Assembly (NCBI GenBank): GCA_003222195.1
Contig: QHVB01000040.1
Coordinates: forward strand, 1-64,000
Origin: Gemmatimonadota bacterium
GTDB lineage: Bacteria; Gemmatimonadota; Gemmatimonadetes; Gemmatimonadales; GWC2-71-9
Reading direction: 5' to 3'
Length of the DNA stretch: 64,000 nucleotides
Shown here: positions 1 through 64,000 of the stretch, piece after piece
Layout: each line of letters starts with the position of its first letter
Position numbering within the stretch: the first letter of the stretch is position 1
Translations under genes and position numbers: made by a program
Notes under the pieces: generated by a model
The model's database searches: none
What the model was told of the DNA's origin: nothing
What the model saw: the letters and a program-made list of their open reading frames with translations, nothing else

Positions 1-3000
1 GGAATTCGAAACGCCTGCAGGGAATCGCCGTTGTTGGCCACCAGCACGGCAGTCCCTGCAGGCGTTTTTACGAGTGCGATCCCCGTGACATCCCCGTCAG
101 CTCGGAAGCCGCTCTCTGCGGCGGGCACCGGCGTGAAATGTCCATGGCCGTCGCCGCGGAGCCACAGACCCTCGCCGGCATCGGCCCGCGGAGTGTTCGG
201 CTCTTCGTCGTAGAGGTTTCCCACCACCATGAGATCGAGGTTGCCGTCGCCGTCGACATCATACGCGATGATCCCTCGGACCGGAGCGATCTGCGCGAGA
301 TTCGGCAGTGCGGTCATCGTGAAGCGCCCGTGGCCGTCGTTCTGCAAATAGACGCTTGCCAAAGTATCCACCTGATAATGCAAAGCGCGCTGCAGCGCGG
401 TGGCGCTGAAGAGTTGTTGCACAGTCGCGGTCGAGTAGGCGGCGTAGGTGGGGAACTGTATGCCGACCGTGTAGATCGCGCCGCTCAGCGCCGGCAAACC
501 TGCGATGGGATACTCGCGACCCTCAATGGTCTTCGTGAGCACGACATCGGTCGTGCGCGCATCGGTGAACGATCCGGCATACACGCCGAGTTTGCCGGTG
601 GCTGAAGTCGTGTACGTGTGGTTGAGTCCAAGGTTGCCGGCCACCAGATCGATGTGCCCGTCATGGTTGAAGTCGCCCGCCGCCAGGCTGAACCACCAGC
701 CACGCAGCGGTGGCAGGCCCATCGCTGCGGTGACGTTGCGCAGCCGCGTGCCGTCATTCTTGAAGAATTCGAGCCCCATCCATTCGCCGGCGGTAACGAG
801 ATCGAGGCGACCATCTCCATCGAAATCGATCCAAACCGCATCCGTGACCATACCGTACGAGTGCGCGAGCTCCGGGCACACCTGCTCCGTGACGTCGGTG
901 AAGTGCCCGCCGTCGTTCCGCAGCAGATAGCTCCGCGCGGGATAGGGATAATTCCTGGGCGTTACACGGCCGCCGACAAAAAGATCGGGGCGGCCATCGC
1001 CGTTGAAGTCGCCGACCGCGATCGCCGCGGTGCTGGTGAGCATCGGAGGCAGCGCCGCGCTGTCTCGGACGAAACGTCCGTTCCCCTGATTGATGTACAA
1101 CCGATCCTGTAACAGCGCTGAGACGGGCGCCAGCTGATAGCCGCCGCTCGCGACGTACAGGTCGAGCCGCCCGTCCCCGTTCGCGTCGAAGAATTGCGCT
1201 CCCCAGTCCTCATAGCGCTGATTGGTCCACGGGTACGGCTGTGAGGACTCCACGAAGCTGCCGTCCCTGCGTTGCACGAATAGCCTGGCCGGCGCGCCGG
1301 GGCTGCCGCCGATGAACACATCGTCCAACCCATCGCCGTTCACGTCACCGACCGCGACGACGGGCCGTCGCCGCACAATGTCGTGCGGCAAGAGCGGCTG
1401 GACGGTGTAATCGGGACTGGTGATGGGCGGCGACCGGTACGGGATCGCATGCCTCGGGTCCAGCGCCTCGAATAGTGTGTGATGCGGCGATACCGGCGCG
1501 GGGCTGGACTGCGGGTGGTGGACGTCGCGTTGGTCCACCGTGAGCACGCGATTGACCGAGACATCCGTGAGCACCTGCGAACGTCCGTCTGGCCAGCGCA
1601 CCGTCAGCGTGTCCACGCGCGTCGCAGCTCCCAGCCCGAAATGCAGCCGGTCATCGACGGTGGACATGTACCCGCGGTAGGGCGATTGGTAGAGGTATTG
1701 TTTGATGGCACCGGCCTGCGCGACCACACTGGCACCGATTCCCCGGATGTTGGGGGGCTGGCCCCGCAGGATCACCTGCAAGTAGTGATGTGTCGCCGTA
1801 TCCGCCTGCACGTTTTCGTAAATGGACGCCGGCGCGTCGATGTTGTTCGTCACGAGATCGAGGCGCCCGTCATTATTCAGATCCGCATAAGCCGCGCCGT
1901 ATGAGAAACCGGGCTGGTCTAGGCCCCAGGCCTTGCTCTGATCGGTAAAGGTCAGGTCGCCATTATTGCGAAAGGCGTAGCTCGGAACTTTGTAGCCACC
2001 CAGCGCTCGCAGCCGCTGCAACGCACGCACGCTGTCGCCGGCACGATACGCGGCCGAAACCGCTGTCGTATAGTCGAAATCGTTGACCGCTTTGGGGTAA
2101 CCACTGGTAATGAAGATGTCCTTGTAGCCGTCGTTATCGAGATCCGCGAAGAGCGCGCTCCAGCTCCAATCGGTGTAGGCGATGCCCGCCAACCGGCTGA
2201 TCTCGCTGAAGGTAAGGTCCGGACCGCGCGCACCGTTGTTCAACTGAAGCGCGTTGATGTCGTAGTCGATGCGAAATCCTCGCCGGCGCAGCTCGTCCGC
2301 CGTGCCGTAGGTCTGGAATCCGCTCATGCGTTTTTGCCCGCTCAAGGCCGGCGGCATCATGTCGGCCTGGACGATGTCGGGCCGACCGTCGTTGTTGAAA
2401 TCCGCGATGTCGACCCCCATCCCGGCAAAGCTCGTGTGCTTGAGCCAGGCTCCCGCTCGGTCGGTGAACGTGCCGTTACCGTTGTTCACGTACAGCACGT
2501 CGTTCGGCGTAATGTCGTTGGAGACGTAGATGTCCGGCCGGCCGTTGCCGGTGAGATCGGCGACGGCCACACCCAGGCCGTAGCCGACATCGCGCAGGAT
2601 GCCCGCCTGATCGGACACGTCGGTGAACGTGCCGTCGCCATTGTTGCGATAGAGTCGGTTGTAGCTCTCGGGCGTGGAGTCGTGTCCTCCGGACGGGCTC
2701 ACGTTGAGCGCACGCTGGAAGTCTCGAGGAGAATTGTTGAGCAGAAAGAGATCGAGATCGCCGTCGCCGTCATAGTCGAGCCACACGGCCTGCGTGCAGA
2801 ATCCGGTGTCCGCAATGCCGTACTGCGCCGCCGCCTCGGTGAAGGTGCGGTTCCCGTTATTGACGAACAGCAGATTGCGGCGCTGGGCGGGCGTGGACCA
2901 CGCAGGTCCGGAAACGCACACGTAGATGTCGAGAAATCCGTCGTTGTTGATGTCGACCAGGCTGACGCCGGTTGCCCAGGTGTGCGTCGTCACGCCCGCG

Positions 3001-3326
3001 GACGCGGTGATGTCTGCGAACTGCATGTGGCCCTGATTCAGGTACAGCCGGCTCGACACCATGTTGCCGGCAAAGAAGATGTCCGGCAGACCGTCATTAT
3101 CGATGTCCCCCACCGCCACGCCGGCGCCGTTGTAGATGTACGGATCGGTGAGCGCATTGAGCGAATCGCTGGTGCTGATGGAGTTGGCGAACGTGACGCC
3201 CGTTTGCGCTGGCGTCAGCCGCCTGAAGAGCGGCGCGGACGGGGGCGGGGCCGATGCACGGCCGCAACTCAGTAAGAGCGTGATCGCGATGAGGGCGCCG
3301 ATCGCGCGAATCCACACACTGGGCAT
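1..3326 (-). CDS. FG-GAP/VCBS repeat lipoprotein with ASPIC/UnbV domain (3' end outside window)
   Basis: An open frame begins at ATG 3326 and runs without a stop off the left edge (over 1,100 residues visible). The N-terminus is a lipoprotein signal peptide with lipobox LLSC (Cys about 21), so it is probably outer-membrane anchored. Repeated calcium-loop motifs of the D-x-D-x-D-G-x-x-D type (for example DIDNDGLPDI, DINNDGFLDI, DYDGDGDLDL) mark a beta-propeller of FG-GAP repeats. At about residues 545-610 there is an ASPIC/UnbV-like module (RLHFGLG followed by WPDG), and then a second FG-GAP block. The order FG-GAP, ASPIC, FG-GAP is known from large VCBS proteins of Bacteroidota and Gemmatimonadota. 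The molecular role is unknown; adhesion or substrate capture at the surface is inferred. It is transcribed divergently from the haem-containing FG-GAP gene at 3379, with only 52 bp between start codons. Confidence 0.9.
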   Translation of the reverse strand, partial: MPSVWIRAIGALIAITLLLSCGRASAPPPSAPLFRRLTPAQTGVTFANSISTSDSLNALTDPYIYNGAGVAVGDIDNDGLPDIFFAGNMVSSRLYLNQGHMQFADITASAGVTTHTWATGVSLVDINNDGFLDIYVCVSGPAWSTPAQRRNLLFVNNGNRTFTEAAAQYGIADTGFCTQAVWLDYDGDGDLDLFLLNNSPRDFQRALNVSPSGGHDSTPESYNRLYRNNGDGTFTDVSDQAGILRDVGYGLGVAVADLTGNGRPDIYVSNDITPNDVLYVNNGNGTFTDRAGAWLKHTSFAGMGVDIADFNNDGRPDIVQADMMPPALSGQKRMSGFQTYGTADELRRRGFRIDYDINALQLNNGARGPDLTFSEISRLAGIAYTDWSWSALFADLDNDGYKDIFITSGYPKAVNDFDYTTAVSAAYRAGDSVRALQRLRALGGYKVPSYAFRNNGDLTFTDQSKAWGLDQPGFSYGAAYADLNNDGRLDLVTNNIDAPASIYENVQADTATHHYLQVILRGQPPNIRGIGASVVAQAGAIKQYLYQSPYRGYMSTVDDRLHFGLGAATRVDTLTVRWPDGRSQVLTDVSVNRVLTVDQRDVHHPQSSPAPVSPHHTLFEALDPRHAIPYRSPPITSPDYTVQPLLPHDIVRRRPVVAVGDVNGDGLDDVFIGGSPGAPARLFVQRRDGSFVESSQPYPWTNQRYEDWGAQFFDANGDGRLDLYVASGGYQLAPVSALLQDRLYINQGNGRFVRDSAALPPMLTSTAAIAVGDFNGDGRPDLFVGGRVTPRNYPYPARSYLLRNDGGHFTDVTEQVCPELAHSYGMVTDAVWIDFDGDGRLDLVTAGEWMGLEFFKNDGTRLRNVTAAMGLPPLRGWWFSLAAGDFNHDGHIDLVAGNLGLNHTYTTSATGKLGVYAGSFTDARTTDVVLTKTIEGREYPIAGLPALSGAIYTVGIQFPTYAAYSTATVQQLFSATALQRALHYQVDTLASVYLQNDGHGRFTMTALPNLAQIAPVRGIIAYDVDGDGNLDLMVVGNLYDEEPNTPRADAGEGLWLRGDGHGHFTPVPAAESGFRADGDVTGIALVKTPAGTAVLVANNGDSLQAFRI

Positions 3327-3378
3327 AGGGGGCAGAGAAAACTATCGCTCGCACCAAGAGCCGGATATCGTTGAGTCC

Positions 3379-4914
3379 ATGTTTGCACCGTCGTCAGTGG
3401 TGTGGTGTCGTGTGGTGCTCACGCTCGTGTGCATCACGCTGGCGAGCTGTGGAAGGTCCTCCCAGACCGCTGGTGAAAAGCTCGCGCAGGCCAACTGCGC
3501 GGTCTGTCACATGTTTCCCGATCCGCAGCTTCTGGACAAGAAGACGTGGGTGAGCGGCGTCCTGCCCCAAATGGCTCCGCGACTCGGATTGCCCGCGGGG
3601 TCATTGTACGAAGAGACGTCTCGCAATCCATATGTAACCGTGCTATCCCGGCCGGTATCCCAAACGGACTGGCAAGCCATCGTCCGGTTCTACGAGGAAC
3701 GCGCGCCCGTGGTATTATCGGAGCAGTCGCTGCCGGCCGAGCCACAGCTCGATCCGCCATTCTTCACGACGGGTCCCTTCATTCCTGGGCTCCAAAGCAG
3801 CGCCATTATCACCCTGCTGAAGGCCGACTCCGTCAACGATCGGATCTTCGTGGGCGAAGCGGTCAGCAATACGCTTCGCATCTTCGACTTCAATCGTCAC
3901 CTGAAATCGACGCTGCGACTCGGCAGCGCGCCAACCGACGTGATCTCCGACAAAGACCGCATCCTCGTGTTGGAATCGGGGAACCTCGCGCCGAACGACG
4001 AACCCAGTGGCTCGCTCGTGGCGTACCAGCTCGCCGGAGATGGGTCGCTGCGACGCCCCGTCACCGTGATCGATTCGCTGTTCAGGCCGGTGTTTGTGGA
4101 ACGATACGACTTCGATGGGGACGGTCGTCCGGAATATGTGATTTGCGAATTCGGCAACAACCGCGGCCGGCTCGCGTTGTATCGCGCCGGTGCGACCGGC
4201 GGTTCCAGATACCAGCGGCAAGTCCTCGACGCGAGCCCCGGCGCGATCCGGTTCGAGATCCGCGACATGACGGGTGATGGAGCGCCGGACATCGTGGCGC
4301 TATTCGCGCAGGCGGATGAGCGCATTGTGCTGTTCGAGAATGACGGCGCCGGACGGTTCGGCGGGCGGCAGCGCGTGTTGGCCCGGTTCCCGCCGGTCTA
4401 TGGCTCGATGTATTTCACCCTCGCCGATTTCAACGGCGACGGCAAACCAGACATTCTCTACGTCAACGGTGACAACTTCGACTACTCGCGCGTTTTGAAG
4501 CCCTACCATGGTGTGCGGATTCTGGAAAACGACGGGCGGAACAACTTCACCGAGCGCTATTTCTTTCCGATGTATGGGGCGGCGCACGCGATTGTCGCCG
4601 ACTTTGATCACGATGGCGATCCCGACATTCTGGTGACGAGCAATTTTGCCGACTCGCTGCGACATCCTGAGCGGGGGATCGTATACCTGGAGAATGTCGG
4701 CCGGTACGAGTTCCGGCCCTATGCCTTCAGCGTCGCGGCGGGATCCCAGTGGAACGTGATGGCAAGCGTCGATATCAACAGAGATGGCCGGCCGGACGTG
4801 CTCATTGGCGCCATGCGACTCCAGAGCATCACGCGGATTTCGGAGACGTCCAGCGGAACGGGGCGCGAGCCGGCTGCGGTACTGCTGTTCGAGAACGTCG
4901 GCGCAAAGCGGTAA
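3379..4914 (+). CDS. FG-GAP repeat lipoprotein with N-terminal c-type haem motif
   Basis: 511 residues from ATG 3379. The frame is open upstream to 3136, but that part overlaps the divergent gene and would precede a clear lipoprotein signal (LASC, lipid Cys 24). Just after the signal lies a c-type haem motif CAVCH (residues 40-44) followed by a short helical stretch with several Met, a cytochrome-like segment of about 90 residues. From about residue 190 on, FG-GAP calcium loops repeat (DFDGDGRPEY, DFNGDGKPDI, DFDHDGDPDI, DINRDGRPDV), predicting a seven-bladed propeller. The combination implies a surface or periplasmic electron-transfer propeller protein. No ASPIC module is seen. What it exchanges electrons with is not evident; the flanking FG-GAP proteins and the RnfD-like gene downstream are candidates. 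Confidence 0.9.
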   Translation: MFAPSSVVWCRVVLTLVCITLASCGRSSQTAGEKLAQANCAVCHMFPDPQLLDKKTWVSGVLPQMAPRLGLPAGSLYEETSRNPYVTVLSRPVSQTDWQAIVRFYEERAPVVLSEQSLPAEPQLDPPFFTTGPFIPGLQSSAIITLLKADSVNDRIFVGEAVSNTLRIFDFNRHLKSTLRLGSAPTDVISDKDRILVLESGNLAPNDEPSGSLVAYQLAGDGSLRRPVTVIDSLFRPVFVERYDFDGDGRPEYVICEFGNNRGRLALYRAGATGGSRYQRQVLDASPGAIRFEIRDMTGDGAPDIVALFAQADERIVLFENDGAGRFGGRQRVLARFPPVYGSMYFTLADFNGDGKPDILYVNGDNFDYSRVLKPYHGVRILENDGRNNFTERYFFPMYGAAHAIVADFDHDGDPDILVTSNFADSLRHPERGIVYLENVGRYEFRPYAFSVAAGSQWNVMASVDINRDGRPDVLIGAMRLQSITRISETSSGTGREPAAVLLFENVGAKR

Positions 4915-5000
4915 CTCGGGGCATTGCAGGCAATCACTTGATTGACGGACCCCCATTGCGTGTTTGTGCAGTATATTCCCCTCCTACAAGGGGGTGCCCA

Positions 5001-5465
5001 ATGACCTGGTACCCAACACGCTTCCTGCCGTCGGTCGCCATGCTCAGCGGCTTGTTGCTCGCGTGCACACATCGGCGCGACACCAGCCAGTTGAACCCGG
5101 GGCCAGACTCGATCGCTTCGCCGCCGGCGCCTTCTACCGTCACGTCCGACGAGCAGGCGCGTCAGCCTGCCACCTCACTCGAACAGTTGTTGGCGGGGCG
5201 GATCTCCGGGGTCACCGTGACTCCTGCACCCGGTGGCGGGATTGTGGTGCGCATCGGCGGACCAAAGTCCTTCTACTCCAACGAGGACCCGCTCTTCATC
5301 GTCGATGGCGTTCCCATCGAACGTGTCTTCAATGGCACGCTGAATTGGCTCAATCCGCATGACGTCGAATCGATCACCGTGCTCAAGGATCCGAGCACCA
5401 CGGCGATTTACGGCGTACGCGGCGCCAACGGTGTCGTGATTATCAAGACAAAGGGATCGCACTAA
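5001..5465 (+). CDS. Stand-alone TonB-dependent receptor plug-domain lipoprotein (SusC/RagA type)
   Basis: 154 residues from ATG 5001; the frame is open further upstream but only this start gives a lipoprotein signal (LLAC, lipid Cys 22). After a Pro/Ser/Thr-rich linker, residues about 60-152 match the plug domain of SusC/RagA-type receptors: an LLAGRISGV segment, PLFIVDGVPI, an NPHDVESITVLKD stretch, a YGVRGANG turn and a terminal VVIIKTK strand. The protein stops where a receptor would enter its 22-strand barrel, so no barrel is encoded here. Such a free plug could act as a periplasmic binding or TonB-interacting module for a barrel encoded elsewhere. It sits between two FG-GAP genes in the same direction. 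Function beyond the fold is inference. Confidence 0.85.
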   Translation: MTWYPTRFLPSVAMLSGLLLACTHRRDTSQLNPGPDSIASPPAPSTVTSDEQARQPATSLEQLLAGRISGVTVTPAPGGGIVVRIGGPKSFYSNEDPLFIVDGVPIERVFNGTLNWLNPHDVESITVLKDPSTTAIYGVRGANGVVIIKTKGSH

Positions 5466-5516
5466 GCCGCTCCAGCCGACCAACCCCCTCTTGCCGCGGG
5501 GGATATCGTTTACGCC

Positions 5517-7256
5517 ATGATTTCGTGGCGCCGTTCCATTGTGATTGCGGCATTCGTGGCGGCCATCGTTACCGTCATCGTGTTGAACGCCCGCGCGGCC
5601 GGCAGTGTGGCAACGGCGAGTGAAACGATCCACCTCAACGAGGTGGCGCAGGCGAGTGGAATCGACTTCTCGCATCAAGCGCCGACGCTCGATCCCAAGA
5701 TCGCCAACATCGCGCCCCACATCGGCGCGCTCGGCGCCTGCGTGTCTGTCGCTGATTTCAACAGTGACGGCTGGCCCGATCTGTACTTCACCACGTCACG
5801 CTTCGGTGCGCAGAACGCCCTGTACCTGAACCAGAAGGACGGGACCTTCCGCGACGTCGCCGCGGAAGCGGGCGTCGCCGACGTGAACCGTCCAGGCGAG
5901 GGTGTGTCGATGGGCGCCGTGTGGGGCGACTACGACAACGACGGCAACGAGGACCTGCTCGTCTACAAGTGGGGCTACCCGCAGCTGTTCCACAATCTCG
6001 GCAACGGGCGTTTTGAGGACGTCACCGCGAAGGCGGGCCTCCGCCAGTGGATGAATTCCAACGGTGCGGTCTGGCTCGACTTCGATCGTGACGGCCTGCT
6101 CGATCTCTACATCACCGGCTACTTCCGCTCCGACATCGACTTCTGGCATCTCAAGACCACACGCATCATGCAGCACAGCTGGGAGTTCGCGACCAACGGC
6201 GGCAAGAATCTGCTGTTCAAGAACATGGGTGACGGGCGCTTCAAGGACGTTACCGACTCGCTGGGCGTCGGCAGCACGCGCTGGACGCTCGCGGCCGCAG
6301 CGGCCGACTTCAACGACGACGGGTGGCCCGACCTCTATCTCGCCAACGATTACGGGCCGGAAGAGTTGTACTTGAATCGCGGCGGAAAGAAGTTCGAGCT
6401 GGCCAGCGCCGGCCTCGCCGACGACTCGAAGAGCGGCATGGCGGTCGCGGTCGGCGACGTGTACAACCGCGGCGAGCACGACGTGTTCGTCACGAACATC
6501 TCGGAAAAGGGGTTTCTGTTCCAGGGCAACAACCTGCGACTCAATTTTCTCAACGAGTTGGGCCGCTTTGACGAAGTCGCGACCGGGGTGGTGGCGGATG
6601 CCGGCTGGGCTTGGGGTGCGCAATTCGGTGACCTGAACAACGACGGCCTGCTCGACCTGTTCGTCGCCAACGGCTTCATTTCGGCGGACTCGACGCACGA
6701 CTACTGGTATGCGATGTCGAAGATCGCCGGCGCACAGGGCAACATCTTCGAGGACGCGAAGAATTGGCCCCCCATCGGAAACGCGAGCCTGTCCGGTTAC
6801 GAGCGCTCACGCGTGCTGCTCAATCGCGGCCAGGCGGGGTTCGTCGACGTGGCGCAGCAGGCGGGCGTCACGGACCGGCTCGATGGGCGCGCCGTGGCGA
6901 TGGCCGATCTCTTCAACCGCGGGCTGCTCGACGTCGTCGTGGCGAACGAGCAAGGCAGGGCGCTGCTCTATCGCAACACAGGGAACACGGCTCACTGGAT
7001 CGAATTCAAGCTCGTCGGCACGCGGAGCAATCGCAGCGCCATCGGCGCCGAAGTGACCGTAGCGTTCGGCAACGGGCGCCAGCGCCAGGTGGTGGATGGC
7101 GGGATGGGATTCTGTAGCCAGAACGATCGACGGCTGCATTTCGGGCTGGGTGATCAACGCCTCGGCCAGGTCACGATTCGGTGGCCGTCCGGCACGCAGC
7201 AGATCTTGAGCGGCCTCGCGATCGACCAGCTGCACGTGATCACGGAGCCCCAATGA
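5517..7256 (+). CDS. CRTAC1-type FG-GAP/ASPIC repeat protein
   Basis: 579 residues from ATG 5517. An uncleaved or cleaved N-terminal membrane segment (residues about 7-28) directs export. FG-GAP calcium loops recur through the protein (DFNSDGWPDL, DYDNDGNEDL, DFDRDGLLDL, DFNDDGWPDL, DLNNDGLLDL). The last ~75 residues form an ASPIC/UnbV module with RLHFGLGD and RWPSG. This is the usual domain order of bacterial CRTAC1-family proteins, whose bacterial function is not established. Its stop overlaps the start of the RnfD-like gene (ATGA at 7253), so the two are very probably co-translated, which argues for a shared membrane-associated role. Confidence 0.92.
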   Translation: MISWRRSIVIAAFVAAIVTVIVLNARAAGSVATASETIHLNEVAQASGIDFSHQAPTLDPKIANIAPHIGALGACVSVADFNSDGWPDLYFTTSRFGAQNALYLNQKDGTFRDVAAEAGVADVNRPGEGVSMGAVWGDYDNDGNEDLLVYKWGYPQLFHNLGNGRFEDVTAKAGLRQWMNSNGAVWLDFDRDGLLDLYITGYFRSDIDFWHLKTTRIMQHSWEFATNGGKNLLFKNMGDGRFKDVTDSLGVGSTRWTLAAAAADFNDDGWPDLYLANDYGPEELYLNRGGKKFELASAGLADDSKSGMAVAVGDVYNRGEHDVFVTNISEKGFLFQGNNLRLNFLNELGRFDEVATGVVADAGWAWGAQFGDLNNDGLLDLFVANGFISADSTHDYWYAMSKIAGAQGNIFEDAKNWPPIGNASLSGYERSRVLLNRGQAGFVDVAQQAGVTDRLDGRAVAMADLFNRGLLDVVVANEQGRALLYRNTGNTAHWIEFKLVGTRSNRSAIGAEVTVAFGNGRQRQVVDGGMGFCSQNDRRLHFGLGDQRLGQVTIRWPSGTQQILSGLAIDQLHVITEPQ

Positions 7257-8128
7257 CGACCGCTCCGGCGCAGGCGCCGGCGCGGCCGCTCGTCGGCATC
7301 GCGCTCGACCCGAAGTACCTGATCGTCTTTCTCATCACGCTGGTGCTGGTGGTCGGCGAAGCGCGCTACGGCATCCTCGGCGGCTACCAGCGCCTCGCCA
7401 CGACGCTGGGCGTCAGCGTCGCCACCGAGCTGTTGCTGGCGTGGTGGCTGCGCGGTCGCGTGGTGAATGTGGCGAGCGCCTACATCACGGGAATCAGTCT
7501 CGCGCTGCTGATCAAGCCGCAGGCCAATATCCTCTGGCCGTTTGCGCTTGGCGCGTTTCTGGCGATTGCGTCGAAGTACGTGCTCACCTATCGCGGCCGT
7601 CACCTGTGGAATCCCAGCAACTTCGCGATTGCGCTGCTCGTCCTCGTGGCGTCCGATTCCGTCGCGATTCTCAGTCACCAGTGGGGCAACGACCTCGGCA
7701 CCAACCTCGTGATTTGGGCGTTCGGTCTCGTAATCGCGTGGCGCGCGCGAGTGTTGCATGTGACGCTGACGTACGTTGCCTGCTTCAGCGTGTTCGCTGT
7801 GCTGCGGCATTTCATCGTCGGTGGGCCGCTGGTCGCTGAGCTCGCGCCGATCACGGGGCCGATGTATCAGCTGTTCGTCTTCTTCATGGTCACCGATCCC
7901 CGCACCACCGTGAGCACTAAGCGCGGCCGGATGGTCGTGGTGGCCATCGTGGCGCTCGTCGAAACCTTGATCCGCCTGGCCGGCGACTATCAGCTGGCGT
8001 TGCTGCGCCCGCTGTATGTGTCGCCCCCAATCCTGGCGCTGGCGTTCGTCGGCCCGGTGGCGCTGTTCTTGGATCTGCGACGGGCGGCCGGACGGTCTGA
8101 CGGCCGGACGGTCACAGCGCGGGCGTGA
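7253..8128 (+). CDS. RnfD/NqrB-like integral membrane protein
   Basis: 291 residues; ATG 7253 overlaps the upstream stop, and the longer frame to 7181 lies wholly inside the upstream gene. The sequence is largely hydrophobic with about eight to nine predicted membrane segments. Two motifs match the RnfD/NqrB family: HLWNPSNFAI near the middle and MYQLFVFFMVTDPRTT near residue 205. RnfD and NqrB normally carry a covalent FMN on the Thr of an S-G-A-T-x-x-T motif. I find no such motif, so flavinylation looks absent. No other Rnf or Nqr subunit is nearby. A stand-alone redox or transport role with the co-translated CRTAC1 protein is inferred. Confidence 0.85.
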   Translation: MTTAPAQAPARPLVGIALDPKYLIVFLITLVLVVGEARYGILGGYQRLATTLGVSVATELLLAWWLRGRVVNVASAYITGISLALLIKPQANILWPFALGAFLAIASKYVLTYRGRHLWNPSNFAIALLVLVASDSVAILSHQWGNDLGTNLVIWAFGLVIAWRARVLHVTLTYVACFSVFAVLRHFIVGGPLVAELAPITGPMYQLFVFFMVTDPRTTVSTKRGRMVVVAIVALVETLIRLAGDYQLALLRPLYVSPPILALAFVGPVALFLDLRRAAGRSDGRTVTARA

Positions 8129-8500
8129 GCCGGGCCATTTCAATACTGCTTGCCGGGTTAGCGGTCGTGCTTTTTTTGCTCGCCGCGTGGACAGGCATCA
8201 GCGGCGGACTGGCGCAACTCTCTCAGCACCCGACATCTGCCCAGCGCATTGAAAAGTGTCGCGCAACTGGTCTACGGCGGACTGAGTCTGCTCAGCATTG
8301 CGGCATGGTTCGGTGTGCGCCGCTGGAGTAATCCGGTTCTCATCGCGTGGGCGCTGAGTCTGGGGCTGGCGGGCGGAATGGCGCCCGTCGTGTGGGGCGA
8401 CTCCGGCGTTGCCGTCGGCGTCGTGGCCGGTGTGGCGAGCGTGCTGGTCGCGTGGGGCATCATCTGGCTGTTGCGCTTTTCCGCCCGCCGAGCAGCTTGA
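8125..8500 (+). pseudogene. Small membrane protein split by a +1 frameshift
   Basis: Two overlapping frames together read as one protein. The first starts at GTG 8125 (overlapping the upstream TGA) and begins with a membrane segment (about residues 5-22) ending ...PTSAQRIE. The second, in the +1 frame, continues SVAQLVYGGLSLLS... to the stop at 8500 with two to three further hydrophobic segments. Skipping one A in the AAAA run at 8252-8255 joins them into a 124-residue protein without interruption. Left unshifted, frame one ends at 8331 with an unlikely tail (Cys/Arg-rich, non-hydrophobic). A TTG at 8249 could restart the second half. It could be a true mutation, a sequencing error in a short homopolymer or recoding. 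Function unknown. Confidence 0.7.
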
Positions 8501-8546
8501 ACCGCATGCCTGTGCCTTTCAAGAGCAAGGCCAAAGCAATCTGGTC

Positions 8547-8645
8547 ATGAGATACTGGGGCATCGCAAGAGCGAATGAGCCTGTCTTCGTACGGCTGCGC
8601 GGAGTGAAGGGGCACGAAGGCTCCATCCCCCTCCTGGACTCATAG
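8547..8645 (+). CDS. Possible 32-residue ORF in an otherwise empty gap
   Basis: Between the frameshifted membrane gene and the GTG at 8672 there are 171 bases. They hold one short ATG-started frame (32 residues, starting MRYWGIARAN). The upstream bases lack a convincing Shine-Dalgarno, and I recognise no domain. It is listed only so the gap is described; it may well be non-coding. Confidence 0.2.
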   Translation: MRYWGIARANEPVFVRLRGVKGHEGSIPLLDS

Positions 8646-8671
8646 CTGAGCATTGACGACCTGACCACGCG

Positions 8672-9163
8672 GTGCCCACACCACTCTCTCATGCCGCTGT
8701 TGGTTACGCCATCGGCGCCTGGTCCCCGCATGACGTACCGCCATCCACCCAACGCGTGTGCCTGGCCGCGGCAGCTTGCGCCGCCCTGCCCGACATCGAT
8801 GTGATCGGATTCACTGCCCATCGCGGCATTACGCATTCGTTGACGTTCGCTGTTGTCGCTGCCCTGGTCGCCACACTTCTGCTCTTCCGTGAGCCGCTGG
8901 CACGTCGGACGCGGGTCCAGATCGCCCTCACTCTTCTTGTGGCTCTGCTCTCCCACAGTTGTCTCGATGCCCTTTCCCAGTACTCGTGGGGCGTCGAGTT
9001 CTTGGCTCCCTTCTCGCAACACCGATTTCGGTTTGTGTGGACGCCCCTCGGACGCCCGAACGGCCAGATATTCGGCCAGCTCGTGCAAGAGGCTCTGGTC
9101 GTCTTCCTGCCCGCCGTAGTGCTGGCGTGGCTCGGTCTGCGTCGCCGAGTTGAGTCTGCCTAA
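8672..9163 (+). CDS. YdjM-type inner-membrane metal-dependent hydrolase (DUF457)
   Basis: 163 residues from GTG 8672. The N-terminal TPLSHAAVGYAIG, the PDIDVIGF segment and HRGITHS (about residues 50-57) are the metal-binding signatures of the YdjM/DUF457 membrane hydrolase family, with a further conserved HSCLDALS in the third helix region. Four hydrophobic segments are visible. Family members are induced in SOS responses in some bacteria, but the substrate is unknown. Its 3' end overlaps the TTG start of the histidine phosphatase gene by 14 nt. Confidence 0.85.
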   Translation: MPTPLSHAAVGYAIGAWSPHDVPPSTQRVCLAAAACAALPDIDVIGFTAHRGITHSLTFAVVAALVATLLLFREPLARRTRVQIALTLLVALLSHSCLDALSQYSWGVEFLAPFSQHRFRFVWTPLGRPNGQIFGQLVQEALVVFLPAVVLAWLGLRRRVESA

Positions 9164-9716
9164 GATCATTCTGGCGCGGCACGGCACGCCCGCCTGGGAC
9201 TTCACCACCCCAATTTCGGGCCGCGACCTCGCCAACTGGCTGGAAGGCGAGCGCGATGCCGCGCTCCAGCCAATCCAGCGCCCCAGCGCCGAGCTCGCCC
9301 AGCTCGTGCGCAGTGCGAGCTGTGTGATCGTGAGCCCCTTGCGACGGTCGATCGAGTCCGCGAGCCTCATCGCCCCGGCCGTCGTGCCGCTGATCGACGA
9401 GCAGTTTCGCGAGCCGCCGCTGCCCTGCGACATTCAGTCGCCCCTGCGCCTCCGTCCCGGCATCTGGACCTGGCTCGCGCGTTGCGCCTGGTTCTGTGGC
9501 TGGTCGGCCGGTGTCGAGACTTTCAAGGCCGCGCGGAAACGTGCCGCGGAAGCCGCGCGCATCCTGGTTTCCCGCGCCGAGGCTCACGGGACCGTGGCGC
9601 TCATCGGTCATGGGCTCATGAACATCCTGATCGCGGGTCAGCTCCGCACTACGGGCTGGATGGGTCCACGCTTTCCACGACCGCGGCACTGGGCGTTTGG
9701 GGTGTACGTACATTAA
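9150..9716 (+). CDS. Histidine phosphatase (phosphoglycerate mutase-like) family protein
   Basis: 188 residues from TTG 9150, inside the end of the upstream gene. The catalytic RHG motif occurs as LARHGTPAWD at residues about 8-17, with the His that is phosphorylated in the reaction. The second catalytic His lies in ALIGHGLMN near residue 152. SPLRRSIESA at about residue 63 supplies the usual phosphate-binding Arg. The size is typical for this superfamily. The substrate cannot be told from sequence. Confidence 0.88.
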   Translation: MSLPKIILARHGTPAWDFTTPISGRDLANWLEGERDAALQPIQRPSAELAQLVRSASCVIVSPLRRSIESASLIAPAVVPLIDEQFREPPLPCDIQSPLRLRPGIWTWLARCAWFCGWSAGVETFKAARKRAAEAARILVSRAEAHGTVALIGHGLMNILIAGQLRTTGWMGPRFPRPRHWAFGVYVH

Positions 9717-9727
9717 AGGAAGGAGGG
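9716..9727 (+). promoter_or_regulatory. Exceptionally strong Shine-Dalgarno
   Basis: The run AAGGAAGGAGGG contains a full AAGGAGG anti-SD complement at 9720-9726, four bases before ATG 9731. Most genes in this window have weak or no recognisable SD, so this is an outlier and supports translation of the small ORF after it. Confidence 0.75.
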
Positions 9728-9730
9728 TAC

Positions 9731-9859
9731 ATGAAACCGACGCCTGACAAGCCGCCCAAGATTCCCGTGCCGCCAAAGCCTCAACCACCCGAGCCGTGGG
9801 AACCAGCCAAGATCCCGCGTTCGCCGGAACCACCCAAGCCGCCGATTACGAAGATCTGA
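9731..9859 (+). CDS. Small proline-rich protein (42 residues)
   Basis: A 42-residue frame from ATG 9731, directly after the strongest ribosome binding site seen in the window. About 40% of residues are Pro, arranged as short Pro/Lys repeats (KPPKIP, PPKPQPPEP, PPKPPITKI) with Trp and Glu in between. It has no signal peptide or membrane segment and is predicted to be an extended polyproline-type chain that would need EF-P for translation. It lies 14 nt after the phosphatase and ends 1 nt before the GTG of the methyltransferase-like gene. I recognise no family. Confidence 0.65.
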   Translation: MKPTPDKPPKIPVPPKPQPPEPWEPAKIPRSPEPPKPPITKI

Positions 9860-9860
9860 A

Positions 9861-10454
9861 GTGACGCCGTTACCCTTCGTCTGGCCATACTGGCTGCCCT
9901 TCTGGGCGGTCTTTGCGTGGGCCTTCCTACCGGAGTCCCAGATCGTCAGGAAGGCGCGGAAACCGGCGGTGCAATCCGATTCGCGGGACGCGGGCTCCTA
10001 TCGGGCCATCGTCTTCGGCATGGGGCTCGCGACCCTTATCGCATTTCCGATGGCCTGGGTGTCCGCGCTCCGCTTTCCCGCTCCCCTCGCACCCGTCATA
10101 TTCGCCCTCGGCGTCGCCACGCTGATCGGCGGCAGCCTGCTGCGGCGACATTGTTTCCGACAGCTCGGTGCTTCGTTCACCGGCGACGTGCGGGCGACCG
10201 CGGAACAGCGCATCGTCACGACTGGCGCGTACGCCGTGCTCCGTCATCCGTCCTATAGCGCCGGAATTCTGATGAACGTCGGGTTGGGTCTCGCGTTGGG
10301 CAGTTGGGCGAGTGCGATCCTCCTGGGGCTCGCGTCATTCGCGGTGTACCGCTATCGCATCGCCGTCGAAGAACGGACGCTGCTCGCGGTTCTCGGCCAG
10401 CCCTATCAGGAGTTCATGCGCACGCGGCGCCGGCTCATTCCCTTCATCTATTAG
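9861..10454 (+). CDS. Isoprenylcysteine carboxyl methyltransferase-like membrane protein (ICMT/PEMT family)
   Basis: 197 residues from GTG 9861. About five hydrophobic segments are followed by the SAM-binding signature of the ICMT/PEMT family: TTGAYAVLRHPSYSAG near residue 122, and the C-terminal EERTLLAVLG plus YQEFMRTRRRLIPFIY. Bacterial members methylate varied lipophilic or small-molecule acceptors, and the substrate here is unknown. Its TAG stop shares a base with the GTG start of the HAD gene, indicating co-translation. Confidence 0.88.
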   Translation: MTPLPFVWPYWLPFWAVFAWAFLPESQIVRKARKPAVQSDSRDAGSYRAIVFGMGLATLIAFPMAWVSALRFPAPLAPVIFALGVATLIGGSLLRRHCFRQLGASFTGDVRATAEQRIVTTGAYAVLRHPSYSAGILMNVGLGLALGSWASAILLGLASFAVYRYRIAVEERTLLAVLGQPYQEFMRTRRRLIPFIY

Positions 10455-11098
10455 TGGAGCTTCGCTGCAAGGCATGCCTGTTTGATCTCGATGGCGTGCT
10501 CGTCGACTCCCGTGACGTCGTCGAACGCACCTGGCGCCGCTGGGGGCAGCTTCATCAACTGGATGTCCAACCACTGCTGCGGATCGCCCATGGCCGGCGT
10601 GCGCGCGATACGTTGCGCGCGATCGTGCCGCACCTGGCGACCGACGCCGAGGTCGCGTGGCTCGATGCCGCCGAGCTCGAGGATGTCGATGGACTGCGGG
10701 CCGTGCCGCGTGCTCGCGACTTTCTCGCGAGCCTGCCTCCCGAGCGGTGGGGGATTGTCACTTCCTGCAGTCGTCCGCTCGCGCAGCTGCGCCTGACTGC
10801 CGTCGGATTTGCCGTTCCGGCCATGATCGTGGTCAGTGAAGACGTCCGGCGGGGGAAGCCGGCACCGGACGGATACCGCTTGGGTGCCAAGCGACTCGGT
10901 TACGACCCGACCGATTGCATCGTGTTCGAGGATGCCCCGCCGGGGGTTGAAGCGGCTCGCGCCGCGGGTGCCCGCGTCGTTGCGCTGCACACCACGCATC
11001 TCGCAGCGGAGCTGGGGGACTGCGAAATCGCGATCAGTGATTTCAGCAACCTGCGCGTGCGGAGCGCGTCCGACGCACTCGTCCTTACGCTAGCGTAA
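10454..11098 (+). CDS. HAD superfamily (subfamily IA) phosphatase
   Basis: 214 residues from GTG 10454, chosen because it overlaps the upstream stop by one base and precedes motif I closely. Motif I DLDGVLVDS (nucleophile Asp and acid/base Asp) lies at about residues 10-18, motif II is the TSCSRP segment, motif III is KPAPDGY and motif IV is VFEDAPPGV. The cap is of the helical C1 type. This is the PGMB/phosphoglycolate-phosphatase-like branch, often specific for small sugar phosphates. The exact substrate is not predictable. Confidence 0.9.
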   Translation: MELRCKACLFDLDGVLVDSRDVVERTWRRWGQLHQLDVQPLLRIAHGRRARDTLRAIVPHLATDAEVAWLDAAELEDVDGLRAVPRARDFLASLPPERWGIVTSCSRPLAQLRLTAVGFAVPAMIVVSEDVRRGKPAPDGYRLGAKRLGYDPTDCIVFEDAPPGVEAARAAGARVVALHTTHLAAELGDCEIAISDFSNLRVRSASDALVLTLA

Positions 11099-11747
11099 CA
11101 ACACGATCAGCCTGCGCCGCAAACTCCGCGTCGTGTGTGGCGACGAGGAGACTGCGTCCCTGATCACATAACCGGCGCAGCGTGGCTGCAAGTGCAGTAC
11201 GACGCGCCGGATCGAGCGCCGCGGTCGGCTCATCCATCAGCAGCAGTGCGGGATCCGGTGCCAGCGCACGGGCGATCGCGACGCGCTGGGCTTCACCGCC
11301 TGACAGTTGGCTCGGCTTGGCGCCCGCCCGCGCGCCAACGTCGAGCGACGCAAGCAGCGTCGTGGCGATCGCATCCGACTCGGCGCGCGTCTTTCCCATC
11401 ACGTGCCGCAGCGCCAGGGTAACATTGTCGCGCGCCGTGAGGTGCTCGAACAACGCATGGCCCTGGAACACGAACCCCACGCGCCGCCGCAGTGGCACGA
11501 GCCGTGACTCGGGCGGCACGGGGCCCGGACCCAGCGCGAACCCGTCGACGATGATCGCTCCAGCATCGAACGGTTGAAGCGCGGCCACCGCGCGTAGCGC
11601 CGTGGTCTTGCCGACCCCCGACGGACCCATCAGCGCGACGATTTCGCCGCGAGCGACCTCCAGTGTCAGCGCCTGCAACACGTCTCGACTATCGTAGCGG
11701 ACCCGAAGCCGGTCGATCGCGAGCAGCGCCCGTCTCCCTCCGGTCAT
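11085..11747 (-). CDS. ABC transporter ATPase, polar amino acid type
   Basis: 220 residues from ATG 11747. This start overlaps the stop of the permease gene (ATGA) and removes an unlikely 26-residue extension. It has Walker A GPSGVGKT, Q-loop FQG, signature LSGGEAQR, Walker B LLLMDEPTAALD and switch His in ATHD. It is the energising subunit for the fused binding-protein/permease encoded immediately upstream. Its 3' end overlaps the convergent HAD gene by 14 nt. Confidence 0.92.
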   Translation of the reverse strand: MTGGRRALLAIDRLRVRYDSRDVLQALTLEVARGEIVALMGPSGVGKTTALRAVAALQPFDAGAIIVDGFALGPGPVPPESRLVPLRRRVGFVFQGHALFEHLTARDNVTLALRHVMGKTRAESDAIATTLLASLDVGARAGAKPSQLSGGEAQRVAIARALAPDPALLLMDEPTAALDPARRTALAATLRRLCDQGRSLLVATHDAEFAAQADRVVTLA

Positions 11748-13234
11748 GCCACCCGCCAGCGCCGTTCCAACCGTCGCGCCAGCCGCGCCAGCGGAAGCGA
11801 CATCGCGAGGTACACCGCGGCGCACAGCACCCCAGGCACGAGCCAGCTCCCCACGTTGGTCGCGTAGATCGCCGTCTCCTTTGTTAGCTCGACGACCGTG
11901 ATGACCGAGACCAGCGCGGAATCCTTGAGCAGGGCGACGAAGTCGTTCGTCATCGGCGCGAGCGCGTAGCGCAGCGCTTGCGGCCCGCGCACGAGGCGGA
12001 GGATCTGCATCTCGGAGAATCCGAGGGTGCGTCCGGCTTCGAGCTGCCCACGGGGGACCGCCTCCAGCGCGCCACGGTAGATCTCCGCCTCATACGCGGC
12101 GTAGTTCAGCCCGAGCGCGAGAACGGCGGCGAGGAACGCCGGCAGCCGCACGACACCCACCAATCCGTAGTAGATGACGAAGAGTTGTAAGAGCAGCGGC
12201 GTGCCGCGAATGATCTCGATGTAGACAGTCGTCAGCATGCGCAGCCACACGGGTCCGTATAGACGGCCGGATGCCAGCGCGAGTCCGACAATGACTGCCA
12301 AGGCCATCGACAACACCGAGACGAGCAGCGTCACGACCGCGGCGCGCGCGAGTGACGGGAGATAGGCGATTGCTTGACCCAGCCCTGTCGTCCGCGCCGC
12401 TCCTGCCGTCAGTGGGGTCTTTGCACGCAGAACCCGGTCGAACAGTACGCCCTGGCTGTCATCCCACACGTTCCAGCGGCGGAAGATCTGCTCCAGCGTG
12501 CCGTCGCGCATCGCTTCCCGCAGGACTGCGTCCACCGAGTCGCGCAGCGCGGAGTCCGCTCGCGCGAGCACGCCAACGTAGTGGCCGATGGCGACCGGCT
12601 GCGGCAGGATAATAAAGCCGGTGCCTCCCCGCCGGCGCAGGGCTCGCTGCGCGATGATGTGATCCAGCAACACCGCATCCATCCGGCCGTGCACGAGGTC
12701 GGCGTAGGGATGGACGTCGTCGTCGTAGGAAATCGGGATGATGCCGGTCGAGTCGCGCGCCGCGAGGAGCAGATCGTAGGCGATCGTTGAGCCGAGCGTC
12801 GCGACGCGCCGGCCGCGCAGATCCGCCAGACCGTGGATGCGGCTCGCGTCCTCTGGCCGTACGGCCAGCACTTCGCGGAATTCGAAATAGGGGATCGTGA
12901 CGGCGTGTTGCGCGCGACGCGCCGGCGTGTCCTCGACGCCGGAGAGGCCGAGCGCGAAATCCCCACGTTCGACCGATTGGTCGATGTTCGACCACTGCAC
13001 CTGCACGAACCTGGCTCCCATCGTTCCACCGCCGAGTCCGCGCGCGATGCGCTCGGCGACCTCCACGTCAAAGCCGCGGACCCGCGCGGGATTCGCGGGG
13101 TCGGCTTCGACGAAGGGGGCACCCCCTTCCGCATCTCCCCCCCACACAAGCACGCCCGGTCTCCGATCCTGTGCGGCGAGACTCGTGAACAAGCAGAGCG
13201 CGAGCTTACAAGCTTGGGAGGTTCTGATTGTCAC
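11744..13234 (-). CDS. Fused periplasmic substrate-binding protein and ABC permease (amino acid type)
   Basis: 496 residues. After a signal-like N-terminus (hydrophobic to about residue 20), residues ~28-270 form a type-2 periplasmic binding domain of the amino acid family (GFDVEVAERIA, VAVRPEDASRI-like lobes, LDHIIAQRAL). Residues ~285-496 are a HisM/GlnP-type permease with membrane segments, the IEIIRGTPLLLQLF motif and the EAA coupling loop EAGRTLGFSEMQILRL. Most systems encode these as separate proteins; fusion puts the receptor next to its channel. The ATG lies 29 nt inside the end of the PIG-L gene. Substrate is probably a polar amino acid, by family. Confidence 0.92.
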   Translation of the reverse strand: MTIRTSQACKLALCLFTSLAAQDRRPGVLVWGGDAEGGAPFVEADPANPARVRGFDVEVAERIARGLGGGTMGARFVQVQWSNIDQSVERGDFALGLSGVEDTPARRAQHAVTIPYFEFREVLAVRPEDASRIHGLADLRGRRVATLGSTIAYDLLLAARDSTGIIPISYDDDVHPYADLVHGRMDAVLLDHIIAQRALRRRGGTGFIILPQPVAIGHYVGVLARADSALRDSVDAVLREAMRDGTLEQIFRRWNVWDDSQGVLFDRVLRAKTPLTAGAARTTGLGQAIAYLPSLARAAVVTLLVSVLSMALAVIVGLALASGRLYGPVWLRMLTTVYIEIIRGTPLLLQLFVIYYGLVGVVRLPAFLAAVLALGLNYAAYEAEIYRGALEAVPRGQLEAGRTLGFSEMQILRLVRGPQALRYALAPMTNDFVALLKDSALVSVITVVELTKETAIYATNVGSWLVPGVLCAAVYLAMSLPLARLARRLERRWRVA

Positions 13235-13994
13235 GATTCAGGTGGATGAAGGCTTCGGCAGCGGGTACCCCGATTTCTCGCCCGCGCCACTGCGCCATGA
13301 TCTCATGGTGCTCGTGCCAAATGCCCTTTCCGTCCTGGCTGACGTGTGCGAACAACGCCGCCTTCTTCCGCTCGACGACGGACGAGATGTCCACGTATGT
13401 GTTTGGTAGGAAGCCTTCCGTCTGACTGCCAAGATCGACTTCAAAGAAGTACAGCCTCGCCGTGGTGAGCGTCAGCCACGCCCGGATCGTGAGAATGCTC
13501 GCGACCTGATGATCCATGTGGGTATCGACCGGCCAGTGCGTGAACACGATGTCTGGGTTCTCGGCGGTGAGGAGACGCGTCATCGCGTCTACGTGCCCGT
13601 GTGTCAGCTCCGTGGCGCCATCGATTTGACCGAAGAACTTGGGACTGGCACCGATGATGCGGCAGGCCGACTCGCACTCTGCCGACCGGATCCGCGCCGT
13701 TTCGTCCAACGACTTGCCGGCGATGCCGCGCTCGCCGCGCGTGAGATAGACGATGGTTACGGCGTGGCCGCGGGCCGCGTAGCGGGCCAGCGTACCACCG
13801 CAGCCCGACTCCGGATCGTCGGGGTGCCCGCCGACGCAGACGACTTTCAGAGGGGCCGAGTCAGGCGTGGCCGGCCCGAGCGATGGTAGTGCACCCGCCG
13901 CCACGGCGGCGGAGCGTTCGACGAAGCTCCGGCGGCTGAGGTCCGCGTCGTTCACGGCTCTAGTTTGGCGGCATTGTGTTGAATCCCGCAACAT
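13206..13994 (-). CDS. PIG-L/LmbE family deacetylase, exported by Tat
   Basis: 262 residues from ATG 13994; a GTG at 13955 is an alternative that keeps the whole signal peptide. The N-terminus has a twin-arginine pattern SRRSF followed by a hydrophobic Ala-rich stretch. The mature domain shows the metal site of the PIG-L family: GGHPDDPE (His, Asp, Asp) and HWPVDTHMDH later. Relatives remove N-acetyl groups from GlcNAc-containing lipids or thiols. It is the first gene of a three-gene minus operon with the amino acid ABC transporter; the link between them is not obvious. Confidence 0.9.
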   Translation of the reverse strand: MLRDSTQCRQTRAVNDADLSRRSFVERSAAVAAGALPSLGPATPDSAPLKVVCVGGHPDDPESGCGGTLARYAARGHAVTIVYLTRGERGIAGKSLDETARIRSAECESACRIIGASPKFFGQIDGATELTHGHVDAMTRLLTAENPDIVFTHWPVDTHMDHQVASILTIRAWLTLTTARLYFFEVDLGSQTEGFLPNTYVDISSVVERKKAALFAHVSQDGKGIWHEHHEIMAQWRGREIGVPAAEAFIHLNRDNQNLPSL

Positions 13995-14033
13995 CGCCCA
14001 CCGTATGGCCTACACACCCTCGGCGGAGCCAAC

Positions 14034-14708
14034 ATGACTCGCACGACCAACGCGCGGATCGCCGGCGTGGCGTATCTCCTCTACATCGCCGTCGCGTACC
14101 CCAGCATGGTGCTCTCCAATCGGGCGACCGCCGGGGCCTCGATGGCGGCGAAACTCGCCAGCATCGCGCAGCACGCCGCCGACGTTCGCCTTGCGGTCGT
14201 GCTCTCGATGCTCGGCGGCATGTGTGCGCTCGCGCTGGCCGTGACGCTGTACGCCATCACGCGCGATCAGGATCGCGATCTCGCCATGCTCGGGTTCGCC
14301 TGCCGCGTGACCGAAGGCGCGACCGGCGCCGCGTCTTTGCCGCTAATGCTCGGACTACTCTCGCTCGCAACGGCAACCGGCGCCAACGCACCGAACGCAG
14401 CGGCCGCGGAGGCGGTCACAGCTTTCGTCTTGAACCAGCCCTGGCTCATCGGCGCAACGTTCTTTGCGGTCGGCAGTACCATCTTTTCGTGGCTCCTCCT
14501 GCGCGGCCGCATGGTCCCCGTCTGGCTGGCCTGGCTTGGTGTGATTGGATCCGCCCTGATCGCTGTCGGCCTGCCGCTGGAGCTCCTCGACGTCTTGGGA
14601 GGACTGCCGACTCAGCTTATCTGGATACCGGTTGCCGTCTTCGAGCTCGTGCTCGCGGTCTGGCTGATCGTCAAGGGCGCCGCGGCGCCGCCGGGAGAGA
14701 CCCAATGA
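14034..14708 (+). CDS. DUF4386 integral membrane protein
   Basis: 224 residues from ATG 14034. It has about six hydrophobic segments and the family start NARIAGVAYLLYI. The LGGMCALALAVTLY helix, the FVLNQPWLIGATFFAVGSTIFSW-type segment and a C-terminal FELVLAVWLIVKG fit DUF4386, a family of unknown function. Its stop overlaps the ATG of a 40-residue ORF that looks like the tail of a second DUF4386 copy. Confidence 0.82.
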   Translation: MTRTTNARIAGVAYLLYIAVAYPSMVLSNRATAGASMAAKLASIAQHAADVRLAVVLSMLGGMCALALAVTLYAITRDQDRDLAMLGFACRVTEGATGAASLPLMLGLLSLATATGANAPNAAAAEAVTAFVLNQPWLIGATFFAVGSTIFSWLLLRGRMVPVWLAWLGVIGSALIAVGLPLELLDVLGGLPTQLIWIPVAVFELVLAVWLIVKGAAAPPGETQ

Positions 14709-14827
14709 ACGACGCACGTCGGACGGCGAGACTCGCGCACCTGTCGCCTTTCATCGTGCCGGTGGCTATTCTGGGAGAAGGCTCGTTGACGCTGTGGCTC
14801 CTAGTGAAGGGTGTGCAGGTTCCATGA
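14705..14827 (+). pseudogene. C-terminal remnant of a second DUF4386 copy
   Basis: A 40-residue frame starting at ATG 14705 in the ATGA overlap with the full DUF4386 gene. Its last half, with the pattern ILGEGSLTLWLLVKGV, corresponds to the C-terminal helix of DUF4386 proteins (compare FELVLAVWLIVKG in the intact gene just upstream). The most economical reading is a tandem duplication reduced to its 3' end. It may still be translated as a one-helix membrane peptide, given the GGGAG-like SD and coupling. Confidence 0.6.
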
Positions 14828-15168
14828 AGCCAATGTCGTGGCGGCGCCTAGCGATTGCCCTGAGCGTGTTTAACGTCGCGGGCGCCGGGTTCGCGATTGC
14901 CTCCGGTGAGGGATGGCACGCCGGCATTCACGTCTCGCTCGCCCTGGCGTTCGGGTTTGCGGCGCAACGTCTCGGCGGTGGGCGATCAGGCGGAGGTGAC
15001 ATCGCGCGCATGCAACAGCAATTTGACGAGCAGGCCACTGCGCTCGAGGACGCTCAGACCCTGTTGGCCAATCAGGGGGCGCAGCTCGCCGAGCTGCAGG
15101 AACGCGTGGACTTTGCGGAGCGCATGCTGGCGCAACTGCGGGATCGCCAGAAATTGGGGTCCTCGTAA
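14824..15168 (+). CDS. Small membrane protein with cytoplasmic coiled coil
   Basis: 114 residues from ATG 14824, again an ATGA overlap with the preceding frame. Two hydrophobic segments (about residues 8-24 and 30-48) are followed by a Gly-rich turn and a heptad-patterned segment (MQQQFDEQATALEDAQ..., residues ~65-108) predicted to form a coiled coil. I do not recognise a named family. It is part of the run of overlapping genes starting at 14034. Confidence 0.72.
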   Translation: MKPMSWRRLAIALSVFNVAGAGFAIASGEGWHAGIHVSLALAFGFAAQRLGGGRSGGGDIARMQQQFDEQATALEDAQTLLANQGAQLAELQERVDFAERMLAQLRDRQKLGSS

Positions 15169-15229
15169 GTTGGAGTAGGCCGTCCGTCTCTGATCATCAT
15201 GTGCGCCAGTTTGGAGTCGGATACAGTTC

Positions 15230-16108
15230 TTGGATCGCCTCCTTGTCTTATTGGTAAGCGGAGTCGTCATTCTCGCGGCGATCTTCACGCTCCGCCCGAT
15301 CCTCCTGCGGCTGAGCCAGCGGGATGCACTCCGGAAAGCATCCCAGCCACTGCCACGGCAGTGGGTAGCGCTCCTTCATCAATCCATCCCGGCAACGCGG
15401 CATCTTACCGATGAGCAGCGCGTGCAACTCTTGCGGTCCAGCCGTGACCTGATTCGCACGCGCCGGTGGGAGGGATCCGGAGGACTCATACTGACCGAAG
15501 TGATCCAGCTAACGATCGCCGCTCAGGCGTGTCTCCTCACCCTCGCAATGCCGGGTGAGCCCTTCCCCGGTGTGCGCGAGATTCTCGTGTATCCCCGCAC
15601 GTTCGTCCCGCGCCACGTGTGCGACCCACGGAAGTGGCTCCAGGCCAGCGAACCCCAGCGCCCGCTCCCGTTGGAAGGAGAAGCATGGGGCAACGGCGTC
15701 ATGGTGCTCTCGTGGGAGGCAGTCCGCGAGGGCGCTCGCAATCCCGGCGACGGGAGCAACGTCGTCCTCCACGAATTCGCGCATGAGCTCGACTACGAGC
15801 GCCATCTCACGGCCGGGCTCGAGCTCGCCGAGTTTGTGGACGGCGCCGCCGCCACCATGGTGCCCAGCGTGCCCGATCCGGAGGAATGGCGACGTGTCAT
15901 TCAGGCGAGCTACGAACGCCTTTCCGAAAGAATCGCGGCCCACACAGCGAGCGCCCTGAACGAGTACGGCGGAACGAATATCGCCGAGTTCTTTGCCGTG
16001 GCGACGGAGACGTTCTTCGAGAAGCCGGTACAGCTCGCTCGGGAGGACCCGGACCTCTACGCACAGCTCCGGAGCCTCTACCAGCAGGACCCTGCAGCCG
16101 TAGCTTAG
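15230..16108 (+). CDS. mtfA: MtfA-like zinc-dependent peptidase (M90 family)
   Basis: 292 residues from TTG 15230. An N-terminal membrane anchor (residues ~3-22) precedes the peptidase domain. The metal site HEFAHELD lies at about residues 180-187, giving the HExxH zinc ligands and catalytic Glu. A downstream NEYGGTNIAEFFAVATETFFEKP supplies the third ligand region, and ILVYPRTF is also family-typical. E. coli MtfA is a soluble M90 peptidase that interacts with Mlc; this version appears membrane-tethered. Confidence 0.9.
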   Translation: MDRLLVLLVSGVVILAAIFTLRPILLRLSQRDALRKASQPLPRQWVALLHQSIPATRHLTDEQRVQLLRSSRDLIRTRRWEGSGGLILTEVIQLTIAAQACLLTLAMPGEPFPGVREILVYPRTFVPRHVCDPRKWLQASEPQRPLPLEGEAWGNGVMVLSWEAVREGARNPGDGSNVVLHEFAHELDYERHLTAGLELAEFVDGAAATMVPSVPDPEEWRRVIQASYERLSERIAAHTASALNEYGGTNIAEFFAVATETFFEKPVQLAREDPDLYAQLRSLYQQDPAAVA

Positions 16109-16112
16109 ACAC

Positions 16113-18425
16113 ATGGGTTTGCCTCGCGGCGAAGACTCGGACCCGGCGGCGGAGAATCTTTCGCAACAGGCGCATCGCCGGCTCATCGGGGTGCTGGGAT
16201 TTTGCCTTCCGATCCTGCTCTACATCTTCGCGGGCCTTCTTCCCACCGCGGGATTGCCGTCCTGGAGGGTCCTGAGTTCCGTCAGCGCGTATTACTACAC
16301 GGGCGGCGTGGCGGTTTTTATCGGCGTACTGTTTGCCCTGGCGCTCTTCCTGCTCACCTATCGCGGGTACAAGGGCGTCATCGCCGACCGCGTGCTGGGG
16401 TTCGTGGGCGGTTCGGCCGCTCTACTCGTCGCGCTGTTTCCCACGACCGCGCCGCGCGGCCTCGTGGGACCCTCGTGGTGGAGTCGGTGGATGGCGGTCC
16501 TGCACTATGCATCGGCAGTGACGTTGTTCGTTTCCTTCATTCTCTTCGCGATCTGGCTGTTTCGGAAATCCAATGTTCCGCGCCGTGGCGACCGGCCGCT
16601 CGAGAAGCGCCGCCGGGACGACATCTGTCTCGCGTGTGGGATAGTCATGATCGTGAGTGTGCTCTGGGCCGCCAGCTCCGTCGTGACGCATGCGGCCATC
16701 TTTTGGCCGGAGTCCATCGCCATCATTGCGTTCGCCGTATCCTGGCTGACAAAAGGTGAGATTCATAAGCCGGCCATCAGGATGATGCGGACGTTGCGAC
16801 AAAGAATGCGTGGGGCTCCCGCACCGGTGGTCCTGGGAGTGCTGCTGACCACCCGCTTGGTTATTCCCTCCAGCGCCCCGGTCGAGCAGACGGAACAGGG
16901 ACGGCGTCCCCCAGCCACACTCGTCGCGAGCTTCGATGGTCTTGGTGTGGGGCTGCAGGGGCCGCACGGCCGCTGGGAAGGACGCAACCCTTCCGATAAC
17001 TCGCTGGCCGTGGGGCCGGACTACGTGGTCCAGATCGTCAACACGCGCATAGCGATCTTTCGCAAGAACGGCGCGATCGTATACGGTCCTGTCCCCACGA
17101 ATTCGCTCTTCAAGGGGTTCGGTGGAGCGTGCGAAGCGCACAACAACGGCGACGCCGTCGTGCGCTACGATCAGCTCGCGAATCGCTGGCTCATCGTGAT
17201 GCCGGTCTTCACGCGCAGCCCCGAGCGCCCCGATCAGCCGGGCATGTGGCAGGCGCAGCCGCAGGGCGGGGCGTACGTGAGTCCGCCTGGAGTGGCCGGC
17301 CAACCGGGCCCCGCGGCGCCGCTCTTCGTTCCACCCACCGTGCCGCCGGCGCCGCCCGAGCCGCCCGACACCGCCCGTCGCGTCCGGCCGCCGCGGCCAC
17401 CGGAAGAAAAGGGGCCGTACTCGATGTGCTATGCCGTGAGTACGAGCGCCGATCCTCTCGGCTCGTACTACCGCTACGAGTTTCTGCGACCGCTGTTCCC
17501 CGATTACCCCCGACCCGCGGTGTGGCCCGACGGCTACTACGTCCCGACGAGCACGGGCGACGAGGTGATCCAGAAGCACGCGTGCGTCGCGGATCGTCGC
17601 CACATGCTGTTGGGGGAACCCGCCACAGAGCAATGCGTCGTCATCGACGGCGTGAACTTTCTCAATAACGCCGATCTCGACGGGCAGGGACTGCCACCAG
17701 AGGGGGCACCCAACGTGATTCTCGCCGCGGGCGGCGCGCAGCTGCACGGCGACTTCGACGCTGACGGCATCTCCGCATGGCAGTTCTCTGTGAACTGGAC
17801 GGACCCGTCACAGACCCGCGTGAGCGGCCTCCAGAAGATTGCCGTCGCGCCGTATCACTACTTGTGCGATGGTCAGCTCACGACGTGCGTCCGCCAGCCG
17901 GGCACCGACCAGCACCTCGATGCACAGGGCGACAAGATCATGGCGCGCGTGGTGTATCGAAATATTAAGGGTCGCGAGTCCGTCGTCGCAGTGCATTCGG
18001 TGGCCACGAGGGCCGGTGGGGGCGGTGTGCGGTGGTACGAGTTTACGGTTGAGAAAGACCGGAGCCTGCAGTTGCGCCAGCAAGGCACGTATGCCCCAGA
18101 CAGCCTGTATCGCTGGATGGCGAGTCCCGCGATCGATCGCAACGGCAACATCGGGATCGGGTATTCGTTCGGTGGCTCACCGCACTTTGCCGGGCAGCGA
18201 TTCGCCGCTCGTCTCGCCGGTGACCGTCTGGGTCAGCTCACCTTGCATGAGACAGTTCTTGCCGAGGGAGAAGCCCCGCAAACGAACACGATGCGCTGGG
18301 AGGATTACACCCAGACCGCGATCGATCCGAGTGACGACTGCACCATCTGGTATGTGGGTGACTATCTCAAGAAAGGCGCTCTGACGTACTCGACACGCAT
18401 CGGAGCGTTTCGACTCTGCGAATGA
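16113..18425 (+). CDS. Large protein: multi-span membrane domain fused to an extracytoplasmic domain
   Basis: 770 residues from ATG 16113. Residues ~25-235 contain six to seven hydrophobic segments reminiscent of DUF998/Frag1-like membrane domains. A single hydrophobic stretch near 240-255 leads to a ~500-residue soluble part with beta-rich, repeat-like sequence (NPSDNSLAVGPDYVVQIVNT, YDQLANRWLIVMP, ISAWQFSVNW, WMASPAIDRNGNIGIGYS). It is interrupted at about 385-430 by a Pro-rich insert. The soluble half resembles secreted proteins with propeller-like repeats found alone in other bacteria. Fusion to a membrane domain is unusual. No catalytic motif is evident. Confidence 0.8.
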   Translation: MGLPRGEDSDPAAENLSQQAHRRLIGVLGFCLPILLYIFAGLLPTAGLPSWRVLSSVSAYYYTGGVAVFIGVLFALALFLLTYRGYKGVIADRVLGFVGGSAALLVALFPTTAPRGLVGPSWWSRWMAVLHYASAVTLFVSFILFAIWLFRKSNVPRRGDRPLEKRRRDDICLACGIVMIVSVLWAASSVVTHAAIFWPESIAIIAFAVSWLTKGEIHKPAIRMMRTLRQRMRGAPAPVVLGVLLTTRLVIPSSAPVEQTEQGRRPPATLVASFDGLGVGLQGPHGRWEGRNPSDNSLAVGPDYVVQIVNTRIAIFRKNGAIVYGPVPTNSLFKGFGGACEAHNNGDAVVRYDQLANRWLIVMPVFTRSPERPDQPGMWQAQPQGGAYVSPPGVAGQPGPAAPLFVPPTVPPAPPEPPDTARRVRPPRPPEEKGPYSMCYAVSTSADPLGSYYRYEFLRPLFPDYPRPAVWPDGYYVPTSTGDEVIQKHACVADRRHMLLGEPATEQCVVIDGVNFLNNADLDGQGLPPEGAPNVILAAGGAQLHGDFDADGISAWQFSVNWTDPSQTRVSGLQKIAVAPYHYLCDGQLTTCVRQPGTDQHLDAQGDKIMARVVYRNIKGRESVVAVHSVATRAGGGGVRWYEFTVEKDRSLQLRQQGTYAPDSLYRWMASPAIDRNGNIGIGYSFGGSPHFAGQRFAARLAGDRLGQLTLHETVLAEGEAPQTNTMRWEDYTQTAIDPSDDCTIWYVGDYLKKGALTYSTRIGAFRLCE

Positions 18426-18479
18426 GTCCCCTTCCTTGACGGGCAGTCAGGCACCTCTAACGCAGCCTCGGAGCACCCC

Positions 18480-19211
18480 ATGACGTCACCGCTGCTCGGC
18501 GAATTCCTCGGCACGATGGTTCTGATCCTCCTGGGCAATGGTGTCGTCGCCGGCGTGCTGCTCAAGGGCACGAAGGCCGAGGGGAGCGGGTGGATCGTCA
18601 TCACGGCCGGCTGGGCGTTCGCCGTGATGGCGGGTGTGTTCACGTCGATCGCGTGCGGCAGCAGCGACGCGCACTTGAATCCCGCCGTGACGCTGGGATT
18701 CGCGGCGCGAGCCGGCGACCTCTCGAAATTCGCTCCCTATTTCGTCGCGCAGCTCCTCGGAGCGATCGCCGGCGCGGCGCTCGTGTGGCTCCACTATCTG
18801 CCCCATTGGAAGGCGACTCCGGATGGCGCTCTCAAACGCGCCTGTTTCTGCACCGCGCCCGCAATCCGTCAGTTCATCCCGAATTTGGTGAGTGAAGTGA
18901 TTGGGACGTTTGTGCTCGTCTTTGTCGTTGGCGCGATCTTCTCGAAGACCGTCGCGACGACCGGACCGGCCGCCGGCCTCGGCGCCTATCTCGTCGGGAG
19001 TCTCGTCTGGGGCATCGGGCTCTCGCTCGGAGGAACAACCGGGTACGCGATCAACCCGGCTCGCGACCTGGGACCGCGCATTGCGCATGCGCTACTGCCG
19101 GTCGCCGGCAAAGCCTCCTCGGACTGGAACTACGCCTCGATCCCGGTCGTCGGCCCCCTCCTGGGCGGTGTCCTCGCCGGGTTGGCCCTGCGCGTGCTCG
19201 GGGTGCAGTGA
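18480..19211 (+). CDS. glpF: MIP-family aquaglyceroporin
   Basis: 243 residues from ATG 18480. Six membrane segments and both half-helix NPA boxes are present: HLNPAVTLGF (N67-P68-A69) and YAINPARDLGPR near residue 191. The Asp after the second NPAR box and the Gly-rich loop are typical of glycerol facilitators rather than strict water channels. The long loop between helices 3 and 4 contains extra Cys. No glycerol kinase is adjacent. It overlaps the next gene (GTGA). Confidence 0.9.
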   Translation: MTSPLLGEFLGTMVLILLGNGVVAGVLLKGTKAEGSGWIVITAGWAFAVMAGVFTSIACGSSDAHLNPAVTLGFAARAGDLSKFAPYFVAQLLGAIAGAALVWLHYLPHWKATPDGALKRACFCTAPAIRQFIPNLVSEVIGTFVLVFVVGAIFSKTVATTGPAAGLGAYLVGSLVWGIGLSLGGTTGYAINPARDLGPRIAHALLPVAGKASSDWNYASIPVVGPLLGGVLAGLALRVLGVQ

Positions 19212-19600
19212 AGAGCCTCCATACCACGGCCCGAGTCGCGGCAGTCATCGGCGCCGTAGGGTCAGTGGCGTTGACGCTCTACGCCGGGCGCAGCAACAAC
19301 TTGCCGTTCCTCATGGTGCTGATGGCTGGGTGGGTGTTTGCGCCGTTTTTTGGCTTCGCGCTCGCCAGCAAGTTCTCGGCGCGCTGGTCGCCGGCCGCGC
19401 GAACCGCCCTCGATGTCGTGATCGTGGTCATGGCTGCGGCCGCGCTCGGGATCTACGCGCGCGACGCGCTGCAGCCCCCGCCGCGGCGTGCCGTCGTCTA
19501 TGTCCTCGTTCCCATTGTGTCGTGGCTGTTCCTGCTGGGTATTGCGGCCGCCGGTTTTGCGTCCCGCAGGCGAGACTCTCCCCCGCCGGTCGAACGATGA
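19208..19600 (+). CDS. Small integral membrane protein
   Basis: 130 residues from GTG 19208, overlapping the stop of the aquaglyceroporin. Four hydrophobic segments are separated by short loops, with a basic C-terminal tail. No motif is recognised. Its stop overlaps the ATG of the GH130-like gene, so it belongs to the same transcription unit. Confidence 0.75.
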   Translation: MKSLHTTARVAAVIGAVGSVALTLYAGRSNNLPFLMVLMAGWVFAPFFGFALASKFSARWSPAARTALDVVIVVMAAAALGIYARDALQPPPRRAVVYVLVPIVSWLFLLGIAAAGFASRRRDSPPPVER

Positions 19601-20664
19601 GATTCGCCTGTAGCTGCATCCTGATCGCCGTCGCCAGTGGGTCGCCACGGCAACAGTCGTGGATGTTTGGTCCGTTCGTAAAACCGGCGCAGCCGAACCC
19701 GGTCATTACGCCCCATGCGACTTCGCGCTTTCGCTCTCCCATCAGCGACAGCGTCGTGGCGTGGGAGGAGTACGCCACGTTCAACCCCGCCGCGGTTGTG
19801 CGCGACGGCAAGATCCTTCTCCTTTACCGCGCGGAGGACGCAAGCGGGCAGCAGCAGATCGGCGGCCATACCTCACGCCTCGGCCTCGCGGAGAGCGCGG
19901 ACGGCCTGCACTTCACGCGCCGCGCGACCCCGGTGCTCTACCCAGACACCGACGCGCAACGACCGAATGAGTGGCCCGGGGGGGTCGAGGACCCGCGGAT
20001 CGTGCAGGCTGACGACAGCACATACGTGCTCACGTACACACAATGGAATCGCGACGTGCCGCGCCTGGCGGTTGCGACGTCGCGAGATCTCATCACCTGG
20101 AGCAAGCACGGTCCTGCCTTCGCGCGCGCGGCAGGTGGGAAGTATTTGCGCACGGAGTCGAAGTCAGGCGCGATTCTCAGTCGCATCGCAGGCGATCGGC
20201 TGATCGCCACCCGGGTGAACGGCAGGTACTGGATGTACTTCGGCGTTCCCGATCTCCGGATCGCAACCTCCGAGAACTTGCTGGATTGGACGCCCGTGGA
20301 AGACTCGAGTGGGCAGGCGGTCAAAGTGCTTTCGGCGCGTCCCGGCTACTTCGATTCCTGGCTGGTTGAGGCGGGGCCGCCCGCGTTCCTCACGCCGGCG
20401 GGCATCCTCGTGCTCTACAATGCGGGAAGCCTCCCCTCTCGCACCTATTCCGCTGGCCAGGCGCTGTTCGATGCGCGCGATCCCACGAAACTGATTGCGC
20501 GGTCGGACAGTGCTTTCATCAAGCCGACCGAGAGCTACGAGCGCACGGGGCAGTACACCTCAGGCACGACCTTCGTCGAGGGACTCGTGCCCTTCAAGGG
20601 CCGCTGGTTCCTCTATTACGGCACGGCCGATTCACGCGTCGGAGTCGCTGTGTGGAATCCGTAA
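19597..20664 (+). CDS. GH130-like exported glycosidase/phosphorylase
   Basis: 355 residues from ATG 19597, starting in the overlap with the upstream stop. A short signal-like N-terminus is followed by a five-bladed propeller pattern: EEYATFNPAAVVRDGKILLLYRAED, GGVEDPRIV (with the family Glu-Asp pair) and a late EGLVPFKGRWFLYYGTADSRVGVA segment. These are hallmarks of GH130, which phosphorolyses or hydrolyses beta-mannosides and related bonds. The predicted export favours a hydrolase, which is inference. It converges on the next gene with a 3-bp gap. Confidence 0.85.
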   Translation: MRFACSCILIAVASGSPRQQSWMFGPFVKPAQPNPVITPHATSRFRSPISDSVVAWEEYATFNPAAVVRDGKILLLYRAEDASGQQQIGGHTSRLGLAESADGLHFTRRATPVLYPDTDAQRPNEWPGGVEDPRIVQADDSTYVLTYTQWNRDVPRLAVATSRDLITWSKHGPAFARAAGGKYLRTESKSGAILSRIAGDRLIATRVNGRYWMYFGVPDLRIATSENLLDWTPVEDSSGQAVKVLSARPGYFDSWLVEAGPPAFLTPAGILVLYNAGSLPSRTYSAGQALFDARDPTKLIARSDSAFIKPTESYERTGQYTSGTTFVEGLVPFKGRWFLYYGTADSRVGVAVWNP

Positions 20665-20667
20665 GGA

Positions 20668-21603
20668 CTACCGCACAACCACCCCGGTCATCCTGACGAC
20701 CTCAAAGTCCGTCCCGTGCAGCCGCTTCATCGTATCGATGTTGGCATCGTTCCAGCCCGGGTCCGGGGCGCCACTCACGAAGAACGGGCCGCCATTGTCC
20801 GCGAGCATCATGCCGTACGTCTTCAGCGCCGTCAGGATCACCTGGACGTCGGCGGGGAAGCCCGAAATGTCGACGCCGGCCTTCAGCCGCGCGCGCATCC
20901 CCATTGGAGGTAGAAATGAATCAGTTTGCGTGCTCGCGAAATGCCGCGCGGGCGGCACGTACGCGCGGCGGGTGACGGGGCAGGTGAAGCGGAGCGCGTG
21001 GGCGATCCGTCCCGCCGCGACTTCAGCGTAGCGCGCGAGACCTGGGAAGATGGGTAGCCCCGCAGCATCCGCCGACGTCCAGCCGTCGGGCCGGAGCGCG
21101 TTCGACGCAAGGTCGAAAATCGCGCCCGAACCCGCCGTCCATGCACCACCGGTGACGGGGTGGGCATCGAACAACTCGTACAGCTTCCAGTTGTCCACGT
21201 CCACCACCAGCACATGCCGGTCGCCGCTCGCGGACGGGCCGCCCTCGATCGGCGCATCGGGAGGAATGGGGTAAGGCCCCGGATCGCTCTCGTCCGCGTA
21301 GGCAAACGATACCGGCACGCGTTGTTCCGATCCCGAGACTGTGATGAACGGAATGCCCCACGGCGCGCCACCGTAGACGGTGCCGAAGTCAGGATGCAGG
21401 CTCGCCGAACCGCCGCAGCGCGCGATCAGACTGTCGGACTTCGGATCGACCGAATCGGCCGAGATGTCGCGATTCCACGCATTGTCGGCGGGAAACACCG
21501 AACGCGCGGGCAGCGGTGGCGGCGGGGCCGGGGATGCGGGGGGGCTCGTTGTGGCGCGACAGGCCAGCCCCAGCGCCAGCGTGGCGGCGAAACAGCGTCT
21601 CAT
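20668..21603 (-). CDS. Secreted lipoprotein of unknown function
   Basis: 311 residues from ATG 21603, the start that gives a lipoprotein signal (GLAC). The upstream 43 codons of open frame would run into the divergent oxidoreductase. After a Pro-rich linker the mature part opens with SVFPADNAWNRDIS and contains SLHPDFGTVYGG, VVDVDNWKLYELF and DNGGPFFVSGAPD. I have seen this arrangement only in uncharacterised proteins, and no catalytic motif is clear. Confidence 0.8.
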   Translation of the reverse strand: MRRCFAATLALGLACRATTSPPASPAPPPPLPARSVFPADNAWNRDISADSVDPKSDSLIARCGGSASLHPDFGTVYGGAPWGIPFITVSGSEQRVPVSFAYADESDPGPYPIPPDAPIEGGPSASGDRHVLVVDVDNWKLYELFDAHPVTGGAWTAGSGAIFDLASNALRPDGWTSADAAGLPIFPGLARYAEVAAGRIAHALRFTCPVTRRAYVPPARHFASTQTDSFLPPMGMRARLKAGVDISGFPADVQVILTALKTYGMMLADNGGPFFVSGAPDPGWNDANIDTMKRLHGTDFEVVRMTGVVVR

Positions 21604-21709
21604 GCCCCCAAACTCAACCAGATCATGCCGCGTGGATGTGGTGCCGGTCACGAGGCGACTGCGACCCTGTCCAACTTCCGCGACCGCAGGTATTTTGGCG
21701 CCCTCTCCC

Positions 21710-22795
21710 ATGTCCAAAGTCAAAGTCGGCATCGTCGGCTCCCGCTTTCAGGCCGACTGCATCGCGGGCGCCGTGAAAGCGATTCCGGAAGAAGCCGAGC
21801 TCGTGGCGGTCGCGTCGCCGACCAAAGGCCACGCCGCCGATTTTGCCAAGCGCCACGGCATCCCGAACACGTACAGCGATTATCACGATCTGCTGCGCGA
21901 TCCGCAGGTCGAGCTGATCTCGATCACCGCGCCCAACCGTCTGCACGCCCAGATCACGACCGACGCCGCGAAAGCCGGCAAGCACGTCGTATGCGAAAAG
22001 CCGCTGTGCATCACACTCGAGGAAGCCGACGCAATGATCGACGCCTGCCACACGGCGGGCGTCTTGTTGCTCTACGCCGAGGAGCTGTTTTTCGCGCCGA
22101 AATACGTGAAGGCGAAGCAGCTGGCGGACGAGGGCGCGTTTGGCCGAGTGCACCTCGTGAAACAGGGCGAGAAGCATTCGGGCCCGCATTCGCCCTGGTT
22201 CTGGGACGTCGCGCAGTCGGGCGGTGGCGCGGTCATGGACCTCGGCTGCCACGGCATCGCCTTTTGCTGGTGGTTTCTCGGCAAGCCTAAGGTCAAGAGC
22301 GTCTACTCGCAGATGGCTACGCAGGTCCATCGCGATCGCACGCAAGGCGAGGATGAAGCCATCACGATCATCGAATTCGAGAATGGCGCCGTCGGCATGG
22401 TCGAGAGCAGCTGGAACCGGCCCGGAGGCATGGACGACAGCATCGAGGTCTTCGGCGACAAGGGCCAGACCTACGCAGATATGCTGATGGGCAACGCCCT
22501 TCCGACGTACTCGGAAGTGGGTTTCGGCTACGCGGTCGAGAAGGCAGCGACCACCAAAGGTTGGTCGTACCCGGTGTTCGAGGAGCACTGGAATTACGGG
22601 TTTCCTCAAGAGATGCGGCACTTCGCCCGGTGCGTGCGCGGCACGGAGACACCGATTGCGGACGGCGAGACTGGGCGCGTGGTGCAGGAAGTGCTCTACG
22701 CCGCATACGCGTCGGCCGGACAGGGTCGCAAGGTTATGCTGCCGTTCCGGCCGAAAGGAGTGCAGAAGCCGATCGATCTCTGGAAGAATCCGTAA
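21710..22795 (+). CDS. Gfo/Idh/MocA family oxidoreductase
   Basis: 361 residues from ATG 21710. The N-terminal Rossmann fold begins with KVGIVGSRFQADC, a variant of the GxGxxG dinucleotide site. The EKPLCITLEEAD segment (about residues 93-104) is the EKP signature with the Lys that contacts NAD(P). The C-terminal domain carries GGGAVMDLGCHGI, the conserved Asp/His pair of the catalytic site. These enzymes oxidise sugars or cyclitols. The stop abuts the TTG start of the quinoprotein dehydrogenase, suggesting a joint sugar-oxidation function. Confidence 0.92.
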   Translation: MSKVKVGIVGSRFQADCIAGAVKAIPEEAELVAVASPTKGHAADFAKRHGIPNTYSDYHDLLRDPQVELISITAPNRLHAQITTDAAKAGKHVVCEKPLCITLEEADAMIDACHTAGVLLLYAEELFFAPKYVKAKQLADEGAFGRVHLVKQGEKHSGPHSPWFWDVAQSGGGAVMDLGCHGIAFCWWFLGKPKVKSVYSQMATQVHRDRTQGEDEAITIIEFENGAVGMVESSWNRPGGMDDSIEVFGDKGQTYADMLMGNALPTYSEVGFGYAVEKAATTKGWSYPVFEEHWNYGFPQEMRHFARCVRGTETPIADGETGRVVQEVLYAAYASAGQGRKVMLPFRPKGVQKPIDLWKNP

Positions 22796-24877
22796 TTGCG
22801 CGCCATCGCGCTGCTGCTATTCGCCGCCGGATGCGCGAGTCAGGGACCGGACACCGACTGGCGTGTCACCGGCGGCGATCCCGGGAACACGCGCTTTTCT
22901 CCGCTCGATCAGATCAATACGACGAACGTGGCGCGGCTGCGGGTGGCGTGGGTTTACCACACCGGCGATCTCGCACCGGACCAGCACGGGGAAATCCAGG
23001 CAACGCCGATCGTCGTCGATGGCGTCCTGTACGCCACGACGCCCGCGCTCGCCGCCATCGCGCTGCGTGCCGCAAGCGGCACCCTGCTTTGGCGGTTCGA
23101 CCCACGCACCACGCACGACGCACGGCGCACGGACTTTTCCCACGTCAACCGCGGTGTGGTCTACTGGGCCGATTCCAGGGACCGGCGCATCTTTTTCACC
23201 GCCGGCCGCAAGTTATACGGTCTCGACGCCCGCACCGGCCGGCCCATTCCGACGTTTGGCGATTCAGGCTCCGTGGATCTCGCCGCCGGCTTGTCGCGCG
23301 CGATCGGCGATGCCTATCTCGTCGCAACGAGTCCCGGCGCCATTTACCAGGATCTCCTCATCCAGGGCATCCGGGTCGGGGAGGAAGAAGGCTCCGCGCC
23401 GGGCGACCTGCGGGCATACGACGTCCACACGGGCGCCATCCGCTGGACGTTTCACACGATTCCGCATCCCGGCGAGTTCGGGTACGAGACCTGGCCCGCC
23501 GGCGCCTGGCAGACGGCCGGCGGTGCGAACAGCTGGGCCGGCCTGTCCCTCGACACGGCGCGAGGCATCGTCTACGTGCCGACGGGCTCGGCGACGCCCG
23601 ATTTCTACGGCGGCGCGCGCATCGGGGCGAACCTGTTCGCGAACTCGCTCCTCGCGCTGGATGCCGCGACGGGGAAGCGGCTGTGGCATTTCCAAACCGT
23701 GCATCACGACCTGTGGGACCGTGACCTTCCGGCCGCACCGAATTTCGTGACCGTCACGCGCGGCGGTTTGCGCGTGGATGCCGTCGCGCAGATCGCCAAG
23801 AGCGGGTTCGTCTTCCTGTTCGATCGACAGTCGGGCAAAACCCTGTTCGACGTCGCAGAGCATGCCGTTCCCGCCTCCGATCTGCGCGGGGAGCGCGCGT
23901 GGCCGACTCAGCCGTTCCCGCTGAAACCGGCTCCATTCGCGCGCCAAACAATCACGGCTGCGGGTGTCACCGAGCAGCAGCAACGCTTCCGGACGTTGCG
24001 CAGCACCTTTTTCGCGCCGCCCAGCCGGCGAGGGAGCATCGTGCTGCCCGGCTTCGACGGCGGCGGTGAGTGGGGCGGGGCGGCGGTGGATCCGGAAACG
24101 GCCACGCTATACGTGAATGGGAGCGACGTGCCGTGGATCGCGACTATGCGTGAGCCAGCGCAGCTGCCGCCGAATCCCGGCGCTCCACGACCCGGTCCCG
24201 CCGTATACGCCGCCGCCTGCGCGGCGTGCCACGGTGCCGATCGCGGCGGTCGTGACCGAGCGCCGTCGCTCATCGGTCTCAGCGGGCGTCTGTCGCAGCG
24301 GGACGTGCGCCTGATTCTGGACTGGGGCCGTGGGTTCATGCCGTCCTTCGCCAGTCTGCCGTTGGTCGACAAGGCGGCTCTGCTCGAATACCTGGGATAT
24401 GCGGTCGCCGCGGCGGACACGGCGGGATGGAGATCGCCGCGCAAGGCGGCGTCTCCCTACGAATTCGTTGGCTACGAGCGCTGGCGCGACACGAGCGGGT
24501 ATCCGGCCATCAGGCCGCCGTGGGGCACGCTCAGCGCCATTGATCTCAACACCGGGGAATACCGCTGGCGCATCCCGCTCGGCGAGTTCGCCGCGCTCAC
24601 CGCGCGCGGCATGCCGATCACGGGAACGGAGCAGTATGGCGGGCCGATCGCGACGCGCGGCGGGCTGCTATTCATCGCCGCGACGCAGGATGCGAAGTTT
24701 CGCGCGTTCGACAGGAACACGGGCCGGCTGCTCTGGGAGGCCACGCTGCCGGCGCCGGGCTACGCGACGCCGTGCACGTTCGCAGTCGGCGGCAAGCAGT
24801 TTGTCGTCGTGGCGGCAGGCGGCGGTAAATTGGGATCGAAGTCGAGTGATACCTATGTGGCGTACAGTCTGCCGTAG
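22796..24877 (+). CDS. PQQ-dependent dehydrogenase with cytochrome c domain
   Basis: 693 residues from TTG 22796, directly after the upstream stop. A lipoprotein signal (FAAGC, Cys 13) targets it to the envelope. Quinoprotein propeller repeats include WRVTGGDPGNTRFSPL, TPALAAIALRAASG and WHFQTVHHDLWDRDLPAAPN. A c-type haem site CAACH at residues 475-479 is inserted within the propeller sequence, which resumes to the C-terminus (GRLLWEATLPAPGYATPCTF). This matches membrane-associated PQQ glucose/alcohol dehydrogenases with an internal cytochrome. PQQ biosynthesis genes are not in the window. Confidence 0.92.
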   Translation: MRAIALLLFAAGCASQGPDTDWRVTGGDPGNTRFSPLDQINTTNVARLRVAWVYHTGDLAPDQHGEIQATPIVVDGVLYATTPALAAIALRAASGTLLWRFDPRTTHDARRTDFSHVNRGVVYWADSRDRRIFFTAGRKLYGLDARTGRPIPTFGDSGSVDLAAGLSRAIGDAYLVATSPGAIYQDLLIQGIRVGEEEGSAPGDLRAYDVHTGAIRWTFHTIPHPGEFGYETWPAGAWQTAGGANSWAGLSLDTARGIVYVPTGSATPDFYGGARIGANLFANSLLALDAATGKRLWHFQTVHHDLWDRDLPAAPNFVTVTRGGLRVDAVAQIAKSGFVFLFDRQSGKTLFDVAEHAVPASDLRGERAWPTQPFPLKPAPFARQTITAAGVTEQQQRFRTLRSTFFAPPSRRGSIVLPGFDGGGEWGGAAVDPETATLYVNGSDVPWIATMREPAQLPPNPGAPRPGPAVYAAACAACHGADRGGRDRAPSLIGLSGRLSQRDVRLILDWGRGFMPSFASLPLVDKAALLEYLGYAVAAADTAGWRSPRKAASPYEFVGYERWRDTSGYPAIRPPWGTLSAIDLNTGEYRWRIPLGEFAALTARGMPITGTEQYGGPIATRGGLLFIAATQDAKFRAFDRNTGRLLWEATLPAPGYATPCTFAVGGKQFVVVAAGGGKLGSKSSDTYVAYSLP

Positions 24878-24886
24878 AGGGGCGGG

Positions 24887-25363
24887 ATGGTCATTCAGCT
24901 CAAGAAAGGCCGCGACGGCCCAGCAACACTCGCCTGCGTCAGGGTCGATGGGACGCGCACCTGGGGCAAGGAGCATCCCTTCTTCCCCGTACACGACATC
25001 ACCCATTGCGCCGTTGAAAGCGTGCTCGGCTTCGAGCAAGCGTTCTTCGGGTTGATCGCGACGGGGTGGGACATCGACGACTTCGCCAAACCGCGCGCAA
25101 GCAGGACCATGCCGTTCCAGGCGATCGTTGCGGAGCACGTCGTGAGTGTGTTCGATCGCGAGCGCGCGCTGCCAACGCCGCTGACCGTTACGGAATTCAA
25201 CGAGACGGTGTTCGCGAGCCTGCCGCCGCTCCAGCGCGATACGTTCCAACCGCTTACCGACGCCCAGGTCTCCCAAGTGCGTGAGTTGCGGAGCACATTG
25301 GAGGCTCGTTGGCACGCGCTACCGGTGGGCGCGACTATGGAGGTAACATTCCCCGCACGATGA
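24887..25363 (+). CDS. Conserved hypothetical protein (158 residues)
   Basis: 158 residues from ATG 24887, 9 nt after the quinoprotein. Soluble, with no signal. The central FPVHDITHCAVES and GFFGLIATGWDIDDFAKP segments look conserved and include His/Asp that could bind a metal. I cannot assign a family. It overlaps the DUF1801 gene by four bases (ATGA). Confidence 0.75.
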   Translation: MVIQLKKGRDGPATLACVRVDGTRTWGKEHPFFPVHDITHCAVESVLGFEQAFFGLIATGWDIDDFAKPRASRTMPFQAIVAEHVVSVFDRERALPTPLTVTEFNETVFASLPPLQRDTFQPLTDAQVSQVRELRSTLEARWHALPVGATMEVTFPAR

Positions 25364-25707
25364 TCCCGAAGGTGCGTAGCTACTTCACCTCGACGCCTCC
25401 CAAGGCACGCGCAGCCCTCAAACAGATCCGGGCCGCCATTCGCTCGGTCGCGCCGCGCGCTGAGGAGGCGTTCAGTTACCAGATTCCCGCCTTCAAACTC
25501 AATGGCCGCATGCTCGTGTGGTATGCCGCGTTCAAGGCCCACTGCAGTCTGTATCCGATGACCGGTGCGATCCGGCGGAAGCTGGCCAGGGACCTGAAGG
25601 GATTCGAGATGTCGAAGGGGACAGTCCGGCTACCGCTCGCGAAACCAATACCAGTGGGGCTCGTCAAGAAACTGGTCAAAGCGCGCATGGCTGAAACGGA
25701 CCGGTGA
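25360..25707 (+). CDS. DUF1801 (YdhG-like) protein
   Basis: 115 residues from ATG 25360. Residues ~5-110 match DUF1801: YFTSTPPKARAALKQIRAAI, then AEEAFSYQIPAFKLNGRMLVWYAAFK, HCSLYP and a basic C-terminal KPIPVGLVKKLVKARM. Members adopt a small frataxin-like fold, and some have been described as iron chaperones. The role here is not established. Confidence 0.88.
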   Translation: MIPKVRSYFTSTPPKARAALKQIRAAIRSVAPRAEEAFSYQIPAFKLNGRMLVWYAAFKAHCSLYPMTGAIRRKLARDLKGFEMSKGTVRLPLAKPIPVGLVKKLVKARMAETDR

Positions 25708-25713
25708 ACGACG

Positions 25714-26061
25714 ATGTACGAAGACCGCCGCACCCCGCCTCTCCCCCCCAGACGCTTCGCGCGGCGTATGGCAAACCACGTCGCCGTGGCCGCGGGATTG
25801 ATTGCCTTGTCGCTGCTGGTCGGGATGTGGGGCTACGAGCACTACGAACACCTTCTCTGGCGCGACGCGTTTTTGAACACCGCGATGCTGCTGGGAGGGA
25901 TGGGGCCTGTAGATCCGCTACACAGTAACGGCGGTAAAGTATTTGCCGGGATCTTCGCCCTGTACGCGGGCATGGTCTTCCTGGTTGTGGCGGGACTCTT
26001 GCTCGTGCCGGTGATTCACCGCATCGCGCACCTGTTCCATTTCGAAGGTGGGCCGCGCTGA
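25714..26061 (+). CDS. Two-helix membrane protein of unknown function
   Basis: 115 residues from ATG 25714. A basic, Pro-rich N-terminus precedes membrane segment one (about 24-42). A polar hairpin containing GGMGPVDPLHSNGGKVFAG follows, then segment two (about 77-102). The layout, two helices flanking a conserved-looking re-entrant-type loop, resembles a minimal pore module, but I cannot assign it. It overlaps the DinB gene if that starts at 26048. Confidence 0.72.
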   Translation: MYEDRRTPPLPPRRFARRMANHVAVAAGLIALSLLVGMWGYEHYEHLLWRDAFLNTAMLLGGMGPVDPLHSNGGKVFAGIFALYAGMVFLVVAGLLLVPVIHRIAHLFHFEGGPR

Positions 26062-26605
26062 CGTGGACTTCGATCTCGCGCTGGCGACCGAGGTTCTCGA
26101 ACGCACGCCCGGTACGCTGCGCGCGCTGCTGCAGAATGTCAGCCAGGAGTGGGCGCGCGGCACGGAGGGTCCGGACACCTTCAGCCCGTTCGACAACATC
26201 GGTCATTTGATCGACGGCGAGGAAACCGACTGGATGCCGCGTGCGCGGATCATCCTCGCCCAGGGCAAGAACCGCTGCTTCGAGCCGTATGACCGCTTCC
26301 GCCACCGCGCCCGGAACGCCAACCGCACGCTGGATTCTCTGCTCGACGAGTTTGCCCGGCTGCGTGTCGAGAACCTCCGCACGCTCGAGTCTTGGCGGTT
26401 GTCCGACCAGCAGCTCGATCTGCCGGGGGAGCACCCCAGCCTCGGCTCCGTCACGTTGCGGCAGCTGTTGGCGGCGTGGGTCGTACACGATCTCGGACAC
26501 ATCGCTCAAGTCGCGCGCGTCATGGCGAAGCAGTACCGGGCGGAGGTCGGCCCCTGGGTGCCCTTTTTGCCCGTTTTGACCGATCACCTGACTCCCCGGT
26601 CGTGA
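26048..26605 (+). CDS. DinB-family four-helix protein
   Basis: 185 residues from GTG 26048; a GTG at 26063, just past the upstream stop, is the alternative start. The pattern of three spaced metal-ligand regions (NIGHLIDGEETDWMPR near residue 50, then VVHDLGHIAQVARVM near 143-157) and the four-helix length are typical of the DinB/YfiT superfamily. These bind divalent metal and in some cases transfer thiols. No induction signal is visible. Confidence 0.87.
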   Translation: MGRADVDFDLALATEVLERTPGTLRALLQNVSQEWARGTEGPDTFSPFDNIGHLIDGEETDWMPRARIILAQGKNRCFEPYDRFRHRARNANRTLDSLLDEFARLRVENLRTLESWRLSDQQLDLPGEHPSLGSVTLRQLLAAWVVHDLGHIAQVARVMAKQYRAEVGPWVPFLPVLTDHLTPRS

Positions 26606-26901
26606 CGAGCCCTAGCTTCTGAAGTGCCAGTCTTTTATGTTGCATCGTTGATTCTGGCAGTGCCATTGGCGAGGGGTCGAACCATCAGGCGGCGCCTGCG
26701 GACTTCGGCATAAAGCCCAAGTAACGCGCACGGGCGCGCCGTGGTGAACTCGGTGACCCTCCCCCCGCACCAGCCAGCCTTACTTACGGCGCAACACGCC
26801 TTTACCAAGAGCCCGACGCACCTGACACGCGTCGCACCGTTCCTCGCTTCGAGGAACGTGCTGCCCGCTTGTCCGGCCCCAGGGCAGGAACAGAGTACGT
26901 T
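26606..26901 (+). other. Long leader upstream of the NYN gene containing a 9-bp hairpin
   Basis: A 296-base stretch without a credible gene. At 26838-26858 a perfect 9-bp stem (CGTTCCTCG / CGAGGAACG) closes on a 3-nt loop, 43 nt before the NYN start codon. There is no U-tract after it, so it is not a classical terminator. Since the next gene encodes a probable RNA-processing protein, an RNA feature in its own leader is possible, but that is inference. Confidence 0.5.
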
Positions 26902-28683
26902 ATGACACCGCAGCAAGCTCACAATCATTTACCACGCCCCACACACAAAGAACCTCCCGCCCACGCGCCCAATGCGGCACTGATGATCGACTTCGACAAC
27001 GTGACCATGGCGATTCGATCGGACCTGCAGACCGAACTGAAGCGCCTGCTCCAGTCGGAGATCATCCGCGGGAAGGTCGCCGTACAACGCGCCTACGCCG
27101 ACTGGCGCCGCTATCCCCAGTACATCGTGCCGCTCTCCGAATCTTCCATCGATCTCATCTTTGCCCCGGCCCACGGGGCGAACAAGAAGAACGCCACCGA
27201 CATCCGGTTGGCGATCGACGCGCTGGAGCTCGTCTTCACGCGGCCCGAGATCGGCACGTTCATTCTGCTCTCCGGCGATTCGGACTTCTCTTCGCTGGTG
27301 CTGAAGCTCAAGGAATACGGCAAGTACGTGATCGGGGTCGGCATCCGTGAGTCTTCGAGCGACCTCCTGATCCAGAATTGTGACGAGTACTACTCCTACA
27401 ACGAGCTGGCCGGCTTCACGAAGACGAGCGATGTCGAGTATGTGAAGCGCGATCCGTGGGAGCTGGTCGTGGAAGCGGTCAAGCAGATGACGGCGCACAA
27501 TGACGTCATGCGCTCCGATCGACTGAAGCAGGTGATGCAGGAGATCGACCCGAACTTCGATGAGAAGGACGCTGGATTCTCGCGCTTCAGCAAATTCGTG
27601 ATCGAAGCCGCACGTCGCGGCTTGATCACCCTGACGCGCCTCGACAATGGCCAGTACGAAATCGCACTCGGTCCACAGGTCCAAGGCGCGGCGGCGCAGC
27701 CGGCCCTCGCCGCGATGAGCGAAGCCAACGAGAAACCCCGCAGCCGGCGAGGCGGCCGAGGACGAGGACGCGGCGGCCGAGACCGTGAAGAACTGCCAGG
27801 GGCGTCCGCTGAGCCAGCCCAGCCGGATGAGCCCGGGCAGTCCGAGGAGCCGGAAGCACCGGCTGAGCCAGCGGCGAAGTCCGGGTTTTTCGGGGACGCG
27901 TTCGGGTTGATCAAGCAGGCCGTCGGCCGTATCGGGATGGAGGACGAGCCGACGCCCCAGGAGGAAGAGAAGCAGGCGAGCGACGAGACGGAGGTTCCGC
28001 GTCCGGTTTTGTCGGCTCCGACACCGGATATAGAAGAAGAAGACGACATTCCGATGCCCACTTCATCGGCGCCGCCACCGCCCTACAGCACAGCGTCGGC
28101 GACGCCAGGCGGTGTTCCGATGCGCAGCGCGCGCTTCCGCCGCGGCTCACGCGGTGGCGCCCGCCGTCCCGGCGCCGCGGGAGGCGTTCCCGAGATCCCA
28201 AAGATCGGCGTCGTGGAAGTCGACCCCAACTTTCGGCCGCGTGGTGACGTGGTGCCCCCTCCCAAGCCCCCGATCGGACCACCGAGCCCTGGAGGTCCCT
28301 CGTCTGGAGCGGGCCAGGAGCGCGGCGAGCGCGGAGGCCGCGGAGGTGGTCGCGGCGGTCGCGGAGGAAGGGATCGGGGTCCCCGCGGTGAGAACGGCGA
28401 GCGTGGCGAGCGTGGCGAGCGTGGTGGTCGTGGCCGACGCGGTGGACGTGGAGGGCGGGGTCGGGGACCGCGTCGTTTTGAATCCGACCAGGCCGACGCC
28501 ACCAACCACGATGCGCGGCCGGTGCAAACGCACGCCAGCGAGCGAGCGGAAACGTCAGCACCGCCGCCAGCTCCTCCCCCTCCTACGCTGCCCAAATTGC
28601 CGGAGAGCGAGCCGGGAGAATCCTTCTGGTCGAGGGTGAAGCGCGGCCTGACGGGTGGTGGCAGCTCCGGGGGCGCAGCCTAA
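26902..28683 (+). CDS. NYN/LOTUS RNA-binding protein with RG-rich C-terminus
   Basis: 593 residues from ATG 26902. Residues ~24-165 are a NYN (PIN-like) nuclease domain: MIDFDNV (Asp30, Asp32), an NATDIRL acidic site near 100 and LSGDSDFS with Asp126 and Asp128. Residues ~188-258 form a LOTUS/OST-HTH winged helix. The rest (~265-593) is low complexity: acidic/Pro segments, then an RG/RGG block (about 450-545, DNA 28320-28470, built from GAGCGTGGC-like repeats), ending in an FWSRVKRGLTGG tail. It fits a MARF1/LabA-type RNA-degrading or RNA-organising protein; the RGG tail suggests RNA binding or condensation. Confidence 0.88.
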   Translation: MTPQQAHNHLPRPTHKEPPAHAPNAALMIDFDNVTMAIRSDLQTELKRLLQSEIIRGKVAVQRAYADWRRYPQYIVPLSESSIDLIFAPAHGANKKNATDIRLAIDALELVFTRPEIGTFILLSGDSDFSSLVLKLKEYGKYVIGVGIRESSSDLLIQNCDEYYSYNELAGFTKTSDVEYVKRDPWELVVEAVKQMTAHNDVMRSDRLKQVMQEIDPNFDEKDAGFSRFSKFVIEAARRGLITLTRLDNGQYEIALGPQVQGAAAQPALAAMSEANEKPRSRRGGRGRGRGGRDREELPGASAEPAQPDEPGQSEEPEAPAEPAAKSGFFGDAFGLIKQAVGRIGMEDEPTPQEEEKQASDETEVPRPVLSAPTPDIEEEDDIPMPTSSAPPPPYSTASATPGGVPMRSARFRRGSRGGARRPGAAGGVPEIPKIGVVEVDPNFRPRGDVVPPPKPPIGPPSPGGPSSGAGQERGERGGRGGGRGGRGGRDRGPRGENGERGERGERGGRGRRGGRGGRGRGPRRFESDQADATNHDARPVQTHASERAETSAPPPAPPPPTLPKLPESEPGESFWSRVKRGLTGGGSSGGAA

Positions 28684-28685
28684 CG

Positions 28686-29267
28686 GTGCGAGGCAGCGCC
28701 GTGCAGGCGAGGTTCTACGCGCGACCGACAGAAGCGGTCGCGCGTGGGCTATTGGGACAGATCCTCGTCAGCGGTGTCGGTGGCCGGCGACAACAAACCG
28801 CCGGCCGGATCGTAGAAGTGGAAGCGTACGTTGGTCCGCACGACCCCGCGTGTCATGCGTACGGCCATCGACGCACCGCCCGAACCGAGCCGCTCTATGG
28901 ACCGCCCGGGACCGCCTACGTCTACTTCACGTACGGTATGCATTGGTGTCTCAACGCGGTGACCGAACCGCGCGAGTATCCGGCCGCTGTCCTGATTCGC
29001 GCGCTGGAGCCGATCGCCGGGTTTGAGACGATGCGGGTGCGGCGTCGCAAGGACCCGCTGTGCTCCGGTCCTGCTCGCCTCTGCGAGGCGCTAGGCGTTA
29101 CCGGGGCCCTGAACGGCGTCTCGCTCCAGCGCGGCGTGCTCCGGATCGTCGAAGGATCCAGCCCGAGGCGGGGCGAGATCATGACCGGCCCGCGCATCGG
29201 GATCAGGCAAGCCGCGGATTGGCCGCTGCGGTTCTATCTCAAGGACTCGCCGTGGGTGTCGCGCTAG
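28686..29267 (+). CDS. mpg: 3-methyladenine DNA glycosylase, AAG/MPG family
   Basis: 193 residues from GTG 28686, 2 nt after the NYN stop. Family features in order: ARGLLGQILV, the IVEVEAYVGPHDPACHAY motif carrying the catalytic Glu and the conserved His (family DPASHA; here Cys replaces Ser), TYVYFTYGMHWC-like segment (YVYFTYGMHWCLN), GPARLCEALGV and a C-terminal WPLRFYL. It excises alkylated purines in base excision repair. The stop is directly adjacent to the stop of the convergent gene. Confidence 0.92.
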   Translation: MRGSAVQARFYARPTEAVARGLLGQILVSGVGGRRQQTAGRIVEVEAYVGPHDPACHAYGHRRTARTEPLYGPPGTAYVYFTYGMHWCLNAVTEPREYPAAVLIRALEPIAGFETMRVRRRKDPLCSGPARLCEALGVTGALNGVSLQRGVLRIVEGSSPRRGEIMTGPRIGIRQAADWPLRFYLKDSPWVSR

Positions 29268-30422
29268 TTAGTGCCGCTCGCCAATCCCTTCCTTCGAAGT
29301 CCCCAGGCTGACGCGAACACCGCCCTGCAGGCTGTGGGTGTTGCTCTGGAGCAGGAAGTTGCTCGCGCTCGACGTCAGCAGCCAATGCGCGAACACGTTC
29401 AACTTGCTCGAATAGTTGATCTGGAGTCCGGCCATCACCCAGAAGAACGCCTTACTGGAGGCGTCGTTGGCGCGCTCGTCGGCCTGGGAAAACTGACTCA
29501 AGTCGCATCCCGGGCAGTCGACCACCGGGTTCAAGATCTGCATGATCGCGAACCCGGTACCGCCGAACGGTTCGATCACTTTCTGGGTCGGGTACGCGAG
29601 CACACCGAACATGAGCCGGCGCACGCGATTGAACGTGACGTCGCGACACGGGGCCGACCCGACCGAGCAGCCGGACGAATTCGGATCGAAGATCACCGCG
29701 TTCGCATCGGAGAGGAAGAGCGCCTGCTCGTAGGCGACATACAGGGCCGTGCGGCGCGACGTGATCAGCCAGTGGCCACCGACAATCGGGTCGTACACAT
29801 AGGGCTGCGTATTCGTCTTGGAGAGGAAGAAGCCACCCTGCGCGCCCCAGTACCACTGGAAATTCGTGTTGAAGCCGCGGCCCTGCTGCGGTGGAATGAA
29901 GAAGTAGGACGCGCCGATTGACCCCTGGACTTGGCCCGTGAAGGCGTTGGTGTAGTACGGGTTGTCCCAGCGGTATTGCGCGCGGACGTCGCCGCGGAGC
30001 GCCACGTGATGTGACACGAAGAGGCGGAAGCCCAGGCCGCCATAGACCAGGTGCTGCGTGAAATCGTAGGGGGCGGCCTTGCCGAAGATCATGCGCGAGT
30101 AGCCGCCCGAGGCTAGGATCGACGACTGGTCGCCCACCGGGAAGTTCAGAACGAGGCCGGTGCTGACGGTGGAAACGGTGATGTTCTGCGTCGCGGCCAG
30201 GTTCGTGGTTGGAATGTAGTCGCCCGTCACCTCGAGGCCGAGGCGGTCGCTCAGGTTGTAGCCGATGCGCGCGCCGCCGCCGAAACCATTCTTGATGAGG
30301 AACGAGGGGTCGAACCGCCACCACGACCCGAAGCCGCCGAACTCGATGTTTTGCGATCGCTGCGCCGCGGCGGAATTCGCTACCAAGGTCACGAATCCCA
30401 CCAGGAGAACCAGCCGCTTCAT
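29268..30422 (-). CDS. Outer-membrane beta-barrel protein
   Basis: 384 residues from ATG 30422, which gives a clean Sec signal (cleavage after SAAA). The mature protein has alternating hydrophobic strands with aromatic girdles (FGGFGSWWRFDPSF, GLEVTGDYIP, YGGLGFRLFVSHHVALRGD) and a terminal LQGGVRVSLG. An extracellular-type loop has two Cys pairs (GCSVGSAPC and DCPGCD). This matches OmpA/OprF-like beta-barrels. It is the last gene of the 38.8-29.3 kb operon. Confidence 0.85.
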   Translation of the reverse strand: MKRLVLLVGFVTLVANSAAAQRSQNIEFGGFGSWWRFDPSFLIKNGFGGGARIGYNLSDRLGLEVTGDYIPTTNLAATQNITVSTVSTGLVLNFPVGDQSSILASGGYSRMIFGKAAPYDFTQHLVYGGLGFRLFVSHHVALRGDVRAQYRWDNPYYTNAFTGQVQGSIGASYFFIPPQQGRGFNTNFQWYWGAQGGFFLSKTNTQPYVYDPIVGGHWLITSRRTALYVAYEQALFLSDANAVIFDPNSSGCSVGSAPCRDVTFNRVRRLMFGVLAYPTQKVIEPFGGTGFAIMQILNPVVDCPGCDLSQFSQADERANDASSKAFFWVMAGLQINYSSKLNVFAHWLLTSSASNFLLQSNTHSLQGGVRVSLGTSKEGIGERH

Positions 30423-30444
30423 CGGGACTCCTCCCACGGCCCCG

Positions 30445-32916
30445 CTAGGGAGCCGCCAACAGAACCGCGTTGAAGAGCAGCTTGAAGGTGCCGTGCGTCT
30501 GGCCCCGGAACTGAGGCCGGAAACCGAACAGGATCACCCGCCCGCTGCCTACCGGTGCCTCCACCAGTGCCGCTTTCCCAACGAGCCGCTCCTGATACCG
30601 GGCATAGCCGGATCGGAGGGGTTGCTCGGGGTACGTCGCCAAGGCCCTGGCCGGACCCGAAACGGTGAAGGCGGCGCTATTCTCGAAGTAGATGTCGAGG
30701 GAGTCAGGCACCCCGAGCGTAACCGGGCTGCCCGCTCTCTCCACCCCTCCCAAAAGCACACCGAAAATAGAGCCTGGGGCGTAAAATCGCAAAACTTGGG
30801 GACCAGATGCCTCACCGGCTAGAACGTTGGCCACCGGGAGGTTAAGGCGTGTAATCGCGAAATTACTTGAACCATCGAGGCAAACGAGTGTGCCGCCACC
30901 CCGAACAAACGCCGAAACAGCGGTGGCCCCAGATTCTCCCAGCCCACCGGCGTACTGCAATGGAATGCGAGTCGAGTCGACCCCCCGCAGGATTGTGGAG
31001 CCATCAGCGTCCGGGAGGACGATAACGTCAAATCGCTGGCGCAGCCCTCCCTTTTTGAAATCGTTGTCGTGCAGTGTCGTGTGACTGATTCCATACTGCT
31101 CGAATAACCAGCGCGTCCACCCCTCGTCGATGTTGCCCGTCCAGGGCTGGTAAAGTCCGATGCGCGGCAGGCGCTGTCGCGTCCGTCCCTGACCGGCTCC
31201 CGGCCCGGTCCGAACCGCGGTGACGGCAAATCCGTGTCGCGCCGCCTGCTCACTGAGAATAGCGCGAGCTCTGGGACCGCGGACCACGAGACTGTCGCCG
31301 AGAATTGTCACGGTTTGTCCTGCCGCGAGCAGCGCGGCGACGGCGCGTGACTCGGCATTGGTTCGATTCTTCAGGATAAAGACGTCGCCTTGGCCTTCGA
31401 TTCGTCCGGGCGTCGGGACGATGCTGTCGACCTTCACCAGGTTCGCGGTGAACGGTCCATTCACCATGTCCGCCCGAACGCCCATCGTGAACGGGAGCGT
31501 CCACCCGGCGACGTCGTAGGGCGGCCGGTCGTTGACCGGGGTGTAGTGCTGCGGCTCCAGCAGATCCTTGGCGTGCGCGCGGTATGGCTGTGCCATGGGG
31601 ACGACGAGCGAGCCGGCGGCGTAGCGCTGGCCGTCCGCGGTGAACGGCTCGGCGGCGCGGTACAGCTCGACGCCGCCGGCAGCGAGCACATTGGCAAGCG
31701 TCGCCCACGCTTCCGGGTCCCGCTGATCGGGGGGAGGCGGCAGGACGTACGCAAATGGGTTGCCGGCCAGTCCCGCCTCGACCTCGCGTCGCCCGAGTCC
31801 CACGAAGCGATCGATCACGTTGACGCGGTCGCGCGCGGCCAGGCGCACCAACGCCTGTGACGTGATCAGCTCGTAGCGCACGATGTCGCCCAGATGCCAG
31901 GTGCCCCCCGGCCAGGGCGCCGGATAGTTCACGCCGCGGCCCGGTTGGCGCACGGAATCGACAGCGAGTGTGATGGGCGAGCCGAGTCGCGTGCTCGCGG
32001 CCTCGGTGAGAATGCCGACCATGTTGTGACGGGTTGGCGTCGAGCGAAAACCACCGTGCCACCACAGGTCGTACGTCTGCTGGTGCGCGATACCCGTCAT
32101 CCCTGCGTCGTACAGCGACGCGGCCATCTGCGTCCCCACAAGGTTCATCGCTTCGACGAGCGCAGGATCGAGATTCGGGTTGACCGGATCCTGGAATGGC
32201 GGCACGAACAGGCGCACGCCGTTCGACCCCATCTGGTGCACGTCGTAGACGATCTCGGGGAACCATTCCTTGTACAGCATGCGCGTGACGAGTCGCGTCT
32301 CGACCTGTGTCAGCATGAACCAATCACGGTTGTTGTCGTGCCCGATGTACTTGTGATACAACCACGGCAGCGGCCCACCCTCGTACCGGGTGCCTTTGTA
32401 GCGGCGGTACCAGCTTACCACCGTGTCGAGACCGTCGGGATTCATGGATGGAATCATCAAGACCACAACTGAATCCAGCAGCCGGCGCATCTCGGGATCG
32501 GTGGCCAGCCGATAGGCGAGGGTCATGCCCATCTGACTCGACGCGACTTCGGTCGAATGAATGTTGTTGCTGATCAGAATGACGGCGGGCTGGGCGCCTC
32601 GGATTTGGTCGAACGCCGTATCGGTGAGGCGGCGCGGATCGGCGAGCATTGCTTGCGCGCGTTTGATCTCGGCCAGACGTCCCTGATTCGCCGGTGAGGT
32701 GATCGTCATTAGGAGAAACGGCCGGCCCTCGGTCGTGCGGCCCAGGGTATCGACGCGCACATAGCGACTCTGCCGTGCCAGGCTGTTCAGGTAGCCGCTG
32801 ACCTGCTTCCAATCGGCGAGCATCGAGTCGGTGCCCGGTTCGAAACCCAAAGCGGCGGATGGGCGGATGGGCGGTTCGGCGGTTTGTAACAACGCGAGCA
32901 GGAGGAGAGGTATCAT
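30445..32916 (-). CDS. M14-family zinc carboxypeptidase, secreted
   Basis: 823 residues from ATG 32916. A short signal peptide leads to the M14 domain: NNIHSTEVASSQ supplies the HxxE zinc ligands, DGLDTVVSWYRR and HDNNRDWFML follow, DVHQMGS gives the third His, and LTEAAS carries the catalytic Glu. The C-terminal half (~550-823) has a class I amidotransferase-like Rossmann region and a barrel-like end (GSGRVILFGFRPQFRGQTHGTF), as in large M14 peptidases of this type. Its start overlaps the stop of kbl by one base. Confidence 0.92.
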   Translation of the reverse strand: MIPLLLLALLQTAEPPIRPSAALGFEPGTDSMLADWKQVSGYLNSLARQSRYVRVDTLGRTTEGRPFLLMTITSPANQGRLAEIKRAQAMLADPRRLTDTAFDQIRGAQPAVILISNNIHSTEVASSQMGMTLAYRLATDPEMRRLLDSVVVLMIPSMNPDGLDTVVSWYRRYKGTRYEGGPLPWLYHKYIGHDNNRDWFMLTQVETRLVTRMLYKEWFPEIVYDVHQMGSNGVRLFVPPFQDPVNPNLDPALVEAMNLVGTQMAASLYDAGMTGIAHQQTYDLWWHGGFRSTPTRHNMVGILTEAASTRLGSPITLAVDSVRQPGRGVNYPAPWPGGTWHLGDIVRYELITSQALVRLAARDRVNVIDRFVGLGRREVEAGLAGNPFAYVLPPPPDQRDPEAWATLANVLAAGGVELYRAAEPFTADGQRYAAGSLVVPMAQPYRAHAKDLLEPQHYTPVNDRPPYDVAGWTLPFTMGVRADMVNGPFTANLVKVDSIVPTPGRIEGQGDVFILKNRTNAESRAVAALLAAGQTVTILGDSLVVRGPRARAILSEQAARHGFAVTAVRTGPGAGQGRTRQRLPRIGLYQPWTGNIDEGWTRWLFEQYGISHTTLHDNDFKKGGLRQRFDVIVLPDADGSTILRGVDSTRIPLQYAGGLGESGATAVSAFVRGGGTLVCLDGSSNFAITRLNLPVANVLAGEASGPQVLRFYAPGSIFGVLLGGVERAGSPVTLGVPDSLDIYFENSAAFTVSGPARALATYPEQPLRSGYARYQERLVGKAALVEAPVGSGRVILFGFRPQFRGQTHGTFKLLFNAVLLAAP

Positions 32917-34109
32917 CAGACGAGCCCCAGTTTTGAACCCACCTTCTTGAAAGCACGGAGCGCAAAATCGAGATCGTCACGCGTGTGCGCCGCCGAGAGC
33001 TGGCAGCGCACGCGCGCATGTCCCTGCGGAACAACGGGATACCCGAATCCCGTCACGAACACGGCCTCGGCAAGCAAAAGTTCGCTCATGTGAATGGCCT
33101 TCGCAGTCTCGCCGAGAATGACGGGCACGATCGGAGTCTCGCCGGCGAGGGGCTTGAAGCCGAGCGACAAGAGCTGCTCGCGGAAGTAGCGGGCGTTGGC
33201 GTGGAGCCGGCTGACCAGCTCGGGGTGGGCCTCGACGTAGCGCACCGAAGCGAGCGCGCTCGCCGCGACGGTCGGCGGCAGGGCGTTGCTGAACAGCTGT
33301 GGGCGAGAGCGCTGTGTGAGATAGTCGGTGAGCGCCAGGGGACCGGCGATAAATCCGCCCGCGGCGCCACCCAACGCCTTGCCTAGCGTCGACGTGATCA
33401 CATCGATCTGGCCGAGCATGCCGTAATGCTCGGCGGTGCCGCGGCCGCCTTTGCCGAGGACTCCGGTCGCGTGCGAGTCATCGACGGCGAGGACCGCGTC
33501 ATACTTCCGGGCCAGCGCCGCGAGATCGGGCAGCTTGGCGATGTCGCCTTCCATCGAGAAGATGCCGTCGGTGAAGATGAGCTTGCGACGCGCTCTGCCC
33601 GCGGCCTTGAGCTTCTCCTCGAGATCGGCCATGTCGGAGTGCTTGTAGACGGCCGTCTGGCACTTGGTGATCGCCTTGGCGAGCCGAGTCGAATCGATGA
33701 TGGACGCGTGATTCAGCTGATCGGAAATGACGACGTCCGGCTCGCTCAAGACGGTCGGGCAGAGTCCCTCATTGGCGTTCCAGCAGCTGACGTAGCTGAG
33801 CGACGACTCGCAGCCGACGAATCTCGCGAGCGCGTTCTCGAGCTCGCGATGTACCGTGAACGTGCCGCAGATGAAGCGCACCGATCCGGTGCCGGCGCCC
33901 CAGCGCTCGAGCGCGTCCTTGCCGGCCTGCACGACCTCGGGGACGGCACACAGGCCGAGGTAGTTGTTGGAGGAGAGGATGACGACGTCGCCGCGTCCCT
34001 CCATCTTCACGCGCGGCCCCTGCGGTGAGTCGAGGTAATTGAGCCGTTTGTAGACGCCTTCCTTCTTGAACTCCGCCAGCTCGTTCTGCAGCTGCCCCAT
34101 GAAGCTCAT
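32916..34109 (-). CDS. kbl: Glycine C-acetyltransferase (2-amino-3-ketobutyrate CoA ligase)
   Basis: 397 residues from ATG 34109. PLP fold-type I alpha-oxoamine synthase: SSNNYLGL, GTGSVRFICGT, the Asp/His pair in AVDDSHATG, and the PLP Lys in TSTLGKALGGAAGG near residue 240. It cleaves 2-amino-3-oxobutyrate with CoA to glycine and acetyl-CoA. It overlaps tdh by four bases, the classical tdh-kbl pair for threonine catabolism. The neighbouring genes make KBL more likely than the related KAPA synthase BioF. Confidence 0.95.
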   Translation of the reverse strand: MSFMGQLQNELAEFKKEGVYKRLNYLDSPQGPRVKMEGRGDVVILSSNNYLGLCAVPEVVQAGKDALERWGAGTGSVRFICGTFTVHRELENALARFVGCESSLSYVSCWNANEGLCPTVLSEPDVVISDQLNHASIIDSTRLAKAITKCQTAVYKHSDMADLEEKLKAAGRARRKLIFTDGIFSMEGDIAKLPDLAALARKYDAVLAVDDSHATGVLGKGGRGTAEHYGMLGQIDVITSTLGKALGGAAGGFIAGPLALTDYLTQRSRPQLFSNALPPTVAASALASVRYVEAHPELVSRLHANARYFREQLLSLGFKPLAGETPIVPVILGETAKAIHMSELLLAEAVFVTGFGYPVVPQGHARVRCQLSAAHTRDDLDFALRAFKKVGSKLGLV

Positions 34110-35140
34110 ACGATCTCCAGAATGACTTTGCCGGCGTCACCCGAGCGGATCGCTGCGAGCGCGTCGTTGATCTTGGCGAGTGGGAACTTGTGCGTGATGA
34201 CGGGGCGGGGATCGAACTGACCGCCGATCAGAAAGCGGCGCATCTGGTGCCAGGTCTGATACATCTTGCGGCCAATCACGCCATATACGGTGATTCCCTT
34301 GAAGATAATCTCATTGGCAAAGTCCATTGGAACTGCGCCGTCCGGGATTCCGAGCAGCTGCACGCGCCCGCCCATCCGAACGGCTGCGAATGCCTGGTGC
34401 AGCGCCGATGGCACGCCCGACATCTCACACACCACATCCGCGCCCTCTTCGTCCGTTTCGGCGAGGACCGTTTTCACGACGTCGTCTGTCTTGGCGTTGA
34501 TGGTGACGTGCGCGCCCATCGTGGCGGCGAGCGCGAGGCGTTTGGGATTCACGTCCGAGGCGATGACTTTGGTGGCGCCGGCCGCCCGCGCGATGCCTAC
34601 CGCAAAGCAGCCGATCGGCCCGCAGCCCACGATGAAAACGGTGCTGCCGGGAATTTCCGCGGTCAGCACCGTGTGGAACGCGTTCCCCATCGGGTCCATG
34701 ATCGCCCCGACTTCGGTGGGGATGGTTCCCCCGTCGAGCGTCAGCACATTGGTCGCGGGCATCGTGATGTATTCGGCGAAGGCGCCGTCGCGATCGACCC
34801 CGATGATGCGCGTGTTCTGGCAGATGTGACTGTTGCCGGTGCGGCACTGGAGACAGTGACCGCAGACAATGTGGCCTTCGGCGGTGACCAGGTGACCCGC
34901 GCGGAGCCCGGTGACACCGTCGCCGACGGACTCAATCTCCCCCGCGAATTCGTGGCCCACGACGATGGGCGGGTTGATGCGCCCCTGCGCCCAAGGGTTC
35001 CAGTCGGCGATGTGCAGATCGGTGCCGCACACGCCCGCGTGACGGACGGCGATCAGGACTTCGCCCGGCCCGGGAGACGGCTTGGGGACGGACTTCACGG
35101 TCAAACCGGGCGCGCGTTTTTCCTTGACGATCGCTTGCAT
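34106..35140 (-). CDS. tdh: L-threonine 3-dehydrogenase
   Basis: 344 residues from ATG 35140. Zinc-binding MDR dehydrogenase: catalytic GVCGTDLHI and GHEFAGEIES, structural zinc Cys quartet in CGHCLQCRTGNSHIC, and Rossmann GCGPIGCFA. The sequence is Tdh-like throughout (IGVDRDGAFAEY, IMDPMGNAFHTVL). It oxidises threonine to 2-amino-3-oxobutyrate with NAD, feeding Kbl. It is part of the operon with formate dehydrogenase and the SDR. Confidence 0.95.
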   Translation of the reverse strand: MQAIVKEKRAPGLTVKSVPKPSPGPGEVLIAVRHAGVCGTDLHIADWNPWAQGRINPPIVVGHEFAGEIESVGDGVTGLRAGHLVTAEGHIVCGHCLQCRTGNSHICQNTRIIGVDRDGAFAEYITMPATNVLTLDGGTIPTEVGAIMDPMGNAFHTVLTAEIPGSTVFIVGCGPIGCFAVGIARAAGATKVIASDVNPKRLALAATMGAHVTINAKTDDVVKTVLAETDEEGADVVCEMSGVPSALHQAFAAVRMGGRVQLLGIPDGAVPMDFANEIIFKGITVYGVIGRKMYQTWHQMRRFLIGGQFDPRPVITHKFPLAKINDALAAIRSGDAGKVILEIV

Positions 35141-35176
35141 GAACTCGGGGACGCGGGAAAGGGGAAGGGGGACGGG

Positions 35177-35896
35177 TTAAAAGATGGACCGTGTAAAACC
35201 ACCATCAACCTCGAGTACGGCGCCGGTAATATAGCTGGCCCGTTCGGACACCAGAAACACGACGGCAGCGGCGAGCTCCTCCGGCGTGCCGATCCGGCCG
35301 ATGGGGGTTTCCGCCAGTCGCTGCTTGATCATCTCGGGCCGGGCTTTCGACAGCTCCTCGATGCGCTCGGTCGCGATAAATCCCGGGCAAACGCTGTTTA
35401 CGGTGATGCCATCCTTTGCGACCTCGTCCGACAGCGCCTTGGCAAAGCCGAGGACGCCGGCGCGCGCGGTGCTCGACAGAATCAGACCAGGCAGAGGCTG
35501 CAATGCCGCGATGGACGCGAGACAGATGATCCGGCCCCATTTCGCCTTGGTCATGATCGGCACGGCAGCACGGGCCAGATGGATCGTCGAGAGAAGATTC
35601 AGGTCGATCGCCTTCTGCCAGGCGTCGGCAGACAGATCCTTGAACGGCGCGGCGGGTGGGCCGCCGGCATTGCAGAAGAGGATATCGAGCCGGCCAAATT
35701 TCTTGGCGACGTCCTGCACCAGTCGCTCCGCTTCTTTTGGAACCGTCACGTCCGCGGGGAAGGGCGCTGTCTTGGGATCGCGGCCGTTCACGGCGACTTG
35801 CGCCCCTTCTTCAGCAAGCAGGTTCGCGACCGCGCGGCCGATGCCGCGCGTTCCGCCGCAGACGAGCGCGACTCGACCCTTGAGGCCGAGATTCAC
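35177..35896 (-). CDS. Atypical short-chain dehydrogenase/reductase lacking YxxxK
   Basis: 239 residues from ATG 35896, overlapping the FDH stop (ATGA). Cofactor site GGTRGIGRA (14-22), NAG motif CNAGG and a C-terminal DGGFTR are SDR-typical. The catalytic Ser is present (LASIAA, Ser128). Where YxxxK belongs, the sequence reads SSTARAG: Ser141 for Tyr and Arg145 for Lys. A subgroup of SDRs with this S/N-T-x-R pattern exists, and their chemistry is less clear. Its operon places it in threonine/formate metabolism, but the substrate is unknown. Confidence 0.88.
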   Translation of the reverse strand: MNLGLKGRVALVCGGTRGIGRAVANLLAEEGAQVAVNGRDPKTAPFPADVTVPKEAERLVQDVAKKFGRLDILFCNAGGPPAAPFKDLSADAWQKAIDLNLLSTIHLARAAVPIMTKAKWGRIICLASIAALQPLPGLILSSTARAGVLGFAKALSDEVAKDGITVNSVCPGFIATERIEELSKARPEMIKQRLAETPIGRIGTPEELAAAVVFLVSERASYITGAVLEVDGGFTRSIF

Positions 35897-38832
35897 GCGC
35901 GCTCGATGCGCACCGCGCAGACCTTCAGCTCGGCCATTTTTGCGTAGGGATCGAGCACCGGATTGGTGAGCAGGTTGGCCGCCGCTTCGCGGTAGTGGAA
36001 GGGGACGAACACTTGTCCGGGCGCGACGCGCTCGGAAATGCGGGCGGCGCTGACCATCGAGTTGCGCCGAGACGTCAGGCGAACCAGATCCCCCTCGCGA
36101 ACCCCGAGCAGGCTGGCGTCGTCCGGATGAATTTCGACGATCGCGGTCGGCTCGCGGGCATCGAGGCCGCTGGCGCGGCGGGTCATCGTGCCGGTGTGCC
36201 AGTGGTACAGCTGGCGGCCGGTGTTCATCACGAACGGGTACTCGTCGTCCGGCAGCTCCACGGGATCGGTATACTCGACGGCGACGAAGGTCGCGCGGCC
36301 ATCGGTCGTCGGGAAATCCTCATCGAACAGGAAGGCTGTTCCGGGATGGTCCGGGGTCGGCACCGGGTACTGGAGACCGGCGCCTTCGAGCCGATCGTAC
36401 GTGACACCGGCCCAGCTCGGCGTTACCTGTGCGATCTCCTGCATCACGTCTTCGGCGACCCGGAACTTCGTTGGCAGCCCGAGCCGGTTCGTGAGATCCA
36501 TCAGGATCTCGAAGTCGCCGCGCGCTTCGCCGGGCGAGTCCACCGCCTTGTGGGAGACCTGGATGCGGCGCTCGGTATTGACGAACGTCCCCGTTTTCTC
36601 GGCAAAGCTCGCGCCCGGCAGCACGACATCGGCGTAGCGCGCGGTTTCCGTGAGGAACAGGTCCTGCACCGCCAGAAACTCGAGCTCTTGGAACCAGTGC
36701 TCGGCATGGGCGATGTCGGGATCGGAGATGACGGGATTCTCGCCCATGATGTACATCCCGCGCACGCCACTCTCGGGCTTCACGACCTCGGTGACCATCA
36801 GACCCTTTTTGAGCGAGAGCGCATCGGCCGGCACTCCCCAGGTGCGGGCAAACCGCGCCCGAACCTGCTGATCGCCAACGGGCTGGTAGTCGGTATAGAC
36901 GAATGGAATCGCACCAACGTCGGACGCGCCCTGCACGTTGTTCTGGCCGCGCACCGGCAGCATGGCCGCGCCCCAGCGCCCGATCATGCCGCAGGCGAAC
37001 ATGAGATTGAGCAGCGACGTCACGATGTCGGTGCCGTTGGCGTGCTGGGTCAGCCCCATTGCCCAGAGGGTCGAGGTGTTGGGGCCTCGGGCGTAGGTCT
37101 CCGCTGCGCGCCTGATCGTGTCGGCGGGAATCCCGGTGATCTTCGCGGCCTTGTCCGGCGTGTAAGGCTTTACGGCTTCGCGGACCTTCTCAAAATCGTG
37201 CGTGCGCTTGGCGATGAAGTCCCTATTCTCCAGCCCTAGTCGCAGGATGTGATTCAACATCGCCGAATACAGTGCGACGTCGGTGCCCGGTTGCATCTGC
37301 AGATGGATGTCGGCGCGGCCGGCCAACTCGGTGCGGCGCGGGTCGGCGACGACCAGCTTAGCGCGCTTCTCGTGCGCACGCTTCAGCGCGGCTCCGAACA
37401 CCGGGTGCGACTCGGTCGTGTTGGCGCCAGCGATGAAGATGACGTCGCACGCCTGCTCGATTTCGCGCATCGAGCCCGACGCCGCGGCAGTGTTGATCGC
37501 GCGCTGCATCGCCGCGACCGAGGTCGAATGGCATAGCCGCGTGCAGTGGTCCACGTTGTTCGTGCCCAACGCGCCGCGGAACATGCGCATCATCAAGTAG
37601 TTCTCTTCGTTGGAGCACTTGGCCGACGAGAAGCAGGCGAGTGCGTCATGCCCGCGCTCGGCCTTGATCCTCAGCATCTCCTGCGCCGTCAGTTCGAGTG
37701 CTTCCTCCCAAGACCCCTCGCGGAACGGCGAGTACCAGTCGTCGGGGGTCGCGACGCGGTCCCGAATGTCCATGTCGAGCCGCTCGAGCAGCGGCAATTC
37801 GCGCACGCGTTTTCCTGTAGCGCGGGGCGGGGTGCCGGGCTTGGCACGCCGGCCCTCCCCCTCGATGGTCCGCCACGGACCCGCCCGGCGCTCGGCGCCC
37901 TGGGGACCTTTCCAAATCCAGCGGCCGCCTTCCTTCGTCCATCCCTTTCGTATCAGCGGCCGAGTCAGCCGGTCCCGGTGTTGCGGGAAGTCGTAGCCAA
38001 AGCGGCCCTTCACGCAGGTGGAGCCCTGGTTAGGTGTGTCCAGCTCGATGTCGGGGGAGGTGACGCGTATGACTTGGTTGCCGGCAACGTGCAGGTCGAC
38101 CTGGCAACCGACGCCGCAATACGGACAGACCGAGCGCACGACCTTCTCTGGATGCCGGATCTGCTGCGGCGCGAACCGCTGCCGCGGCATCACCTCGAAG
38201 ATCGCGCCGGTGGGACAGACGCGGACGCATTCTCCGCACCACGTACACCCCGCCTTGTCCGGGTCGCCGTCCGCGCCGACGATGATTTCGGCGTGCTCGC
38301 CGCGGTATCCGACGTCGAGCACGCCCACGACCTGAATGTCCTCGCACGCGCGCACGCAGCGGGTGCACAGGATGCAGGTGGACATGTCGTGGCGGATCAT
38401 CGGGTCGCCGGGGCGCTCGTCGCCGGAGCGGAGGGGCAGGTCGCGCGTCTCGACGGCCGTCGGCACCACGTCGTACTGCACGAGGTAGCGTTCGAACTCG
38501 TTGCGCGGGCTGGCCCCCCCCCGGCCACCGTTGCGGAGATGATCGGCGGGATAGCGCTCAGCGAGGAGACGGAGCACGCCCTTGCGGTTTTCCACCGCCG
38601 CGTGGGACTGCGTGGTGACCACCATCCCGTCGGCGACCTTGGTGGCGCACGCCGGAATCAGCTTGCCCTGGCCTTCAACCGAAACCAGGCAGATGCGGCA
38701 GTTGCCGACGGTGGGGAGTTTGGGATACCAACAGAGGGTGGGGATCTCGATGCCGGCGGCTCGGGCGGCGTCGAGAATAGTCTGCCCGTCAGATGCGCTT
38801 AAGGAACGGCCATCGACTTTGAGACTCGGCAT
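35893..38832 (-). CDS. fdhA: Formate dehydrogenase alpha subunit (Mo/W-bisPGD, NAD-linked type)
   Basis: 979 residues from ATG 38832. Domains in order: [2Fe-2S] (Cys34, 45, 48, 62), His-Cys cluster, two [4Fe-4S] ferredoxin-type clusters (CILCTRCVRAC and CTWCGECVRVCPTG), then the molybdopterin catalytic part beginning CPYCGVGCQ. The metal ligand is Cys in DHCTRLCH (about 428-435), the Cys form rather than selenocysteine. MGENPVISDPD and HWHTGTMTRR fit FdhF/FdsA. A basic, Pro-rich insert of about 60 residues lies around residues 300-365. Beta and gamma subunits and fdhD are not in the window, so partners must be encoded elsewhere. Confidence 0.93.
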   Translation of the reverse strand: MPSLKVDGRSLSASDGQTILDAARAAGIEIPTLCWYPKLPTVGNCRICLVSVEGQGKLIPACATKVADGMVVTTQSHAAVENRKGVLRLLAERYPADHLRNGGRGGASPRNEFERYLVQYDVVPTAVETRDLPLRSGDERPGDPMIRHDMSTCILCTRCVRACEDIQVVGVLDVGYRGEHAEIIVGADGDPDKAGCTWCGECVRVCPTGAIFEVMPRQRFAPQQIRHPEKVVRSVCPYCGVGCQVDLHVAGNQVIRVTSPDIELDTPNQGSTCVKGRFGYDFPQHRDRLTRPLIRKGWTKEGGRWIWKGPQGAERRAGPWRTIEGEGRRAKPGTPPRATGKRVRELPLLERLDMDIRDRVATPDDWYSPFREGSWEEALELTAQEMLRIKAERGHDALACFSSAKCSNEENYLMMRMFRGALGTNNVDHCTRLCHSTSVAAMQRAINTAAASGSMREIEQACDVIFIAGANTTESHPVFGAALKRAHEKRAKLVVADPRRTELAGRADIHLQMQPGTDVALYSAMLNHILRLGLENRDFIAKRTHDFEKVREAVKPYTPDKAAKITGIPADTIRRAAETYARGPNTSTLWAMGLTQHANGTDIVTSLLNLMFACGMIGRWGAAMLPVRGQNNVQGASDVGAIPFVYTDYQPVGDQQVRARFARTWGVPADALSLKKGLMVTEVVKPESGVRGMYIMGENPVISDPDIAHAEHWFQELEFLAVQDLFLTETARYADVVLPGASFAEKTGTFVNTERRIQVSHKAVDSPGEARGDFEILMDLTNRLGLPTKFRVAEDVMQEIAQVTPSWAGVTYDRLEGAGLQYPVPTPDHPGTAFLFDEDFPTTDGRATFVAVEYTDPVELPDDEYPFVMNTGRQLYHWHTGTMTRRASGLDAREPTAIVEIHPDDASLLGVREGDLVRLTSRRNSMVSAARISERVAPGQVFVPFHYREAAANLLTNPVLDPYAKMAELKVCAVRIERA

Positions 38833-38868
38833 GCCTGATAAATAGGCCGCCGGGTGTGAGTGGCAAGG

Positions 38869-39036
38869 CTAGACTTTGGGATCCACCGGGAGATGGCGGT
38901 GCGTGTGATCGCCATTCTCCCCTTCATCGAGGAACCAGCAGTAGGCCCAAATCTTGGCGGGTCGCAGCACCTGCTGGCCGGCCCGCAGGATGATGCCCAT
39001 CGGCTCGTCGTCGAGTACCATTGGTAGGCTGGTCAT
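38869..39036 (-). CDS. Small conserved-looking protein (55 residues)
   Basis: A 55-residue frame from ATG 39036 (TAG at 38869-38871). The sequence has no low-complexity bias and starts SLPMVLDDEPMGIILR, followed by Gln/Arg-rich and aromatic (IWAYCWFL) stretches and a His-rich DHTHRHLP end. The regular codon use and compact fold-like pattern suggest a real gene. It sits between fdhA and the Rossmann-like gene, all on the minus strand. Possible metal binding through the C-terminal His cluster is inference. Confidence 0.55.
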   Translation of the reverse strand: MTSLPMVLDDEPMGIILRAGQQVLRPAKIWAYCWFLDEGENGDHTHRHLPVDPKV

Positions 39037-39127
39037 GCCGGCGAGCCAAGCAACAATCCTGCCACGTTACGCTCGTGCTACGTGCAGACGTGCCAACGTG
39101 TTGCAGTTGTTGATTGATCTCGCAGAG

Positions 39128-39994
39128 TCACTCAGACACGTTCAGCGCCGTGTCGTGCTGACGCGGCGGCTTGATCGCGGTGAAGCCCGAGCGCTTGGAG
39201 CGACGGCCGCGCTGGACCTGCCAACCGCGATAGAGGCTCTGCAGCGCCTCGGGTGCCAGGGGGATGACTTCGCGGTGCTCCGCTGGGGGCGGCAGCACGA
39301 CATGGACGCCGCCGGAGGGCGTCCGAACCTGGAGATCGGCGATCAACGACGCGCGCTGCTTGGCGCGGAGGTGTCCGAGACAACCCGGTGCAATCGCAAC
39401 GAGTGCTGGGGAGAGGTCGGGGAACCAGCTTCCGAAGTTGATGACGAGCGCCTGGAACGTGCCGGCGAGCTGCTCCGTCACCGCGCGGCCTTCCGCCGCC
39501 TCGACCGCGCCGAGATCCTGGTCGAGCAGAAACACTTCGGTGTCGTGAGCGGCGAGAAACAGCGCCTCCGGCAGCGCGGCGGCGCCCAGCACCACGATCA
39601 CATCGCCGGGCTCGAGGCGCGCGGCCCAGGGCACGATCGGATGCGTGCGGTCAAAGCCCCAATGCGTCGGCTCGCGCTGCGCTTCCCGCAACGCCCGATG
39701 TTTCTGGCGCCACCGCGGGAATGACGGCAGGCGCAGGCGCCGCGCGATGATGCGGTCGACATGCTCGAGCAGCAGCACTTCGGTGAGGAGATACTGATCC
39801 TGCGCGCTCGTCTGCAGCTCGCGCACGGCCTCGTCGCCGATTTTCAGCAGCTCCGCGCGCGGCACCGTGTTCTTGTATTCCTCGAGCCGCTGCAGAATGA
39901 ATTCCTGATATTCCTGCTTGAGCGACCGCGGTGCACGACGCACCGGTGTCATGCCGGTCTTGCTCGCCTGCTCGAACGGGAGGGACGTCAGCAT
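39128..39994 (-). CDS. Rossmann-like (possible SAM-dependent) protein of unknown function
   Basis: 288 residues from ATG 39994; the frame is open upstream to 40573, but that region is antisense-like shadow of the CDF gene. The N-terminal third is helical and charged (LKQEYQEFILQRLEEYKNT). At about residue 145 a VIVVLGAAALPEALFLAAHDTEVFLLDQD pattern resembles the SAM-binding motif I of class I methyltransferases with an acidic end of beta-2. The C-terminus has a basic tail. Methyltransferase activity is possible but not certain. It overlaps the CDF gene by 7 nt. Confidence 0.72.
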   Translation of the reverse strand: MLTSLPFEQASKTGMTPVRRAPRSLKQEYQEFILQRLEEYKNTVPRAELLKIGDEAVRELQTSAQDQYLLTEVLLLEHVDRIIARRLRLPSFPRWRQKHRALREAQREPTHWGFDRTHPIVPWAARLEPGDVIVVLGAAALPEALFLAAHDTEVFLLDQDLGAVEAAEGRAVTEQLAGTFQALVINFGSWFPDLSPALVAIAPGCLGHLRAKQRASLIADLQVRTPSGGVHVVLPPPAEHREVIPLAPEALQSLYRGWQVQRGRRSKRSGFTAIKPPRQHDTALNVSE

Positions 39995-40866
39995 GGCTCG
40001 ACGTGCACCGTCACTGCTTCGAGCTCGAGATCTTTCTTCAGCCGTGCTTCGACCGCGTCGGCGATCGCGTGGGCATCGGCGACATTCGCGGCGGGATCCA
40101 CGGCGATCGTCACCTCGGCGTAGCGCACGCCGGCGTTGCCACCACGCGAACGGATGCCGTATGCGCTTTTCACGCCTTCCACCGCCTGCGCGGTTTGCCG
40201 GATGGTGGGGGCGGGAATGGCGCGCTCGTCCACGAGGACCGGCACGGCACGCGAAAGAATCTGGTAGGCAACGCGCACGATCAGCAGTGCGATCACGATG
40301 GCGACGGCAGGGTCGACCCACATGAAGCCGCGCCGGGAAAACAGCACGCCGATCAGCACTCCGATCGTGATGAAGACATCGGCGCGCGTGTGGGCGGCGT
40401 CCGCGATGAGCAACTCGCTCGACAGCTCGCGGCCTCGGGCGTTCTCGTACCAGGCCACGACAACGTTGGTCAAGAGCGTCGCCAGCAACAACACCAGACC
40501 GAGATCGCTGACCCGGATCGCGTGGCCACCGGACTGCAAATGACCGATGGCGCTGCGCACCAGCTCGAAGCATGTGACGGACAGGAACACCACGATGGCC
40601 AGGGCGCCCAGCGTTTCGAACTTGCCATGACCGTAGGGGTGGTCTTCGTCGGGCTCCCGTGCGGCGACGCGGACGACGACGAGCCCCAGCACGTTGTACG
40701 CAGCATCCACGGAGGAGTGCAGGGCGTCGCCGAGCACGGCGAGCGAGCCCGCCCTCATGCCGATCGTCGCTTTGGCGATGACAACGGCGATATTGGCCAC
40801 GAGCAATCCCCCGAGTACGCGACGTACGGCGAGGGACCGATCTAGGGCTTTGTCCGCGGCCGACAT
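39988..40866 (-). CDS. Cation diffusion facilitator (CDF) metal exporter
   Basis: 292 residues from ATG 40866; an upstream TTG at 40914 would place the start inside the promoter region of the divergent sdpR. It has six membrane segments and the CDF transport site: GDALHSSVD (Asp47, His50, Asp54) in helix II and ADAAHTRADV (His159, Asp163) in helix V. A cytoplasmic C-terminal domain with ferredoxin-like fold follows. The H/D ligand set is that of Zn/Cd or Fe/Co-type members. The divergent ArsR-type regulator could also control it. Confidence 0.92.
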   Translation of the reverse strand: MSAADKALDRSLAVRRVLGGLLVANIAVVIAKATIGMRAGSLAVLGDALHSSVDAAYNVLGLVVVRVAAREPDEDHPYGHGKFETLGALAIVVFLSVTCFELVRSAIGHLQSGGHAIRVSDLGLVLLLATLLTNVVVAWYENARGRELSSELLIADAAHTRADVFITIGVLIGVLFSRRGFMWVDPAVAIVIALLIVRVAYQILSRAVPVLVDERAIPAPTIRQTAQAVEGVKSAYGIRSRGGNAGVRYAEVTIAVDPAANVADAHAIADAVEARLKKDLELEAVTVHVEPC

Positions 40867-40907
40867 GGTGTGCAAGCTTGTGATGGGGGCTGATTTAGTC
40901 AACTTAC

Positions 40908-40934
40908 TTGACAATATTTAGATAATTGTATAAA
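40908..40934 (+). promoter_or_regulatory. Candidate sdpR promoter
   Basis: A perfect -35 TTGACA (40908-40913) and TATAAA (40929-40934) with a 15-nt spacer, shorter than optimal. It stands out as an AT-rich island in a GC-rich window. If used, transcription would begin near 40941-40942, after the ATG at 40934 and just before the in-frame ATG at 40946. Confidence 0.55.
40911..40929. promoter_or_regulatory. Imperfect palindrome, likely ArsR/SdpR operator
   Basis: ACAATATTTAGATAATTGT has perfect 5-bp outer arms (ACAAT/ATTGT) and an AT-rich core, the size and character of ArsR-family operators. It covers the spacer between the -35 and -10 elements, so binding would block transcription of sdpRI and could also affect the CDF gene. 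Confidence 0.55.
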
Positions 40935-41233
40935 TGTCTACCCCAATGGATGACTCGCTGTTTCGCGCCCTCGCCGATCCAACCCGGCGCAAGATCCTCG
41001 AGCTGCTGACCGAAAAGGATCGCACCGCGGGCGAGATCGCCGAACAGTTCCCGATCGCGTTTGCGTCGGTCTCGCACCACCTCGGGGTGCTCAAAGCGGC
41101 AGATCTGGTCGCCACGGAGCGCGAGGGACAATTCATCCGCTACCGGCTCAACACGACTGTGTTTCAGGAAGTCGTGCGCTACTTCATGACCCGCTTCGGC
41201 GCGGGAGAAGACGGGGGAAAACGCGATGCGTAG
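40934..41233 (+). CDS. sdpR: ArsR/SdpR-family winged-helix repressor
   Basis: 99 residues from ATG 40934; ATG 40946 gives the more usual N-terminus (MDDSLFRALADPTRRKILELL). The winged helix has recognition helix FASVSHHLGVLKAADLV, and a wing EREGQFIRYRLN. No Cys metal-binding motif is present, as in SdpR-type autorepressors rather than metal sensors. It overlaps the SdpI-like gene by 8 nt; in Bacillus subtilis SdpR represses sdpRI and is sequestered by SdpI. Confidence 0.9.
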   Translation: MSTPMDDSLFRALADPTRRKILELLTEKDRTAGEIAEQFPIAFASVSHHLGVLKAADLVATEREGQFIRYRLNTTVFQEVVRYFMTRFGAGEDGGKRDA

Positions 41234-41870
41234 CCGCTGGTTTGGTCTCGTGATTGCGGCGCTGGCCGTGGCGATGTCGATCTGGGCGTATCCGCAGCTG
41301 CCACCGACGGTCGCCACGCATTGGGGTCTGAACGGCACGCCCGACGGCTATTCGAGCCGGCTGTGGGCACTCGCGATCATCCCGGTCATGCTGGTCATCA
41401 TGACCGTCATCTTCAACGTGCTGCCCAAGATCGATCCGCGGCACGAGAACTACGCGAAGTTTCTCAGCAGCTACTGGCTCATCGCGAACGCGGTCATCGT
41501 GTTTCTACTCGTGGCACATGGGTTGATCATCGCGGCGGGTCTGGGCTTCGCGATCAAGATCGACCGCCTGATGCCGCTGGGCATCGGCCTCCTATTCGTG
41601 TTCCTCGGAAACTTCCTGACGCGCGTCGAGCCCAATTGGTTCGTGGGGATTCGCACGCCCTGGACACTGTCGAGCGATACGGTGTGGCGCCGGACGCATC
41701 GCACCGGCGGATGGGTGTTCGTAATCGGCGGGCTCGTGCTGGCCAGCACCGCACTCCTGCCGCGCAGCGCGTTCTTGCCGCTGCTGATCGCGACGATCGT
41801 GATCGTGCCGGCGATCCCGATCGTCCAGTCCTACGTCCTCTGGAAACGAGAACAGCATGATCGCCCCTAG
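41226..41870 (+). CDS. sdpI: SdpI-family membrane protein
   Basis: 214 residues from ATG 41226. It has about six membrane segments, a family-typical first loop (LPPTVATHWGLNGTPDGYSSR) and the GNFLTRVEPNWFVGIRTPWTLSSDTVWRRTHRTGG signature spread over the DUF1648 and SdpI regions. In Bacillus SdpI protects from the SdpC cannibalism toxin and sequesters SdpR. No sdpABC toxin genes are present, so it may guard against foreign peptides or have a general envelope role. Confidence 0.92.
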   Translation: MRSRWFGLVIAALAVAMSIWAYPQLPPTVATHWGLNGTPDGYSSRLWALAIIPVMLVIMTVIFNVLPKIDPRHENYAKFLSSYWLIANAVIVFLLVAHGLIIAAGLGFAIKIDRLMPLGIGLLFVFLGNFLTRVEPNWFVGIRTPWTLSSDTVWRRTHRTGGWVFVIGGLVLASTALLPRSAFLPLLIATIVIVPAIPIVQSYVLWKREQHDRP

Positions 41871-42822
41871 CCTCCTGCTCATTGCACTGTCGCTACAGAC
41901 CGCCGACACCACGGCCCTGCCCGCGGCGGTGGAATCACCCTATGCCATCCGGAGCGGGGCGCTGGAGCTCGGCGGAACGCTCACGGTCCCGCGCGACGCA
42001 ACGGGGCGCGTCCCCGTCGTTGTGATCATCGCCGGCTCCGGTCCGACCGACCGGAACGGTAATTCGCTGATGGGAATCCGGCCCAATTCCTACGCTCAGC
42101 TGGCGTGGCGCCTGGCCGAGCACGGCATTGCGTCGCTGCGCTACGACAAGCGCGGAATGCCTGGAACGAAGGGCACGTTCGACATGACCAAGATGACGTT
42201 GGATGATTTCGCGGCCGACGCGCGCGCAGCGGCAGAATCACTGGCGCACGACGCCCGGTTTTCCCGCGTCATTCTGCTCGGGCACAGCGAAGGATCCTCA
42301 CTCGCGCTCATCGCGGCGCGGGCCGGTCAACCCGTCACCGCTGTAATCAGTGTATCGGGGCTGGGCCGTCCGCTGAGCGTCGTGATGCGCGAGCAGCTCG
42401 CGCGCCAGTTCGACAGCGTTACGCTGATTCGCTACGACACGGCCATGGCGGAGTATCTGCGCGGCGAGCAGCCGAAGGATGTGCCCCCGCAGCTCGCGCC
42501 CCTCTTCGTCCCGATCAACCTGTCATTCATGAAATCGCTGTCGTCGTTCGACCCACCCGCGGCGATCCGCGCCGTCCGACAGCCCGTGCTGATCGTGCAG
42601 GGAGGTCGGGACGTGCAGGTGACCGTCGCGGATGCAGAGCGGCTGCATGCTGCTAAGCCCGATGCCCAGCTCCTCATCGTGCCTTTGGCCAATCACGTGC
42701 TGAAGCAGACAACCGACACGACCCTGAGGGGCCAAATGCCGACCTATCAGAATCCCGCCGTGCCCATCATGCCTGAGGTAGCGAACGCGATCGCGGATTG
42801 GATACTGAGGCTGCGGTCCTGA
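41857..42822 (+). CDS. Secreted alpha/beta hydrolase
   Basis: 321 residues from ATG 41857, overlapping the SdpI stop. A Sec signal (residues 1-16) precedes an alpha/beta-hydrolase core: oxyanion GSGPTDRNGNS, LRYDKRGMPGT, the nucleophile elbow GHSEGS (Ser about 142), VQGGRDVQV with the acid Asp, and NHVLK with the catalytic His. This arrangement matches bacterial esterases of the DUF3887/YqkD type. It is followed by a perfect palindromic terminator. Confidence 0.9.
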   Translation: MIAPSLLLIALSLQTADTTALPAAVESPYAIRSGALELGGTLTVPRDATGRVPVVVIIAGSGPTDRNGNSLMGIRPNSYAQLAWRLAEHGIASLRYDKRGMPGTKGTFDMTKMTLDDFAADARAAAESLAHDARFSRVILLGHSEGSSLALIAARAGQPVTAVISVSGLGRPLSVVMREQLARQFDSVTLIRYDTAMAEYLRGEQPKDVPPQLAPLFVPINLSFMKSLSSFDPPAAIRAVRQPVLIVQGGRDVQVTVADAERLHAAKPDAQLLIVPLANHVLKQTTDTTLRGQMPTYQNPAVPIMPEVANAIADWILRLRS

Positions 42823-42833
42823 GGAACGAGGAA

Positions 42834-42855
42834 GGGGCGCAGCATGCTGCGCCCC
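42834..42855. terminator. Perfect 22-bp palindrome between convergent genes
   Basis: GGGGCGCAGC with its exact reverse complement gives a 9-bp stem around a 4-nt loop or a full 11-bp cruciform, lying between the hydrolase stop (42822) and the RlmI stop (42856). No T-tract flanks it on either strand. It most likely serves as a bidirectional termination or 3' end-stabilising hairpin. Confidence 0.7.
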
Positions 42856-44010
42856 CTACACCGCGCGCAGCAACACGCCTTTCAGGTAGCCGGTCTCCGG
42901 GACATTCAGCAGTTCCGGATGATCGGCGGCGGCGCCGGTGGACGCGATGAATTGCATCCGGCGGCCGGAGTCCCTAGCCGCGTCAGCCAGCATCGCGTTG
43001 AAGACGTCGCGACTCACGTGATACGAGCACGATGATGTAAACAGCACGCCGTCCGGAGCGAGGATCTTCATCGCCCGCAAGTTGACCTCCTTGTAGCCGG
43101 CGACCGCGCGTTCGAGATTGGCTCTTGTCTTGGCAAACGCCGGCGGGTCGATCACAATCGTGTCGAACTGGTCGCGGCGTCGCTCCAACTCGCGCAGCAA
43201 GTCGAACGCATTCGCCTCGCGCCACTCGATATTGGTGATTCCGTTCAGGCGGGCATTTTCGGCTCCACGTGCGAGTGCTTCCGTGCTCTGGTCCACTGCG
43301 ACCACGTCCTTGGCACGACGAGCGAGATGCAATGCGAATGAGCCGTGATAGGTGAATAGATCGAGGGCTCGGCCACCGGCTTTCGTGTGCTCGCCGACCA
43401 GGATCCGATTCTCGCGTTGATCCAGGAACGCACCGGTCTTCTGTCCTGACCACGGAGCCGCGAGGTATTTCACGCCGTCCTCCACCACCTCGACGACCTG
43501 GGGGACCTGGCCGACGGCTAACACCACTTCCGCAGGCAGTCCCTCATGGCGGCGTACCGCGGCATCATTGCGTAACAGGATTCCTTCGGGAGTAAGCGCC
43601 GCAGTGACTCCCGCGAGGACATCGGCGCGCGCGGTCTCGAGTCCGGCGGAGAGTAGCTGGGCGACGATCCACGGACCGTATTTGTCGATGATGAGCGAAG
43701 GCAGCCCGTCACCCTCCGCATGCACCACCCGCCAGGCACTGGCATCGATGCCATTGCGCCGGCCCGCTGCCGCGGCAATGCGCGCGGCCCACCACTGCGC
43801 GTCGATGTCCTCCTTCCCGCGGGTGAGCAGCCGCAGCCGGATCTCGGAGCTCGGCGAGTAGAGCGCCTGGCCGAGGAACTTGCCCTTGCGATCGGTGACC
43901 CGGACGATGCCGGGTTTCTTGTCCGGTTCCTCGGCGACGTCACTTCTGTAGATCCAGGGGTGGCCCTGCTTCCAGCGCTCGGCGCCCCGAGCGGTGACCT
44001 TGACCGTCAC
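42856..44010 (-). CDS. rlmI: Class I SAM-dependent rRNA methyltransferase, RlmI-like
   Basis: 384 residues from ATG 44010. An N-terminal PUA domain (GHPWIYRSDV) is followed by a Rossmann methyltransferase: ALDLFTYHGSFALHLA (motif I), VAVDQSTEAL, and the catalytic IDPPAFAKTR (motif IV DPP). This matches RlmI/RlmK family enzymes that form 5-methylcytosine or 7-methylguanine in 23S rRNA. It overlaps aroH by four bases. Confidence 0.92.
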   Translation of the reverse strand: MTVKVTARGAERWKQGHPWIYRSDVAEEPDKKPGIVRVTDRKGKFLGQALYSPSSEIRLRLLTRGKEDIDAQWWAARIAAAAGRRNGIDASAWRVVHAEGDGLPSLIIDKYGPWIVAQLLSAGLETARADVLAGVTAALTPEGILLRNDAAVRRHEGLPAEVVLAVGQVPQVVEVVEDGVKYLAAPWSGQKTGAFLDQRENRILVGEHTKAGGRALDLFTYHGSFALHLARRAKDVVAVDQSTEALARGAENARLNGITNIEWREANAFDLLRELERRRDQFDTIVIDPPAFAKTRANLERAVAGYKEVNLRAMKILAPDGVLFTSSCSYHVSRDVFNAMLADAARDSGRRMQFIASTGAAADHPELLNVPETGYLKGVLLRAV

Positions 44011-44375
44011 CGGTCGGGCCGCAGCTTCGCGGCGTCCCGGAGATACATATGTTTCAGCGCGCGCTGCGATTTGCTCGTGTAGAAGTGCAGCAGCACTCTG
44101 ATGCAGCGTGCGACTCCGAGGGGCGGCGGCACGTTCACTTCGGCGGCGCCAAGGAGCGGCACGTCGGTCCAGCCGAGCCGGCGGGCGGCGCGCGCGGGAT
44201 AATCCGCCGTGAGGTCGGGCGATGAGGTGAAGATCGCGCTCTCGACGTCCCCCGGCTCGAAGCCGTTGGCGTCCCGGAGCGCCGCGAGGAGCTCCTCAGT
44301 CGCGTCGAGAATCGCGTCACTGGTATTCGCGGTCGCGGTAGTCGCTCCTCGCAGGCCGCGCAGGATCTTGGACAT
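44007..44375 (-). CDS. aroH: Monofunctional chorismate mutase, AroH type
   Basis: 122 residues from ATG 44375. The AroH fold shows LRGLRGATTATANTSDAI with the conserved Arg, FTSSPDLTADYPARAAR and GAAEVNVPPPLGVARCIRVLLHF (active-site Glu and Arg). It converts chorismate to prephenate. The ATG lies on the minus strand of the CATG whose plus strand gives the start of thiE, so the two start codons overlap. Confidence 0.93.
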   Translation of the reverse strand: MSKILRGLRGATTATANTSDAILDATEELLAALRDANGFEPGDVESAIFTSSPDLTADYPARAARRLGWTDVPLLGAAEVNVPPPLGVARCIRVLLHFYTSKSQRALKHMYLRDAAKLRPDR

Positions 44376-44994
44376 GGCGCTCGTCGATCAGTTGCGCTTG
44401 ATGGTGATCACCGATCCCGTCCTGCTCAAGGGGCGGGATGCGGTGGCGGTATGTCGCGCCGCCGTAACCGGCGGCGCCACGATCGTTCAAGTCCGCTGGA
44501 AAGATGGCACGCCCGCCGAGATTCTGGAGTTGACCCGAGCACTCGTCGCCGCCTGTCCCGTGCCCGTCCTGGTGAACGACCGCGTCGATATCGCCCTTGC
44601 GGCCGGCGCCGCCGGCGCGCACCTGGGCTGGGAGGACCCGCCGCTCGAGGCGCTCCGCCCGCATCTGCCCGTCGGTTTTGTGCTCGGTATCTCCGTCGGG
44701 TCACCCGATGAGGCCGAGCACGCGCCAGCCACTGCGGACTACTGGAGTGTCGGCCCGTGTTTCGCGACTCCGACCAAGCACGATGCCGGCCCGCCGCTCG
44801 GCCCGGACGGTTTCGCTGCGCTGGCGCGCCTGGCGCCCGAAGGCACTCCGGTGATCGGGATCGGCGGCATCACGGCGGCGAACGCTCGCTCGATCATCGA
44901 CGCCGGAGCGACGGGCGTAGCGGTTATTGGTGCAGTACTGGGCGCATCGAATCCAGAGATCGCTGCACGAGGATTGCGCATTACTCTGATGTGA
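44374..44994 (+). CDS. thiE: Thiamine-phosphate synthase-like protein
   Basis: 206 residues from ATG 44374. TIM barrel with ThiE signatures: LMVITDP, GGATIVQVRWKDG, VLVNDRVDIALAAGAAGAHLG, ISVGSPDEAEHA, YWSVGPCFATPTKHDA and IGIGGITAANA. The Lys in VRWKDG and Thr/Ser near GPCFATPTK contact pyrophosphate. It joins HMP-PP and thiazole phosphate. No other thiamine genes are near. The nearest convergent gene (mltG) is 41 nt away. Confidence 0.92.
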   Translation: MALVDQLRLMVITDPVLLKGRDAVAVCRAAVTGGATIVQVRWKDGTPAEILELTRALVAACPVPVLVNDRVDIALAAGAAGAHLGWEDPPLEALRPHLPVGFVLGISVGSPDEAEHAPATADYWSVGPCFATPTKHDAGPPLGPDGFAALARLAPEGTPVIGIGGITAANARSIIDAGATGVAVIGAVLGASNPEIAARGLRITLM

Positions 44995-45035
44995 CTTTGC
45001 CGCCCCTTCGCCGCCGTTTCACCTCGCCGCCGTCT

Positions 45036-46013
45036 CTATCGCCGCTGCCTCACCCGCCGAATCGCCGCCAGGTGATCCGCATACGACGCCGAGAAGATGT
45101 GCTTGCCGTCCGGCTGCGCAACGAAATAGAGATATCCGATCGGCGCCGGGTAGAGCGCCGCGATCAGGCTGGAGTCGCTCGGCTGCGCGATCGGGCCGGG
45201 CGGCAACCCCGGATTCAGATAGGTGTTGTAGGGCGAGCGAATCTGGAGCTGTCGTTCCCAAACACGATGCAGGCGTCGGCCGTACGCGTAGATGATCGTC
45301 GGATCCGCCTGCAGCGCCATGCCCCGCTTCAGCCGGTTGTGGTAGACCGCCGAGACATAGGGCCGATCGGGCCGATAGCGGACTTCGGCCTCGATGATCG
45401 AGGCCAGCGTCACGATTTGATGCCGCGTCATATGCAGCTCGCCAAGGCGCGCGTCCCATTCGGGCTGCCAGCGTGCGATGAACTCGTGCGTCATGAGCTT
45501 CACCAGGTCGCGCGCGCGCATCCGCATCGGCACGACGTACGTCGTCGGATACATGTATCCGTCGACACCGGCCGGACTCGGCTTGATCCCCAGCTCGTGC
45601 TCGAGCGCCGTGTCCCGCATCGCCGCCACCAACGAATCACGCGGCACGCCCAGCCAGGACCGTGCCCGCTCGGCGACCTCGAATCCCATCATGCCTTCCG
45701 TGACGGTGAAACGCACTTCGGTCCCGCGGCCCGTCTTCAGGGTGCTGACGATGCTGCTCCAGCTGTCGTCCGGGTCGAAGGTGTAGATGCCGCTCTTCAG
45801 GTTGGAGGGCAGTCCTCGCACTCGTCCATAGAGGCTGAACCAGTCGCGGCTCCTGATGAGTCCATGCGCCTCGAGCGAGTCGAGCGCCTGGTAGTAGGTC
45901 GAGCCGCGCGGGATGATGACCATGACTTTCTCGGCAACCGACTGATACTTCGCCGGCTCAGCAGAGCTGCAGGCCATCGCGAGGGCCACCAGCAAGAACA
46001 CGCGCCTACTCAA
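45036..46013 (-). CDS. mltG: Endolytic transglycosylase MltG, lipoprotein variant
   Basis: 325 residues from TTG 46013, overlapping the ruvX stop. Residues ~100-320 contain the YceG domain: PAGVDGYMYPTTY, ASIIEAEV with the catalytic Glu, ALQADPTIIYA and SPYNTYLNPGLPPGPIA. The N-terminus resembles a lipobox (MACS, Cys about 15) instead of the transmembrane helix of E. coli MltG. It cuts nascent glycan strands to end peptidoglycan synthesis. Confidence 0.93.
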   Translation of the reverse strand: MSRRVFLLVALAMACSSAEPAKYQSVAEKVMVIIPRGSTYYQALDSLEAHGLIRSRDWFSLYGRVRGLPSNLKSGIYTFDPDDSWSSIVSTLKTGRGTEVRFTVTEGMMGFEVAERARSWLGVPRDSLVAAMRDTALEHELGIKPSPAGVDGYMYPTTYVVPMRMRARDLVKLMTHEFIARWQPEWDARLGELHMTRHQIVTLASIIEAEVRYRPDRPYVSAVYHNRLKRGMALQADPTIIYAYGRRLHRVWERQLQIRSPYNTYLNPGLPPGPIAQPSDSSLIAALYPAPIGYLYFVAQPDGKHIFSASYADHLAAIRRVRQRR

Positions 46014-46449
46014 TGGCGGATCCTCGCTTGGCGTCGAGATAATGCTGGAGCAGCAATGCCGCGGCCATCGCGTCGACGTCTTCTTTCCGCCCCCGCGTCT
46101 TGCCGCCCATTTCGCGCACCGTCGCCAGCACGCGCGCCGTCGTCATCCGCTCGTCCCACATGGTCACCTCCAGCTCACCAGCGCGCCTCTTGATATCATC
46201 GGCGAGGGCGCGAGCGGCGTGAGCCGCGTCACCTTCGGTGCCCGCCGCATCCAAAGGCAGCCCGACGATGATACCTACGACGTCGTGCTTGGTGATCAGC
46301 TCGAGCAGCTGCTGCATGGGGAACCGCTTGCCGGCGCGCCGGGTCAGCGTGGTGAGCGGCTGGGCGAGCGTCTGCGTCTCGTCAGAAAGGGCGAGACCTA
46401 TGCGGCGCTCGCCCCAGTCCACAGCCAGAATTCGCCCCGATTCCTTCAC
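46006..46449 (-). CDS. ruvX: Pre-16S rRNA nuclease / Holliday-junction resolvase-like RuvX
   Basis: 147 residues from GTG 46449, whose first bases overlap the rho stop. The RNase H-like fold has [15 protein letters not shown] with the first catalytic Asp, [14 protein letters not shown], and the C-terminal [15 protein letters not shown] with the third acidic residue. Size and motifs match YqgF/RuvX, which matures the 5' end of 16S rRNA. Confidence 0.93.
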
Positions 46450-47705
46450 CCTTGCGACATCGTCTGGAAGAACTCGTTGTTGGTTTTGGTGCGCTTGAGC
46501 CGCTCGAGCAGGAACTCGATCGCTTCCACGGGCGGCATATCGGAGAGGAAGTTGCGAAGCAGGTAGACCTTATTGAGCTCTTCCTTGGATAGGAGCAGCT
46601 CTTCCTTGCGGGTGCTGGTACGCTGCGTGTCGATCGCCGGGAACGTGCGCCGCTCGGCAATGCGCCGGTCGAGGATCACTTCGGAATTGCCGGTGCCTTT
46701 GAACTCCTCGAAGATCACTTCGTCCATGCGCGAGCCGGTGTCGATCAGCGCCGTCGCCAGGATGGTGAGCGAGCCACCGCCCTCGATGTTGCGCGCCGCG
46801 CCGAAGAAGCGCTTCGGCTTTTGCAGCGCGTTCGCGTCCACACCACCGGAGAGAATCTTGCCCGAGTGCGGCACCACCACGTTGTGCGCCCGCCCGAGGC
46901 GCGTGATCGAATCGAGCAGAATCACCACGTCCTTGCCGTGCTCGACGAGGCGTTTCGCCTTTTCGATCACCATGTCGGCGACCTGCACGTGCCGATCCGC
47001 CGGCTCGTCGAACGTGGAGGAGACGACTTCGACGTTCGGTCCTTTCACGTTCTCTTCCATGTCCGTCACCTCTTCGGGCCGCTCGTCGATCAGCAGCACG
47101 ATGAGGTAGATCTCGGGATGATTCTCAATGATGGAGTTGGCGAGTTTCTGCATCAGGATGGTCTTCCCGGCCTTGGGCGGCGAGACGATCAGGCCACGCT
47201 GACCTTTTCCGATGGGCGACAGGATGTCCATCACTCGCATGGACAGATCGCCGTCTTTGCGCTCGAGCCGGATTTTCTCCTCGGGATAGCGCGGCCGCAG
47301 GTTGTCGAACGCGACCCGATGCTTCGCCTTCTCCGGCTCTTCGCCGTTGACGACTTCGACTTTCAGCAGCGCGAGATAGCGCTCGCCTTCCTTCGGCGGC
47401 CGGACCTGACCCGTGATCGTGTCGCCGGTGCGCAGATCGAAGCGCTTGATCTGGCTGGGCGAGACGTAGATGTCGTCGGGACCGTAGAGGTAGTTCCAGT
47501 CGGCGCTGCGCAGGAACCCGTATCCTTCCGGTAGAATCTCGAGCACGCCCTCGCCGCGTAAGACCGTGTCGGAATCGAGGAGCGATTGCTCGATGCGGAA
47601 GATGAGATCCTGCTTGCGGAGCCCAGAGTAGTTGGTGATGTTCAGGCTCTCGGCCATCGCGTGTAGTTCCGCGACGGACTTTCTCTTCAATTCGGCGATA
47701 TCCAC
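46446..47705 (-). CDS. rho: Transcription termination factor Rho
   Basis: 419 residues from GTG 47705. It has an N-terminal Rho_N helix-turn-helix (1-45), an OB-fold RNA-binding domain (50-125, [23 protein letters not shown]), and the ATPase with Walker A SPPKAGKT (175-182), [13 protein letters not shown] and [15 protein letters not shown]; the R-loop GTGNSEVIL and C-terminal RRTFPAIDT follow. Length is standard. It starts an operon with ruvX and mltG. Confidence 0.97.
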
Positions 47706-47810
47706 TTGTGCTTCAACTCCGTTTGCTTGTGCGGCGGGGGAAACCCCGGGATGGGAGATTGGTCCTGGTTGAAAATGGAAACTTGGGAATCCGGCGGTAT
47801 GCGAACGCTC

Positions 47811-47816
47811 TATAAT
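47811..47816 (+). promoter_or_regulatory. Consensus -10 (TATAAT) before the site-2 protease gene
   Basis: A perfect TATAAT ending 11 nt before the GTG at 47828, in otherwise GC-rich DNA. No good -35 lies at 16-18 nt upstream (nearest is TTGGGA at 47783, spacer 22). The implied transcript would have a leader of about 4-5 nt. Confidence 0.5.
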
Positions 47817-47827
47817 AGTGTGCGGCC

Positions 47828-48916
47828 GTGACCATCACAAGGTTTCTCTTGGCGTGGCGAACCACCCCCCTCCACGATCGCGAAGTCCTTGACGCGCTTG
47901 TAGATCCGGCGCACGCCGGGCCCCCTCTCTCCGCGCCGCTGGCGGAGGCCCTCCGGCAGTGGCCGGGGACCTACTACTGGTCGGACGAGGCTGACGGACG
48001 ACATCTCGTGCTCACGCGGCCCCACCCGGTGCGGCGCGAAGCATGGGGCGTCCACGCGCTCCTCTTCGCTGCGGTCCTGGCCACCACCACGCTCACCGGT
48101 GCGATGGTCGCGGGCACGATCTCGGTGCATCCCGGGGACTGGCGCGGCGCGGCATTCTTGCGAGGGCTGTCTCACGGGCTCCTGTTTTCACTGCCCCTGC
48201 TCGCGATCCTCTTTACGCACGAGATGGGGCACTACCTCACGGCCCGGCGTTACCAGGTCGACGTGTCGCCGCCGTTTTTCCTACCGGGCTTTCCGCCTCC
48301 TTTCGGCATTGGAACGTTCGGCGCGTTCATCAGGCTACGGACGATCGTGAACGACCGCCGACAGCTGCTGGACATCGGCGCCGCCGGCCCAATCGCGGGC
48401 TTTCTCGTCGCCGTCCCGATTCTGTGGATCGGGCTTCTGCACAGTCACCCCACCGCACCAGAGGGTTTTCATGGGATGGTGGTGCGCCTGGGTGACGACC
48501 TGCTCTTCCCCGGCGACTCGCTGGTGACGCTGCTGCTGCGGCGGTTGGTGGCGGGAGCCTCCGGCGATATCGCGCTGCACCCGACAGCGTTCGCGGGATG
48601 GTTTGGGATGTTCGTGACCATGCTCAATCTTCTCCCCATGGCCCAGCTCGACGGTGGTCACATCGTCTACGCCACGACCCCGCGCTGGCATCAGCCGGTC
48701 GCCAGCGCCTTCTGGCTGATCGTCATGCTCCTGGGATGGTTCTGGATCGGCTGGCTCGTGTGGGGGTTCATCGTGCTGGTGCTCTCACGCGGTCAACTGC
48801 GACATCCTCCGGTGCTTGATGCCTACCGCCCACTGCCGGCGTCCGGGCGCTGGCTCGCGTGGCTGAGTCTGTTGCTGTTTATCCTGACGTTTGCGCCGGC
48901 GCCGTTCCGATCTTAG
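47828..48916 (+). CDS. Site-2 protease (M50) family membrane metalloprotease
   Basis: 362 residues from GTG 47828. After a ~75-residue cytoplasmic N-terminus come six to seven membrane segments. The zinc site HEMGH is at about 131-135 in helix 2, with the LDGGH third ligand region near residue 274. A conserved [18 protein letters not shown] stretch is also typical of this M50 group. Such proteases cleave membrane-bound anti-sigma factors or SREBP-like substrates; none is evident here. Confidence 0.92.
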
Positions 48917-48951
48917 AACCGCTTTTGAGTATTGCGTAACTCCTAGCCATT

Positions 48952-48957
48952 TATAAT
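48952..48957 (+). promoter_or_regulatory. -10 element (TATAAT) before the mini-HisKA unit
   Basis: A perfect TATAAT 27 nt before ATG 48985. A TTGCGT at 48932-48937 lies 14 nt upstream, a short spacer. It would drive the 48985 and 49269 genes as a separate unit from the upstream protease. Confidence 0.45.
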
Positions 48958-48984
48958 GTTGTTTCAAACCAGCCCTGGAACGGC

Positions 48985-49269
48985 ATGCCTGCCCAACCTG
49001 CCCGATACACCCCAGCTGCTGCGACCGATACGGTCGTCCACGACCTGCCTCCCATTCGCTTCGACGGACAACCCATAGACATCCGACTCTCCCTGCGCCG
49101 CACCGAAGACGGTTTCTGGCGCGGCCGCATACTGTTTGGTGCGGAAGGGACGGAAGCGGAGCGGTCCAGCGCGGAGATCTTCTGCGCCGGCACGGAGCAG
49201 GATCTGTGGCAATCGGTACGTGACCTGCGGGATCATCACCTGCGCGACCTGTACCGCTCGCTGCTGTAA
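48985..49269 (+). CDS. Small hypothetical protein (94 residues)
   Basis: 94 residues from ATG 48985. Soluble, mixed alpha/beta: LPPIRFDGQPIDIRLSLRRTEDGFWRGRILF, then EIFCAGTEQDLWQSVRDLRDHHLRDLYRSLL. No signal or membrane segment, and no family recognised. Its TAA stop shares a base with the ATG of the HisKA-type gene, so the pair is co-translated and probably co-functional. Confidence 0.75.
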   Translation: MPAQPARYTPAAATDTVVHDLPPIRFDGQPIDIRLSLRRTEDGFWRGRILFGAEGTEAERSSAEIFCAGTEQDLWQSVRDLRDHHLRDLYRSLL

Positions 49270-49454
49270 TGGCTGATCAGAAGTCGCTGGCGAAGCTGCG
49301 GCACGACTTATCCAACCCTCTATCGGCGATCCTCGCCGAGACTCAGCTGTTGCTCCTCGCGCCGGAGAAGTACGACGAAGAGACGCTGGCCGGGCTCAAG
49401 CAGATCGAGGACCTGGCGCGCAAGATGCGGCAGATGCTGCAAAGCATAGAGTGA
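49269..49454 (+). CDS. Stand-alone histidine-kinase dimerisation/phosphoacceptor (HisKA) domain
   Basis: 61 residues from ATG 49269. Almost the whole protein is a HisKA hairpin: the H-box LRHDLSNPLSAILAE with phosphoacceptor His12, a TQLLLLAPEKYDEET turn, and a second helix LAGLKQIEDLARKMRQMLQSI. There is no CA/ATPase domain, no sensor and no membrane helix. It could be a phosphorelay or dominant-negative dimerisation partner. H-box conservation suggests selection for phosphotransfer, but function is inferred. Confidence 0.85.
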   Translation: MADQKSLAKLRHDLSNPLSAILAETQLLLLAPEKYDEETLAGLKQIEDLARKMRQMLQSIE

Positions 49455-49597
49455 GCCGGCGGCATCGCCCTCGGTTTGCCCCCGCTACCGCATGGTGGCC
49501 TCCCATCACCGTGCGCCGCTGGGCACTCCGCGCCTTCCTTATTAATCCCGCCGCGGTTGGACACGCTGCCGTTCGTGATCCTCGTCATAGCTGTTTC

Positions 49598-49646
49598 GGT
49601 CGCGCGGGGGTAAATCACACCACGCGACCCCCGCTCTTGCGGGGGT
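49598..49646 (+). promoter_or_regulatory. Attenuator-like leader with competing hairpins
   Basis: GGTCGCG (49598-49604) can pair with CGCGACC (49623-49629). ACCCCCGC (49627-49634) can pair either upstream with GCGGGGGT (49604-49611) or downstream with the identical GCGGGGGT (49639-49646). Region 49627-49634 is thus shared, giving mutually exclusive structures as in attenuators and riboswitch expression platforms. It lies 50 nt before the TTG at 49696. Confidence 0.55.
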
Positions 49647-49650
49647 TTGT
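49627..49650 (+). terminator. Intrinsic terminator-like hairpin
   Basis: An 8-bp GC-rich stem ACCCCCGC/GCGGGGGT with a TCTT loop, followed by a short T-containing tail (TTTGT). It can end transcription of the HisKA unit or act as the terminator state of the leader described at 49598. The tail is weak for a classical terminator. Confidence 0.6.
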
Positions 49651-49695
49651 GCCCCGGGCATCTTAAGACCCCTTCTCAGGTGGGAGTCCCCGAAT

Positions 49696-51000
49696 TTGGC
49701 TGGTCGCTGGGCCCTGCTCTTAGCTCTGAGCGGTTGGATCGTGGCTTGCGCAGGCAGGCCAGGACCTGGTCGTGTTACCCCCGCGGTGATCCCTACACTC
49801 CAAGCTGAAGCCGCACGACAACCTACAAACGCGCAGCTCCGCTTCCGGCTCGCTGCCGCACTAATGGTTGCCGGACAGTGTGATTCCGCTGTCGTGGTGG
49901 CGAGCGCCGGCCAGAGGCTGGAGCCGAGCGATGCGCTCGGCCCCATGGTGATCGGCGGCTGCCAGGAAAAAGACGGCCGCTACGATCTCGCGTTTGCTAC
50001 ATACACGGATTTCGCCAACAAGTATCCACGGGCGCGACGCGTCGCTGCCGTGCGAGCGCTCGCCCAGCTCGCGCTCCGGACCCAAGCAACCCAGACGGCC
50101 AAGCTGGCGCTGGCGCGCGAATCCACGCTCACGGCTTCGGCTCCGCAGCCCTCGACCGTCGCCGTGCTGCCGGTGACCATTGCGGGCGACTCGACCCTGC
50201 AGCCGCTGTCGCGCGGGCTCGCCGAGCTGATGACGTCCGATCTGGCGATGGTCCGCAACCTCCGTCTCCTGGAGCGCGTTCAGATCGGCGCGTTGCTCGA
50301 CGAAATGAAGCTCGGGCAGAGTGGGAGGGCCGACCCCAGCACCGCGGCGCGCGTCGGCCGCTTACTGCGGGCCGAGCGGCTGGTGCAGGGCGTCGCGGCG
50401 ATTACGCAGAACGGTCCGGTCCGCCTGTCGGCAACGGTGGTGCGCGGGGACGGCAACGTTCGCTCCGGCGCGCAGGCGAACGGGACGTTCAAGCAACTCC
50501 TCGATCTCGAAAAGCAGCTCGTCTTCGGGTTGGCGACGGAGCTGGGGATTCAGCTCACGGAAGCCGAACGGCAACGCATCCTGCGGCAGGGGCCGAAGAA
50601 CCTGGCCGCGTTCCTCGCGTACAGCCGCGGACTCGAAGCGCTCGATGGCGGCGACTATCGCGCCGCGGCCGGCGCCTTCCGTGCCGCCTCGCGCACCGAT
50701 CCCACGTTTCAGGCCGCCGCCCAGCAACGACAGGCGGCGGAGGCCGCGCCGGCCGTGGCGGCGAGGTCTGGTGACGTGGTCGCGGTCGCGCGAGCCGTCG
50801 ATCAGATCGTGCCGCCGCTGGAGCCGGCAGCGGAAGGCGCGCTGAAGCAGGTGACAGTAGACGTGTCCGCGACCGTCGGTGATGTTGCCGGGCCGAACAG
50901 CATCGGCAGCACGGTGTCGAATCCCACGCCCGAGAGCCAGGGCATCTGGAGCGTCATCCAGGCGACAGGCATCATCCGGATTATCTTCCGTCTGCCATGA
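49696..51000 (+). CDS. CsgG/FlgO-like lipoprotein with TPR-like ends
   Basis: 434 residues from TTG 49696, which follows a GGTGGGAG-type SD and gives a lipobox (VACA, Cys 18). Residues ~25-110 are helical repeat-like (TPR). Residues ~150-310 contain a CsgG/FlgO-type fold: TVAVLPVTIAGDSTLQPLSRGLAELMTSDLAMVRNLRLLERVQIG and RAERLVQGVAAI. A third helical repeat (residues ~315-350) follows. CsgG-type proteins build outer-membrane secretion pores or sense envelope state. It is co-translated with the outer-membrane protein (ATGA overlap at 50997). Confidence 0.85.
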   Translation: MAGRWALLLALSGWIVACAGRPGPGRVTPAVIPTLQAEAARQPTNAQLRFRLAAALMVAGQCDSAVVVASAGQRLEPSDALGPMVIGGCQEKDGRYDLAFATYTDFANKYPRARRVAAVRALAQLALRTQATQTAKLALARESTLTASAPQPSTVAVLPVTIAGDSTLQPLSRGLAELMTSDLAMVRNLRLLERVQIGALLDEMKLGQSGRADPSTAARVGRLLRAERLVQGVAAITQNGPVRLSATVVRGDGNVRSGAQANGTFKQLLDLEKQLVFGLATELGIQLTEAERQRILRQGPKNLAAFLAYSRGLEALDGGDYRAAAGAFRAASRTDPTFQAAAQQRQAAEAAPAVAARSGDVVAVARAVDQIVPPLEPAAEGALKQVTVDVSATVGDVAGPNSIGSTVSNPTPESQGIWSVIQATGIIRIIFRLP

Positions 51001-52112
51001 CGCTGGCGCGCAGCTGCTTCGGATGCTTGTTGCTTCCGGGAGTGCTCGCCGCGCAGGCCGCGACGGCCGTCGCGCGCACGGGCGTCACGTTCGAATCCTA
51101 CTCCTTCGGCTCGGGGCTCGCATTCGATCGCCTCAGCGAGCTCACGATTCCGGTCAGCGTCTCGCAGCGCATCGCGGGCGGCAGGCTGGTCCTCGATCTC
51201 AGCACCGCCTTTGCGCGCGCGTCCGTCACCCCAGCCGGCGGCGGAGCGGCCGCGATTACGCATTCGGGACTCGTCGACACCGATCTGCGCGCGACCTACA
51301 GCATCATTCCCGGGAAGCTGGTGCTCAATCTCGTCGGCACGATCCCGACGGGCGCGACCGGCGTACCCGATACGACGATCCCACTGTTTGGGGCGACGGG
51401 CACGCATCTCTTCGGGTTCACGACGCCGAGTTTTGGCTCGGGCGGCGCGTTTTCCGCCGGCTTTGCGTCCGCCGTCAAAATGGGTGAGAACTGGGCCGTG
51501 GGGATGGGCGCGAGCTACCGGTACGCCGCGAGCTACGTGCCGGTTCAAGGCGGTGACGAAATGAGCCCGGGCGGCGAAGTCCGCGGGCGGTTCGGCGTCG
51601 AAGGGCCGTTCGGCGCGGGGAAGTACTTCCGCGGTGCGCTCGTCTACACGACGACCGCTGCCAACGATCTCGGCGCGAGGGGCCAGAGCACAATTGGCGA
51701 CCGCGTGCTCGGGTACGTCGCGGTGAGTATGCCGTTCGGGAACTCGCAGCTCTCGTTGTACGGCTGGGACATGCGACGTCTACGCGCCCGCAACGCTGCC
51801 AGCGCGGGAACGCTGTCCGTCCCCCGCGGCAATGTGCTCGCGGTCGGGGGACGGCTCGATCGTCCCATGGGTCCCAAGGCGACGCTGTCGCCGCTGCTCG
51901 AATTCCGGCATGAGTTGACTGGGCCTGGCCCGACAATGGAACTGCTCGGTTACCTACTGCGGGCGGGTGCCGACCTGCGGTACCGGTTGAGCGATCGCGC
52001 GGCCGGGGTGATCCAGGCGCAACTGGCGTTCGGGACGCTGCACGCTGAAGGGACTAGCGTCTCGATTGTCGGTCCGCGCCTCGGCGTCATGATCGAGTGG
52101 GCGCGCCCCTAG
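50997..52112 (+). CDS. Outer-membrane beta-barrel protein
   Basis: 371 residues from ATG 50997. Sec signal (cleavage after LAAQA), then alternating strands with aromatic ends: VTFESYSFGSGLAFDRLSELTIPVS, GWDMRRLRARNAASAGT loop region, and a terminal GPRLGVMIEWARP. The overall pattern is of a 14-18-strand barrel. It shares an operon with the CsgG-like lipoprotein, suggesting a joint envelope complex. Its end overlaps the convergent RDD-SpoIIM gene by 26 nt. Confidence 0.82.
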   Translation: MTLARSCFGCLLLPGVLAAQAATAVARTGVTFESYSFGSGLAFDRLSELTIPVSVSQRIAGGRLVLDLSTAFARASVTPAGGGAAAITHSGLVDTDLRATYSIIPGKLVLNLVGTIPTGATGVPDTTIPLFGATGTHLFGFTTPSFGSGGAFSAGFASAVKMGENWAVGMGASYRYAASYVPVQGGDEMSPGGEVRGRFGVEGPFGAGKYFRGALVYTTTAANDLGARGQSTIGDRVLGYVAVSMPFGNSQLSLYGWDMRRLRARNAASAGTLSVPRGNVLAVGGRLDRPMGPKATLSPLLEFRHELTGPGPTMELLGYLLRAGADLRYRLSDRAAGVIQAQLAFGTLHAEGTSVSIVGPRLGVMIEWARP

Positions 52113-53673
52113 CCTCGAGATACCCGTTCGCTAAGTAGAGCACCAAGAAGACTGCGCTCGCCGCGCTGACCCCGTATTTCCACGCGGCCGGCGCCGAGGA
52201 TGTCGACAACAACCCCTCGATTGTCCCCGCAATCGCCAGGAGCGTGACGACCGCACCGATCATTCGCGCTGCGATTCGGCCCTCCACGACCAAGGCGTCA
52301 CGGCGCGTCCGATCGCCCGGTGCGATCATCGCCTTCGCGAGGCGAAATCCCGCCCCCGCCGAGATGAAGATCGCCGTCAACTCGAGTACGCCGTGCCCCA
52401 GCACGAAGGTCAGGAGATAGTTCAGCGCCTGATAATTCCGAAACAGACCCAGCGCGAGCCCGAACATCATCCCATTCGCAAACAGCAGCCAAGTGGTGAG
52501 CACGCCGGCCGTGAGACCGCCGACGAAGGTGCCGAACGACACGGTGATATTGTTGGTGATGATCAGCGCCGCCACCTGGGGGCGTTCTTCCTTATTTGTC
52601 TCGGCGTAGCCGCGGCCCTCCGCCTGATTCTCTGCTGCCGCTTCCGCGCGGGCCACCATGACGGGTGACACAAGCTCTTCCGCGAGGGCCGGGCGCTCGC
52701 GAATCATGACGTAGCCCACAGCGGCAGGGATAGAGAAGAGCAAGAAAGCGAGCAGCACATATTGCCATGATTGCACCACCGCCGCCGGGAAATCGCGGAG
52801 GATGTAGTGGGGCAGCGGCGTGCGCTGCTTCCCCCGTGCCCGATACAGGGCATTGTGCCCCGCCGTGACCACGCGCTCCAGGTAAGCGATCACCCGCGGA
52901 TCGACCTGGTAGGTCCGCGACACACTGACGAGATAGCCCTGCAGATCCGGCATCCGGCGGGGAATGCGCGGCTCGAATCGCCGCACCAGATCGGCGGTGA
53001 TGCGCGCCTGGACGTCGGGTGTCAGCTCATTGAGGCGTCCGAGGAAACGGTCCAGCAAGCGGAATTCTTCCTCCGCGAGCTCCGGAGGGCCGGTCTCGAC
53101 CGCTTCCCCCGTGCTGTCGTGCCCGGGTGCTCCGACCGTCGCGCCTAGGGTCCAGTCTGTGGGCCGGTCACGCACCACGATCGTGCCCGCGGCCATGTCA
53201 CCCAGGCGCTTGTTGCTGGGGTGGAGCGCGATCGAAAGGATCGCGGGAGCGAACGGCACAGCGGGGAAATAGCAGTCGATGAAACGGACGAGATTCCGAA
53301 CCACCGCGGCCTGCGGCGTGAGCGACCGGCCCGTATCCATCACGACGCGAATCCCCAGCGCCTGCTTCCCCGGCGTCCGGCCGCCGTTCAGCGCCTCGAA
53401 CAGCGTGAAGTATCCCCAGACGAGGCAAAAGGTGAGCAAAATGAGTCCGGCGGTCAGCCACCCCGACGCCGTGCCATGCGGGACGATATCGCTGACGATC
53501 GCCCCGCCCCCGACCCAGAGCAGCATGAGTCCGAGCCACACCAAGAGCAGATCGAGCAGCCCGGCGGCCACGCGCGACCCCACGCCGGCCAGCTCGAATC
53601 GGACGTCCACGTGCTCTGGCGTCTCGACGCCGTGATGTTGACGTAGATCGAGGTCTCGCGCGGACGCTGGCAT
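52087..53673 (-). CDS. Fused RDD-family and SpoIIM-like membrane protein
   Basis: 528 residues from ATG 53673. Residues ~20-170 are an RDD domain (VGSRVAAGLLDLLLVW with the Arg-Asp pair pattern, GRTPGKQALGIRVV). Residues ~290-510 are a SpoIIM/COG1300 domain with five membrane segments (FGTFVGGLTAGVLTTW, TFVLGHGVLELTAIFISAGAGFRLA). In mycobacteria RDD and SpoIIM are adjacent separate genes next to moxR-DUF58 genes (Rv3692-Rv3695); here they are one protein. SpoIIM in Bacillus is needed for peptidoglycan remodelling in sporulation. No other sporulation genes are seen. Confidence 0.9.
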   Translation of the reverse strand: MPASARDLDLRQHHGVETPEHVDVRFELAGVGSRVAAGLLDLLLVWLGLMLLWVGGGAIVSDIVPHGTASGWLTAGLILLTFCLVWGYFTLFEALNGGRTPGKQALGIRVVMDTGRSLTPQAAVVRNLVRFIDCYFPAVPFAPAILSIALHPSNKRLGDMAAGTIVVRDRPTDWTLGATVGAPGHDSTGEAVETGPPELAEEEFRLLDRFLGRLNELTPDVQARITADLVRRFEPRIPRRMPDLQGYLVSVSRTYQVDPRVIAYLERVVTAGHNALYRARGKQRTPLPHYILRDFPAAVVQSWQYVLLAFLLFSIPAAVGYVMIRERPALAEELVSPVMVARAEAAAENQAEGRGYAETNKEERPQVAALIITNNITVSFGTFVGGLTAGVLTTWLLFANGMMFGLALGLFRNYQALNYLLTFVLGHGVLELTAIFISAGAGFRLAKAMIAPGDRTRRDALVVEGRIAARMIGAVVTLLAIAGTIEGLLSTSSAPAAWKYGVSAASAVFLVLYLANGYLEARGAPTRS

Positions 53674-53679
53674 TTCCTC

Positions 53680-53685
53680 ATTTTA
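53680..53685 (-). promoter_or_regulatory. Possible -10 (TAAAAT) at a leaderless start of the RDD-SpoIIM gene
   Basis: Read on the minus strand, TAAAAT ends 6 nt before the ATG at 53673, a spacing that would place the transcript start at or next to the start codon. The -35 region (CTGCGT) is weak. GAGGAA lies directly against the ATG, too close for a normal SD. Confidence 0.35.
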
Positions 53686-53753
53686 GCGTTGAATCATCAC
53701 CCACGCAGGGAGCGACCATTACTTCGAGCCACGCAGATTCCAACGTCAGGCCG

Positions 53754-54605
53754 ATGCAGCTCGGTGAAATCCTCGACGGCAGTTTCAGCATCTATCGCCG
53801 CCATTTCGGTCTGTTCATGCGGCTGAGCCTCGTGCTCATCTGCACTCCTGCCGTCGTGGGCGTGTACTTTGCCACCCGCGCCCTCTCGAACCCCATAGGA
53901 GCGGCGAACTGGGTGCAAGAACACGTCGCCGCGACCATCGGCTTCGGCCTGCTCGTGCTTTTCGTCTGGATCTTGATCAGCCTGCTGCTCAAAGCGGGGA
54001 CGATCCGCATCATCTCAGATTCGTATCTCGGAAACGAGCCGTCTCTCGGGGCCGCGCTGCAGTTCGGGACCGCGCGTATCATGCCGCTCTTGCTCGTGGC
54101 CATCTGCAAGACGTTGCTGATCTTCGTTCTCTACATCGCCATGGCGATCGCGGTTGCGGTGATGGGGGTCATCGGACGACTGCTGGGAGTGGGTGCGCTG
54201 TTTCTCTTCCTTGGGGTGATCGGCGCGCTATGGCTGTTCGCGTACGTGCTATGCGGCTATGGTCTGACGAGTATGGTCGTGGTGCTCGAGGACCTGGTTA
54301 GCGCCTTCGATGCATTCGGCCGCTCGGACCAGCTCACGCGTGACTCGCGACTCAAGGTGTTCTTTACGTGGCTGGTCATCGTCATCTTTACGAACATTCT
54401 CCCGTCGATCGTCGTGTTCGGCATCAGCGCGCTAGTCGGCCCCGAATCACCGGTTCAACCCTTCCTCAGTCTGGGGACTATCGTCCTGGGCGTTGTGCTG
54501 GCGCCGATTCTGCCCTGCGCGCTCACGCTCCTGTACTACGATCTCCGCGTCCGCCGTGAGGCGTTCGACCTGGAGATTCTGAGCGAGCGATTGGGGACAC
54601 GCTGA
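53754..54605 (+). CDS. Polytopic membrane protein (DUF7847-like)
   Basis: 283 residues from ATG 53754. MQLGEILDGSFSIYRRHFGLFMRLSL at the start, then six hydrophobic segments. The GEILDxxFxLYRRHF opening is typical of a family annotated as a glycerophosphodiester phosphodiesterase membrane domain (DUF7847). No catalytic residues are apparent. First gene of the DUF4129/DUF4350/MoxR/DUF58 operon. Confidence 0.8.
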   Translation: MQLGEILDGSFSIYRRHFGLFMRLSLVLICTPAVVGVYFATRALSNPIGAANWVQEHVAATIGFGLLVLFVWILISLLLKAGTIRIISDSYLGNEPSLGAALQFGTARIMPLLLVAICKTLLIFVLYIAMAIAVAVMGVIGRLLGVGALFLFLGVIGALWLFAYVLCGYGLTSMVVVLEDLVSAFDAFGRSDQLTRDSRLKVFFTWLVIVIFTNILPSIVVFGISALVGPESPVQPFLSLGTIVLGVVLAPILPCALTLLYYDLRVRREAFDLEILSERLGTR

Positions 54606-54688
54606 TCACGGGTCGGTTTGCTTTTCTGCAAGCTCCCACACTGCCGCCGCCCCCCGTTGCCGACTCGCTACGGCGCGCGCTGAGCCGG

Positions 54689-55261
54689 GTGTTTGCCGGC
54701 CCCGAGTATCAGTGGGTCGAGCAGCAGCGACTGCTCTCGTGGTTCGCCCGCCAATGGCAGAACCTGAAGGACTGGCTCAATCGCCTGTCTGAGAATCATC
54801 CGCTCGGCTTCAACGTGCTCCTCGCGCTCCTCGTCATTGCGTTGGTGGCGCTCCTGGTTCACATCGGCTACGTCATGTGGCGCATCGTGCGGCCGGCGGC
54901 GCGGACCGGAACGCGGCCGTCCCCGGGCGTGGGTGTCGTGATGGACGCGCGGGCGCACGTCGCGCTGGCCGAGGAGCTCGCGCGGGAGGGGCGGTACGCC
55001 GAGGCGCAGGCGCACCGGTTCGTGGCCGCGGTATTGGAGCTCGACAAGCGGAAAGCGCTCCGCTTTCACGCTTCTAAAACGCCGGCCGAGTACGTGTCCG
55101 AGGCGCGGCTCGACGCGACTGGTCGCGCCGCGCTCGCGGCGCTCGTCGCGCAGCTGTACCGCCATCTGTTCGGTGCCGTCCCCTGCGATGAAACCGAGTA
55201 CCGCTCGTTTGGCGACGCCGCGCAGGAGCTGGCGCGAGGACCGCATGTCGTACCGGCTTGA
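54689..55261 (+). CDS. DUF4129 membrane protein with uncertain start
   Basis: 190 residues from GTG 54689. One membrane segment (about residues 32-54, LGFNVLLALLVIALVALLVHIGYVMW) is followed by a DUF4129 domain with VALAEELAREGRYAEAQAHRFVAAVLELDKRKALRFHASKTPAEYV and PCDETEYRSFGD. The frame is open upstream to the preceding stop and reads LQAPTLPPPPVADSLRRALSRV, a typical N-terminus for these proteins, but it lacks ATG/GTG/TTG; a CTG (54602) or ATC (54605) in the TGATC overlap would be needed. It overlaps DUF4350. Confidence 0.82.
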   Translation: MFAGPEYQWVEQQRLLSWFARQWQNLKDWLNRLSENHPLGFNVLLALLVIALVALLVHIGYVMWRIVRPAARTGTRPSPGVGVVMDARAHVALAEELAREGRYAEAQAHRFVAAVLELDKRKALRFHASKTPAEYVSEARLDATGRAALAALVAQLYRHLFGAVPCDETEYRSFGDAAQELARGPHVVPA

Positions 55262-56504
55262 GATCGGGCTGGCGCTGCTGTTCGCGCTGGCGCTCGGCGT
55301 GGTGGTGTGGGCCGGCAGTCGCCACTCGCGAATCGGGGAGCTGGATTTCCGCTCCTCGACCTTCCTCACCGGTCCTCGGGGGAGCAAGGCGCTGTACGAC
55401 GTCCTCTCCCAGCTCGGTCGGCGCACGGAGCGACGTCGGACGAAACTCGACAACGTTGCGACAGCCCGCGCGCGCCGGCCGGCAATTCTCGCCGTGCTGA
55501 ACCCCGTCATCCCGATGACCGACACGGAGCTCGAGCAGGTGGTGCGCTTCGTCCGCGGCGGCGGAGCGGTCGTCGCGAGCGGCTGGGGCGGCGGAATCGC
55601 CGAGTGTCTGGGATGGAGGATCCAGCCGGAGTTCCGCGCGGACAGCATCGCGGTGCGCGCACCCGGCGGCCTCCGGCTGCCGCGCGCCGCGCGCGTGCTG
55701 GCGCCACTCCAACGGGACACGAGCGGTCGCAGCGAGCTCCAGAATCTGGTCAAGCTCAGGGACGAGGTTGACGCCCCGGGGATTTGCAACACCCTGGCGC
55801 CCTTCGCCGTGGACACGATCGTGGCAGCCGTCAACAACCGGCCGGTGATCCTGCGCCTCCGCTATCGCGGGGGAGGAACCGTTACCCTCGCGGCCGATCC
55901 CGGATGGTTCACGAATCGGGTGTGGCGTGATACCGACGTGCCGGTAATCGCTCTCGCGCTGTTCTCCCCCGCGCGCGAGCATCCTGGATTGATCGTCTGG
56001 GATGAGTACCATCAAGGATTCGGCGAAGAAACGGGACCATCGCTCACCGGCCAAACCTGGCGGTGGTTGCGACAGTCTCCGGCGGGTTGGGCGATCCTGC
56101 AGCTCATCGCCATTGCCCTCGTGTGGCTCGCGACGACGGCCGTGCGCTTCGGTCCCGCGCTTTCCGTGATCGAACGGCGGCGCCGCTCGCCGCTCGAGCA
56201 CCTCGAAGCCCTTGGCGCCGGCCTCGAAAGCGCGGCCGATGCCAACACCGCCGTGCAGCGGCTCGCGCTCGGATTGCGGCGCCGGTTGAGCCGTGCGGGT
56301 CACACCGCCAACGGCGATGTGCTGCCGTGGGTCGACAGCCTGGAACTGGCGATGCGGGGGCCGCGGGGCCGCGCTGCCGTTCGCCGGTTACATGATTTGC
56401 TCACCGCACGCGATCGCGATGCGCAGCGCGTGCTTGACACCGCTCAAGCCGTGGAGGATGTGTGGGAGGAACTGGGCCCGCGCACGACGCGCAACGCATC
56501 GTAG
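55245..56504 (+). CDS. DUF4350 membrane-anchored protein
   Basis: 419 residues from ATG 55245, inside the end of the DUF4129 gene. An N-terminal membrane segment (4-24) is followed by a DUF4350 domain: LDFRSSTFLTGPRGSKALYDVLSQLGRRTERR, a VVRFVRGGGAVVASGWGGG loop and VWDEYHQGFG. A second helix lies near 285-305. Large C-terminal cytoplasmic helices follow. It overlaps the MoxR gene by 43 nt. Confidence 0.87.
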   Translation: MSYRLEIGLALLFALALGVVVWAGSRHSRIGELDFRSSTFLTGPRGSKALYDVLSQLGRRTERRRTKLDNVATARARRPAILAVLNPVIPMTDTELEQVVRFVRGGGAVVASGWGGGIAECLGWRIQPEFRADSIAVRAPGGLRLPRAARVLAPLQRDTSGRSELQNLVKLRDEVDAPGICNTLAPFAVDTIVAAVNNRPVILRLRYRGGGTVTLAADPGWFTNRVWRDTDVPVIALALFSPAREHPGLIVWDEYHQGFGEETGPSLTGQTWRWLRQSPAGWAILQLIAIALVWLATTAVRFGPALSVIERRRRSPLEHLEALGAGLESAADANTAVQRLALGLRRRLSRAGHTANGDVLPWVDSLELAMRGPRGRAAVRRLHDLLTARDRDAQRVLDTAQAVEDVWEELGPRTTRNAS

Positions 56505-57418
56505 AGGGCTTACGCAAAGTAGTGCTGGGACAAGACGCGGCGACGCTCGAGGTGCTCGTCTGCCTGCTCGCGCGCGGGCATATCCTGCTCGAGGGCGTCC
56601 CCGGCACGGCCAAGACGTTGCTCGTGCGTACGCTCGCGCTGGCGCTCGACGTGCGGTTCGTGCGCATTCAGTTCACCCCGGACCTGATGCCCGCCGACAT
56701 CACCGGGATCACGTTGCTCACGGGCGCCCAGCAATTCTCGTTTCGACCGGGTCCGATATTCGCCGATCTCGTCCTGGCGGATGAAATCAATCGCGCTCCC
56801 GCGAAAACACAGGCCGCGCTGCTCGAGGCGATGCAGGAGCGGACCGTCACCATCGACGGTCAGAGTCATCCCCTGTCGTCGACCTTCACGGTGTTCGCGA
56901 CACAGAACCCAATCGAGTTCGAAGGCACCTATCCATTGCCCGAGGCCGAGTTGGACAGGTTCATGGCGAAGGTGCTGGTCGGATATCCGTCGGCCGATGT
57001 CGAGCAGGGAATCCTCAGCCGCTACATCGACGGCTTCGAAGCGGATCGCCCCGATACCTACGGCGTGAGCCCGGTCGTCAACGCAGACGGCCTCGAGTCA
57101 CTGCGCCGGCAGGTGGATGCGGTGCGGGTCGAACCCCGGATCACGGGATACATCACGGCGATCGTGCGCGCGACGCGCGAAGCCGCGTCGCTGACCCTGG
57201 GCGCCAGCCCGCGGGCCGGCGTCGCGCTCTTCAAGGCGGCACGCGCCGCAGCGTTGCTCGACGGCCGCGATTACGTCATCCCGGACGACGTGAAGCGGCT
57301 GGCGCCCGCGATCCTGCGGCATCGCGTCAATGTCGCGCCCGAGCTCGAGCTCGAGGGCGTCACGGCGGATCAGGCGCTCAAAGCGATTCTGGACCGGATC
57401 GAGGCTCCGACCGCGTGA
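56462..57418 (+). CDS. MoxR-family AAA+ ATPase
   Basis: 318 residues from GTG 56462. Walker A GVPGTAKT (45-52), Walker B LVLADEINRAPAKTQAALLEAMQE, sensor FATQNPIEFEGTYPLPEAELDRFM. This is the standard MoxR/RavA set. These ATPases act as chaperones for assembly of von Willebrand-domain proteins or complexes. Its partner is the DUF58 protein, which overlaps it by 4 nt. Confidence 0.93.
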   Translation: MGGTGPAHDAQRIVEGLRKVVLGQDAATLEVLVCLLARGHILLEGVPGTAKTLLVRTLALALDVRFVRIQFTPDLMPADITGITLLTGAQQFSFRPGPIFADLVLADEINRAPAKTQAALLEAMQERTVTIDGQSHPLSSTFTVFATQNPIEFEGTYPLPEAELDRFMAKVLVGYPSADVEQGILSRYIDGFEADRPDTYGVSPVVNADGLESLRRQVDAVRVEPRITGYITAIVRATREAASLTLGASPRAGVALFKAARAAALLDGRDYVIPDDVKRLAPAILRHRVNVAPELELEGVTADQALKAILDRIEAPTA

Positions 57419-58830
57419 ATCTGCAGCCGCTGCTGCTCCCCAGCGCGGCCATCGCGGCATTCGTCGCGCTGTGGTACGCGCTCGGCAGCGTGGCGGGGAT
57501 TCTGTGGACACCGCGCGCCCTGCTGATTGGCGGACTCCTGTCGCTCGCCGGCGTCGCCGGATTCTGGACGCCGTGGGGGGGGTGGGGGGGGTGGGGGGGG
57601 GGCCTCGATGTGATGCTGCTCGCCGACGTCGTGTTGCTCCTCCTCATTTGGCTCGACGCGACGCTTGCCCAAACCGTGGTCGTCACGCGCGAGCCGCTAG
57701 CCGCGTTGTCCGTGGGGCATCCGGGCGAGGTCACCTACCGCTGGACCAACCCTGCTGCGCGCCGGGCTCGGCTGCAGGTCCGGGAGGTGCGTCCCGATAT
57801 CCTGGGCGGGGTGCAACCGCCGCGCGCCGTGCGCATTCCGCCACGGTCGGTGACCCCGGAGCGCGTCCCGGTGATTCCACGGCGACGTGGCCGGGAGACC
57901 GGCGGGGCGGGTGGCTTCGTGCTCGACAGCATCGGGCCGCTCGGGCTCGGACGGCATCGGGTGCACGTACCGTTGCCGTGGGATGTGGTGGTTTATCCGC
58001 CGCTCGTATCGGTGCGGCTGCGCGCGTCCGTGGCCGAGGCGCTACGGCGGCGCGATGCCGGGATCAAGCCGATCCGGCGCCTCGGCGAGGGACGGCTGTT
58101 CGAGTCCTTGCGCGAGTGGGTCCCCGGCGACGATCTGCGGCACATCGATTGGAAGGCGACTGCGCGGCGAGCCAAAGTCATCACGCGCCAGTACGAAGCG
58201 GAGCGGCGCCAGCAGGTGTTGCTGGTGCTGGATACGGGCCGGCTCATGACGGCGGAAGTCGGTGGAGTAGCGCGGCTGGACTTCGCGGTCCAGGCCGCGC
58301 TCGAGCTGGCGTATGCCGCGGCGCAGCATGATGACAACGTCGGCATCATGACCTTCGCGGACGGCGTCCAGCATTTCGTCGCCCCCGAGCGAGGCCGTGG
58401 CGGCGTGCGGCGCGTGTTGGATGTGCTCGCGGAAGTACAGCCGAAGCTCGTCGAGCCGGATTATCCGGGAGCCTTTCGCTATCTCGCCGCGCGCAACCGG
58501 AAGCGCGCGCTGACCGTGCTCTTCACGGATGTCATCGACCGGTTTGCATCCGATGCGCTCGTCGCGAATGTGGCGACGCTCCGACCCCGGCACCTGCCGC
58601 TCGCCGTGACGCTGCGCAATCCCGAGCTCGATGCCGCCGCCGCGGGACGGCCCACGACGTCGCGTGACGCCTTCCGCAAGGCGGCGGCCGAGGAGCTGCT
58701 CCACGCGCGCGAGGAGGCGCTGGGGCGCATGCGGCGAGCGGGAGTGATCGTGATTGACGTCACACCGGAACGCGCCGCGCAGGCGGTGGTCACGAAGTAT
58801 CTCGACCTCAAGCGCCGGGGCACACTCTAA
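57415..58830 (+). CDS. DUF58 domain protein
   Basis: 471 residues from GTG 57415. Two to three membrane segments in the first 90 residues flank a W-G-G repeat encoded by a G-tract (57575-57602). Residues ~195-290 contain the DUF58 core: VWVPGDDLRHIDWKATARRAKVITRQYEAERRQQ. Residues ~270-460 form a vWA-like domain (VLLVLDTGRLM, GIMTFADGVQ). MoxR-DUF58 pairs are conserved in many bacteria. Confidence 0.9.
   Translation: MNLQPLLLPSAAIAAFVALWYALGSVAGILWTPRALLIGGLLSLAGVAGFWTPWGGWGGWGGGLDVMLLADVVLLLLIWLDATLAQTVVVTREPLAALSVGHPGEVTYRWTNPAARRARLQVREVRPDILGGVQPPRAVRIPPRSVTPERVPVIPRRRGRETGGAGGFVLDSIGPLGLGRHRVHVPLPWDVVVYPPLVSVRLRASVAEALRRRDAGIKPIRRLGEGRLFESLREWVPGDDLRHIDWKATARRAKVITRQYEAERRQQVLLVLDTGRLMTAEVGGVARLDFAVQAALELAYAAAQHDDNVGIMTFADGVQHFVAPERGRGGVRRVLDVLAEVQPKLVEPDYPGAFRYLAARNRKRALTVLFTDVIDRFASDALVANVATLRPRHLPLAVTLRNPELDAAAAGRPTTSRDAFRKAAAEELLHAREEALGRMRRAGVIVIDVTPERAAQAVVTKYLDLKRRGTL
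57575..57602 (+). repeat. G8-T-G8-T-G10 homopolymer tract inside the DUF58 gene
   Basis: Three G runs of 8, 8 and 10 separated by single T residues, coding for Trp-Gly-Gly repeats in a loop between membrane helices. It is by far the longest homopolymer in the window. Such runs slip during replication, and loss or gain of one G would frameshift the gene. Four or more G-blocks also allow G-quadruplex formation. Confidence 0.95.
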
Positions 58831-58857
58831 GTCACTGTCTGGCCCGAGCATGCCTCG

Positions 58858-58863
58858 TATAGT
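58858..58863 (+). promoter_or_regulatory. -10-like element (TATAGT)
   Basis: TATAGT lies immediately before ATG 58864 and 33 nt before the in-frame ATG 58897. If used as -10, transcription would start after the first ATG and leave a ~27-nt leader for the second, which supports 58897 as the real start. No clear -35. Confidence 0.4.
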
Positions 58864-58896
58864 ATGTTCGGTCCTCACGTTCCCGGATTGGCCTGG

Positions 58897-60603
58897 ATGC
58901 GCGGTCTGAACCGAGCTACCCCCATCGTGATCCTGGCGGCGCTCAGCGGCGTTACCTGCGCCTTCCCAACCGACAAAAGCGACCAGGTTTTCGTCACTCT
59001 CCAGGCCCCTGCGCATATCGTGCTGCGCGGCAAGGAGATGTCCGTCCAAGCGCGCGCGTGGCAGGTCGTCGGGGTCGACACGATGCCCATCACCAACGTG
59101 GATTTCGCGTTCAGCAGCGGAAGCAATACGATCGCGCGCGTCGAAAACACCGGGAAAGGCTATGCGACCGTCACGGGGGTGAACAGCGGCAATGTCGACA
59201 TTATCGCGCGGGCGGTGAGTTTCGAAAAAGCGCGACAGGCGAATCTGTCGCTGCGAGTATCGAGCCCGCTCGAAATCGACAGCGTGCGTCCGAAGGTCGT
59301 GAGGTATGGTCAGGTTGCAACGGTGTACGGCGTCGGTGTTGATTCGCTGTTCTTGGCGAGCCTCGGTGGTACCAACCTCATTGAGTATCCGTTTTCGCGT
59401 GCCCGAGACCCGGTCACCGGTCTCGGGCGCATCTCATACTGGGTCCCTCCACCAGCGCGCAGCGATTCACTGTTTTACCTGGGAGCGGGAGTGTTTGGGA
59501 AGGACACGGCGCTCACCCAGGTCGGGAAGCGAGACATTTACGATCCCAATGACACGGTCGCGACACGCATCGACCTCGATTTGGGCGGGCCCTGGCCCGG
59601 CACAGTTCTCGCTCCCTTCCTGTTCTTTAATCCGGCGCTCGCGTTCCAGGCGGTGGATCGCGTGAACGGCGTCGGCGAGGACTGGTACCGTTTCCAGACC
59701 GCCGATACTGCGCAGTCGCTGACCTTTTTCCTCTCGTACCCTTCTCTGAGCGACACGGTCGCCGCGCGGACGTTCCTGCTCGATTCCTTGTACTACGCTA
59801 CCGGTACGGCGGGCACGCCCAGCAATAAGTTCTTCCGCCGTGACTCGGCGGACTTTATCGGCACTGATTTCTATCGCTGCAAGGGACTCCCGTTCAAACC
59901 TGATCAATCAGCTCGCGATTCATTCTCGGTTGCCCTGAAAACCTTGCCCAGTCACGCGATACACCTCATCAGCTTTTACACCAGCCCCCAGCGATACTCG
60001 CTCGCCGTCGTCAAGGGGTACGTCACGGGCGATCCCCGGATCGGGGCCGACGCCTTCGAGCCAAATCGGTTCTGCCATGACACCGACAGCATCCCAGGCC
60101 GGCCCAATCCCCGGTCACGAGTCCACGTCACGACGACCGGGTTCAGCGATACGATGAACATCGATAACGCATTCGAACTCGACTGGTACCGGCTCGAGGT
60201 GCCCGCGCACAACCTGGGTGATTCGGTGGTTATCCGGCTGCAGGGGCGACCCTTCGTTGCGGGGAACGACTCCTCTGACCTCGACATCTACGTTCTCTCG
60301 GTGCCCGGCTCAACCGGCAATCTGACGGTTGTAGACTCATCGGTGAACTCCGGATCCACGGAAAATCTTACGATGAATCTTGCGGCAGGCGCTTACTATC
60401 TCGCAGTCGTCGACTTTGCGGGCGTGCCGGAGCGCTACTCGCTGTGCATTCGCGAAGTCCCTCTGCTCACCGTGGGTTCGTGCAATCTCATCCTCCCCGG
60501 TCCTCCGGTTCGGGCATCCACCAAGCGGCTGCCACTAGCGGCGCCGTCAGTTGGCGCGACCGTGGGCACGGGCGGCTCGTTCTTCCGTCGTCGGCGGCTA
60601 TGA
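58897..60603 (+). CDS. Exported lipoprotein with Ig-like and prepeptidase-type domains
   Basis: 568 residues from ATG 58897 (an in-frame ATG at 58864 adds 11 residues). A signal peptide ends at GVTC (Cys about 21). The N-terminal ~130 residues form Ig/BIG2-like beta strands (VTLQAPAHIVLRGKEMSVQARAWQVVGVDTMPITNVDFAFSSG). Later sections contain two stretches with PPC-like patterns: DWYRFQTADTAQSLTFFLSYPS and DWYRLEVPAHNLGDSVVIRL. These suggest adhesion or ligand binding on the surface. It overlaps the kinase gene by 4 nt (ATGA) and may be its sensory input. Confidence 0.8.
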   Translation: MRGLNRATPIVILAALSGVTCAFPTDKSDQVFVTLQAPAHIVLRGKEMSVQARAWQVVGVDTMPITNVDFAFSSGSNTIARVENTGKGYATVTGVNSGNVDIIARAVSFEKARQANLSLRVSSPLEIDSVRPKVVRYGQVATVYGVGVDSLFLASLGGTNLIEYPFSRARDPVTGLGRISYWVPPPARSDSLFYLGAGVFGKDTALTQVGKRDIYDPNDTVATRIDLDLGGPWPGTVLAPFLFFNPALAFQAVDRVNGVGEDWYRFQTADTAQSLTFFLSYPSLSDTVAARTFLLDSLYYATGTAGTPSNKFFRRDSADFIGTDFYRCKGLPFKPDQSARDSFSVALKTLPSHAIHLISFYTSPQRYSLAVVKGYVTGDPRIGADAFEPNRFCHDTDSIPGRPNPRSRVHVTTTGFSDTMNIDNAFELDWYRLEVPAHNLGDSVVIRLQGRPFVAGNDSSDLDIYVLSVPGSTGNLTVVDSSVNSGSTENLTMNLAAGAYYLAVVDFAGVPERYSLCIREVPLLTVGSCNLILPGPPVRASTKRLPLAAPSVGATVGTGGSFFRRRRL

Positions 60604-62156
60604 GCGGGGGAGGCGCCGCGGGCTCCATGATGGAGTGTCTCAAGTGCCACACCCCGCTGCCGAGCGGGAGCAAGTTCTGCTACGCCTGCGGGGCAGACGT
60701 CACCGGTGGCGGCACGATGGGCGCGAGTACCAGCGCGACCGAAGGCTTGATGCAGCGGCTGCAGCGGCTCGTCGAGGGCAAGTACAAGATCGAGCGCTTG
60801 CTCGGCAAAGGGGGGATGGGCGCGGTCTTTCTCGCCCACGACCTGACGCTCGAGCGCGAAGTCGCGATCAAAGTACTGCCGCCCGACATCTCGATGGACG
60901 AGCATATCGTCAAACGCTTCCAGCAGGAAGCCAAGATGTCGGCGAAGCTCGACCATACCAACATCATCCCGATCTACCGTGTCGAGAGCGAGGGCGGCCT
61001 CAACTATTTCGTCATGAAGTACATCGCTGGCACGTCGCTCGAAGACGTGCTCGATCAGAAGCAGCCGCTGACCATCGACTACATCCAGCGCGTGTTGTGG
61101 GAAGCCGCCTGCGCGCTGGGCCACGCGCACCAGCGCGGCGTCGTGCATCGCGACGTGAAGCCGGCCAACATCATGTTCGACCACGACGGGCGCGTGATGC
61201 TGACCGACTTCGGAATCTCGAAAGCGCTGCAGGCGGCGAGCGGCTTCACCGGCACCGGGATGATCATCGGCACGCCGCACTATATGGCGCCGGAGCAGGC
61301 CAAGGGCGGCACGGTGGACGGGCGCGCCGACGAATACTCGCTCGCGGTGGTCGGCTACCGCATGCTCACCGGCGAGCTGCCGTACACCGGCGACTCGGTT
61401 CACACAATCCTCTATAAACACATCTTCGAAGAAGTGCCGAGTGTCGGCGCCAAGCGCAGCGACACGCCGCCATTCCTGACCGCGGCGATCTCACGCGCGC
61501 TGTCCAAGGAGCCTGGTCAGCGCTTCCCGACCATGGAAGAGTTCGCGACCGCGGTATGGCCCGAGCAGCCGGTCGCGGTGCCCAGGGCGGGGGCATCGAA
61601 GAGCCCCCGGAGACCGCCGCCACGGACCCGCACGGCGACGGCCGATGCGCCGACGGAAGTGACCAGCGCGCCGACCACGCCAATCCCTCGTGCGGGTATG
61701 AAGCCCCCGGCGGAAAGGAAGAGACGCTCGAACGTGGGCATGCTGGTGGGTGCGCTCGTCGTCGTCGTCGCCGGTGTGGGCGGCTATCTCGCGCTGGGAA
61801 GAAAGACTGAGGCGCCTCCGGCTCCAGCGCCGCCGCCGGCCGCCGTCGAAACAGTGCGCGTCGCCCCGAATCCTCCACCACCGCCGAGACGCGGGAACGA
61901 AACCCGGCGTCAGGCAGCACCGCCGCCCGCTCCTCCCGCTGCGGCCGAAGGCACGATCACCGTTGCCGCTGACCCGTACGGTCAAGTCTTCATTGACGGC
62001 ACCGATGTCGGTCAGACGCCCGTCGTCGACTACTCCGTGCACGTGGGAAGACACACGATTCGGGTCGAGCGCGCCGGTTACAAAACGGTGAACGAGACGG
62101 TGCAGGTGTCCGCCAACAATCCCGTACGCAAGCGGTATACGCTGCTTCCGGAGTGA
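60600..62156 (+). CDS. Ser/Thr protein kinase with zinc ribbon and PEGA domain
   Basis: 518 residues from ATG 60600. Cys13, 16, 27 and 30 form a zinc ribbon (CLKC...CYAC). The kinase domain spans ~62-325: glycine loop LGKGGMGAVF, VAIK Lys91, HRDVKPAN (His183) and DFG (Asp203), and GTPHYMAPEQ. Then comes a Pro/Thr-rich linker, a membrane helix (~379-400), and an extracytoplasmic C-terminus with a Pro-rich section and a PEGA domain (~450-518, VAADPYGQVFIDGTDVG). It probably relays envelope or cell-wall state to the cytoplasm; targets unknown. Confidence 0.93.
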   Translation: MSGGGAAGSMMECLKCHTPLPSGSKFCYACGADVTGGGTMGASTSATEGLMQRLQRLVEGKYKIERLLGKGGMGAVFLAHDLTLEREVAIKVLPPDISMDEHIVKRFQQEAKMSAKLDHTNIIPIYRVESEGGLNYFVMKYIAGTSLEDVLDQKQPLTIDYIQRVLWEAACALGHAHQRGVVHRDVKPANIMFDHDGRVMLTDFGISKALQAASGFTGTGMIIGTPHYMAPEQAKGGTVDGRADEYSLAVVGYRMLTGELPYTGDSVHTILYKHIFEEVPSVGAKRSDTPPFLTAAISRALSKEPGQRFPTMEEFATAVWPEQPVAVPRAGASKSPRRPPPRTRTATADAPTEVTSAPTTPIPRAGMKPPAERKRRSNVGMLVGALVVVVAGVGGYLALGRKTEAPPAPAPPPAAVETVRVAPNPPPPPRRGNETRRQAAPPPAPPAAAEGTITVAADPYGQVFIDGTDVGQTPVVDYSVHVGRHTIRVERAGYKTVNETVQVSANNPVRKRYTLLPE

Positions 62157-62160
62157 CACT

Positions 62161-63189
62161 ATGAACGCTCGGGTCGTCCTGGTTGCGGTGATGGCGTTGG
62201 GGGGTGTCGCTACGCTCCGCGCGCAGACAATTCAGAATCCCACCCTGCGCCGCGCGCAGCAAGCGTTCGACAATCTCGATTACCGTCAGGCCCTCAGCGC
62301 CGGCCAGGCCGCATTGCGCGAGCGGCTCACTGGGTTCGAGCGCGCGCGAGCCTATGAGCTGCTTGGCTTCACGTACAGCGGCATGGACTCCATCCTGAAA
62401 GCCGTGGATGCCTTCAAGCAGGTGGTGCTCCTGGAGCCCGAGCGCACGCTCGACCCGAACCGGACGTCGCCGAAGGCGCTGAGTGCTTTCCAGGTGGCGT
62501 TGACCCAGGTGCTCGTCGTACGACAGCTGGTGGTGGACAGCGTCACGTTCGTCGGTGGGCAGGGAGTCGTTCCGCTTCGCTATACCGTAACACAACCGGC
62601 ACGCGTGGTCACCCGCGTCGTCGGCGGCTCCACGTCCCTGCGCATCGACTCGACCGTCGCGAACGGGCAAGTCAACCTGCGCTGGCCTGCTCGCCTGCCG
62701 AACGGCGATCCGGTTCCTGCCGGCAACTACACGATCGTCGTCGACGCAACCGTGGGGCAAAACAGTTTCTCGACGTCGCAGCCGATCCGGGTCTCGCACG
62801 GGAGCGTCGACACCTTGGCGCATCTCACCAGCTTGCCAGGGTATACCTACCTCCCCGAGACCGAGGTGCCCCCCAAGAGCTGGCGTCCGATGGGTCTGGC
62901 GCTCGTGTACACCGGCATTGCGCTTGCCGGCACGTCGGCGCTGTCGAACGGCGATCTCGGGTCGGCCTCATTGCGGGAGGGTGGCACGATCGGCGCGGGC
63001 ATCGTGCTCGCGGGGTTCATCATGACCCTGAAGAAGCCGGCGCCGCAGCCCGCACGCGGCAACATCCTGTACAACCAGCTGCTGCGGGATCAGATCACGC
63101 GGCGCAACGCCGAAATCGCGCAGGAGAACACGCGCCGGCGCCAGCAAGTGGCGTTGACGGTCGCGGCGTTGCCGCGGAGCTCTCGATGA
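62161..63189 (+). CDS. Exported TPR-like protein with Ig-type domain
   Basis: 342 residues from ATG 62161, 4 nt after the kinase. Sec signal (cleavage after RAQ), TPR-like helices at residues ~28-115 (AQQAFDNLDYRQALSAGQAALRE), then a FlgD-like Ig segment (VTQPARVVTRVVGG to PVPAGNYTIVVDATVG), two membrane segments (~245-300) and a basic coiled C-terminus (QITRRNAEIAQENTRRRQQ). It fits a partner or substrate of the PEGA kinase, by operon context. Overlaps the next gene by 4 nt. Confidence 0.8.
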   Translation: MNARVVLVAVMALGGVATLRAQTIQNPTLRRAQQAFDNLDYRQALSAGQAALRERLTGFERARAYELLGFTYSGMDSILKAVDAFKQVVLLEPERTLDPNRTSPKALSAFQVALTQVLVVRQLVVDSVTFVGGQGVVPLRYTVTQPARVVTRVVGGSTSLRIDSTVANGQVNLRWPARLPNGDPVPAGNYTIVVDATVGQNSFSTSQPIRVSHGSVDTLAHLTSLPGYTYLPETEVPPKSWRPMGLALVYTGIALAGTSALSNGDLGSASLREGGTIGAGIVLAGFIMTLKKPAPQPARGNILYNQLLRDQITRRNAEIAQENTRRRQQVALTVAALPRSSR

Positions 63190-63827
63190 AAGCGCTCGGG
63201 TGCCTGCTACTCCTGGTGGTGCCGGGCGGTCTGGCGGCTCAGCACGTCGCGATCGGCCCGCAGGTCGTCTTCGGCGACTACCGTGAGGTCTCGTCGGATT
63301 TGCATTATCGCGGTGGCGGAATCGGTGCGAAGGCGACGCTCGAGTGGAAGAAGTTCTCCGCCGATATTGCGCTCTCGAAAGTGAAGTACAAACCCACCAG
63401 CAGTGTCATTGGGACCCAGTTCGACGCCTCCGAAGTCGACGTGCGGTTGCATTACTACATCTCAGGTCCGGTTTCTGCCGAGCTCGGTTTCATCAACCGC
63501 AAGGCGGATCCCGAGTTTGAGGCGCAGTCCGTCGGTGCGGTCACGGCCGGTGCACAGATGGCGTATCTGCTGGGACCGGGCGTACGGATGGCGTTGCACG
63601 GCGGGTTGATGTTCGGCGCCAAGTATTCGGGTGGGGGCACGACGTCGGGTCTCGGCGCGCTGCAGCTGGGTCTGGGCCTCACCGTCGACGCACTGCATGG
63701 CCGAGTGCGCGTGACCGGCGATTACGGATTCCAGCGGTTTTCGCGGACGACGAATGATGGGAGCGGGCCGTTGCGGGCGCCGATTCAGCAATCGCTCGGC
63801 CGCATCGGGTTCGCGATCTCGTTCTGA
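63186..63827 (+). CDS. Outer-membrane beta-barrel protein
   Basis: 213 residues from ATG 63186. A Sec signal (cleavage after LAAQ) is followed by eight to ten predicted amphipathic strands (GIGAKATLEWKKFSADIALSKVKYK, SEVDVRLHYYISGPVSAELGFINR, GRVRVTGDYGFQRFS) with a terminal IGFAISF. Small-barrel OmpA-type fold. It ends the kinase operon. Confidence 0.8.
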   Translation: MKALGCLLLLVVPGGLAAQHVAIGPQVVFGDYREVSSDLHYRGGGIGAKATLEWKKFSADIALSKVKYKPTSSVIGTQFDASEVDVRLHYYISGPVSAELGFINRKADPEFEAQSVGAVTAGAQMAYLLGPGVRMALHGGLMFGAKYSGGGTTSGLGALQLGLGLTVDALHGRVRVTGDYGFQRFSRTTNDGSGPLRAPIQQSLGRIGFAISF

Positions 63828-63840
63828 GGAGTGCGATCCC

Positions 63841-64000
63841 CTAGTTGACGTGAATGCTGCCCGTCATTCCTGCGTGATTCTTGCAGTGGTAGGTGAAAGT
63901 CCCCGCGGTCGGGTAGGTGTGGACGAAGATCTGTCCTACCGGCAGGGCCGTATCGAACGCCCCACCATCGTCGGTCACGGTGTGAGCCACTGCACTGCTG
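63841..64000 (-). CDS. Cupredoxin (plastocyanin-like) copper protein, C-terminal part
   Basis: A frame ending at TAG 63841-63843 and running off the right edge, about 52 codons visible. The motif HTVTDDGG (first His ligand) and the C-terminal YHCKNHAGMTG give the Cys, His and Met ligands of a type 1 copper site, spaced as in plastocyanins. The start and any signal peptide lie outside the window. It is probably a periplasmic electron carrier. Confidence 0.85.
   Translation of the reverse strand, partial: SSAVAHTVTDDGGAFDTALPVGQIFVHTYPTAGTFTYHCKNHAGMTGSIHVN

Follow-up and report, generated by a model that had tools for sequence, protein, structure and literature searches.

What can a histidine kinase hairpin do for a cell when it is encoded on its own, with neither an ATPase nor a sensor domain? 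The question is raised by two small genes, here termed P and H, that lie side by side in the window, i.e. the 64,000-nt stretch of Gemmatimonadota DNA analysed here (Table 1). Their protein products, their conservation and neighbourhood, and the residues retained in H were compared across the phylum to narrow down the role of H.

Table 1 Features at the P-H locus (positions in the window)
Feature	Position	Strand	Description
rho	46446..47705	-	Fixed neighbour, divergent from the M50-P-H block
M50 family protease gene	47828..48916	+	Fixed upstream neighbour in f1, absent in f3; Pfam and comparison of loci
Gene P	48985..49269	+	94 aa; ORF listing
Gene H	49269..49454	+	61 aa; free-standing HisKA (DHp) hairpin; Pfam HisKA
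His12 codon of H	49302..49304	+	Encodes the predicted phospho-acceptor, unchanged in 80/80 f1/f3 orthologues
Asn16 (His+4) codon of H	49314..49316	+	Invariant in 80/80 f1/f3 orthologues
Glu24 (His+12) codon of H	49338..49340	+	Belongs to the receiver-facing A-E-x-Q-L signature shared by ATPase-less HisKAs

Proteins encoded at the locus

Both open reading frames were recovered as given in a preliminary description of the locus, including the single base they have in common: the final A of the TAA stop codon of P also opens the ATG start codon of H (TAATGG). The H protein matches the Pfam HisKA family (PF00512) over residues 6-60 (E-value 3.5e-7, 30.6 bits; curated cut-off 26.9). HisKA is its sole Pfam match, and the chain stops at residue 61 without HATPase_c, a length that is kept in relatives. 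Neither a C-terminal ATPase-like domain nor a match to an HPt profile was found in H, Pfam reporting HisKA alone at E-values up to 1. The earlier assignment as a HisKA hairpin lacking ATPase and sensor is thereby confirmed, as is the H-box RHDLSNPL (residues 11-18) with His12. The two helices, also claimed before, are predicted to span roughly residues 6-30 and 37-59 (core pLDDT about 94-98) in a model of the in-frame relative L062, whose stop codon was read through as Gly. A profile of H gave no sequence match in the PDB.

P has no match in Pfam or NCBIfam. AlphaFold (AF2) predicts a beta4-alpha2 fold with the first 13 residues disordered (pLDDT 82, pTM 0.67). Comparison of this model with the PDB yielded no fold match (best E-value 0.22), and the P profile found no sequence match there. 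In the L062 read-through model both parts are folded (pTM 0.51). The prediction gives neither a confident packing of P against H nor a reliable interface, which weakens the case for P as the partner of H. A Foldseek search with the same model returned no usable match. Distant relatives of P occur in other classes (L257-L261) and share the pattern WRG.I.F...RTADIF, with two copies per locus in L259 and L261; no HisKA adjoins them where neighbours were read.

A scan for promoters and terminators assigned no site to the P-H unit. Downstream of H, at 49628-49645, a G+C hairpin (CCCCCGC-TCTT-GCGGGGG) is followed by TTTGTG; it looks terminator-like by eye and does not reach the T-run rule applied in the scan.

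The 3.5-Mb genome contains 32 HisKA, 43 HATPase_c and 68 receiver matches. Among the 32 HisKA domains, only the one in the window lies in a frame (76 aa) that could not accommodate a kinase; the frames of the others measure at least 365 aa.

Conservation and genomic neighbourhood

Orthologues of H are present in 49 of 61 genomes from the same family and, in the phylum sample, in 56 of 65 genomes of this family (f1; f3 denotes its sister family and f2 another family of the same order). P was found in 34 of the 61 relatives. A separate search, in which named GTDB contigs were scanned with the alignment of P, retrieved 56 loci, and all 54 that carry a phylum label belong to Gemmatimonadota. At 54 of these 56 independently fetched loci, H follows P at a distance of -8 to +8 bp. 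Within the genus, dN/dS ranges from 0.08 to 0.29 for H and from 0 to 0.07 for P. Judged from its breadth across genomes, its near-constant spacing and purifying selection at the sequence level, H is an old, conserved and selected gene and not a broken kinase. Relatives that show nothing but recent kinase truncations, the outcome that would speak against a genuine gene pair, are not what was observed.

The search for the same two-gene unit was thus successful, and P and H form a conserved, closely spaced pair. The view of P as the partner of H is nevertheless weakened, since the association is not obligatory. H occurs without P in 19 f1 genomes, where it directly follows the M50 protease gene or rho at the loci that were read, and P occurs without H in a few genomes or loci (G015/L089, G017, L107). 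An obligate two-gene unit is therefore ruled out, each gene being found without the other.

The gene order mltG-ruvX-rho (minus strand) followed by M50 protease-P-H (plus strand) is kept across f1. In f3, the M50 gene is missing between rho and P-H; no part in the mechanism of H is claimed for the protease. Downstream of P-H, f1 genomes encode either a CsgG-like/TPR gene together with an outer-membrane-type gene, or an RDD gene. In the window (49696-52112), a lipoprotein-type gene of the CsgG-like/TPR kind has a four-base overlap with the outer-membrane-type gene, and much of the family shows this arrangement after P-H.

A second rho gene is present in many Gemmatimonadales genomes, with an identity to the canonical gene of about 49% (L146-L149, L151-L156, L163). 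The f2 copies have a long arginine-rich N-terminal extension and a small HisKA gene directly upstream. These f2 loci also include a divergent TPR-like gene (12 of 12) and a single-domain receiver gene (8 of 12). In f1, no HisKA was detected within 1.5 kb of this second rho (G000:C84:42287-43324 in the window genome), and none adjoins canonical rho in f2. One might imagine that Gemmatimonadota hold an unrecognised family of minimal ATPase-less HisKAs, dedicated receiver phosphatases or relays encoded repeatedly beside rho, that would pass two-component signals on to Rho-dependent termination with P as a modulator; we consider this a long shot.

Residue pattern and the wider lineage

In HisKA kinases, the acidic residue directly after the acceptor His (+1) is required for autokinase activity only, while the Asn at +4 is tied to phosphatase activity. 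The +1 acid is present in all 26 kinases compared from the window's own genome. Among 80 f1/f3 orthologues of H, the acceptor His and Asn(+4) are invariant and the acid is found in 77. In 24 f2 relatives, His and Asn(+4) are again invariant, and the acid is left in 4; it is also lost in a few f1 genomes. H and its relatives thus carry the Thr or Asn at His+4 that is expected of a HisKA-type receiver phosphatase. Since the f2 branch mostly lost the acid and kept both His and Asn, autokinase is not the activity under selection there.

A further signature lies on the receiver-facing side of the hairpin. Glu at His+12 is found in 115 of 115 ATPase-less HisKAs (f1/f3, f2, f5 and f9) versus 1 of 26 kinases of the own genome, and Ala(+11), Gln(+14) and Leu(+15) hardly vary in the former (A-E-x-Q-L), in a sample that favours the H signature because relatives were collected with the profile of H itself. 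In EnvZ, the partner-choice positions T250, R251, L254, A255, E257 and M258 correspond to +7, +8, +11, +12, +14 and +15 relative to His243 (PMC2991266). Near-fixation at receiver-choice positions is the pattern expected with one constant partner. The bundle-core positions of ChpT (His-2, +2, +6 and +9; PMC3433190) correspond to L10, L14, L18 and I21 of H. In one f9 protein, L304, Arg replaces the acceptor His (RD..S), the sole such loss seen among ATPase-less HisKAs.

The H profile detected further HisKA domains without ATPase in the phylum sample. Some f2 relatives are small proteins of ~60-90 aa, others (L155, L156) have a receiver-like N-terminus. Those in f5 and f9 (L157-L160, L162, L165) are about 200 aa long, with the ATPase-less HisKA at the end and a receiver-like, apparently degenerate N-terminus. 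The eight proteins with such an N-terminus, which was judged by eye and is not called by Pfam, share the signature and the side of the tree with H but differ from it in size (about 200 aa) and, in f5 and f9, in being encoded beside two-component genes: upstream of a PilS-type kinase and an NtrC-type regulator in f5, and upstream of a receiver-HD protein in f9.

When 91 HisKA domains were placed in a tree, a branch with 99/97 support separated all 66 ATPase-less ones from the rest; the alignment has 61 columns and the kinases come mostly from one genome. The tree supports, but does not prove, a lineage of ATPase-less HisKAs that spans the phylum, includes H and stands apart from the sampled kinases. 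H shares the HisKA domain and H-box with HisKA-class sensor kinases, to which the 31 other HisKA matches of the genome belong. It differs from them in the absence of ATPase and sensor, in its A-E-x-Q-L face and in its position on the opposite side of this branch.

Possible functions of H

As far as can be judged from sequence, H most likely handles phosphate on signalling partners. The reading we favour, with a probability of roughly 0.45, takes H for a free-standing DHp protein dedicated to acting on receivers, either as a response-regulator phosphatase or as a phosphoryl sink. This is suggested by the invariance of His and Asn(+4) in 104 of 104 sequences (f1/f3 and f2) together with the loss of most +1 acids in f2, by the retention and selection of H as a hairpin-only gene, and by relatives that adjoin single-domain receivers, a PilS and NtrC-type pair or a receiver-HD protein. 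Receiver dephosphorylation appears to fit the residue pattern best, followed by a relay. The phosphotransfer role proposed in the preliminary description is possible; the lineage pattern points at least as much to dephosphorylation, since the autokinase acid was lost and the Asn linked to phosphatase activity was kept along with the His. Other points count against the receiver-acting reading. The acid retained in most f1/f3 orthologues would not be needed by a pure phosphatase, none of the receiver matches of the genome is located on the window's contig, and collecting relatives with the H profile favoured the H signature.

According to the receiver-acting reading, two H hairpins would form the usual four-helix bundle, with which the hydrophobic core positions are consistent. 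The bundle may then dock phosphorylated receiver domains that are encoded elsewhere. Removal of the phosphoryl group would proceed by attack of a water molecule positioned by Asn16, by transfer onto His12, or both, and would require no ATPase in H itself. P, co-encoded in many genomes, may modulate H. A precedent for a hairpin acting alone is provided by the isolated DHp domains of EnvZ and NtrB, which show phosphatase activity (PMC3510030). Like H, they consist of the HisKA hairpin with the motif H-[DE]-x-x-[TN]; these laboratory constructs are cut-down kinases, whereas H is a natural conserved gene.

Several other roles were considered for H. Among the closest known proteins are Spo0B and ChpT, dimeric DHp-type histidine phosphotransferases with a C-terminal ATPase-like domain. 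They have in common with H a kinase-type helical hairpin of similar length (residues 20-83 in ChpT, PMC3433190), an acceptor His and the lack of an autokinase activity of their own. H could accordingly be a phosphorelay shuttle that receives the phosphoryl group from the receiver of a hybrid kinase on His12 and passes it to a final response regulator. The invariant His12 and H-box agree with such a role, and several frames of the genome with both HATPase_c and receiver matches represent hybrid kinases. However, H ends where Spo0B and ChpT continue into the ATPase-like domain, no receiver is linked to H in the window's family, and transfer as such does not require a strict Asn(+4). A relay is therefore conceivable, though doubtful. 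It is unlikely that H supplies the DHp part of a kinase that is split or mixed, with His12 phosphorylated by a CA domain in trans or, in a heterodimer, by a full kinase. Most f1/f3 orthologues do retain the acid and a few of the HATPase_c matches are in short frames (169 and 182 aa), but the acid is missing from most f2 relatives (20 of 24) and from some f1 genomes, and none of the loci read has a CA gene linked to H. The absence of a linked receiver in f1, where the acid is mostly kept, leaves some room for both a relay and phosphorylation in trans.

Close co-encoding with P and conserved hydrophobic bundle positions would also be expected if H were a structural or dimerisation adaptor, of P or of another protein, that takes no part in phosphate chemistry. 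Such a role would hardly explain why His12 and Asn16, both at the surface, are strictly invariant and why the receiver-facing side is conserved; the genomes that retain H without P and the lack of a confident P-H packing argue in the same direction, and we regard an adaptor as improbable. A remnant of a truncated kinase would equally present a HisKA domain with no ATPase. Length and spacing, however, are constant in dozens of genera, the gene is under purifying selection and its branch is separate from the sampled kinases, which reduces the chance of a remnant to almost nothing.

H is a minimal, new ATPase-less form of DHp-type phosphate-handling protein; in the open-access literature, no HisKA-only family was found described. 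If receiver dephosphorylation by the hairpin is indeed its task, a natural conserved gene of this kind would mean that evolution makes use of the bare HisKA hairpin. With 61 residues, H offers a system for separating what the H-box contributes to kinase, phosphatase and relay activity. Across relatives, the acid needed for autokinase was lost while His and Asn were retained, a pattern that predicts which of these activities is selected.
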